Shown one piece after another: positions 1 to 31,909 of a DNA stretch of 31,909 nt. The DNA is from a virus. The position numbers were made by a program, and so were the translations under genes. The DNA lies in IMG/VR virus record IMGVR_UViG_3300032288_003058, positions 1 through 31,909 of that record. One strand, written 5' to 3'. Under the pieces are notes generated by a model. That model was given only the letters and a program-made list of their open reading frames with translations. It ran no database searches and was not told the DNA's origin. Position 1 is the first letter of the stretch; each line of letters opens with the position of its first letter.

Positions 1-55
1 GCCTGACGCGCACCCCCGGAGGTATCGGCACCCCTTGCCGAGGCGGTGCCTAGCG

Positions 56-526
56 GTGGGCGCTCGAGGACCGAAGCCGTCGCTCCAGACGACCGACGGG
101 AAGCGGCGCCGATCCGAAGTCGCCGTGATCGGCGGCCTCGTCGACGTGCAGCCGCCCGACCATCTGCCGAGCTACGTGCAGGAGGTGTGGCGCGAGCTTG
201 TCGAGCCGCTGGCTGGCGCCGCGATCCTCGACCGCGTCGACGCGCCCGCGCTTGAGGCGATGAGTCGAGCTGTCGCCCGATGGCGAATGGCCGAGGCCGA
301 GGTCGACGCCGAGGGGATGTTCTGGGTCCTGCCGACCGGCCACAAACAGGCGCACCCAGGTATCGCCATTGCGCAGAAGGCTCAGGCCGAGTACCGCTCG
401 TGGTGCGCGAGGTTCGGATTGACGCCGAGCGACCGTGTCGGCCTGGGGATGGCGGTGATCCGCGGGAAGAGTTTGGCGCAGGATCTCGCCGACAAGATCG
501 GGCCGAGCCCGCGAGTGTCGGTGTGA
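56..526 (+). CDS. terS: Terminase small subunit, P27-like
   Basis: This is the DNA-recognition subunit of the packaging motor, which hands phage DNA to the large subunit. From the GTG at 56 the protein begins MGARGPKPS, the usual N-terminus of P27-family small terminases. A conserved core follows (P-x-HL around residue 34, then a helical region) and it ends with the family-like GLTPSDRVGL segment. The length of about 156 aa is normal. An alternative TTG start at 35 has a GGAGG at 18-22 with 12 nt spacing, so the start is uncertain. Its stop overlaps the next start (GTGTGA at 521-526), which implies translational coupling to the large subunit. The HNH gene at the right end of the window lies immediately upstream on a circular map, which is a common packaging arrangement. 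Confidence 0.85.
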   Translation: MGARGPKPSLQTTDGKRRRSEVAVIGGLVDVQPPDHLPSYVQEVWRELVEPLAGAAILDRVDAPALEAMSRAVARWRMAEAEVDAEGMFWVLPTGHKQAHPGIAIAQKAQAEYRSWCARFGLTPSDRVGLGMAVIRGKSLAQDLADKIGPSPRVSV

Positions 527-1998
527 ACACGCAGGGCCGACACGTGGCCGCATTCGCGGAGGCGTACTGTCGCCACACGAAGGGCCGATGGGCGGGGCAG
601 CCGGTCGTCTTTGAGCCGTGGCAGCAGGAGTTCATCGACGCCGCCTTCGAGCTTGACGAGCATGGCCGGCGGAAGGTGACGACGGCACTCCTCGGCGTAC
701 CGCGGAAGAATGGCAAGTCGGTCCTGGCTGCGACGCTTGCGCTCTACATGGCCGGCGCCGATGGCGAGCCTGGTGCCGAGGTGGTGCTGGCGGCGGGGTC
801 GCGTGACCAGGCGGCGATGGTGTTCGACCAGGCGCGCGCGTTTGTCGACACGAATCCCGAGCTCGGCGCGTACTTTGACGCGCAGCGCTTCGTCATCAAC
901 GGGCCCAACGCGAGCGTCATCAAGCGGATCGCCGCGGACGGGCGTCTTGCGCATGGCCTCAATAGCTCGACCGTCATCGTCGACGAGGCGCACAGCTTGA
1001 CGACGCCGCGGCAGGAGGAGATGTGGAACGCGCTGACGACGGGCTCGGGCGCCCGCGATCAGCCGCTCATCCTCGCGATCACGACGGCCGGCTACGACAA
1101 GAACACCGTCCTCGGGCGCCTCTACGACGAGGGCCTGCGCCTCGACGAGGTCGTGCGCCGGCCCGGTTTGACGATTGCGCGCGACACCGAGAGCGGATTC
1201 CTCATGTGGTGGTACGGCCTCGAGGAGGACGCGGACCCGACGGACGAGGCCGCGTGGATGACGTGCAACCCGGCATCGTGGATCACGCCCGAGGTCCTGC
1301 GGACTCAATGGGAGTCGCCGACGGTCGACGAGCTGGCGTTCCGTCGGCTGCACTTGAATCAATGGACGAAGACGCGCGACTCGTGGCTTCCGGCTGGTCT
1401 TTGGGATTCGCTGCGCAGCGACGAGGAGATCCCCGACGGCGCCGACGTGATCGTCGCCGTCGACGTCGGCCTCGTCCACGACTCCACGGCCGTCGCGGTT
1501 GCGCACCGCCTCGAGGACGGGCGGATCGTCGTGCGGGCGAAGGTGTGGGCCGCGCGTGACGATGCCGTCGCGCACGTGATCCTGCCCGGCGGCCGCGTCG
1601 ACCTCGAGGTCATCGAGACGCACATCGAGGCGCTCGCCGATCGGTACCAGGTCCGCGAGATCGTCTACGACCCGCGCTTCTTCGAGCGCTCCGCGCAGAC
1701 GCTCTCGGCGAGTGGCCTGACGACCGCTCCCGTCGACCAGTCCAGTCGTCGGATGTTGGAGGCGTATGCCGACTTTTATCTGGCCTGCCAAGACGGTCGC
1801 GTCACGCATGACGGCGACCAGGTCCTTGGCCGTCACGTCGAGTCCGTGATCGGCGTGATGACGGAGAAGGGGTGGAAGATCAGCCGCCTCCGCTTGCAAC
1901 GCATTGACGCTGCGGTGGCTGCGGCTATGGCGGTGTGGCGTGCCGGCCTGGACGTCACGACCGATTACGTCCTCAGCTGGGATGAGGTTGACGCGTGA
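523..1998 (+). CDS. terL: Terminase large subunit (ATPase and nuclease)
   Basis: This is the packaging motor ATPase with headful or cos-cleaving nuclease activity. The Walker A motif GVPRKNGKS is at residues 58-66 and Walker B TVIVDEAH at 150-157. The C-terminal RNase H-like nuclease starts at VAVDVGLVHD (D314), followed by IVYDPRFF and a final RIDAAVAAAMA helix typical of the family. The GTG start at 523 overlaps the small-subunit stop. The frame stays open upstream to 280, but that stretch is antisense-like and overlaps terS. At 491 aa it has full family length. It is coupled downstream by a GTGA overlap to the oxidoreductase gene, so the cargo genes share the late transcript. Confidence 0.95.
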   Translation: MNTQGRHVAAFAEAYCRHTKGRWAGQPVVFEPWQQEFIDAAFELDEHGRRKVTTALLGVPRKNGKSVLAATLALYMAGADGEPGAEVVLAAGSRDQAAMVFDQARAFVDTNPELGAYFDAQRFVINGPNASVIKRIAADGRLAHGLNSSTVIVDEAHSLTTPRQEEMWNALTTGSGARDQPLILAITTAGYDKNTVLGRLYDEGLRLDEVVRRPGLTIARDTESGFLMWWYGLEEDADPTDEAAWMTCNPASWITPEVLRTQWESPTVDELAFRRLHLNQWTKTRDSWLPAGLWDSLRSDEEIPDGADVIVAVDVGLVHDSTAVAVAHRLEDGRIVVRAKVWAARDDAVAHVILPGGRVDLEVIETHIEALADRYQVREIVYDPRFFERSAQTLSASGLTTAPVDQSSRRMLEAYADFYLACQDGRVTHDGDQVLGRHVESVIGVMTEKGWKISRLRLQRIDAAVAAAMAVWRAGLDVTTDYVLSWDEVDA

Positions 1999-2879
1999 CG
2001 CGCGTGGTTCTCTGTGGCGCTGGCCGCTTCGGGATGATTTACCTGCGGCGCGTCCTGGAGCATCCTAGCCTTGAGCTGGTTGGCGTCGTTGAGCTCGGCG
2101 AGCGACACGAGGCCGTCAGAGAGGCTGGCGTGCGTCCGTTCGACACGCTTTCGGAGGCGATTGACGTGACGCACCCGACGCTGGTGATCGTCGCGACGCC
2201 GCCCGAGAAGCACGCCGTCTTAGGCGTCTACGCGCTCAATCGTTTCTGTCATGTCTTTATGGCGAAGCCTGGCGCGCTCGGCATCGACCAGGCGGAACGC
2301 CTTGTGGCGACGGCCTACCAGCGGCACCGTACGCTCACGGTCGACTACACGCCGACGGAGTCGCCGGCGTGGAAGCGGATATGTGACGCGTGCGCCGCGT
2401 CGAAGCTGGTGACTGTGCGGATGACGCGCCGCGCCCGCGACCGCTATCAGGACTGCGGCGCGCTCTGGGACCTGGCACCCCATGACGTCGCGTTGGCGTT
2501 GAGTTTGCAGCCCGACGACGAGGTAACCGGAGTGTCGGCGCGCGGCTGGTGGGCGCCAACGAATGACGAGCCCGTCGGCGCGTATCTCGTCCTCGAGCAC
2601 GCGTCGGGCCGGTCGACCCGGATTGAGGTGGAGTGGACGGCTGCTCAGGCCGAGCGTCGCGTCGAGATCATGGCCGCGAGCGGGCACCTCGTCTGGGACC
2701 AACTCACCGAGCCCATCGCCAAGCCCGACAACGTCACACGCTGCATCGACCGCGCTCTTCGCAACATCCGCAGCGGCGAGGACGACACGAGTCGGTTCCT
2801 TGAGGTGACGCGCATTCTCGATTCGGCCGAGGCGTCGATGTACGCCGACTACACGTGGCCCGGAGCCGTGGCCGCCTAA
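1995..2879 (+). CDS. Gfo/Idh/MocA-family oxidoreductase (GnnA/WlbA-like)
   Basis: This is a probable NAD(P)-dependent sugar or nucleotide-sugar dehydrogenase. The Rossmann motif GAGRFG is at residues 8-13. The family EKP motif is present as AKP, with K91 retained and the usual Glu replaced by Ala. The WDLAPHDVAL segment (H163, D164) matches the catalytic Asp/His region of nucleotide-sugar members such as GnnA and WlbA. At 294 aa it is slightly short for the family (about 330). The GTG start overlaps the terL stop. The next gene is an LpxA-like acyltransferase. In bacteria GnnA oxidises the 3-OH of UDP-GlcNAc ahead of transamination and N-acylation by LpxA, but no aminotransferase is visible here. 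Substrate and partner are inference. Confidence 0.85.
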   Translation: MTRVVLCGAGRFGMIYLRRVLEHPSLELVGVVELGERHEAVREAGVRPFDTLSEAIDVTHPTLVIVATPPEKHAVLGVYALNRFCHVFMAKPGALGIDQAERLVATAYQRHRTLTVDYTPTESPAWKRICDACAASKLVTVRMTRRARDRYQDCGALWDLAPHDVALALSLQPDDEVTGVSARGWWAPTNDEPVGAYLVLEHASGRSTRIEVEWTAAQAERRVEIMAASGHLVWDQLTEPIAKPDNVTRCIDRALRNIRSGEDDTSRFLEVTRILDSAEASMYADYTWPGAVAA

Positions 2880-2894
2880 CGAGGAGGAGACAAG

Positions 2895-3563
2895 ATGGTT
2901 CACGACACCGTCGTGATCGAAGAAGCGATGGGACGCGTCCAGATCGCGCCCAGCGCCGTCGTCGCGCCGTACGCGGTCATTGCCGGCCCGTGCGTGATTG
3001 GTCCTGACGCGTACGTGGGCGCGCACGCCGTGATCGGCGCAGCGGCCCAGCATCACGGCACGTGGCCGGCGCCCTTGTCGGGCGAGGAGCGCGCGGCGGG
3101 CGTGGTGATTGAGCAGGGCGCGTGCGTGCGCGAGTACGTGACCGTCCACCAGGGCGTCCTCGGAGAGACGGTGGTGGGAGCGCATTCGCTGGTCATGGCG
3201 TACTCGCACGTCTCGCACGACTCGCGGCTTGGCGAGCACGTGACGCTGGCGACCGGCACGACGCTCGGCGGTTTCACCAGCATCGGCTCTTATGCGACGT
3301 TCGGGCAGAGCGTGGTGACGCACCCGTGGGCGCTGATCGGTGGCGGCAGCATGATCGGCCTGAACTCCAGCGTCATCCGTGATGTTGACCCGTTCGACAA
3401 GGTGGCCGGCTGCCCCGCCAAGAGCATCGGCACTAATCGCGACCGCTTCACCGACAAGCTCGTCACGCAACGCATCGTCGACGAGTACGCCCGCTTGGCG
3501 CGTGACCGCGCAGATGCGCGTGCCGCGTTTTACCTCCTCGCCGATCACACGGATGCCGCATGA
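2895..3563 (+). CDS. LpxA-type left-handed beta-helix acyltransferase
   Basis: This is a probable O- or N-acyltransferase acting on a nucleotide sugar. Hexapeptide repeats run from about residue 18 to 178. LpxA-specific segments are visible: VREYVTVHQG (residues 78-87), HVSHD (H105, H108; H108 aligns with the catalytic His of LpxA), VTHPWALIGG with H143, and GCPAKSIG before the helical tail. It is 222 aa against about 260 for LpxA, with a shortened C-terminal helical domain. The start is clear: GAGGAGGAGA lies 5 nt before the ATG. A Gram-positive host would have no lipid A, so the acceptor is probably another sugar. The gene overlaps the glycosyltransferase by ATGA. Confidence 0.88.
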   Translation: MVHDTVVIEEAMGRVQIAPSAVVAPYAVIAGPCVIGPDAYVGAHAVIGAAAQHHGTWPAPLSGEERAAGVVIEQGACVREYVTVHQGVLGETVVGAHSLVMAYSHVSHDSRLGEHVTLATGTTLGGFTSIGSYATFGQSVVTHPWALIGGGSMIGLNSSVIRDVDPFDKVAGCPAKSIGTNRDRFTDKLVTQRIVDEYARLARDRADARAAFYLLADHTDAA

Positions 3564-4336
3564 AAATCCACGCCCTTATGAGTTGGTACAACGAGTCGCC
3601 GACGTTCCTGGCGTCGGCCGTCGCGTCAATCGCGCCGCACGTCGACCACGTCGTCGCCGTTGACGGCGCGTACGCGCTGTTCCCGGACGCGCAGCCGCGC
3701 AGCGACCGCCTCGAGGCCGAGACGATCCAAGCGATCTGCGACGGCGCCGGAATCTCCTGCACCATCCACCGCCCGGCCGAGACGTGGCGCGGCAACGAGG
3801 TCGAGAAGCGCAATCAGCTCTTCAAGATCGCCAGCGCGTTCTCCGAACCGTTCGTCGACTGGTACTGGATTCTCGACGCGGACTGCATCGTCACCGAGAC
3901 GCCATCAAATCTTCGCGGCAAGCTCAAGGCCGCAGAGGAGTGGAGCGTCGACGTCGCCCTGTGGGAGCGCCGCGACCACATCGGCGACTACCCGGACGTT
4001 GCCCGCGCGATGCCGTTGCCGACGCATAGCGCAGTACCAAACACGTGTCTTTTCCGGGTGTTGAAGGACATGCAGGTCGTCGGGACGCACTACGTGTACG
4101 GCGGGTTCCGCCCGGATGGCGAGTGGGTCTATGCGTGGGCGCCGCACATGATGAATCCGCAGCCGGTACTGAAAATGCCAGAAATCCGCGTAGAGCATCG
4201 GTCAATATACAGAGACAAGTACCGGCGAGACTTGAGCCAGACGTACTACAAAACACGCGACCAACTTGGTATCGAGCGCGTATTGCCAAGAAACGCAAAT
4301 GGGGAGCTGGGCACCATCAAGGTAGAGCGCTCGTGA
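3560..4336 (+). CDS. GT-A-type glycosyltransferase
   Basis: This is a probable sugar transferase. The N-terminal strand MKIHALMSWYNE and VVAVDGAYALF (residues 31-41) resemble the nucleotide-binding part of GT2-like proteins. WILDADC gives a DxD motif at D106 and D108 for metal and donor binding. The segment WRGNEVEKRNQLF (residues 76-88) is like that of phage-borne GTs. At 258 aa it is a single-domain, cytosolic enzyme with no membrane segments. The ATG overlaps the acyltransferase stop (ATGA). The last 170 nt (about 4160-4330) are visibly richer in A/T than the surroundings, suggesting a mosaic end. Likely targets are a virion protein or a host surface sugar; this is inferred from the late-operon position only. 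Confidence 0.85.
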   Translation: MKIHALMSWYNESPTFLASAVASIAPHVDHVVAVDGAYALFPDAQPRSDRLEAETIQAICDGAGISCTIHRPAETWRGNEVEKRNQLFKIASAFSEPFVDWYWILDADCIVTETPSNLRGKLKAAEEWSVDVALWERRDHIGDYPDVARAMPLPTHSAVPNTCLFRVLKDMQVVGTHYVYGGFRPDGEWVYAWAPHMMNPQPVLKMPEIRVEHRSIYRDKYRRDLSQTYYKTRDQLGIERVLPRNANGELGTIKVERS

Positions 4337-4554
4337 TGTGGTGGAAAAAGAAGCGCCTGGTCCGCGTCCACCTGTGCGGTGACGAACCGAGCATCGAGGG
4401 CGTATTCGTGGGCCGCACGGACGGTCACTACCGCCTCGAGCAGGCCAGCGTGATCGAATCCGCCGAGCGTTCGCACGCGCTCGAGGGGTGGGTGCTGGTG
4501 CCCGCGCGGAAGGTCGCGTTCGTGCAGGTCCTCGTCGAAGGCCGCGCGTCGTGA
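4336..4554 (+). CDS. Small conserved-type protein upstream of portal
   Basis: A 72 aa protein beginning MWWKKKRLVRVHL, with a predicted beta-rich body and no catalytic motif or membrane segment. It starts on the ATG that overlaps the glycosyltransferase stop (TGATG) and ends with a GTGA overlap into the portal gene. This places it between terminase and portal, where many actinophages carry a short protein of similar start and size. Its role is not known to me; a head-assembly accessory is possible from position alone. Confidence 0.8.
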   Translation: MWWKKKRLVRVHLCGDEPSIEGVFVGRTDGHYRLEQASVIESAERSHALEGWVLVPARKVAFVQVLVEGRAS

Positions 4555-5759
4555 TCCTCAAGACGATCCGCGGCGGACAGGCCGAGCTGCGCATGGCCGA
4601 GTACGGCTCGAGCGCGATTCCGGTGCCGAGCGCCAACTTCTATGCATACACGGGTCGCAATGTCACGACTGAAGCCGCGTATGGGATGCCGGCCGTGTCG
4701 GCAGCGATTCGTGTCGTGTCGGAAACCATCGCGAGTCTGCCGATGCTGGTGTACCGCGACAAGGAGCGCGCCGCCGACTCGTGGCAGTACCAGCTGCTCC
4801 GCAACCGGCCGAACGCTGAGCAAGACCCGTTCCAGTTCTTCTGCGACATCAACGTCAGCATCGAAGCGTCGGGTAACGCGTTCATCCAGAAGACGAAGCT
4901 CCGCGGCCGCGTCGTCGAGCTGCACGTCATCAATCCCGACATGGTCCGCGTCCGCCGCGACCGCGAGACGCATGAGAAGCGCTTCGACATCATCGTCGAC
5001 CAGCAGCAGATCCGCGACCTCACCAGCGCCGACATCCTGCACATCCGCGGATGGGGCCCGCCCGGCAGCCTCGTCGGCTTCTCGCCGATTAGCCTGCACC
5101 GCAACGTACTCGGCAACGCGCTCGCCCTGCACGAGTGGACCGGCCGGTACTGGTCCAACGATGCATCGCCCGGAATGGTCCTGAAGGTTCCCGGCCAGGT
5201 CAGCGCGCAGCAGGCCAAGACGATCCTTGACACGTGGAGCGCGAATCACGGTGGCCTGCATAACGCGCACCGCCCCGCAATCCTCGCCGGCGGCGCCGAA
5301 ATCCAGACCATCCCGTTCTCGTTTGAGGACTCGTCGTACATCGAGCAGATGCGCCTCAGCGTCCTAGAGGTCTGCCGGATCTTCCGCATCCCGGCCTGGA
5401 CGGTCAGCGTCGACCAGTCGAACCTGCCCGGCCAGAACCCCGAGCAGGACTCGCTGCGGTTTCTGATCTACAGCTTGGGCCCGCGGATTAGTCGCATTGA
5501 GCAGGCGCTCGCGCACGACGCGGACCTCTTCGGCGGCAGTGATCTGTACCCGGAGATGCTGGCCGACAGCCTGCTCCGCCCGGACACGCAGACCCGCTAC
5601 GACGCGATCCTCAAGGCCCGCCAGGGCGGTTGGCTGACCGTCAACGAGGCGCGCGCCATTGAGAACTACGCGCCGGTCGAGAACGGCGACACCGTGCAGG
5701 TCACGCCCGTCGGCGGCGCCCCGAACTTGCAACCGCAAAACGAGCTGGCCAATGGCTGA
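4551..5759 (+). CDS. Portal protein, HK97 type
   Basis: This forms the dodecameric portal ring at the unique capsid vertex through which DNA is packaged and to which the neck attaches. It is 402 aa. Family features in order: an N-terminal segment VSAAIRVVSETIASLPMLVY, PNAEQDPFQF, EASGNAFI, the LHIRGW segment with GFSPI, then the SVLEVCRIFRIPAW and NLPGQNPEQDSLRF region near residues 265-310. A C-terminal region after SLLRPD ends with the GGWLTVNEARAIEN motif common in HK97 portals. The GTG start at 4551 overlaps the preceding stop. An ATG at 4593 is an alternative. The stop overlaps the protease ATG at 5752. Confidence 0.93.
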   Translation: MILKTIRGGQAELRMAEYGSSAIPVPSANFYAYTGRNVTTEAAYGMPAVSAAIRVVSETIASLPMLVYRDKERAADSWQYQLLRNRPNAEQDPFQFFCDINVSIEASGNAFIQKTKLRGRVVELHVINPDMVRVRRDRETHEKRFDIIVDQQQIRDLTSADILHIRGWGPPGSLVGFSPISLHRNVLGNALALHEWTGRYWSNDASPGMVLKVPGQVSAQQAKTILDTWSANHGGLHNAHRPAILAGGAEIQTIPFSFEDSSYIEQMRLSVLEVCRIFRIPAWTVSVDQSNLPGQNPEQDSLRFLIYSLGPRISRIEQALAHDADLFGGSDLYPEMLADSLLRPDTQTRYDAILKARQGGWLTVNEARAIENYAPVENGDTVQVTPVGGAPNLQPQNELANG

Positions 5760-6942
5760 TCTGCGCGTCACCGCGACCATCGCCGCCGCGGCACAGAAGG
5801 GCCTCGAGCTGCACGAGGAAGGCAAGAGCGGCGACGGCCTCGTCCCGGCCACCGTCCGCGACGCGCGCCGAATGGCAACCGGCGAGGCCCTGTCTGAGGC
5901 GAAGGTTCGGCGGATGCCGGGCTGGTTTGCGCGGCACGAAACTGACAAGACGCCTGGCTGGGACGAGCCGGGCAATGAGACGCCCGGGTATGTGGCGTGG
6001 CTCCTCTGGGGAGGTGACACAGCCCGCTCCTGGGCTGAACGCAAAGTGAACGAACTCGACGCAGAGCAGGACGAGCGAGCGCTCACGCCTGCCGACACCA
6101 CCGCGCCCGCCGATGAGGCCGAAGAGCGCGGCATGGCCGTCCACGTGAACGTCATGGTCATGAAGGACGACTACGAGGACGAAGCCGAAGAGGACGACGC
6201 GGAGGAGCCCGAAGAGGACACCGAAGCCGACGCTACGTCCGAAGCTGATGACGAGGAGGATGCTCCCGTCGAGCGGTCCTACAGTCCCGTCCGCATCCAG
6301 TACCGCTCCAGCGGCGCCGGCAAGACGTACCGCGTCATCCAAGGCTACGTCGCCCGCACGAACAGCATGAGCGAGGACCTCGGCGGCTTCCGCGAGATCA
6401 TCGCGCCCGGCGCATTCCGCACCGCCCTCCGCAACGCCGACGGCTCGCCGAAGGATGTGCGGCTGCTCTACTCGCACAACGTCGAGGCCGTTCTCGCCCG
6501 GACGGGCGTGAACATGGAGCTTGAGGAGGACGAGCTCGGCCTCCGCATGTGGGCGCGCGTTGACATGAGCGATCCCGACGTCGCGCGCGTCGCGTCGAAG
6601 ATGGAGCAGGGCCTCGTCGACGCCGCCTCGTTTGGTTTCACCGTCGCGTCGGATGACTGGCAGGACACGCCTGCCTATCCGATTCGCACCATTCGGCAGA
6701 TCGACACGCTTTTCGAGGTGACGATCTGCGCGTGGCCGGCCTATCCGGCTACCCGCGTCTCTATCATGGATGACGCAATCCGAAGTGGTCGCCTCCCCAC
6801 GGGAGGGGCCGCCCGCACCGCACCAGACCTGGTGGGTGTTTCGTCGCGAGATGCACTCTCGGGCACGGGCACACTCAGCGCCGCCGCATGGCAGGCGCGT
6901 CTGTCCCTCCGAAAAACCCAGAGCAAGAGGTTCCTACCATGA
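5752..6942 (+). CDS. Prohead protease with extra N-terminal domain
   Basis: This is a HK97/S78-type maturation protease that would cleave the capsid protein delta domain during head assembly. The C-terminal half (about residues 185-345) is the protease: YSHNVEAVLAR supplies the His (H242) and ASFGFTV the Ser nucleophile (S293). The N-terminal ~105 residues form a separate domain with KVRRMPGWFARHE, DK, W, and YVAWLLWGGDTARSWA, known as a stand-alone or fused domain in many phage structural proteins. A very acidic Asp/Glu linker (about residues 140-180) joins the two. At 396 aa it is about twice the usual protease length. The stop overlaps the capsid ATG (ATGA at 6939-6942). Confidence 0.88.
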   Translation: MADLRVTATIAAAAQKGLELHEEGKSGDGLVPATVRDARRMATGEALSEAKVRRMPGWFARHETDKTPGWDEPGNETPGYVAWLLWGGDTARSWAERKVNELDAEQDERALTPADTTAPADEAEERGMAVHVNVMVMKDDYEDEAEEDDAEEPEEDTEADATSEADDEEDAPVERSYSPVRIQYRSSGAGKTYRVIQGYVARTNSMSEDLGGFREIIAPGAFRTALRNADGSPKDVRLLYSHNVEAVLARTGVNMELEEDELGLRMWARVDMSDPDVARVASKMEQGLVDAASFGFTVASDDWQDTPAYPIRTIRQIDTLFEVTICAWPAYPATRVSIMDDAIRSGRLPTGGAARTAPDLVGVSSRDALSGTGTLSAAAWQARLSLRKTQSKRFLP

Positions 6943-8219
6943 GCGACAAGCTCACCGAGGCTCGCGAGGCGCTGAACGGCGCCCTCGACGAGTTCGAGTC
7001 GGCCGTCGAGGCCGTCTCCAATCCGTCCGCCGACGCGGACGTCACCGCGCTCGAGGAGCGCTGCACGAAGGCCGAGGCCGAGGTCGAGCGCCGCACGAAG
7101 ATCGTGTCGGACCTCGAGCGCATCGCCGAGGCCCGCAAGGCGTCGCCGGTCCTGCCGGTCGCCGAGGAGCGCTCGCGCATCGAGGTCGTCCGCGAGGAGG
7201 CCACGTACCGGCCCGACGCCGGCACGTCCTTCTTCCGCGACCTGGCCCTCATGTCGCGCGACCCCGAGGCCGCCGAGCGCCTCCGCCGCCACAACGCCGA
7301 GACGCGCGACGTCTCCTCGGCGTCGAACGGCTTCATCCCGCCCGTCTACCTCGGCAGCCTCGCCGCTGAGGTGAACCGGCCCGGCCGCCCGCTGGCCGAC
7401 GCGCTGCCGAAGGCCGCGCTGCCGCAGACCGGCACGTCGTTCACCGTCCCGCGCCTCGCGACCGGCACTACCGTCGCCGCGCAGACCGACGGCGGCACCG
7501 TGTCCGAGACGGACGCGACGACCGACACGGTCACCACGTACGTCCGCACCATCGCGGGCCAGCAGGACATCTCGCAGCAGCTCCTCGACCGCTCCGACCC
7601 GGCGTTCGACGCGGTCATCTTCCGCGACCTCGTCAAGGCGTACGACGCGGAGCTCGACCGCCAGCTGCTCGCCGGCCAGTCGGCCAGCAACGAGCACGTC
7701 GGCATCGCGAACGTGTCCAGCATCAACACGGTCACGTACACCTCGTCGACCCCGACGGGCGCCGAGCTGCTGCCGAAGATCTACGACGCGATCCAGAAGG
7801 TCGCCTCGAGCCGGTACGCGTACCCGGACATGATCGTCATGCACCCGCGCCGCGCCGCCGCGCTCGCCGCGTCGCTCGGCTCGCAGTTCCCGATCTTCCA
7901 GCAGGGCGGCCTCTACCAGGCGGCCGGCCAGCAGGACAAGGGCTTCGTCGGCACCGTCGCCGGCCTGCCCGTGATCGTCGACGCGAACGTCACGACGACC
8001 GCCGGCACCGGCACGAACCAGGACAGCATCTTCGTCATCTACTCCGAGGACCTCGTCCTCATGGAGGGCGAGATGCGGTTCCGCAGCCTCGAGGCGCCGC
8101 TGTCCGAGACGCTCGAGGTGCGCCTCCAGGCGTTCGGCTACTCGGCGTTCCTGTCGGGTCGCTACCCGAAGGGCATCGCGGCCATCAACGGCACCGGCCT
8201 CGCGACCCCGGCGTTCTAG
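6939..8219 (+). CDS. Major capsid protein, HK97 fold
   Basis: This is the shell protein of the icosahedral head. Residues 1-70 are a charged coiled coil (the delta or scaffolding domain), followed by a linker to about residue 120. The mature HK97 domain then begins (SSASNGFIPPVYLGSLAAEV, SFTVPRLATGTT, QQDISQQLLDRSDP, YPDMIVMHPRRAAAL, AGLPVIVDANV). It is 426 aa. No separate scaffold gene is present, consistent with the fused N-terminal domain being removed by the upstream protease. It starts by ATGA overlap with the protease gene. It is followed by a strong hairpin, as expected for the most highly expressed gene. Confidence 0.95.
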   Translation: MSDKLTEAREALNGALDEFESAVEAVSNPSADADVTALEERCTKAEAEVERRTKIVSDLERIAEARKASPVLPVAEERSRIEVVREEATYRPDAGTSFFRDLALMSRDPEAAERLRRHNAETRDVSSASNGFIPPVYLGSLAAEVNRPGRPLADALPKAALPQTGTSFTVPRLATGTTVAAQTDGGTVSETDATTDTVTTYVRTIAGQQDISQQLLDRSDPAFDAVIFRDLVKAYDAELDRQLLAGQSASNEHVGIANVSSINTVTYTSSTPTGAELLPKIYDAIQKVASSRYAYPDMIVMHPRRAAALAASLGSQFPIFQQGGLYQAAGQQDKGFVGTVAGLPVIVDANVTTTAGTGTNQDSIFVIYSEDLVLMEGEMRFRSLEAPLSETLEVRLQAFGYSAFLSGRYPKGIAAINGTGLATPAF

Positions 8220-8239
8220 TCCACGCGACTAACCCGGAC

Positions 8240-8274
8240 GCTCCCCACCCGCGCACACTCGGCGGGTGGGGAGC
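8240..8274 (+). terminator. Strong hairpin after capsid gene
   Basis: A perfect 13-bp stem (GCTCCCCACCCGC with GCGGGTGGGGAGC) encloses a 9-nt loop. It lies 20 nt after the capsid stop. No U-tract follows, so it may be a partial terminator or an mRNA 3'-end stabiliser that lowers expression of downstream genes relative to capsid. Confidence 0.7.
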
Positions 8275-8298
8275 ACCCCACCTGGAGCACCTGACCCG

Positions 8299-8493
8299 AT
8301 GACCAACGAACAGCGAGCCACACAGATCCGCGCGCTCCTCGACGAGCGTCGCGGTCACGTGCTCTACAACCGGCCCGACCGGGTCAAGGACGTCGACGAT
8401 CAGCTGCGCCTGCTCGGCCACGAAGCCGCGCCGCGCGCCAGGCGCTCCGAGAAGCGGCCCCGCGACGCGCAGCCGGTGATGGAGACGCGCTAG
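8299..8493 (+). CDS. Small hypothetical head protein
   Basis: A 64 aa, helical, charged protein (MTNEQRATQIRALLDERRG start, then a basic tail RARRSEKRPRD). The ATG at 8299 follows a weak GGAG. The ORF could open earlier at 8266, but that would run into the hairpin. It sits between capsid and the first connector, a position where actinophages often carry a similar short protein. I see no motif that gives a function. Confidence 0.75.
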   Translation: MTNEQRATQIRALLDERRGHVLYNRPDRVKDVDDQLRLLGHEAAPRARRSEKRPRDAQPVMETR

Positions 8494-9138
8494 GTGGCAG
8501 CCATCGATCTCTGCACGCTGTCGGACGTTCGCGCCGAACTCGAGCTGCCCGCCGCGGACACCACGCGCGACACGCTCATCAGCGCCGTCATCACCAGTTG
8601 CTCCCGCGCCATCCACACGTACTGTCAGCGCGAGTTCAAGACGGAGACGAACGGGTCGACGACGCGTCGCTTCAAGGTCCCGAACCTCGCGTACACCGTC
8701 GACCTTGCACCGTACGACCTGCGCAGCGTCACGACCGTCACGATTCATCCCGAGTCGACGAATCCGCAGACGCTTACCGTCTGGACGGAGTACCAGCTCG
8801 CGCCGATCACCCTGGTCGACACGTACCAGCTGGTGAAGATCAGCCCGTGGGTCGCGCAGATGCACGTCGGCGACACGCCGCGCCGCTTCGGCTACACCAT
8901 CGTCGACGTCACCTCGACGACGTGGGGCTTTGCCAGCGTGCCGGACGACGTCAAGCGCGCCGCGATCATCACCGTCTGCGCCAACATTGACCGCCGCCTG
9001 GACGCGTACGACACCGGCGGCATCGACCTCGTCAACTCGGACATCGGTCTTCAGCCCGCTCGGCAGCCGACGTTCAGTATCCCGACCGCCGCGATGGCGC
9101 TGCTCGGCCCGTACCGCCGGACCGTAGGAGCGTTCTAA
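8494..9138 (+). CDS. Head-tail connector (gp6-like adaptor)
   Basis: A 214 aa protein with the usual adaptor start LCTLSDVRAELELPAADTTRDTLISAVITSCSRAI: a helical N-terminal domain that packs under the portal. A beta-rich insertion follows, then VPDDVKRAAIITVCANIDRR, which is typical of the family. The GTG start directly follows the preceding TAG. Position after capsid supports a role as the first connector ring between portal and tail. Confidence 0.8.
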   Translation: MAAIDLCTLSDVRAELELPAADTTRDTLISAVITSCSRAIHTYCQREFKTETNGSTTRRFKVPNLAYTVDLAPYDLRSVTTVTIHPESTNPQTLTVWTEYQLAPITLVDTYQLVKISPWVAQMHVGDTPRRFGYTIVDVTSTTWGFASVPDDVKRAAIITVCANIDRRLDAYDTGGIDLVNSDIGLQPARQPTFSIPTAAMALLGPYRRTVGAF

Positions 9139-9141
9139 CTC

Positions 9142-9567
9142 GTGGCGACGTCGACGATCCCCGCATTCAAGAACGCGCTCTACACGCGACTCGCAGCCCG
9201 CACCGGACTCAACGGCGTCCAGGTCGTCTACGGCTGGCCGGCAGGCGCGCTACAGCGCGAGCACATCATCCTCGGCGGCGTCGACGGCACGCAGGAGTTC
9301 CGCGCGATTGGCGCGCAGCACCGCTTCGAGGAATACACGCTGACGGTCTACATCAACGTCCTCCGCGAAGGCGTCCAGCAGCAGACCTGCGACGAGCGCT
9401 GCCTCACGCTGCTCGCCGAACTCGAGGACGAGCTGCGGGACGACCCGACCGTCAATAACACCGTCCTTACCGCCGAGCTCGGCAGCTTCACGCTCGAGCC
9501 ATTGGCGAATGACCAGTCCCGCGAAGCGCGCCTTCGGGTCGGCGTCCGCGTGCGGGCACGGATATAG
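9142..9567 (+). CDS. Probable tail terminator / head-tail joining protein
   Basis: A 141 aa protein with the pattern of tail terminators: an N-terminal helix (IPAFKNALYTRLAARTGLNGVQVVYGWP), a beta sheet (EEYTLTVYINVL), a helix with TLLAELEDELRDD, and a final strand ending RLRVGVRVRARI. It lies between connector and tail tube genes, as expected for the ring that caps the finished tail. The GTG start is 3 nt after the connector stop. No catalytic residues are expected. Confidence 0.7.
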   Translation: MATSTIPAFKNALYTRLAARTGLNGVQVVYGWPAGALQREHIILGGVDGTQEFRAIGAQHRFEEYTLTVYINVLREGVQQQTCDERCLTLLAELEDELRDDPTVNNTVLTAELGSFTLEPLANDQSREARLRVGVRVRARI

Positions 9568-9577
9568 GGAGAACCCT

Positions 9578-9799
9578 GTGGCACTCGTGATTTACAAGGG
9601 CGACCACGCGGGCGTCGTCGTGCCCGTCACGGCGACGATGAGCGTGGAAGCCACGTGGGGCGAGCCGGTCGACGTGCCGGACACCATCGCCGAGCGGCTG
9701 CTTGGGAGCGCGGCGTGGATGAAGGCCGACGCAAAGGCCACGAAGAAGGCCGTCGCGGCCGACGCGACGGAAGACAACACCGACAAGGGAAAGGGGTAG
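9578..9799 (+). CDS. Small hypothetical protein before the tail tube
   Basis: A 73 aa protein: a beta-rich N-terminal half (MALVIYKGDHAGVVVPVTATMSV), a short VPDTIAERLLG motif, and a lysine/aspartate-rich tail ending DKGKG. GGGAGA precedes the GTG start. Short proteins with the same layout are common just upstream of actinophage tail tube genes; their role is unknown. Confidence 0.75.
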   Translation: MALVIYKGDHAGVVVPVTATMSVEATWGEPVDVPDTIAERLLGSAAWMKADAKATKKAVAADATEDNTDKGKG

Positions 9800-9802
9800 G
9801 TC

Positions 9803-10813
9803 ATGGCAATCGGCTCTGGCCTCGGGTCCCAGCTCGGCTTTGCGCCGGAGACGACGTACGGCACGGCTGTGACCCCCACGACCTGGCTGGAGGCCCGCAG
9901 CACCGGCCTCGAGATCCAGGTCGAGCACATGATGAGCGAGGCGCTCCGCGCGGGCCTGAAGGTCCAGCGCAGCGACCGGCAGGTCGTCAACAAGAAGGGC
10001 GTCAACGGCGACATCGAGCTCGACATCACGAGCAACAACCTCGCGCGCTGGTTCCGACACGCGATGAACGATGATCGCGCCTTCTCGACCACGAAGACGG
10101 GGTCGACGGCGTACACGTACACCTACGAGATCGGCGACCCGGCATCGTGCCCGTCGCTGACGATGCAGGTCGGCGCCTCCGACATCGCTGGCAACGTCAA
10201 GCGCATGGACGCCACCGGCTGTTTCATCTCGTCGTTCAGCCTGTCCAACTCCGTCGACGAGCTGCTCCAGGGCACGTTCACCGTTGACGGTCGCGACATG
10301 GTTCCCAGCGCGAGCGCCGTGACCAGCGCGTCGTACGCGACCGGCACCGAGGTCCTCAGCTTCGCCGGCGGCAGCGTCAGCCTCGCGGGCAGCGTCGTCC
10401 CGGTCAAGAGCTTCGAGGTGACCGTCAATCACGGCATCGACCTCGAGCGCTACCAGATCAACAGCACGACCCTCAAGTCGCGCCCGATCCGTAACGCGCT
10501 CACCGAGATCACCGGCACCGTCGAGCTCGAGTTCGGCGCCGACGCGAAAACGTGGGCGACCGACGATCTCGTCACGAAGTACCGGGCCGGCACCACCATC
10601 GGCGTCGTGTCGACGTGGACGGGCAGCACGGCCATCACGGGTACGACGATGCCGTCGTGCGCGGTGAACCTGCCGGCGTGCCTCATCACCGCGGCGACGC
10701 CGACCATCGAGGGCCCCGAGATCATCAACCTCTCGGTCGAGTTCATGGCTCTCGACAACGGCACCGACGCGCCGATCACGCTGACGTACGTCTCCAGCGA
10801 GAACCTGACGTAG
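9803..10813 (+). CDS. Major tail (tube) protein
   Basis: This is the subunit of the hexameric rings that make the non-contractile tail tube. It is 336 aa and beta-rich throughout. The start MAIGSGLGSQLGFAPETTYGTAV is typical of tail tube proteins (E-x-TYGTAV). Later segments SFSLSNSVDELLQGTFTVDGRD and LTEITGTVELEF are the repeated strands of the fold. It is followed by a tail-completion protein and the frameshifted chaperones, the normal siphovirus order. Confidence 0.88.
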   Translation: MAIGSGLGSQLGFAPETTYGTAVTPTTWLEARSTGLEIQVEHMMSEALRAGLKVQRSDRQVVNKKGVNGDIELDITSNNLARWFRHAMNDDRAFSTTKTGSTAYTYTYEIGDPASCPSLTMQVGASDIAGNVKRMDATGCFISSFSLSNSVDELLQGTFTVDGRDMVPSASAVTSASYATGTEVLSFAGGSVSLAGSVVPVKSFEVTVNHGIDLERYQINSTTLKSRPIRNALTEITGTVELEFGADAKTWATDDLVTKYRAGTTIGVVSTWTGSTAITGTTMPSCAVNLPACLITAATPTIEGPEIINLSVEFMALDNGTDAPITLTYVSSENLT

Positions 10814-10816
10814 CGG

Positions 10817-11287
10817 ATGGCTCGGAACCTCCGCGTCACGGGCAGCACGGTACGCGTCGATGGTCTGGCGCAACTCATTCGAGACTTCGACGCCGTCTCG
10901 AAAGAGTTGAGCCGCGACCTTCGACGCGAGCTGCTGGACGTGGCGCGGATGGTGTCCGACCACGCACGCACGAACGTCGTCTTCAAGGAAAGTCTCGGCG
11001 CCGGTCAGGGCGGCCAGGACCGCCGGCCGAACACGGGCCGCCTGCAGCGCGGCATTCGGCCGAAGATGCGCGGCGCCACCGCCATCGTCGAGAGCCGCAC
11101 AAAGAGCCGCGGCGGCTACCCGTACCCCGGCATTTACGAGTTCGGCGTCAGCGGACGCGCTCGAGCCCGCCGAGCCTTCCTCGAGCCCGCGCTCGACCAG
11201 AAGAGCGACGACGTCGTCCGCAGCATCGAGGACATGTTCGACCGCCTCACCAGTGAACACGGCTTAGGAAGAGGAGGACTTCTCTAG
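10817..11287 (+). CDS. HK97 gp10-like head-tail/tail completion protein
   Basis: A 156 aa protein with a long N-terminal helix (LAQLIRDFDAVSKELSRDLRRELLDVARMVSDHART), the TGRLQRGIRP segment, and the C-terminal GYPYPGIYEFG...RRAFLEPAL motif that marks HK97-gp10-like proteins. Its place after, not before, the tail tube gene is less usual. It overlaps the following gene by one nucleotide (TAGTG). Confidence 0.75.
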   Translation: MARNLRVTGSTVRVDGLAQLIRDFDAVSKELSRDLRRELLDVARMVSDHARTNVVFKESLGAGQGGQDRRPNTGRLQRGIRPKMRGATAIVESRTKSRGGYPYPGIYEFGVSGRARARRAFLEPALDQKSDDVVRSIEDMFDRLTSEHGLGRGGLL

Positions 11288-11673
11288 TGGCCGACCTTGT
11301 CATCAAGATCCCCGGACAGATCCCGCGCAAGTACCCCTTGCCGGACTCGTGGACGTATCGCGAGCTTCAGACCATCAAGCGCATCAGCGGCCTCAACCCT
11401 GGCCGCGTCCTTGACGCGCTCGAGGAGGGCGACCCGGACGTCGTTATCGCGCTCGCCGTTGTGACCGCCCAGCGCGCCGGTCATAACATCACCGAGCACG
11501 ACCTCATGGACCTCGACTCGGACGCCGTCGTATTCGACTCGACCGAGGACGAGCCCACCCCTATCGGGGCCGACGAGGCAAACGACGCAGCGACGGAGAC
11601 GACCCCCGCGCCTGGTGGCACCCCGGACTCCTCCGAATCTACGGCCTCCGACCCTGGGAACTCGTCGACCTGA
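11287..11673 (+). CDS. Tail assembly chaperone, short form (G-like)
   Basis: A 128 aa protein expected to coat the tape measure during tail assembly. The first 65 residues are the folded part (IPRKYPLPDSWTYRELQTIKRISG). The rest is an acidic, Ser/Thr/Pro-rich tail. A second reading frame overlaps its 3' end and encodes the T-like extension, so this is the unshifted product of a frameshift pair located just before the tape measure gene, as in lambda G/GT. Confidence 0.82.
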   Translation: MADLVIKIPGQIPRKYPLPDSWTYRELQTIKRISGLNPGRVLDALEEGDPDVVIALAVVTAQRAGHNITEHDLMDLDSDAVVFDSTEDEPTPIGADEANDAATETTPAPGGTPDSSESTASDPGNSST

Positions 11674-11726
11674 CACCGCACGAGCTCGAGCAGATCGCCG
11701 ACGACATGAAACAGATGCAGAAGTAG
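11604..11726 (+). CDS. Tail chaperone -1 frameshift extension (T-like)
   Basis: In the -1 frame relative to the upstream chaperone, the sequence reads HPGLLRIYGLRPWELVDL and continues TPHELEQIADDMKQMQK to a TAG at 11724-11726. This matches the C-terminal domain of frameshifted tail chaperones (LL-x-x-YGL-x-PWEL). There is no start codon of its own, so it must be expressed by slippage from the 11287 gene. The best slip candidate is GACCCCC at 11601-11607, where Pro CCC can re-pair after -1; the exact site is uncertain, so the left boundary given is approximate. Confidence 0.72.
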   Translation, partial: PRAWWHPGLLRIYGLRPWELVDLTPHELEQIADDMKQMQK

Positions 11727-11735
11727 GAACACCAG

Positions 11736-14249
11736 ATGGCTACTCGAAAAATCGAAGTCGCAATCACCGGCGACAGTCGCACGCTCGAGCGCGCCTTCAA
11801 CCGTTCCGGCCGAGCCGCCGACTCCTTCGGAAAGAAACTCAACGGCGGCGTCACACGCAGCCTCGCAAGCCTCGCTCGTGTCGGTGCGGCAGCGACGGTC
11901 GCGCTCGGCGTCGGCGCCGTCTACGGCATGAAGAAAGCCGTCGACGCCGCCAGCGACCTGCAAGAGTCGATTAGCAAGACCAACGTCGTCTTCGGCAAGA
12001 ACTCTAAAGCCGTGATGGCCTGGTCCAAGACCAGCGTGACGGCGATGGGGCAGTCGCAGCAGCAGGCCCTCGAGGCCGCATCGACGTACGGCAACCTGTT
12101 CCAGGCGTTCGGTGTCGGCCTCAAGCCGGCGACGGAGATGAGCACCACGCTCACGCAGCTCGCGTCCGACCTAGCCTCCTTCAATAACACCAGCGTCGAC
12201 GAAGCCATCGACGCGCTCCGGTCGGGCCTGTCGGGCGAGACGGAACCGCTCAAGCGGTACGGCATCGCGATCAACGACGCGCGCCTCAAGAATGAGGCCC
12301 TCAAGCTCGGCCTCATCAGCACCACGAAGGACGCGCTCTCGCCCGCCGCAAGGGCGCAGGCCGCGTACGCGCTGGTGATGAAGGACACGAAACTCGCGCA
12401 GGGCGATTTCGCGCGTACCAGCGATGGCCTCGCCAACAGCCAGCGCATCCTGCGCGCGTCCTTCGAGAACGTGAAGGCAAGCCTCGGCACGTCACTCATC
12501 CCCGCGATCACGCGCGCCGTCGAGTTCGTCGGCAAGTTCCTGGACCAGTTCAATCGCGCGCCGACGCTGCGCGCGAAACTCAGCGTGATCGTCGACGCGT
12601 TCCAGGGCATCGCGTGGGCGGGATGGAAGACCATCGAGAACTGGTGGAACGGCACCCAGAAACCCCTCGACCTTCTGATCCGGCCGAAAATCGAATCGGG
12701 CCGCGAGCTGTTCATCCGCATTCTCGACACGTACTCCGACGAAATCTCAAGGGCAGGCGGCGAGCTCGGCACGAGGTTCGCGCAGTCCTTCGCCGGTGGT
12801 GCCGCCAAGGAAGGCAGCACCATCCCCGGCAAGCTGGCCAAGGCGTTCTTCCAAGAGCTCAACCCGTTCACGAACTCGGCCATCCGCTTCGCCGCGAGCT
12901 TCGTGAAAGAGTTCCTCCTCGAGATCACGCGCGGCATCCGCGCCGGTATCGGCGACGCACTCAGGATGGGCATGGAGGTCGCAACGGGTGGCGTCAGCGG
13001 ATTCGTCGGACGATTGACAGGCGCGACGCCAGGCGGGAGTGGCACGCCGAAGCCGACCATCAAAGCCGGAGGCCCCGGTCGAGAGCAGGCGCGCGGATTC
13101 GTCGCCGCGTTCCAGCTCTACGTCGACCAGAACGGCTACGCCATGTTCCGCGGCATGACCAAAGGCGGCAAACAGGCCGCCAACGCCCTCAAGAAAAGCA
13201 TCAAGGACGCCGTCACCGACGCTGTCCGCTCGGCACGCGCCAACCTCGCTGGACTGACGAGCGGCTTGTCGTCGATGCTGAACCGGCGCCAGGATGCGCG
13301 GATCGCGGGCATGACCAGCGGTGGCGCGCTCACCGGCGGGCAGACGCTCGCGCAGATCCGCAGCGCGCAGGCCCAGACCAACAGAGAGCGCGAGAAGGCG
13401 CGCCTGGAGGACGCCGTATCGCAGGCACAGACCGACGAAGAGCGCAAACAGGCCCAGCAAGACCTCAACGACTGGCTCATAGAGGAGGAAGCGCGCAAGC
13501 TTGAAGAGAGCATGGAGCAGAGCCGCAAGTCGTACGACGACGACATTGCCAACCTCCAAGACTCCTTCGACCGCGGCCTCATCAGCGCCGGCACATTCAA
13601 GACCGAGCTAGAGAAGATCATCGGCGCCGAGACGGGCACCGTCCTCGGTCAGAACTTCGCGACCGCTTGGGACCAACAGCTCGGCGCGATCATGACGCAG
13701 CTCGCCGTGCTCGCCAACTACAGCGGCGTTGGTCTCAGCGCTTCGGGTGTGGAGAATCCCGCCGACGCGGGAAATGCTGCGGCCAAGACGGCCAACCAGG
13801 AGCGCTTCCGGGCGGCGTATCAGCGGTGGGAAAGCGACATGCAGGATCTCAGGGACCGCCTCGCCGACGCTCGAGCAGACTTGAAGAAGGCGCAGAAGGA
13901 CGACGACGACAAAGCCGCGGCGGGAGCGCGCAAGCGTATCGACCGCCTCAATGACGCTATCGCCGACAAGACGAAGAAAAAGCCGAAGCGCGCCGACTTC
14001 GGCCTCGCCAAAGGCGGCGTCCTCAAGAAGCAGGTGTTCACCGCTGGCGAGGGCGGGCCCGAGGCGGTCATTCCGCTCGATTCGGGACGCGCTCAGAGAA
14101 TGCTGGCGGCAGCTGTCAATGGTTCCGGCGGCTCTTCACAGCCCGTCGTCGTGAATGTCGTCGTCAACGGTAATGAGTTCAGCGCGCGTGATTTCGCGCG
14201 GAAGTTGAAGCCCGAGCTTGACCGCATTGTCGGGTTCGGGACGGTTTAG
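11736..14249 (+). CDS. Tail tape measure protein (TP901-like)
   Basis: This sets tail length and is ejected with the DNA. It is 837 aa; at about 0.15 nm per residue this suggests a tail of roughly 125 nm (inference). In order: an N-terminal IEVAITGDSRTLERAFNRS region, a hydrophobic Ala/Gly helix at about residues 47-66, and the TP901-type core (DLQESISKTNVVFGKNS, LASDLASFNNTSVDEAIDAL, SGETEPLKRYGI). A charged coiled coil lies at about residues 545-640 and another near 690-750. The end has the common GEGGPEAVIPL motif. The start is ATG 11736 with an AGGA upstream. Confidence 0.93.
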   Translation: MATRKIEVAITGDSRTLERAFNRSGRAADSFGKKLNGGVTRSLASLARVGAAATVALGVGAVYGMKKAVDAASDLQESISKTNVVFGKNSKAVMAWSKTSVTAMGQSQQQALEAASTYGNLFQAFGVGLKPATEMSTTLTQLASDLASFNNTSVDEAIDALRSGLSGETEPLKRYGIAINDARLKNEALKLGLISTTKDALSPAARAQAAYALVMKDTKLAQGDFARTSDGLANSQRILRASFENVKASLGTSLIPAITRAVEFVGKFLDQFNRAPTLRAKLSVIVDAFQGIAWAGWKTIENWWNGTQKPLDLLIRPKIESGRELFIRILDTYSDEISRAGGELGTRFAQSFAGGAAKEGSTIPGKLAKAFFQELNPFTNSAIRFAASFVKEFLLEITRGIRAGIGDALRMGMEVATGGVSGFVGRLTGATPGGSGTPKPTIKAGGPGREQARGFVAAFQLYVDQNGYAMFRGMTKGGKQAANALKKSIKDAVTDAVRSARANLAGLTSGLSSMLNRRQDARIAGMTSGGALTGGQTLAQIRSAQAQTNREREKARLEDAVSQAQTDEERKQAQQDLNDWLIEEEARKLEESMEQSRKSYDDDIANLQDSFDRGLISAGTFKTELEKIIGAETGTVLGQNFATAWDQQLGAIMTQLAVLANYSGVGLSASGVENPADAGNAAAKTANQERFRAAYQRWESDMQDLRDRLADARADLKKAQKDDDDKAAAGARKRIDRLNDAIADKTKKKPKRADFGLAKGGVLKKQVFTAGEGGPEAVIPLDSGRAQRMLAAAVNGSGGSSQPVVVNVVVNGNEFSARDFARKLKPELDRIVGFGTV

Positions 14250-14259
14250 GAGGAGTTAG

Positions 14260-15441
14260 GTGGCGACGTACACGATTCTGCCGGCGTTCACGTCGGGCCA
14301 GGTGTTGCGGGCGAACGGTGACGGTTCGACGTACGCCGGCATGAATGATCTCAAGAACAATCTTGATTTGGTCAATGCGCAGTCGGCGTACCCATTTCGG
14401 AATCTTCTCTACAACGGGGCTATGCAGATCGCGCAGAGAGCGGCCGTAGGGTCGGCGCAGACCGGCAAGACCACGACGGGCTTCTACACGGCGGACCGCT
14501 TTGAGCATGTGATCTCGTCGCTCGGTACGTGGACGGACACCACCATCGCCGAAGCCCCCACCGGGTCAGGCTTCCGCAACTCCTACAAGGTCGAATGCAC
14601 GACGGCCGACGCTGCGCCCGCCGCTGGTGACTATTCGCTCGTCCGCCAGCAGCTCGAAGGTCAGGACTTGCAGCGCATCTCGAAGGGCACGTCATCCGCG
14701 CAGCCGCTCGTCCTGACGTTCTGGGTCCGGTCGAACGTGACCGGCACGTACATCGTGGAATTCCAGGATCTTGACAACACGCGCGCCATCTCCAAGTCGT
14801 ACACGATCAGCGCGAGCGCGACGTGGGAGAAGAAGGAAATCACGTTCGGCGCCGACACCACGGGCACGTTCGACAATGACAACGCGGCGAGCGCTGCGTT
14901 GAACTTCTGGCTCGGGTCGGGCACGACGTACACGTCCGGCACGCTCGCGACGTCATGGGGCGCGACGACGAACGCGAACCGCGCGGTCGGTCAGGTGAAT
15001 CTAGCGTCGAACACGTCGCAGTATTGGCAGATAACGGGCGTGCAGTTGGAGACCGGGCTGGTTTCGACTCCGTTTGAGTTCCTACCGTTCGGCGACGAAC
15101 TGCGGCGCTGTCAGCGGTACTACGAAAAGTCATACCCGTACGCAACTGCCGTCGGCACGGGAAGTAACGAAACGGGTTCGGCCTATCTCGAGCACGGCAA
15201 CGCAACGACCAATTATACGAGTTTCATGGTGCGTTATACGGTTCCAAAGCGAGCAACCCTTACGCCGACGCTATATGACTTCGCGGGCGCAAGCGGATAC
15301 ATCAGCACGCTCGGGCCTACAACTAACACCAAGACTGGGGTTATCACATCTAATTCAGAAGTCGGCTTCAGGGTTTATTCCGATGCGACAACGTCCAAGA
15401 CGGGCATCCTGTACCACTGGACGGCGAGCGCGGAGTTCTAG
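14260..15441 (+). CDS. Tail adhesin with carbohydrate-binding-like domain
   Basis: A 393 aa probable receptor-binding protein. Residues 1-39 form an anchor segment (TYTILPAFTSGQVLRANGDG, N-x-L) shared with the 16785 gene. Then come NLLYNGAMQIAQRA, TGFYTADRFEHV, a beta-sandwich region with LTFWVRSNVTGTYIVEFQD, and WQITGVQLETGLVSTPFEF with DELRRCQRYYEKS. These features are typical of phage tail proteins with a CBM-like domain. The variable C-terminal domain (about residues 290-393) has lower GC than its neighbours, as is common in receptor-specificity domains. GGAGGAG precedes the GTG start. Confidence 0.78.
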   Translation: MATYTILPAFTSGQVLRANGDGSTYAGMNDLKNNLDLVNAQSAYPFRNLLYNGAMQIAQRAAVGSAQTGKTTTGFYTADRFEHVISSLGTWTDTTIAEAPTGSGFRNSYKVECTTADAAPAAGDYSLVRQQLEGQDLQRISKGTSSAQPLVLTFWVRSNVTGTYIVEFQDLDNTRAISKSYTISASATWEKKEITFGADTTGTFDNDNAASAALNFWLGSGTTYTSGTLATSWGATTNANRAVGQVNLASNTSQYWQITGVQLETGLVSTPFEFLPFGDELRRCQRYYEKSYPYATAVGTGSNETGSAYLEHGNATTNYTSFMVRYTVPKRATLTPTLYDFAGASGYISTLGPTTNTKTGVITSNSEVGFRVYSDATTSKTGILYHWTASAEF

Positions 15442-16767
15442 TTGCCTGCTGCGTCGTTTACGGTTGAGGTCGCGTGGGAGTCGGCCGTCACGCTCGTCTT
15501 CAAGCTTGACGTGTCGACGCTTGACTCGGGCGCGCTCCTTGACGGTATTGGCGTTGGTGACTTCTCGGGCGCGTACGACAACGTCACGAATGATGTTGAG
15601 GATGTTCGCATAAAGCGTGGGCGGGATGACCGGCTTCGTGGTATGCAGGCTGGCGAAGCCACGTTCGTCCTCTACCGGCCGAATGCGCCGGATTTTTATA
15701 ATCCGAATGCGCCGAGTGGTGTGTCGCCGCTGGGTGGTTTGTCGCCGGGTTTTGTGCCGATGCGGCCGGTGCGGATTCGCGCCGTCTACAACGCGACGAC
15801 TTATAGCCTCTTCTACGGCTTCGTCCGGTCCGCCGAGTGGGATAGCGTCAGCAAGCGGTGTACCGTCAATTGCGTTGATCTCTTCTTGTGGATGAGTCGC
15901 GTCATTCCCGACTTCACCGCAGCTGAGGCGGCAACCGCCGGCGTCGATACCACCAGCGAAGCCGTCGCATACATTCTTGACCAGGTCGGATTCACGGACC
16001 CGACAAAGCGGGATCTGGAGGCGGGTGGCGACAGTATCGCCCTCACGGATTACAACGAGGGCACGACGAACGCGCTCGCCATCGTGGAAGAGCTCCTAGA
16101 GGCCGAGCGTGGCGTCTTCTACATCGCGGGTGATGGGTCTGCGACGTATCGGACGCGCCAAGCCCGGTATGAGACGGACTCGAGCGCGACGTTTGCGAAT
16201 GAAACGTTGCAGTACGGGTCGGGTCTTGACCTTGACCGGATCGTGAATCGGCAGACGGTGACGCGACAGAACGCGTCTCGTGTGGATGTGTATACGGCGA
16301 CGGCGACGAGTGGGGATAGCGTCAGCACGTACGGCCTGTCGGACGGGTCTACGGTCGCTTCGCCGTACATCAGCACGAATGCGAACGCGGACGCCCTCGC
16401 GAATTATCTCGTGGACGCGCTGGACGTGCCACGCCCGCCGATCACGCTGACGATTGACAACCAGGACGCCACCACCATCGTCCGTCAACTCTCGCTAGAC
16501 CTCGGCGACCGCATCACCGCACCCACGCAGTACCAGAGTTTCATCTTTGGCGTTTCTACGTTTGGTGGGTCCGCCACGTTCGCCGGAACCGCCGACTACC
16601 ACATCGAACAGATCACCCACGAACTCGACCATGGCGGCGTCTACCACCGCACCACATACGTGTTGAGCGAGCGCGGGTCCGAGTTCTTCAGATTCGGTGT
16701 CCTACCCGCCGGCACAGACACGTCGCCAAGCAAGTTTGGTAGCGAGTCCGCGGTATTCGCCTTTTAG
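15442..16767 (+). CDS. Minor tail / baseplate hub protein
   Basis: A 441 aa tail-tip protein. The N-terminal part (YDNVTNDVEDVRIKRGRDDR, then GEATFVLYRPNAPDFYNPNA) is the hallmark of actinophage minor tail proteins of the hub (gp27/Tal-like) group. This is followed by PMRPVRIRAVYNATTYSLFYGFV and a helical-beta region (AVAYILDQVGF, TNALAIVEELLEAERGVFYI). The C-terminus has HIEQITHELDHGGVYHRTTYVL. A TTG start directly follows the preceding TAG. It probably closes the tail tube and carries the adhesins. No separate distal-tail gene is recognisable between this and the tape measure. Confidence 0.8.
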   Translation: MPAASFTVEVAWESAVTLVFKLDVSTLDSGALLDGIGVGDFSGAYDNVTNDVEDVRIKRGRDDRLRGMQAGEATFVLYRPNAPDFYNPNAPSGVSPLGGLSPGFVPMRPVRIRAVYNATTYSLFYGFVRSAEWDSVSKRCTVNCVDLFLWMSRVIPDFTAAEAATAGVDTTSEAVAYILDQVGFTDPTKRDLEAGGDSIALTDYNEGTTNALAIVEELLEAERGVFYIAGDGSATYRTRQARYETDSSATFANETLQYGSGLDLDRIVNRQTVTRQNASRVDVYTATATSGDSVSTYGLSDGSTVASPYISTNANADALANYLVDALDVPRPPITLTIDNQDATTIVRQLSLDLGDRITAPTQYQSFIFGVSTFGGSATFAGTADYHIEQITHELDHGGVYHRTTYVLSERGSEFFRFGVLPAGTDTSPSKFGSESAVFAF

Positions 16768-16784
16768 AATAGTGGAGCCTATTT

Positions 16785-17321
16785 ATGCCTAAGACGTATA
16801 CCTCAGTCCCCAGCGTCAACACCGGCGATGTCTATACCGCCGCGACGTACAACACGTACACGGCGACGAACATCAGCAATCTCATTGTGCCGCCGTCTTG
16901 TCAGGTGCGCCTAACGTCGTCGATTTCGCCCTATACCAATGACGCGAAGATATCCTGGGCGACGACGGCCGCATGGGATACGGACTCGATGTTCTCGTCG
17001 GGCTCTCCCACGCGCGTCACGATCAATACAGACGGCCTGTATCACGTTTCACTCACCGGATCGTATGGCGGCACGGCGACGATTACACGTGTGCTCCCGC
17101 AGATCTGGAAGAGTGGAACGTCGATTGCCGGACAGGAGGCAATGGGCGTTAGCACCGGCGGCACATTCGGCTTCTCTATCATTACCAACCTTGTCGCGAC
17201 AAACTATCTTGAAGCGTCTCTGTATTTCATTGGAGGCTCCGCATATTCGGTCGCGGGGAACGCGTCGGAAGTCAACACGCAGACGCGCATGACGGTTATG
17301 TGGATTGGCAGGACGTCGTAA
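16785..17321 (+). CDS. Second tail adhesin, C1q/TNF-like jelly roll
   Basis: A 178 aa probable receptor-binding protein. The N-terminus TYTSVPSVNTGDVYTAATYN (residues 4-23) resembles the anchor of the 14260 protein. From about residue 38 the pattern is that of a trimeric jelly roll: PSCQVRLTSS, WDTDSMFSSG, TINTDGLYHVSLTGSYGG, then strands ending TRMTVMWIG. It has a GGAG Shine-Dalgarno and lies just before the lysis genes, the usual end of an adhesin module. Confidence 0.75.
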   Translation: MPKTYTSVPSVNTGDVYTAATYNTYTATNISNLIVPPSCQVRLTSSISPYTNDAKISWATTAAWDTDSMFSSGSPTRVTINTDGLYHVSLTGSYGGTATITRVLPQIWKSGTSIAGQEAMGVSTGGTFGFSIITNLVATNYLEASLYFIGGSAYSVAGNASEVNTQTRMTVMWIGRTS

Positions 17322-17327
17322 CGCGTC

Positions 17328-17558
17328 ATGAGTCCTGCTGACGTTGATCGCCTCTACACGGCCGTGGATCAGCTCCGCGACGAGGTCAAAGGCTACCGCG
17401 CCGATTTGAATGGTCGGTTGCGTGCGCTTGAGGTTTCGGAGGCTGAGCGTTCCGCTGCCGACAAGCAGACACACAGCATCCTGCGGATCGTTTTCAGCGT
17501 CGCAGGCATGGCGGCCGCGATCAGCGCGGTCGTCGCTTTCATCCTTGACCGCCTCTAG
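17328..17558 (+). CDS. Small coiled-coil membrane protein (holin-like accessory)
   Basis: A 76 aa protein. Residues 1-50 are a charged heptad-like helix (DVDRLYTAVDQLRDEVKGYRADL). Residues 53-73 form one transmembrane segment (FSVAGMAAAISAVVAFIL) ending in a short DRL tail. This XhlA-like layout is common for proteins encoded with holins. It lies between the last adhesin and the 59 aa two-TM holin, so a role in lysis is likely but not proven. Confidence 0.75.
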   Translation: MSPADVDRLYTAVDQLRDEVKGYRADLNGRLRALEVSEAERSAADKQTHSILRIVFSVAGMAAAISAVVAFILDRL

Positions 17559-17568
17559 GAGGCCATGA

Positions 17569-17748
17569 ATGGGTTCCACTATCAGCCCTAAGGTTGTCGC
17601 TGCCACGCTGGCCGCGGCCGTCGCCACGATCCTCGTGTGGGGAATCAGCCAGGCAGGCGTAGACGTGCCCGAGCCCGTCGCTGGCGCCATCGTCGTCGTC
17701 CTCACGTTCCTCGCCGGCTACCTGAAGATCGACCCGGAGCGCGCGTGA
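17569..17748 (+). CDS. Two-TM holin
   Basis: A 59 aa protein (MGSTISPKVVAATLAAAV start). There are two hydrophobic segments, about residues 9-27 and 35-52, separated by a GVDVPEP turn and followed by a short charged tail KIDPERA. Size and layout fit small actinophage holins. AGGAGG precedes two possible ATGs at 17565 and 17569; the first runs into a stop after eight codons, so 17569 is the start. It overlaps the endolysin start by GTGA, the expected holin-endolysin coupling. Confidence 0.82.
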   Translation: MGSTISPKVVAATLAAAVATILVWGISQAGVDVPEPVAGAIVVVLTFLAGYLKIDPERA

Positions 17749-18452
17749 CGCACCGCACCGCATTCAAGACCGCGTGCCTCAGGTACGCGAAGGCCAACAA
17801 GATCCCCGTGCCCGACGGCTTCACGCTGAATGACACGTACGGGACGGCTGCGCGCGAGCTGACGAAGCGCATCCAGAAGCGCGCGAAGCTCTATAAGACG
17901 CCGACCGGCAACATGACGCCGAAGACGATCACGACCGTCGGGAAGTACCTGCCGGGCGCGACCGTCGGCGAGCGCGCCGTCTGGGCCATGCGGATCGTTG
18001 AGGGCCCGCTCGAGGTGTGGGGCAACAACAAGGGCCCGTACGTGCAGGAGATCCAGAAGCTCGGGTCCGAGTTGTCGCCGGGGGCGTGGCCGTGGTGCGC
18101 GGCCGCGACGAGTTGGGCGCTCCGCAGCGCGGGGTGGACGTCCTGGGCCGCATTCGTCAAGCGCGAAGAAGAGGCGTGGGTGCCCGCATGGGCCGACGCC
18201 GCCCAGGCTGGCCGATATGGCATGACCGTCAAGTCGTGGCGCACCGCCTCAACAGGCGACATCGTCTGCTTCAAGTGGAACCAGAACCGCTACCAGCACA
18301 TCGGGTTCGTCAACGGGCGTGCCAATCCCGTCAGCGGGAACGCGTCGACGATTGAGGGCAACACCGGCGACGAGTCTGCCGACGATGGTGACGGCCTCTG
18401 GACGCGTACGCGGAACCTCCAGCCTCCGCAAATGGTGATTCGCGTCCGCTAA
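17745..18452 (+). CDS. Endolysin with CHAP domain
   Basis: A 235 aa cell-wall hydrolase. The C-terminal CHAP amidase/peptidase domain shows WPWCAAATSWALRSAG with the nucleophile C118 and RYQHIGFVNG with H185, then the SGNASTIEGNT segment. The N-terminal ~95 residues (LRYAKANKIPVPDG, ARELTKRIQKRAKLY, KTITTVGKYL) look like a small helical wall-binding or peptidoglycan-binding-like region. There is no signal peptide, so export depends on the holin. The GTG start overlaps the holin stop. Confidence 0.9.
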   Translation: MTHRTAFKTACLRYAKANKIPVPDGFTLNDTYGTAARELTKRIQKRAKLYKTPTGNMTPKTITTVGKYLPGATVGERAVWAMRIVEGPLEVWGNNKGPYVQEIQKLGSELSPGAWPWCAAATSWALRSAGWTSWAAFVKREEEAWVPAWADAAQAGRYGMTVKSWRTASTGDIVCFKWNQNRYQHIGFVNGRANPVSGNASTIEGNTGDESADDGDGLWTRTRNLQPPQMVIRVR

Positions 18453-18496
18453 CCGCGCTCGCGCCTCATCCGCGCTCACTCGGGAGGAGAGCCAGG

Positions 18497-19888
18497 ATGC
18501 CAGCACACCGAAAACCCTGCCCCTACAAGACAACCGAAGCGCTAGCTGCGGCCATCGACGAGGCCGGCGGCATCAATCCGCTCGGTCATCAGACGGGCAC
18601 GGCGGCGAACACGATCCGCAAATGGTGTTTAGACCTCGGTGTTGACACGAGCAAGCACCGCGGCTCGCCACCCGCCGCGGCCGGAATGCAACTTCTCCGC
18701 GCGATGACGGACCCCGAGGTCGAGACGCTCATCCAGACGTACGGCGTCACTCGCCTCGCCGCACTCCTGGAGGTGAGTGTTAGCGCGATCAAACAGCACG
18801 TCAACGGGCGCGGCATATCAGCGAGCAGCGAGATCGTCGTCGGCAATCCCCGCGTGGCGCTCTTGTCGAAGCGCGTGAAGGAGCTCGAGCAGCGCGACCA
18901 GGCCGTCTACGAGCTCGCCGGCCAGATCCGCCAGGCCGCGCAGATGGTCGCGACGGAGCCGCCGCCGAAACTGCCGAAGATCAGAACGCGGAAGGACCGC
19001 TCGCCGGTCGACGTCATTCTCCACGTGTCCGACAAGCAGTACGGGATGCTCGTCGACCCCGACGAGGTGCCCGGCGGCGCGTACTCGCCCGACCTCTACG
19101 AGGAGCGCCTCGAGCGGTACATCACCGCCGTCGACGCGCTACTTGAGAACACCGCCAACGCGAACCCGATAGGCACGCTCTGGATCGCGCAGGGCGGCGA
19201 CTTCGTCGAAGGCGACGACGTCTTCAAAGGAATGCATTGGCATCTCGCCATATCGGCCGGCGAGCAAACCGTCCGCCTCGGCCGCATCTGGGCCGCCGCC
19301 CTCAACCGGATCAGCCAGCGGGCCCGGCAGGTCGGCGCGAAGAAGATCGCCGTCGTCAGCGTCGTCGGCAACCACGGCGTCAAAGGCGGCCGCTCGGCGG
19401 GCGCCGTCCCGCCATCCCTCAACTACGACTACCTGACATACGAGATGGTCCGCAACCAGCTCGCGCCCGACGCCGTTGACTACTACGACCAGGAGGCGCG
19501 CAGCGCGGTCTACTTCCAGACGTGCGGCGGCATCGTCCTCCTCACGCACGGCGAGCAAGACAAGGGCGGCGGCCTCATCGGCGTTCCGGTCGTGACGGGA
19601 ATGCGGAACAGCTTGACGGCGATGGTGTCGACCGGCGTGCGACCCGTCCTGCACCTGTCGGGGCACTTTCACAGGCCGGCGCAGATCAGCCTCTCGTCGG
19701 ACCTTATGCGGATCTGGTCGGGCCCGTGGGTCGGGCAGACGAACCTGAGCATCGGGCGTGGGGGAGCGTCTACGCCATCCCAGCACATGCTGGTCATGCA
19801 TCCCGAGCATGGGATGATCGCCCAGCACGTGATCCGATTGACGAGCGCGCAGGAGTCGCCTGTGCATGTCGTCGACCTTGCGGCATAA
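18497..19888 (+). CDS. Metallophosphoesterase with N-terminal HTH regions
   Basis: A 463 aa calcineurin-like phosphoesterase. Motifs: VSDKQYG (D179), GGDFVEGDD (D235 and D240 region), VVGNHG (N292, H293), LLTHGEQ (H351) and LSGHFH (H390, H392). Motif I has Asp-Lys-Gln where most members have Asp-x-His. Residues 10-50 (TIRKWCLDLGV) and 78-105 (TRLAALLEVSVSAIKQHVNG) are two helix-turn-helix-like segments, so it may bind DNA. A coiled segment (residues 122-150) links the halves. GGGAGGAG precedes the ATG. It lies after lysis genes on the same strand; a DNA-processing or nuclease role is likely but the substrate is unknown. Confidence 0.88.
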   Translation: MPAHRKPCPYKTTEALAAAIDEAGGINPLGHQTGTAANTIRKWCLDLGVDTSKHRGSPPAAAGMQLLRAMTDPEVETLIQTYGVTRLAALLEVSVSAIKQHVNGRGISASSEIVVGNPRVALLSKRVKELEQRDQAVYELAGQIRQAAQMVATEPPPKLPKIRTRKDRSPVDVILHVSDKQYGMLVDPDEVPGGAYSPDLYEERLERYITAVDALLENTANANPIGTLWIAQGGDFVEGDDVFKGMHWHLAISAGEQTVRLGRIWAAALNRISQRARQVGAKKIAVVSVVGNHGVKGGRSAGAVPPSLNYDYLTYEMVRNQLAPDAVDYYDQEARSAVYFQTCGGIVLLTHGEQDKGGGLIGVPVVTGMRNSLTAMVSTGVRPVLHLSGHFHRPAQISLSSDLMRIWSGPWVGQTNLSIGRGGASTPSQHMLVMHPEHGMIAQHVIRLTSAQESPVHVVDLAA

Positions 19889-19910
19889 CCGCAGTATCGT
19901 CACTTTTTTT
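19879..19910 (+). terminator. Possible end-of-late-operon terminator
   Basis: A TGCGG-CATAA-CCGCA hairpin (19879-19893) overlaps the phosphoesterase stop and is followed, after 10 nt, by seven T (19904-19910). An alternative pairing uses CCGCA (19889) with TGCGG (19910). The stem is short and the T-run displaced, so this is tentative. Confidence 0.35.
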
Positions 19911-19917
19911 GCGGTGC

Positions 19918-19928
19918 TGTTATACACT
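19918..19928 (+). promoter_or_regulatory. Candidate extended -10 promoter
   Basis: TGTTATACACT contains a TGn extension before TATACA and overlaps TACACT. No convincing -35 is seen at 16-18 nt. It would give transcription from about 19933 toward the 19970 gene, just after the putative terminator. Confidence 0.4.
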
Positions 19929-19969
19929 CGTGAAATACCACGCATGACCTACGAGGGAAGGACGCATCC

Positions 19970-20263
19970 GTGGAAACCACAAGGAACCTGCACGAGCGCC
20001 TCGCCGCCGAGTATGGCGACGAGTACGCGACGGCCGTGAGGGCGGCCGCGGCGATCATGGTCGCAACCAACGCGCTCCGCTACGACGCCGACACCGGCGT
20101 CGAGCCCGAATCGGTGTTCGGTCATGCCCAGCAGCTCGCCTATCAAGCGATCCTGTTGGCACCCATCGCGCCGCCGCTGACGATGATCCCCGACGACGTC
20201 GAGCAGTACGCGTCGAGCATCACGCATGGCCTCGCGCGGCAGCATCCGATGACTTGGGCGTGA
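19970..20263 (+). CDS. Hypothetical protein, helical, 97 aa
   Basis: This protein has a charged N-terminus (METTRNLHERLAAEYGDEYATAV), a central Ala-rich helix (RAAAAIMVATNAL) and a C-terminus with VEQYASSITHGLARQ. No HTH or catalytic motif is recognisable. GGAAGGA gives a clear Shine-Dalgarno 8 nt before the GTG, unlike the leaderless genes that follow. It is the first gene of the short rightward cluster that runs toward the repressor; function unknown. Confidence 0.72.
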   Translation: METTRNLHERLAAEYGDEYATAVRAAAAIMVATNALRYDADTGVEPESVFGHAQQLAYQAILLAPIAPPLTMIPDDVEQYASSITHGLARQHPMTWA

Positions 20264-20282
20264 CAATCTTTGCGGCGCGTCT

Positions 20283-20299
20283 TGTCTAACTTTTAGACA
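20283..20299. promoter_or_regulatory. Perfect palindromic operator over a leaderless start
   Basis: TGTCTAACTTTTAGACA is a perfect 7-bp inverted repeat with a 3-nt centre. It contains the -10 hexamer TAACTT (20287-20292) and ends on the A of the ATG at 20299. A protein bound here would block polymerase directly. Confidence 0.6.
20287..20292 (+). promoter_or_regulatory. -10 hexamer TAACTT of leaderless gene
   Basis: TAACTT fits TAnnnT and occupies -12 to -7 relative to the ATG at 20299, the spacing expected when transcription begins on the start codon. No Shine-Dalgarno precedes this ATG. A GTGACA lies upstream at 20260-20265 but with a 21-nt spacer. Confidence 0.5.
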
Positions 20300-20466
20300 T
20301 GAACACGGTGCCCGACGATAATCCCGTCAACGATCTGCAAGACGCGCGCACGCAGCTCGTCGACGCGATCCGCCAGGCGGCAAAGGCCGGCCTGACGCCC
20401 GAGCAGATCGCCGATCACCTCAACGCAAGCATCGACGAAGTGCAACGAGTGTCGGGCGACGCATAA
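20299..20466 (+). CDS. Mini helix-turn-helix protein, copy 1 (55 aa)
   Basis: This is a small DNA-binding-type protein. The C-terminal 40 residues are DLQDARTQLVDAIRQAAKAG, then LTPEQIADHLNASIDEVQRV, a helix followed by an HTH. It is a clear paralogue of the next gene: both share LVxAxRQA-x3-G-x-T-x3-IA-x7-E-x-VxR. The start is leaderless and overlaps a palindromic operator, suggesting auto- or cross-regulation. It is only 55 aa and lies in the immunity region, so a role in the lysis-lysogeny decision is plausible, but no experimentally known family comes to mind. Confidence 0.68.
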   Translation: MNTVPDDNPVNDLQDARTQLVDAIRQAAKAGLTPEQIADHLNASIDEVQRVSGDA

Positions 20467-20472
20467 GACGCC

Positions 20473-20489
20473 AGACATACCGCGCGTCT
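20473..20489. promoter_or_regulatory. Inverted half-sites before mini-HTH copy 2
   Basis: AGAC at 20473-20476 and GTCT at 20486-20489 form an inverted pair with a 9-nt centre. They have the same half-site letters as the palindrome at 20283 but the opposite outward/inward order, and they abut the -10 TACCAT. Confidence 0.35.
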
Positions 20490-20494
20490 ACCAT
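20489..20494 (+). promoter_or_regulatory. -10 hexamer TACCAT of leaderless gene
   Basis: TACCAT fits TAnnnT and occupies -12 to -7 of the ATG at 20501. There is no Shine-Dalgarno. A weak AAGACG lies 18 nt upstream (20465-20470). Confidence 0.45.
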
Positions 20495-20500
20495 GATGGA

Positions 20501-20680
20501 ATGCCGTCGAGTGACGTGGATCGCGACCTCGAGGACGCACGACGCGCGATGGACGCAGCGCGAGCGAATCTCGTCCGCGCCATGCGTCAGGCGCGGCAGA
20601 GTGGTATGACCTATCGGGCGATTGCGAGCATCGTCGGGCTCGCGCACGAGACGGTGCGGCGGCTCATAAACGAGGCGTAG
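20501..20680 (+). CDS. Mini helix-turn-helix protein, copy 2 (59 aa)
   Basis: Paralogue of the gene at 20299. A charged helix (SSDVDRDLEDARRAMDAARAN) is followed by LVRAMRQARQSGMTYRAIAS and IVGLAHETVRRLINEA, a good HTH of the sigma-70 region 4 / resolvase type. It starts at ATG 20501; nearby ATGs at 20493 and 20497 run into stops quickly. The leaderless context is the same as in copy 1. Tandem paralogues in front of a convergent repressor suggest a small regulatory cassette. No enzyme domain is attached. Confidence 0.68.
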   Translation: MPSSDVDRDLEDARRAMDAARANLVRAMRQARQSGMTYRAIASIVGLAHETVRRLINEA

Positions 20681-20704
20681 GCGTCTACACGTTCGTGCAG
20701 GCTC

Positions 20705-20720
20705 GTCTTACTTTGAGACA
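20705..20720. promoter_or_regulatory. Operator-like repeat, second copy
   Basis: GTCTTACTTTGAGACA aligns with the palindrome at 20283 (GTCTnACTTTnAGACA shared). It again contains a -10 candidate, TACTTT (20709-20714), located at -12 to -7 of a TTG at 20721. Confidence 0.5.
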
Positions 20721-20945
20721 TTGACAACGCGCGCGTCACAGGCTTACCGTCACGCCATGAAACGGACACGACCGTTGATGCGCCGCGAGTATGCGCTTAG
20801 GTGCGCGGCTTACGCGTTGGCTGTCGAGGCGATCCAGAAGCTCGACGCCGCGGCTCGGCAGATTCCAACACGTCCAGCGACGCGCCGACCCGATCCTCTG
20901 ACCCGTCCGCATGACGCGGTTCGCGTTGGCGTCCGTCGTCGCTAA
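20721..20945 (+). CDS. Possible small basic protein, antisense to repressor 3' end
   Basis: A 74 aa reading frame from a leaderless-type TTG (62 aa from the ATG at 20757). The N-terminal half is a plausible helix (RPLMRREYALRCAAYALAVEAI); the tail is Arg/Pro-rich. Its last 149 nt lie opposite the repressor C-terminal codons. The promoter-like repeat directly upstream supports transcription here, but coding is uncertain: the tail composition looks like an antisense shadow. If transcribed, it would produce RNA antisense to repressor mRNA. Confidence 0.35.
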   Translation: MTTRASQAYRHAMKRTRPLMRREYALRCAAYALAVEAIQKLDAAARQIPTRPATRRPDPLTRPHDAVRVGVRRR

Positions 20946-21225
20946 GACCGAGTAGGTAATCCGTCGTCACGCCGAAATACTCGGCCAGGCGGATGATGTA
21001 CGGCACGCTCGGCAGGTTATTCCCGCGCTCCCAGTTGTGGACCTGCTTGTAGGGCACGCGTAGGTCGTACGCCAGGACGCTCTTCGTCGTCGACGTGCGC
21101 GCGAGAAGCTCGCGGACGCGCGCGCTGACAATCGCCAAGAGTTCGGCGTCTCGGGGCGGGGAAGCCACGTCACGACTATACGCGGCCAACAGCGAGGAGT
21201 GGTCAGTTTCTACACATTGCGCCAT
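20797..21225 (-). CDS. Xre-family repressor (likely immunity repressor)
   Basis: A 142 aa DNA-binding protein. Residues about 22-85 form a classic HTH_3 domain: RDAELLAIVSARVRELLART, then KSVLAYDLRVPYKQVHNWERGN, LPSVPYIIRLAEYFGVTTDY and LLGLSDD. The remaining ~50 residues are Arg/Pro-rich and show no S24 peptidase motif, so it is not a RecA-cleavable LexA-like repressor. The ATG at 21225 is chosen because upstream codons have no conserved content. It is divergent from the 21266 operon with only 40 bp between starts, the cI/cro geometry. It is the best candidate for the lysogeny repressor. Confidence 0.82.
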   Translation of the reverse strand: MAQCVETDHSSLLAAYSRDVASPPRDAELLAIVSARVRELLARTSTTKSVLAYDLRVPYKQVHNWERGNNLPSVPYIIRLAEYFGVTTDYLLGLSDDGRQREPRHADGSEDRVGASLDVLESAEPRRRASGSPRQPTRKPRT

Positions 21226-21253
21226 TTGTGTTGCGAGCCGACGATCAGCGGCG

Positions 21254-21259
21254 TACCTT
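21254..21259 (+). promoter_or_regulatory. -10 hexamer TACCTT of leaderless rightward operon
   Basis: TACCTT fits TAnnnT and lies at -12 to -7 of the ATG at 21266, inside the 40-bp gap between the divergent repressor and the rightward operon. It is the probable lytic promoter analogous to PR. Confidence 0.5.
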
Positions 21260-21265
21260 CGCGGT

Positions 21266-21604
21266 ATGGCAAGCGTGGAACACCACACGAACCCTCCAGA
21301 GGACTCCGCAATCGAGTCTCGGTTTTCCCGCAGCGTCCCGGCGCACTCCCTCGGCGCCGACTCGGACGCAGCCGGCGAGCACGCATCGACGGATGCAGGC
21401 TCGCCGGCACTCCGCCTCGTCGAGTTCGCTCGCGATCTCGCATACCGCACCCACCACACGGGTGTCAATCCGCACGACGCGTTCAACCAAGAAGCCCTCC
21501 TGCTGCGCTCCTACGGCCTCGCCCAATGGGCAAGCGGAGAGTGGCAGATCACCCGTCAAGGCTGGCTTCTCCTCACCGACCCCGCCGACCCCGCCGCCGC
21601 CTAA
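21266..21604 (+). CDS. Winged-helix-like protein in cro position
   Basis: A 112 aa protein. The first ~50 residues are polar and disordered-looking (SVEHHTNPPEDSAIES). The C-terminal part LRLVEFARDLAYRTHHTG, NQEALLLRSYGLAQWASG and EWQITRQGWLLL resembles a winged helix (helix, helix, beta wing WQITRQGW). As first gene of the operon divergent from the repressor it could be a Cro-type regulator; that is inference from position and weak fold resemblance. The leaderless ATG is 7 nt downstream of TACCTT. Confidence 0.6.
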   Translation: MASVEHHTNPPEDSAIESRFSRSVPAHSLGADSDAAGEHASTDAGSPALRLVEFARDLAYRTHHTGVNPHDAFNQEALLLRSYGLAQWASGEWQITRQGWLLLTDPADPAAA

Positions 21605-21615
21605 AGGAGCACCGC

Positions 21616-21840
21616 ATGGGCAACGTCACCCCGATCCGTCAGGACGACACGTTCGACTGGACCGACGCCATCCACGAGATGCGCGACCACGAGGCCAGCA
21701 TCCGCCTGTTCAACGAGGTCATGCAGGAGCACGACCGCGACAAGCGCGACCAGCGCGACCGGGGCCGCATCGAAGGAGCCCTCGTCACCAGCGCCTTCGT
21801 CCTCGTCGGCTTCGCCGCCGCCAGCCTCATCGCCATCTAA
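21616..21840 (+). CDS. Small tail-anchored membrane protein
   Basis: A 74 aa protein. Residues 1-50 are charged (DWTDAIHEMRDHEASIRLFNEVMQEHDRDKRDQRDRGR) and residues 52-73 form one transmembrane helix (LVTSAFVLVGFAAASLIAI). AAAGGAG gives a clear ribosome site. It sits in the early rightward operon. Possible roles such as superinfection exclusion cannot be decided from sequence. Confidence 0.72.
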   Translation: MGNVTPIRQDDTFDWTDAIHEMRDHEASIRLFNEVMQEHDRDKRDQRDRGRIEGALVTSAFVLVGFAAASLIAI

Positions 21841-21996
21841 ATGGCGAAGCCCCCCAGCGCAATCGGCAAGAAGAAGCGCGAAGCCGCGATGCAGCGCCGC
21901 CTTGAGCGGGGCCAGAAGAAACTCGCCGCCAAACAGGCACGAGCCGCCACCAAGGCAACCACCACCACCCGATCCCAGGAGGATCAGAAGAAATGA
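21841..21996 (+). CDS. Short basic protein, 51 aa
   Basis: This Lys/Arg/Ala-rich protein (MAKPPSAIGKKKREAAMQRR start, ending RSQEDQKK) starts immediately after the previous TAA and overlaps the SSB-like gene by ATGA. The composition suggests nucleic-acid binding, but there is no fold signature. The tight coupling on both sides makes it more likely a real gene than a chance frame. Confidence 0.6.
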   Translation: MAKPPSAIGKKKREAAMQRRLERGQKKLAAKQARAATKATTTTRSQEDQKK

Positions 21997-22451
21997 CCAA
22001 CACCGTCGACATCTCGAGCGCGCTCCAGCAGGCAAGCGGCGGCTCGTTTATCACCGGCCCGGAGAAGGAGGAGCTCTACCAGACGCAGGAGGCCCTCTAC
22101 ATCGTCAACGTCGAGCCGCGCAGCGAGACGCAGTACGGCGACCAGACGATCTACTACGTCAAGAGCGCCAAGTGGGGCCGCGACGACCAGCGCCTCCTGG
22201 CGTTCTCGCACAACCAGTACCGCGAGCGGCAGGCGCAGGGTGTCCTCAACCTCATCACGCAGAGCGGCAAGCCCGGCGGGCCCGTCTACCTCGGCAAGTG
22301 GAAGACGCAGAGCGGCAAGGACGCGTGGACCATCGACGCCAAGCCGTTCGACGTCGCCCAGCACGCCGCCCAGGCCACCCCGCAGCCCGCGGCGCCGACT
22401 CAGGCGCCGAGCGTGGGGATGCCGACCGTCGACGACGACCTGCCCTTCTGA
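21993..22451 (+). CDS. SSB-like single-stranded DNA-binding protein
   Basis: A 152 aa protein. Residues about 15-118 are beta-rich with aromatic positions (LYQTQEALYIVNVE, TIYYVKSAKW, RLLAFSHNQYRERQ, VYLGKWKTQSGKDAWTI). A flexible Ala/Gln/Pro linker follows and the last residues are DDDLPF, the acidic tip by which bacterial SSBs recruit repair and replication proteins. The canonical SSB OB-fold signature is not obvious, so this call rests on the tail and on the neighbouring nuclease and replication genes. AGGAGG precedes the ATG. Confidence 0.65.
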   Translation: MTNTVDISSALQQASGGSFITGPEKEELYQTQEALYIVNVEPRSETQYGDQTIYYVKSAKWGRDDQRLLAFSHNQYRERQAQGVLNLITQSGKPGGPVYLGKWKTQSGKDAWTIDAKPFDVAQHAAQATPQPAAPTQAPSVGMPTVDDDLPF

Positions 22452-22456
22452 CCGGG

Positions 22457-23248
22457 ATGGTCGTCGACCTCACACGGGTCCTTTCGGAGGGTGCGGCGGG
22501 CGAGCTCCCGTCGCACATCTCCGCGAGCCAGATCAGCCTCTTCGCGCGCTGCCCCGAGGCGTACCGCCAGGAGCGCATCCTCGGCACCAGCCGCGAGCCC
22601 GTCTCCGCGCTGACCGTCGGCTCGGGCGTCCACAAGGGCATCGAGACGTACTTCCGCAGCCTGACCGAGCGGATGACGCAGAGCGAGCGCGAGCAGCGCG
22701 CGATCCTCGCCGCCGGCGATCACGTCGACGACACCGACCCGACCGCCCAGGACGAGGCCGAGGCCGCGATGGACCTCGTCCAACTCTACGTCCGAGAGGC
22801 GCCGAAGATCCAACCCGTCGCCCTCGAGGAGCGCTTCGAGGTCGACGTGCCCGGCTCGACCGTGACGCTCGTCGGCTTCATCGACTGCCTGACGAGCGAC
22901 CGCATCATCGACTTCAAGACGAGCAACAAGGCCGTCGCGAGCCCGTCGGGCGCGTGGAAGCTGCAAGCCTGGCTCTACCAGGCCGCCCACGGCCTCGACA
23001 CGGATTTTCACGTGCTGGTGAAGACTCGCGAGCCGAAGCTTCTGCACGGCGTCGACCTGCGCGTCCCATACGACAAGACGCAGACCCGCCACGCCCTCGA
23101 GTTCGCCGCTCAGACTAGGCGGCGCATTGAGCACCTCTACGAGACGGTCGGGCCCGACCAGCCGTGGCCGGCCGAAGGCGTCCTGCACCCGTGGGCGTGC
23201 GGGTCCTGCTCGGCGCGCTTCTCGTGCGCGATGGGTGGCGCGGCGTGA
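22457..23248 (+). CDS. Cas4/RecB-like PD-(D/E)XK nuclease with Fe-S cysteines
   Basis: A 263 aa exonuclease-type protein. The motif order is right for the family: SQISLFARCPEAYR (C32), GSGVHKGIE with the His of motif I, GFIDCLTSDRIIDFKTSNK giving D143, D152 and K154 of the catalytic core, and QAWLYQAA for the QxxxY motif. C248, C251 and C257 near the end pair with C32 as a probable 4Fe-4S cluster. It likely processes DNA ends in phage recombination together with the SSB-like protein upstream. No cas genes or CRISPR repeats are present. The start is ATG 22457. Confidence 0.87.
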   Translation: MVVDLTRVLSEGAAGELPSHISASQISLFARCPEAYRQERILGTSREPVSALTVGSGVHKGIETYFRSLTERMTQSEREQRAILAAGDHVDDTDPTAQDEAEAAMDLVQLYVREAPKIQPVALEERFEVDVPGSTVTLVGFIDCLTSDRIIDFKTSNKAVASPSGAWKLQAWLYQAAHGLDTDFHVLVKTREPKLLHGVDLRVPYDKTQTRHALEFAAQTRRRIEHLYETVGPDQPWPAEGVLHPWACGSCSARFSCAMGGAA

Positions 23249-23538
23249 GTGCGCTGCTGACCGTTGAGGAGGCGGCCGCCGAGCTGCGCGTCCACCCGGC
23301 GACCGTGCGCCGCATGATTCGCCGCGGTGAGATTCCCGCCGTGAAGGTCGGGCGCCTGTGGCGCGTCGACGCGGACGTTACAAAGCCTGTGCGGGTGGAG
23401 CAGCCTACGCGCGTCGTGGAAAAGCACTCGGCGGCGTACTACGCGCAGCTCGCACGGCCTCTTCCATCGGCACCCGCGTCGCAAGCTCCGACTCTTGGTA
23501 CTCCGTCGCATAGTGCTCGAGCAAGGTGGACGGGCTAG
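23245..23538 (+). CDS. xis: Excisionase-like HTH protein
   Basis: A 97 aa protein. Residues 3-50 are a MerR/Xis-type winged helix: LLTVEEAAAELRVHPATVRR, MIRRGEIPAVKVGRLWRVD. The C-terminal half lies opposite the integrase 3' end (134 nt overlap, convergent) and is probably unconstrained. The GTG start overlaps the nuclease stop by GTGA, so it is the last gene of the lytic operon. Position next to the integrase supports a directionality role. A generic small regulator is the alternative. Confidence 0.72.
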   Translation: MSALLTVEEAAAELRVHPATVRRMIRRGEIPAVKVGRLWRVDADVTKPVRVEQPTRVVEKHSAAYYAQLARPLPSAPASQAPTLGTPSHSARARWTG

Positions 23539-24514
23539 CGTGACCCATCTCGGCCTGGACCCACGGAATCGACCGGCCCTCGTGCAGCGCGAGGCTCGCG
23601 AAGGTGCGCCGCAAGGTGTACGGCGTGAGGCGCTTGTCGGGCACGACCGCGCGCCAGACGCGCTGGCCCCAGATATTCCAGTTCAGCGGGCCGCCCTTGT
23701 CGCCCGCCACGACGAACGCGTCATCGGCTCCGCGGCCGTACGCGTCAAGGTCGGCGTGGAGGGTGGGGAGGATGCGCACCGTGCGGGGCCGCTTCGACTT
23801 TGTCGGGCCGACCTCGCCGCCTTGGATCGTCTGGTCGACGAGGATCACGTCGGGCCGAATGTGCGCCCACGTCAACCCGCAGACCTCGCCCGGTCGCAGG
23901 CCGGCGTAGGCGATGAGGCTGACGATGATCTTGTCGCGCGGCGTCGGCATCGCGTAGCGGATCGCCTCGACCTCAAGCGGCGTCAAGGCGATGACGGCGC
24001 GCTTGTGGTGCGGCAGCCGCTCGATGCCGTTACACGGATTGAGGTCGATGAGGCCGTCTTTGACGGCGGCGCCGAGCGCGGCACTCAGCACGGTCTTCGC
24101 GACGTTCGCCCGATGATTGGACGCGCCCTTCTCGAGGATCAGCGCGCGGTAGCGGCGCAGGAGCCGCGGCGTGATCTGCTCGAGCGGCACGTCGCCGAGG
24201 TAGGGCGTGATCCACTTGGCCGTCACGTTGGCGCGGTCCTTGAGCGTGTTCGGCGCCCATGTCGGGCCGTAGTTGCGGAACCACTCGACGAGCCATTCGC
24301 CGATCAGCATCCCCTCGGGCGCGGCCACGTCGACGAGGAGCGGATTGGTCGCCTGGATCGGCGCGCGCGCGGCCGGCTCGGTCGTCTTGACGCTCGCGTC
24401 GAACGCTACGGCTTCTTTGTGCGTGGCGAAGCTGCGGCTGCGCTGGTGGCCGGTGTGGTCGCGGAAGGCGACGCGCCAGGGGCTCTTCTTCGAGGTGGTC
24501 TTGTGGACGCTCAC
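23405..24514 (-). CDS. int: Tyrosine integrase
   Basis: A 369 aa site-specific recombinase. There is an N-terminal arm-binding domain (about residues 1-45, WRVAFRDHTGHQRSRSFATHKEA), a SAM-like core-binding domain (70-155), and a catalytic domain. Catalytic residues are R207 (AGLRPGE), a Lys near 239-241, Y299-x-x-R302 (YTLRRTF, with Tyr where His is most common), H325 (MGHAS) and nucleophile Y335 (EHYA). It starts at GTG 24514 with GGAGG 7 nt upstream. attP lies directly behind its start. It converges on and overlaps the excisionase. Confidence 0.95.
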   Translation of the reverse strand: MSVHKTTSKKSPWRVAFRDHTGHQRSRSFATHKEAVAFDASVKTTEPAARAPIQATNPLLVDVAAPEGMLIGEWLVEWFRNYGPTWAPNTLKDRANVTAKWITPYLGDVPLEQITPRLLRRYRALILEKGASNHRANVAKTVLSAALGAAVKDGLIDLNPCNGIERLPHHKRAVIALTPLEVEAIRYAMPTPRDKIIVSLIAYAGLRPGEVCGLTWAHIRPDVILVDQTIQGGEVGPTKSKRPRTVRILPTLHADLDAYGRGADDAFVVAGDKGGPLNWNIWGQRVWRAVVPDKRLTPYTLRRTFASLALHEGRSIPWVQAEMGHASPSTLLEHYATEYQESELATRVPMEEAVRAARSTPPSAFPRRA

Positions 24515-24535
24515 GGCGATACCTCCACGAACCGG

Positions 24536-24557
24536 ATGTTGAATGAAATGTTGAATG
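24536..24557 (+). repeat. Arm-type direct repeats, left pair
   Basis: ATGTTGAATG occurs twice, at 24536-24545 and 24548-24557, with a 12-nt period, between the integrase start and the core. A matching pair lies on the other side of the core, as expected for integrase arm-binding sites. Occupancy here could also repress int. Confidence 0.65.
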
Positions 24558-24622
24558 GTCGCGCGCAGCGACCCGAATCGGACACTACACGACCTCTCCC
24601 CAGCATGGAAGGAGACGAGCGA

Positions 24623-25288
24623 ATGCGCGTAGGATTGATGCGGTCTGACGGGCTCTCCGAGGACTGCTACACTACCCCTCGACGCGGGCGTAGCTCAGTT
24701 GGTAGAGCGACAGCTTCCCAACGTCCCGGAGGCCGCTCGCAGCGTGACGTAGGATCACCTCCGGTACCGTCACAATCCCGCACCGTTGAGCGGAAACCGC
24801 GCCAGCGTCTGATTTCTGCCGCATCGGCCGTTTCGGGCCGATGTTGCACGAGATGTTGTACGTTTCTGGTCCTCGCGCTCGCCGCGTGCGTCCTCGCCGC
24901 AGCTCCCGCCGAAGCGTCGACGAAGCGACTCCCGCCCCTCTGGCAGCAGTTCGCGAAGACGTGTAAAGCGGAGCAGCCGGCGACCCTGCCGGGCTACACC
25001 GGCAACAGGTGGAAGGGCGTCGCCTGGGAGCAGACGACGAACTACACCTACAAGGGCGGCTGCGGCTTCACGCAGCTCAACTGGGACCAGCACAAGCGGC
25101 CCGGCCAGCCGCGCTACATGAGCGACGCCAGCGCCCTAGAGCAGCTCTGGGCCTGCTACCGGATCTACCGCTTCTATCTCAACCAGTCGGGCTCGCATCG
25201 GTACGCCGCGACCGTCTGGGACGCCAACCGGAACATCCTCGGCTGGTACGGCTTCACCGACGCTGAGTGGAAGCGAGCCCACAGGTGA
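24623..25288 (+). CDS. Secreted protein with Rpf/lysozyme-like domain; start uncertain
   Basis: The C-terminal ~135 residues are a secreted domain: a signal-peptide core FLVLALAACVLAAAPAEAS, then LPPLWQQFAKTCKAEQP, YKGGCGFTQLNWDQHKRPG and DASALEQLWACYRIYR. This pattern loosely resembles resuscitation-promoting-factor or transglycosylase folds (GG-x-FTQ, then an A-x-EQ helix). The only ATG in frame with a good ribosome site (GGAAGGAG, 8 nt) is 24623, giving 221 aa, but its first ~70 codons read through the tRNA-half of attP. No ATG, GTG or TTG in this frame lies close to the signal peptide; an ATG at 24853 is out of frame. A frameshift, a non-standard start or an integration-dependent start are all possible. 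Confidence 0.62.
   Translation: MRVGLMRSDGLSEDCYTTPRRGRSSVGRATASQRPGGRSQRDVGSPPVPSQSRTVERKPRQRLISAASAVSGRCCTRCCTFLVLALAACVLAAAPAEASTKRLPPLWQQFAKTCKAEQPATLPGYTGNRWKGVAWEQTTNYTYKGGCGFTQLNWDQHKRPGQPRYMSDASALEQLWACYRIYRFYLNQSGSHRYAATVWDANRNILGWYGFTDAEWKRAHR
24645..24673 (+). promoter_or_regulatory. Promoter carried just upstream of the tRNA half
   Basis: CTGACG (24645-24650), a 17-nt spacer and TACACT (24668-24673) with a TGC extension form a good promoter. The start site would be about 24680, 4 nt before the tRNA 5' end at 24684. Confidence 0.65.
24684..24721 (+). other. tRNA-Gly(CCC) 5' half (attP core)
   Basis: Acceptor strand GCGGGCG, TA, D-arm GCTC-AGTTGGTA-GAGC, G, anticodon 5' strand ACAGC and loop TTCCCAA (anticodon CCC, 24717-24719) are all present. 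The next bases, CGTCC, cannot pair with ACAGC, and no T-arm or acceptor 3' strand follows. Identity to a tRNA therefore stops at the anticodon loop, so this is an attachment core, not a functional tRNA gene. Confidence 0.8.
24841..24862 (+). repeat. Arm-type direct repeats, right pair
   Basis: ATGTTGCACG (24841-24850) and ATGTTGTACG (24853-24862) repeat with the same 12-nt period and orientation as the left pair; the shared core is ATGTTGnAnG. They lie about 120 nt right of the core. Confidence 0.62.
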
Positions 25289-25368
25289 TGGGCACCTGGG
25301 AGAACGCGATCCTCATCGTCATCCTCCTCGTCGGCGTCCTCGCGATGAGCCAGGGGCCGCGCAAGTGA
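25288..25368 (+). CDS. 26-aa membrane microprotein
   Basis: MGTWENAILIVILLVGVLAM followed by SQGPRK: a single transmembrane helix with a short charged tail. It starts on the A of the preceding TGA (TGATG) and its own stop overlaps the next GTG (GTGA). This is the same coupling used along the whole operon and argues that it is translated. A small membrane-active peptide is likely; its specific role is unknown. Confidence 0.6.
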   Translation: MGTWENAILIVILLVGVLAMSQGPRK

Positions 25369-25928
25369 GGGCCTACTGCTTCCAATGCGGCGACGACACC
25401 GTCGTCACCCGCAGCGGCCTCTGCTCGTGGTGCGACGAGAAGATCGCCAACCCCGCCACCCAAGCTAGCCGCTACCCCGTCGGCCGCAAGGCATATATCG
25501 GCACCGAAGACTTCTACCGCGCCGTCTACAAGCGGTACCTCGAGGAGCGAAGCCTCCGCGCTGTCTGCGCCGACATCTGGCAAGACGCCGGCTACGCCAG
25601 CCTCAAGAGCTGCCATAACAGCTTGTGGGAGGCGTTTCGGGCGCGCGGCTGGCAGACCTACACCCGGTCCTACGCCAGGACGGCGCACGGCCTCGCCCGG
25701 CGTGGACGCGTCGACGCGGCCCACAAGCGCGCCATGCGAATCAAGCGCGGCGAGATCCAGGCCCGCACCTGCAAAGGCCACCGCACCCAATACCCGCACA
25801 AGGGCGCGCCCTGCAAGCGGTGGGCGACCACGGGGTCGGACTACTGCTGGCAGCACGACCCCAAAAACCACGCGCAGATCGTCGAGCACCTCGACCGCAT
25901 CCGCCAACACGCCAGGAGCAGCACATGA
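25365..25928 (+). CDS. Double zinc-finger-type protein
   Basis: A 187 aa protein. The N-terminus YCFQCG...LCSWC gives four cysteines (C5, C8, C20, C23) of a zinc ribbon. The middle (FYRAVYKRYLEERSLRAVCADIWQ, SLKSCHNSLWEAFRARGW) looks like an HTH-type helical domain. The C-terminus (TCKGHRTQYPHKGAPCKRWA, YCWQHDP) is a second Cys/His cluster like those in small phage zinc knuckles. It is probably a nucleic-acid binding regulator. It starts GTG by overlap and ends ATGA into the next gene. Confidence 0.7.
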   Translation: MRAYCFQCGDDTVVTRSGLCSWCDEKIANPATQASRYPVGRKAYIGTEDFYRAVYKRYLEERSLRAVCADIWQDAGYASLKSCHNSLWEAFRARGWQTYTRSYARTAHGLARRGRVDAAHKRAMRIKRGEIQARTCKGHRTQYPHKGAPCKRWATTGSDYCWQHDPKNHAQIVEHLDRIRQHARSST

Positions 25929-26224
25929 GCCCGCTCGACCGCGAGCCCGACCTCTGGCCGTTCATCCGCGACGAGCTGAGCCGAGCCATCCTCGACGCCG
26001 CGCAGGCCGCCAACAAGTTCTGCCAGGACGCCGCCGGCAACCCCATCGTCTACGCCGAGCTCGAGGAGAAGTTCCGCCGCGGCGAGCGGGAGCACAAGCG
26101 CGCCTGGCTCGGCATGACCGACGCCGAGTTCGCCGCCGCGATCCGCGAGGAGCTTCTCGACCTCATCAACTACGCCGCGATGCGGCGCGTCATCCGCCGA
26201 GCCGACCAGGAGGCCACCCGATGA
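25925..26224 (+). CDS. Hypothetical helical protein, 99 aa
   Basis: This is a soluble, charged helical protein (LWPFIRDELSRAILDAAQAA, FRRGEREHKRAWLGMTDAEF, MRRVIRRADQ). No motif I recognise. The W-x-x-MTDAEF...EELLDLINYAAM part looks like a conserved accessory protein of phage early operons, but the function is unknown. Both ends use 4-nt ATGA overlaps. Confidence 0.7.
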   Translation: MSPLDREPDLWPFIRDELSRAILDAAQAANKFCQDAAGNPIVYAELEEKFRRGEREHKRAWLGMTDAEFAAAIREELLDLINYAAMRRVIRRADQEATR

Positions 26225-26553
26225 AACTCGTAAAGACCGACGCCGTCGACGACAAGGGCGACGTCGTCTACTACCCCATCGAGGAGTGGAAGGAGCGGTT
26301 CGGCGAGCCCGGCACGGGCGCCGACACGCACGGCCGCATGTTCGGCGCCTTCCCGACCGAGCCGTGCTTCTGCGAACCCACGCAGGAATCCCAGGAGCAG
26401 CTCGTCGCCGAGTACGTCGACCTCGACAACCGCATCACCGAACTCAAGACCCGCGGCGCCAGCCTCGACACGCTCCGACCCCTCATCTGGGAGCGCGACG
26501 GCCTCGCCCACATCATCAGCGACAACCAGAAGACCCTCGAGGAGGCCGCATGA
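26221..26553 (+). CDS. Hypothetical protein, 110 aa
   Basis: The N-terminal half is acidic and aromatic (VDDKGDVVYYPIEEWKERFG), then comes PTEPCFCEPTQ with a CxC pair. The C-terminal half is a coiled-coil helix (EQLVAEYVDLDNRITELKTRG, DGLAHIISDNQKTLEEA). No known domain is recognised. It starts with an ATGA overlap and ends the same way, within the replication operon. Confidence 0.68.
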   Translation: MKLVKTDAVDDKGDVVYYPIEEWKERFGEPGTGADTHGRMFGAFPTEPCFCEPTQESQEQLVAEYVDLDNRITELKTRGASLDTLRPLIWERDGLAHIISDNQKTLEEAA

Positions 26554-26810
26554 CCCCGAACAAGAAGCCGACGCTCACGCAGCGCGTCACCCGCCTCGAA
26601 GGCACCATCAGCACCCTCGACAAGTTCAGCCTCGACCAGCACGACGCCATCAGCCAGCTCGAGCGGCGCGCCGGCTACACCGAGATCGGCCTCGTCGAAC
26701 AGCACGAGCAGGCCCGCAAAGCCGAACAGGACGCGCGCTACTCGAGCATCATCAGCACCGCCGCCCTCGCCCTCAGCGTCGTCGCGCTGTGTCTGGAGGC
26801 GTTCGCGTGA
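26550..26810 (+). CDS. Coiled-coil, tail-anchored membrane protein
   Basis: An 86 aa protein: a heptad-like helix (TQRVTRLEGTISTLDKFSL, DAISQLERRAG) and one C-terminal transmembrane helix (IISTAALALSVVALCLEAF). The architecture parallels the 21616 and 17328 proteins. Function unknown. GTGA overlap with the next gene. Confidence 0.68.
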   Translation: MTPNKKPTLTQRVTRLEGTISTLDKFSLDQHDAISQLERRAGYTEIGLVEQHEQARKAEQDARYSSIISTAALALSVVALCLEAFA

Positions 26811-27097
26811 GCCTCGACGACTGGCCGCACAACGCGACCGCCGACGAGGTCAACGCGTACAACCGCGGGTACAGCGACGGTCGCAGCTTCGGCGTCAAGC
26901 GTGGCCGCGAAGCGCAGGCCGGCGTGGACCGCGTCAAGACGTTCGGCGCCATTCGTCGCGCCGTCGTCTTCGCGCGCGGCCTCGACGCGTCCGCCAACGA
27001 GCTCGGCGCGACCAGCATGGCCGCCGAAGTACGCCGCGAACGGGCCCGCACGATCCGCAGCATCATCCGCACCGCCATCGGGTCCCAGAAGTCGTGA
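26807..27097 (+). CDS. Hypothetical protein, 96 aa
   Basis: A basic helical protein (LDDWPHNATADEVNAYNRGY, SDGRSFGVKRGREAQ, VRRERARTIRSIIRTAI). The Y-x-x-GYSDGRSFG motif is common in small phage proteins of unknown role. GTG start by overlap; an earlier start at 26789 is possible but would overlap the previous gene more. Confidence 0.68.
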   Translation: MSLDDWPHNATADEVNAYNRGYSDGRSFGVKRGREAQAGVDRVKTFGAIRRAVVFARGLDASANELGATSMAAEVRRERARTIRSIIRTAIGSQKS

Positions 27098-27582
27098 CGC
27101 CGCGCAGCCTCATCCTCGCCATCGACGCATCCCCCAAGCGCCTCGGCTGGGCGTGCGTCGACTACGAGACGGCCGAAGTCATCCTCAGCGGCGTCGAGCA
27201 CACCACCGAGCCTGACGACCTCAAAGACCGTCGGGCCCGCATCAAATACATCGCGCACGAAGCGATGGGTCGTGGCGACGTCTGCGCCGCGTTCGTCGAG
27301 GACGCGTACGCCGGCCCCTCGAGCCGGATCACCGTGCAGCACGCCATGAGCGTCGGCAACGTCGAAGCCTTCCTCCTCGAGCGCTGGCCGCTCATCCTCG
27401 TCGACCGCATCGCCCCCGCCACCTGGCGCAGCATCCTCGGCATAGACGCGCGCGGCAAGACAGCACCCCTCAAGTACGCCGACAAGCACGCGCACCGACT
27501 CATCGAGTCTCAGGACGAGGCCGACGCCATCTGCATCGCCATCGCCGCCAACCGTCTCATCTGGCGAGGCAGCGTCGCATGA
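27094..27582 (+). CDS. RuvC-like Holliday junction resolvase
   Basis: A 162 aa RNase H-fold endonuclease that would resolve branched DNA before packaging. The acidic residues are in the RuvC order: D11 in ILAIDASPKRLGWA, E69 in AAFVEDAYAG, and D141/D144 in SQDEADAICIAIAA. The WRSILGI...KTAPLKYADK region carries basic residues for junction binding. Full length for phage RuvC proteins. Overlaps both neighbours by 4 nt. Confidence 0.88.
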   Translation: MTPRSLILAIDASPKRLGWACVDYETAEVILSGVEHTTEPDDLKDRRARIKYIAHEAMGRGDVCAAFVEDAYAGPSSRITVQHAMSVGNVEAFLLERWPLILVDRIAPATWRSILGIDARGKTAPLKYADKHAHRLIESQDEADAICIAIAANRLIWRGSVA

Positions 27583-28355
27583 GCGCGCGCATCATCAGCT
27601 TCGGCGCCGGCGTGCAGTCGTCGACGCTTCTCATGCTCGCCCTCGAGGGGCGCGTCAAGGCCGACTGCGCCGTATTTGCCGACACCGGCTGGGAGCCTGA
27701 GAGCGTCTACCGGCACCTCGAGCACATGCGCGGCATCGCAGCTCGCGCAGGCTTCCCGATCTACGTCGTCAATCGCGGTTTCAGCATCCGCAACCTCGGC
27801 CGCTCCGACTCACCGACCAGCGGACGACCACCGCTCTATCTGCGCGGCCCAAAGGGCGACGGAATGCTCAGGCGCCAATGCACGCAGACCTTCAAGATCG
27901 AACCGCTCCGAAAGTGGATCAGACAGCACCTCAACGACACGGGCCAGACGCACGCCGAGCAGCTCCTCGGCATCAGCACCGACGAGGTGCAGCGCGTCCG
28001 CAAGAGCGACGTCAAGTACCTCAGCAACGAGTACCCGCTCATCGACCTCGGCATGAGCCGAGCCGCCTGCATCAACTACCTCGCCCAGGCGGGCATCAAC
28101 GCGCCCAGGAGCGCCTGTATCGGCTGCCCGTTCCACTCTGACCACGAATGGCGCCGCCTGCGCGACGAAGCGCCTGACGAGTTCGCCGACGCCGTCGCCT
28201 GGGAGCGCGAGCTGCAACAGCACGGCCTCAACCTCGAGGCCACGCCCTACCTGCACCGACAACGCGTACCCCTCGACCAAGTCGACCTCAGCACTCCAGA
28301 GGACCGAGGCCAGATGACATTCGACGACGAATGCGCCGGGATGTGCGGCGTATGA
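27579..28355 (+). CDS. PAPS reductase / DndC-like PP-loop protein
   Basis: A 258 aa ATP-pyrophosphatase-fold protein. The PP-loop is SFGAGVQSS (residues 7-15) and ADTGWEPES follows at 34-42. Four cysteines at 101 (RRQCTQTFK), 164, 180 and 183 (CIGCPFHSD) are placed as for a 4Fe-4S cluster in PAPS/APS reductases and DndC. It would adenylate a substrate, perhaps for sulfur transfer. No IscS/DndA, DndD or queuosine-type genes are nearby, so any DNA-modification role would need host partners. It sits between RuvC and primase in the replication operon. Confidence 0.87.
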   Translation: MSARIISFGAGVQSSTLLMLALEGRVKADCAVFADTGWEPESVYRHLEHMRGIAARAGFPIYVVNRGFSIRNLGRSDSPTSGRPPLYLRGPKGDGMLRRQCTQTFKIEPLRKWIRQHLNDTGQTHAEQLLGISTDEVQRVRKSDVKYLSNEYPLIDLGMSRAACINYLAQAGINAPRSACIGCPFHSDHEWRRLRDEAPDEFADAVAWERELQQHGLNLEATPYLHRQRVPLDQVDLSTPEDRGQMTFDDECAGMCGV

Positions 28356-30217
28356 CCAGCCGCAAGACGGCCGCCGTCAAGTACGCGACCTTCGGATGGG
28401 GCATCATCCGCCTGCACCACGTCCTTGAGGACGGCTCGTGTAGCTGCCGCAACGTCGAATGCACGTCGATTGGGAAGCATCCGCTCGACCCGAAGGGCGC
28501 CAGCCTGCCCGAGCATGATGCGGAGAAGGTCGCGCACCTCTGGGACGAGACGCCCGACGCCAACATCGGCATCGTCGCCGGTACCTCGAACCTCCTCATC
28601 CTCGACTTCGACACCACCGAAGCGATGTACCGCTTCAACGAACGCGCCGACCAAGACACCCTCGACCTCATCGCCAGGGCCCCAAGCGTCAAGACCGGCC
28701 GCGGCGTCCACATCTACCTTGAAGACCCCACCGGCGGCTACTCCCCGAGCGTCGGAACGAACGGCGAAGCCGGCATCGACATCAGAGCCGGCGTCTCCTA
28801 CGTCGTCGCCCCACCCTCCAATCATCAGAACGGCACCACCTACACCTGGCGGCGCTACCCCACAAACCCACCCGAACCACCAACACCATGGCTCGACGCG
28901 TACATCCGCAATCGCTACGACAAGCCCGTCCGCATCTACGAGGACGCCGACAAGATCAAAAGCGGCTCAAGGAATGACGAGCTCACAAGCCTCGCCGGCA
29001 CCATGCGCCGCCGCGGCCTCACCGAGCAAGCCATCCGCGCCGCCCTCCTCGAGGAAAACGACACCCGCTGCGACCCGCCCCTACCCCGCGCCGAAGTCGA
29101 AGCCATCGCGCACAGCGTCAGCCGGTACGCGCCCCAAGACGTACCCCTCACAAACCCCAGGCGCGACCTCGCAACCGTCGCCAGCGAGATCGAAGAGCGC
29201 GGCGACGAGCCCAAATACACGTTCCTCAACGTCGACCAGATCAACGCACTCCCCGACATCGAATACCTCGTCGACGGCCTTCTACCCCTCAACGGGTACG
29301 GCATCGTCTACGGCCGGCGAGGCAGCGGCAAGACCTTCGAGATGCTCCACCTCGCCCTCTGCATCGCCACCGGCACCCCATACCGCGGCCACAAAGTCGA
29401 GCAAGGCGGTGTCGCCTACATCATGAGCGAGGGCGCCGCCGGCCTCAAGAAACGCATCAACGCGTGGATGCAATACCACGACTACTCCAGCCTCGACAAC
29501 TTCTACGCCCTCACCCACAGCGTCCAACTCAACGACCCCGAACTACGCGCCCACCTCGACCTGGCAATCCAGCAGATCCCCGCCACCGTCAAGCTCCTCG
29601 TCATCGACACACTCGCCCGCTCAGTCAGCGGCCTCGACGAGAACTCAAGCGCCGACATGACGCGCTTCGTCGGCTACATCGACGAACTACGCCAACGCAG
29701 AAACCTCGCCGTCATCCCCGTCCACCACGCAGGATGGAACGAAGGCCACGAACGCGGCAGCACCGTCATCGGCGACGCCGCCGACTGGATCTGCAAAGTC
29801 ACACGCGACGAAGACCACATCATCGTCAAGACCGAAAAAGTCAAAGACGACGAGCTGCCAAAGCCCATCCGCCTCGAGATGATCCCGGTCGGCCTGAGCG
29901 GCAGCATCGTCCTCGAGGAGGTCGACGAGGAGGCCATCGTCGATGACCTCATCGACCAGATCATCCGCACCGTCAAGCGCGTCAAGAGCATCCCCGAGAA
30001 CGAGCTCGTCAACGACCTCAAGAATCGGGGCGTCAAAGCGTCCAAGACGACCGTCCGCGACCGATGGAAATACCACCGCGGCATGTTCCGCCACGACCAC
30101 ATCGAACGCATCGAAGGCGACAACAAGACGCCCGTCACCTGGCGCATCGCAGACCCCGAACTCGCCAACCCGGCGACCTCCGAAACGCCGGTTTCCGACG
30201 ATCTGGAGGCCGCATGA
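28352..30217 (+). CDS. Primase-polymerase / RepA-like helicase
   Basis: A 621 aa replication protein. The N-terminal prim-pol domain (residues 1-185) has the Cys cluster SCSCRNVECTSIGKHP, catalytic LILDFD (D85, D87), KTGRGVHIYL and GIDIRAGVSYVVAPPSNHQNG. The middle is a primase C-terminal helical region (about 205-270). A RecA-fold helicase follows: Walker A GRRGSGKT (321-328), Walker B LLVIDT (D419), and VHHAGWNEGHERGST as sensor segment. The C-terminal ~80 residues look like a winged helix. It starts ATG 28352 by ATGA overlap. It probably primes and unwinds at the phage origin, possibly the repeat cluster just downstream. Confidence 0.92.
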   Translation: MTSRKTAAVKYATFGWGIIRLHHVLEDGSCSCRNVECTSIGKHPLDPKGASLPEHDAEKVAHLWDETPDANIGIVAGTSNLLILDFDTTEAMYRFNERADQDTLDLIARAPSVKTGRGVHIYLEDPTGGYSPSVGTNGEAGIDIRAGVSYVVAPPSNHQNGTTYTWRRYPTNPPEPPTPWLDAYIRNRYDKPVRIYEDADKIKSGSRNDELTSLAGTMRRRGLTEQAIRAALLEENDTRCDPPLPRAEVEAIAHSVSRYAPQDVPLTNPRRDLATVASEIEERGDEPKYTFLNVDQINALPDIEYLVDGLLPLNGYGIVYGRRGSGKTFEMLHLALCIATGTPYRGHKVEQGGVAYIMSEGAAGLKKRINAWMQYHDYSSLDNFYALTHSVQLNDPELRAHLDLAIQQIPATVKLLVIDTLARSVSGLDENSSADMTRFVGYIDELRQRRNLAVIPVHHAGWNEGHERGSTVIGDAADWICKVTRDEDHIIVKTEKVKDDELPKPIRLEMIPVGLSGSIVLEEVDEEAIVDDLIDQIIRTVKRVKSIPENELVNDLKNRGVKASKTTVRDRWKYHRGMFRHDHIERIEGDNKTPVTWRIADPELANPATSETPVSDDLEAA

Positions 30218-30756
30218 TCTGCCTGCGGAAAATAATCCGCAGCCTGCCGCAGGCAGACGAAATAGGGCTTCTGCCTGCGGAAATGATTCCGCAGGCAGAT
30301 TTCGCACAACAAAGCGGCAAACCACGGCAAAACCGCCTGCCTGCGGAGCCTGCCACGGGTCTATACCCGTGGAAGGCCGCAGGCTGCGGATGCCCCGCCT
30401 ACGACCAGCCTGCGGAACACCATCGAGACGGTGGCGCGCACGACCCTCGGCGCAACACTCCACCCGTGACCGAACCCGTCGACGATCCCCGCGACCACAT
30501 CGCCCACGCCCTCCAGGCCAACACGCCCACCCGCGACACCAGCGTCCTCGTCGGCTGGGTCAGCGTCGCCGAGTACCTCACGCCCGACGGGCAACGCTAC
30601 CTCGCCACCGAATACGGCAACGCGCCCGGCACGGATCACGACACGACAAGCTGGCAACGCCGAGGCTACCTCCACGAAGCCCTACACAACGGCCTCATCG
30701 ACGACCCCATCATCGAACTCGTCGACCCCGACGACGACCTCGAGGCCGAAGCGTGA
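30214..30756 (+). CDS. Hypothetical protein; 5' part made of repeats
   Basis: From ATG 30214 (GGAGG just upstream, ATGA overlap with the primase stop) the frame encodes 180 aa. The C-terminal 96 residues, from GTG 30466, look like a normal small phage protein (DTSVLVGWVSVAEYLTPDGQ, WQRRGYLHEALHNGLIDD, DDDLEAEA). The first ~84 residues are encoded by CTGCGGA-type repeats, use codons rare elsewhere here (ATA, CTA, GGG, CAA) and contain echoing LPAE/PQAD units, so they may not be selected as protein. Either start is possible. Overlaps the next gene by GTGA. Confidence 0.62.
   Translation: MICLRKIIRSLPQADEIGLLPAEMIPQADFAQQSGKPRQNRLPAEPATGLYPWKAAGCGCPAYDQPAEHHRDGGAHDPRRNTPPVTEPVDDPRDHIAHALQANTPTRDTSVLVGWVSVAEYLTPDGQRYLATEYGNAPGTDHDTTSWQRRGYLHEALHNGLIDDPIIELVDPDDDLEAEA
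30223..30418. repeat. CTGCGGA repeat cluster, candidate origin
   Basis: About ten copies of CTGCGG(A) in both orientations in under 200 bp. Inverted pairs: 30223-30229/30236-30242, 30244-30248/30252-30256, a 13-bp pair 30270-30282/30287-30299 (TCTGCCTGCGGAA) with a 4-nt centre, and 30377-30382/30384-30389. A further palindrome CCACGGGT-CTAT-ACCCGTGG lies at 30353-30372. A/T-rich spacers separate them. It lies directly after the primase-helicase gene. Confidence 0.6.
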
Positions 30757-30971
30757 GCAGCTTCCACGAAGACATCCGCCTCGTCGCCCTCAGCAAGCAC
30801 CACGCCGACCTGCTCCGCAGCAACACGCCCGAAGACATCATCGAGGGCCTCCGCTACGTCCTGCTCGCCTACGAGGAGTCGCCACCCCTGCGTGGAGACA
30901 CCGCGACCCTCTTCGTCCGCGACCTGCGCTGGTGGCGCGACCAGACCCGCGACCTCCACGAAGCCGCCTAA
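30753..30971 (+). CDS. Hypothetical protein, 72 aa
   Basis: A soluble helical protein (FHEDIRLVALSKHHADLLRS, GLRYVLLAYEESPPLRG, LFVRDLRWWRDQTRDLHEA). It has a GTG start by GTGA overlap. No recognised motif. It is the last gene of the overlapped operon; a 57-bp gap follows. Confidence 0.68.
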   Translation: MSSFHEDIRLVALSKHHADLLRSNTPEDIIEGLRYVLLAYEESPPLRGDTATLFVRDLRWWRDQTRDLHEAA

Positions 30972-30986
30972 CCATCAGCGGACGAC

Positions 30987-31008
30987 ACTACCAATAGTCA
31001 ACTACCAA
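30987..31008 (+). repeat. ACTACCAA direct repeats upstream of 31029 gene
   Basis: ACTACCAA occurs at 30987-30994 and 31001-31008 (14-nt period) in the only intergenic gap of this region. A related ACTACCAC is at 31277-31284, before the next gene. These could be operators or activator sites for the right-end genes. Confidence 0.4.
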
Positions 31009-31028
31009 AGCGCGCCACGCCGTCCTGC

Positions 31029-31268
31029 ATGATGCAACGCGTGGAAACGCCAGAGAACATGCGAAAACTCTGGCAACAGACACGCACCGACAAGCTCAGG
31101 CTACTACTACACCTCACGCCAGAAGCGGCCGGACCCGACGCTATCTTCGTCCTCGCCGTGTATGACAAAGACTCCACCACCAGTCTCTTCGAGGTCCGCA
31201 CAAAGAACCTCGAAAGCGCCGCACGCGTGATCCTCGAGAACTACCACAAGATCCGCCGCGCCGCGTGA
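31029..31268 (+). CDS. Hypothetical protein, 79 aa
   Basis: A soluble protein with helix-strand alternation (ENMRKLWQQTRTDKLRLLLH, DAIFVLAVYDKDSTTSLFEV, LESAARVILENYHKI). Two consecutive ATGs at 31029 and 31032; no Shine-Dalgarno. A GCATGATGC palindrome covers the start. Function unknown. Confidence 0.6.
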   Translation: MMQRVETPENMRKLWQQTRTDKLRLLLHLTPEAAGPDAIFVLAVYDKDSTTSLFEVRTKNLESAARVILENYHKIRRAA

Positions 31269-31288
31269 AATCTGGTACTACCACCCCG

Positions 31289-31294
31289 TACCAT
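31289..31294 (+). promoter_or_regulatory. -10 hexamer TACCAT of leaderless gene
   Basis: TACCAT lies at -12 to -7 of the GTG at 31301, identical in sequence and spacing to the hexamer before the 20501 gene. GTGAAA at 31265-31270 could be a -35 with an 18-nt spacer. Confidence 0.45.
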
Positions 31295-31300
31295 GCGCGC

Positions 31301-31483
31301 GTGGCAGAGGGTCCGCTCTCCGAGGATCTGCCGCTCCTCCTGGCCTCGGAGAATCGTGGCGACGCGCGCTCGGGTCGAGCAACACGGCAGCTCCCCGAGC
31401 GCGCGACCCCAGGCCCGAAAAACGCGCACAAGGCCCCACAAAAAAAGCGGCCCCCGTTTATTTGGGCGCAGGCACTCGGGTAG
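31301..31483 (+). CDS. Small basic, proline-rich protein before HNH gene
   Basis: A 60 aa frame from a leaderless-type GTG: an acidic N-terminus (VAEGPLSEDLPLLLASENRG), then a basic Pro/Lys tail (KNAHKAPQKKRPPFIWAQALG). The layout suggests a nucleic-acid-associated or structural accessory protein, but nothing is recognised. Coding is supported mainly by the promoter spacing and by filling the space before the HNH gene. Confidence 0.45.
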   Translation: MAEGPLSEDLPLLLASENRGDARSGRATRQLPERATPGPKNAHKAPQKKRPPFIWAQALG

Positions 31484-31487
31484 CGCC

Positions 31488-31871
31488 ATGCCAGCCGCCA
31501 CCATCTGCCTCGACTGCAACGCCCTCTACACCAGCGATCCAACAACGCGAACGTACAGCCGATGCCCAGGCTGCCGGCCCACCTACCTCAAGCGGCAAGC
31601 CGAGCGGCCTGGCAGGCACGCACGCAGGGAGACTCCAGAGCGCGCAGCCGCGCAGTCCTTCTACGACTCGCACGCTTGGAAGAAGGCTCGAGCGGTCGTC
31701 CGCCAGCGTGACGGCGGCTGTACCCGGTGCGGCAACACCTCCGACTTGACTGTTCATCACATCCTCAGTCGGAAGACGCACCCGCACCTCGAGCTCGACT
31801 ACGACAACCTGACGACGCTGTGCCGGTCGTGTCACGGTTCGCTCGAGAACTCGAAGCGAGCGCGACGATGA
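31488..31871 (+). CDS. HNH endonuclease (packaging-associated)
   Basis: A 127 aa nuclease. The N-terminal Cys pairs (ICLDCNALY, SRCPGCRP) make a zinc ribbon. The C-terminal HNH core has CTRCGN, LTVHHILSRK with the catalytic His pair, YDNLTTLC and RSCHGSLEN, so both the Asn and the zinc cysteines are present. On a circular map the terminase genes follow within about 100 bp, the arrangement in which HNH proteins assist terminase cleavage at cos or pac. The ATG at 31488 is chosen because upstream residues lack conserved content; no strong ribosome site. Confidence 0.88.
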   Translation: MPAATICLDCNALYTSDPTTRTYSRCPGCRPTYLKRQAERPGRHARRETPERAAAQSFYDSHAWKKARAVVRQRDGGCTRCGNTSDLTVHHILSRKTHPHLELDYDNLTTLCRSCHGSLENSKRARR

Positions 31872-31909
31872 GGGTAGGGGGGCGGTCGCACGCGCTAGGG
31901 GTACCACCA

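Follow-up and report, generated by a model that had tools for sequence, protein, structure and literature searches.

A probable temperate phage attachment site carrying the 5' half of tRNA-Gly(CCC) behind a likely phage promoter

Here we analyzed a window of 31,909 nucleotides (positions 1 to 31,909 of IMG/VR virus record IMGVR_UViG_3300032288_003058), which is very probably a temperate tailed phage whose attachment site, attP (24535-24858), would rebuild a host tRNA-Gly(CCC) gene behind phage DNA and replace the promoter that integration cuts off. In the usual account, integration into a tRNA gene leaves the host promoter in place. Gene annotation of this 31.9-kb record identified terminase, portal, major head protein, tape measure and repressor genes, together with integrase, excisionase, primase/helicase and HNH genes. 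IMG/VR also holds a twin viral contig, identical at 11,107/11,107 bases in the stretch compared, which may represent the same population and was left out as an independent case.

A tyrosine integrase gene (23405..24514, minus strand; PF00589 5e-12, PHROG integrase 1.6e-60) adjoins attP, as expected of a tRNA-targeting phage, and its 3' end is overlapped by a candidate helix-turn-helix excisionase gene (23164..23538, plus strand; PHROG excisionase 2e-9, HTH_17 1e-14). The integrase gene ends at 24514 and the core begins at 24684, which places the att site outside the integrase gene. Arm-type integrase sites are typically paired direct repeats on either side of the core, and a repeat search returned such a plus-strand pair, with GATGTTGAATGAAATGTTG to the left (24535..24553) and GATGTTGCACGAGATGTTG to the right (24840..24858). 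Across the whole window, the motif ATGTTG-N6-ATGTTG occurs at these two plus-strand sites only, starting at 24536 and 24841, and nowhere on the minus strand. We regard the repeats as putative arm-type-like sites. The sister phage L101 shares the divergent layout of integrase gene and 5' half, and its core is flanked on either side by TGTTGACTC. With the integrase adjoining, the repeats flanking the core and the closest integrase relatives located at tRNA-Gly(CCC), the original prediction that the region around 24684-24721 is an attP at half of this tRNA is well supported.

The core (24684..24721, plus strand) corresponds to positions 1-38 of tRNA-Gly(CCC) and is the part common to attP and attB. 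As predicted, it runs from the acceptor strand to the anticodon loop, stopping at the final base of the loop (TTCCCAA), and the half with which it would pair is absent. From 24722 (CGTCCC) the window does not continue into the host 3' half (GCTGTAGGTCG...); the phage sequence standing in its place (24722..24767, plus strand) has no match to that half, and ARAGORN found no complete tRNA gene in the window. The tRNA 3' half of a classical attP is thus missing, and identity covers positions 1-38 only, as in a 5'-half attP, so that the host promoter would be severed. Just 3' of the core, GGATCACCTCC at 24752-24762 equals the 3' end of 16S rRNA; read on the minus strand, the same positions form a perfect Shine-Dalgarno sequence, GGAGGTGATCC, with no obvious start codon.

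A host tRNA-Gly(CCC) gene beginning with these 38 nucleotides was expected, and the exact 38-mer (38/38 identity) was found in 16 species-level bacterial genomes, each time within an intact tRNA-Gly(CCC) gene. Because it was seen in no other context across these 16 genomes, chance is excluded. Identity to the host begins at tRNA position 1; further upstream, the only shared feature is a -10 element at the host position. Joining the attP 5' half to the host 3' half yields a gene equal to the host tRNA gene. Eleven of the 16 fall within a single family of lake Actinomycetota that comprises 16 genomes, some of them titled Thermoleophilia, and three of the matches are Micavibrio. The phage GC content (66%) and the integrase relatives lead us to favor the actinobacterial family as the host over Micavibrio. 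Two lake MAGs titled Bifidobacterium breve (L008 and L012) group with the lake Thermoleophilia family, and their NCBI names look wrong. A search for lysogens found no close relative of the window integrase in the 13 searched genomes with the 38-mer and no second copy of the 5' half in any genome of the lake family. Neither attL nor attR of the window phage was found in the searched genomes, although few host genomes were available and absence is therefore not implied.

The predicted folding of the attP RNA equals that of shuffled sequences (z 0.25), and the rebuilt tRNA folds better than shuffles (z -3.7). We also considered whether the acceptor strand in attP RNA pairs with a complementary downstream 7-mer, which is perfect in L101 and forms seven pairs, including one G-U, in the window. 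This was rejected as a general feature (combined p 0.8, 18 sites).

Relatives of the integrase in the class are about 30-45% identical and are located beside tRNA genes, and L023, L024 and L027, among the closest, lie at tRNA-Gly(CCC). Wherever an orientation could be assigned (23/23 loci), the integrase is on the 3' side of the tRNA and the element carries the 3' half, opposite to the window. Among eight prophages of relatives examined, the distal att copy spans tRNA position 31/32 to the 3' end in six; the L024 match extends beyond this on the 5' side, interrupted by a single mismatch at position 30. The window copy (1-38) and the relatives' copies (31/32 onwards) overlap only in the 7-nt anticodon loop. 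As both blocks share those seven bases, strand exchange in the anticodon loop is the simplest solution for the integrase family. Consequently, the predicted crossover is best placed at TTCCCAA (24715..24721, plus strand), the sole part common to both halves, and the window carries the mirror image of its relatives' half.

In our model, the target of the tyrosine integrase is an Actinomycetota tRNA-Gly(CCC) gene, which it would recombine with attP (24535-24858) through strand exchange within the 7-bp TTCCCAA. At the junction next to the integrase gene, phage promoter, phage 5' half and host 3' half would form a complete tRNA gene, with phage positions 24600-24721 joined to GCTGTAGGTCG... The other junction would leave an orphan 5' half (the 38-mer) behind the host promoter, running into phage DNA that reads CGTCCCGG from 24722 onwards, and 24722..24767 would follow the orphan half. 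Since recombination is conservative, the rebuilt tRNA would lie downstream of phage DNA wherever in the 38 bp the crossover took place. The phage must supply a promoter because integration cuts off that of the host, and we hypothesize that the sequence at 24645-24673 would take over, allowing the lysogen's tRNA supply to continue. Reconstitution from a 5' half is well supported and promoter replacement is likely. The explanation as a whole, which we hold with considerable confidence, is weakened by the failure to find a lysogen, by a weak -35 element, by the opposite half carried by the 23 oriented relatives, by a reading frame that spans the site, and by the lack of a -10-like element in some other 5'-half elements and ahead of the rebuilt tRNA in genome G386.

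We then rechecked the promoter-like sequence (24645..24673, plus strand), and the elements lie where the original prediction had placed them: CTGACG at 24645-24650, then, after a 17-nt spacer that includes the extended -10 TG at 24665-24666, TACACT at 24668-24673. In host tRNA-Gly genes, TANNNT begins 14-16 nt ahead of the tRNA in 15/15 cases, and the window's TACACT begins 16 nt ahead of its half. The corresponding distance is 17 nt in L101, 14-15 nt in the L105/L097/L087 lineage and 17 nt in the integrated element of genome G092. In the window phage, 0.4-0.7% of positions would have TANNNT at the host distance by chance, so that the element is enriched over chance; per contig, the chance is 0.2-1.2% for a 5-position range picked after the data were seen. 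The -35 element matches only 4/6, and scans for consensus promoters (9/12 threshold) and terminators found nothing, the whole promoter falling below the threshold. The promoter call therefore rests on position and comparison rather than on consensus strength, and by these we infer that a promoter function is likely. No -10-like element at the tRNA distance is present in L089, L092, L095, L098, L099 or L108, which form a separate group of viral contigs whose 5' halves follow the pattern GCGGTGGTAGCTCAG...TTCCCAA and lie beside more distant integrases. In L088 and L096 the -10-like element overlaps the integrase stop codon, which makes it weak evidence.

The same region is crossed by a reading frame of 221 aa (24623-25288), with an SD-like GGAAGGAG at 24607-24614 and an ATG at 24623, which spans the promoter-like sequence and the tRNA half and continues into secreted-protein-like sequence. 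Because this frame spans the site, transcription may begin further upstream. L101 has CAGGAG and an ATG at L101:5707, and reads through its own half in the same frame. The window's frame has no Pfam, PHROG or phage homologue, and only the twin contig matches it. After integration, this gene would lie in the reading direction of the host tRNA promoter at the orphan junction.

The architecture that the original prediction expected of the crossover product, a tRNA completed behind element DNA, was observed for related elements in two bacterial genomes. In G092, one contig has an intact tRNA-Gly(CCC) downstream of an integrase C-terminus, and a second has an orphan 5' half preceded by a genus-typical TACAAT promoter. 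The two host flanks, once joined, correspond to neighboring sequences in the congener G052 (83% identity); in G195, the part of the joined sequence that spans promoter, tRNA and right flank is contiguous. The G092 element is degenerate, with the integrase C-terminus alone left at that site. G386 is the cleaner case: an intact tRNA-Val(GAC) lies downstream of a codirectional integrase whose reading frame is open over 400 aa, and an orphan 5' half of 43 nt lies elsewhere. The 1.5 kb upstream of this orphan matches the empty locus of G381 (76%), and the sequence downstream of the intact tRNA matches the same empty locus (70%). In both genomes the intact tRNA lies behind element DNA and the orphan 5' half retains the host promoter; in G386, no clear -10 precedes the rebuilt tRNA. 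The viral contig L087 is a further junction, with integrase, intact tRNA-Gly(CCC) and then bacterial-type genes. These three elements differ from the window phage and show that the architecture exists. A third integrated candidate, G294 (L141), was rejected as suggestive only, as the promoter regions of its two copies are alike and its integrase is broken. In L142 (G327:C93:2000-6000, at 1735-2012), an orphan tRNA-Gly(CCC) 5' half is followed after only 204 bp by an intact copy, and the two have separate TATCCT promoters; this may be the scar of a lost 5'-half element.

Scanning viral contigs for tRNA-Gly(CCC) 5' halves returned 27 stretches. One is the window's twin, 9 are complete tRNAs and the other 17 are orphan halves. 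In 13 of the 17 an integrase of the same family is present in the stretch, mostly directly adjoining the half. Orphan 3' halves of tRNA-Gly(CCC) are likewise frequent. A scan artefact was rejected as the source of the orphan 5' halves, since the control, tRNA-Thr(CGT), gave 0/23. A generic D-arm pattern had 13/81 matches outside ARAGORN genes, and none of these 13 was a clean half that stops at the anticodon loop. Four viral contigs (L257, L274, L280 and L286) contain tRNA-like fragments with acceptor strand and D arm (GTAGCTCAGTTGGTAGAGCG...), which ARAGORN did not call; some lie directly behind tRNA genes, and they are not anticodon-loop halves.

On the integrase tree, the 5'/3' label needs about 5 changes, at least 4 of them forced by supported branches, and the window pairs with L101 (100/93) within a clade otherwise made up of 3'-half users (95/91). 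A single origin of all 5'-half users was rejected (AU p 1e-75 with 13 rows, 1.5e-4 with an 8-row subset), with long branches limiting both the tree and the AU test. These analyses show that the predicted reversed, 5'-half version arose several times. A broader reading, possible but rather doubtful in our view, is that, among phages and elements of Actinomycetota, anticodon-loop integrases switch repeatedly between the two halves, and that each switch to the 5' half would make the host tRNA promoter, mostly that of tRNA-Gly(CCC), mobile and exchangeable, so that phage DNA sets the tRNA supply of the lysogen.

How far does this evidence separate our model from its alternatives? Phages often carry tRNA genes, and the fragment could be a decayed tRNA gene of the phage, or could have been captured by chance, with integration taking place elsewhere; the empty lysogen search would fit this. 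We consider it very unlikely, as the perfect identity stops exactly at the anticodon loop, the fragment sits between the integrase gene and the flanking repeats, and the integrase relatives use the same tRNA. Moreover, besides the twin, 17/26 tRNA-Gly(CCC) stretches are orphan 5' halves, mostly near integrases of the same family, compared with 0/23 for tRNA-Thr(CGT). A more serious alternative, though still an unlikely one, accepts attP and the rebuilding and proposes that the tRNA is made by read-through from a phage promoter further upstream, for example one serving the frame at 24623, and that RNase P then trims the transcript; the hexamers at 24645-24673 would be incidental. The SD-ATG frames crossing both halves (24623 in the window, 5707 in L101), the rebuilt tRNA of G386, behind a codirectional integrase and lacking a clear -10, and the empty consensus scan all agree with it. 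Against read-through, the -10 stands at the host distance of 16 nt, which is rare by chance in the phage, and L101 has TANNNT 17 nt upstream.

The original prediction also held that the lysogen's tRNA is transcribed from a phage promoter, giving the phage control of a host tRNA. Its first part is consistent with a tRNA placed behind phage DNA and a -10 at the host position; its second goes further than needed, because plain replacement of the severed promoter suffices as an explanation. Regulatory control of tRNA-Gly(CCC), tuning GGG decoding to the needs of the phage, strikes us as quite improbable. The architecture would permit it, and 5'-half elements have targeted tRNA-Gly(CCC) repeatedly, but we found no operator or regulator site and the -10 is host-like, as plain replacement predicts. 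In addition, many genomes of the class match both CCC- and TCC-type glycine tRNA patterns, and GGG decoding may not need tRNA-Gly(CCC). Under plain replacement, the model we prefer, a host-like promoter would restore tRNA expression without regulating it.

The predicted attP, 17 viral contigs and two chromosomal integrations indicate that the reversed mode recurs around one integrase family. Members of this family also integrate in the normal mode, and both modes pivot on the anticodon loop. This raises two testable questions: by what route an attP switches from one tRNA half to the other, and whether host tRNA levels can be set by a prophage. It is also a warning for prophage finders that assume a tRNA 3' half at the junction.

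Among known systems, classical anticodon-loop integration by mycobacteriophages likewise relies on a tyrosine integrase and rebuilds the tRNA at one junction. Its crossover falls in or near the anticodon loop, as is predicted for the window, whose putative arm-type-like repeats would correspond to its arm-type sites (PMC10865867); however, their common cores are 3' halves that keep the host promoter, whereas the window has a 5' half and severs it. Fionnbharth and Gaia, which show tRNA-dependent lysogeny, are likewise tyrosine integrase phages of Actinobacteria at a tRNA gene that must provide for the cut tRNA, but their core is about 10 bp, the tRNA is not rebuilt and a whole phage tRNA compensates (PMC10865867); in the window the core measures 38 bp and a tRNA gene is absent. 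Elements at dusA also replace the 5' end of their target gene, with putative -10/-35 elements after integration (PMC4482086), although the target is protein-coding and the integrase family different. In ICEKp1, the host tRNA promoter is usable by the integrated element (PMC13023037), which bears on the orphan junction of the window. In the statement of Williams (2002) that PMC8371274 cites, recombinant tRNA genes in bacteria remain, with very few exceptions, under their original promoter. A close parallel is the archaeal pTN3-like integrases (Thermococcus nautili pTN3, tRNA-Leu), whose att is likewise a tRNA 5' half and whose rebuilt tRNA is expressed from the side of the element, as is predicted for the window; this mode is described as seldom encountered in bacteria (PMC8371274). 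Their att lies within a split integrase gene, and the tRNA is said to use the integrase promoter. In contrast, the window integrase is intact and divergent, with a separate promoter-like sequence between it and the tRNA half, and its att outside the integrase gene sets it apart from that family. A literature search found no direct bacterial-phage precedent for a 5'-half attP. Taken together, these comparisons suggest that the window represents a variant of a rare known mode, one that is more widespread than the surveyed literature suggests.
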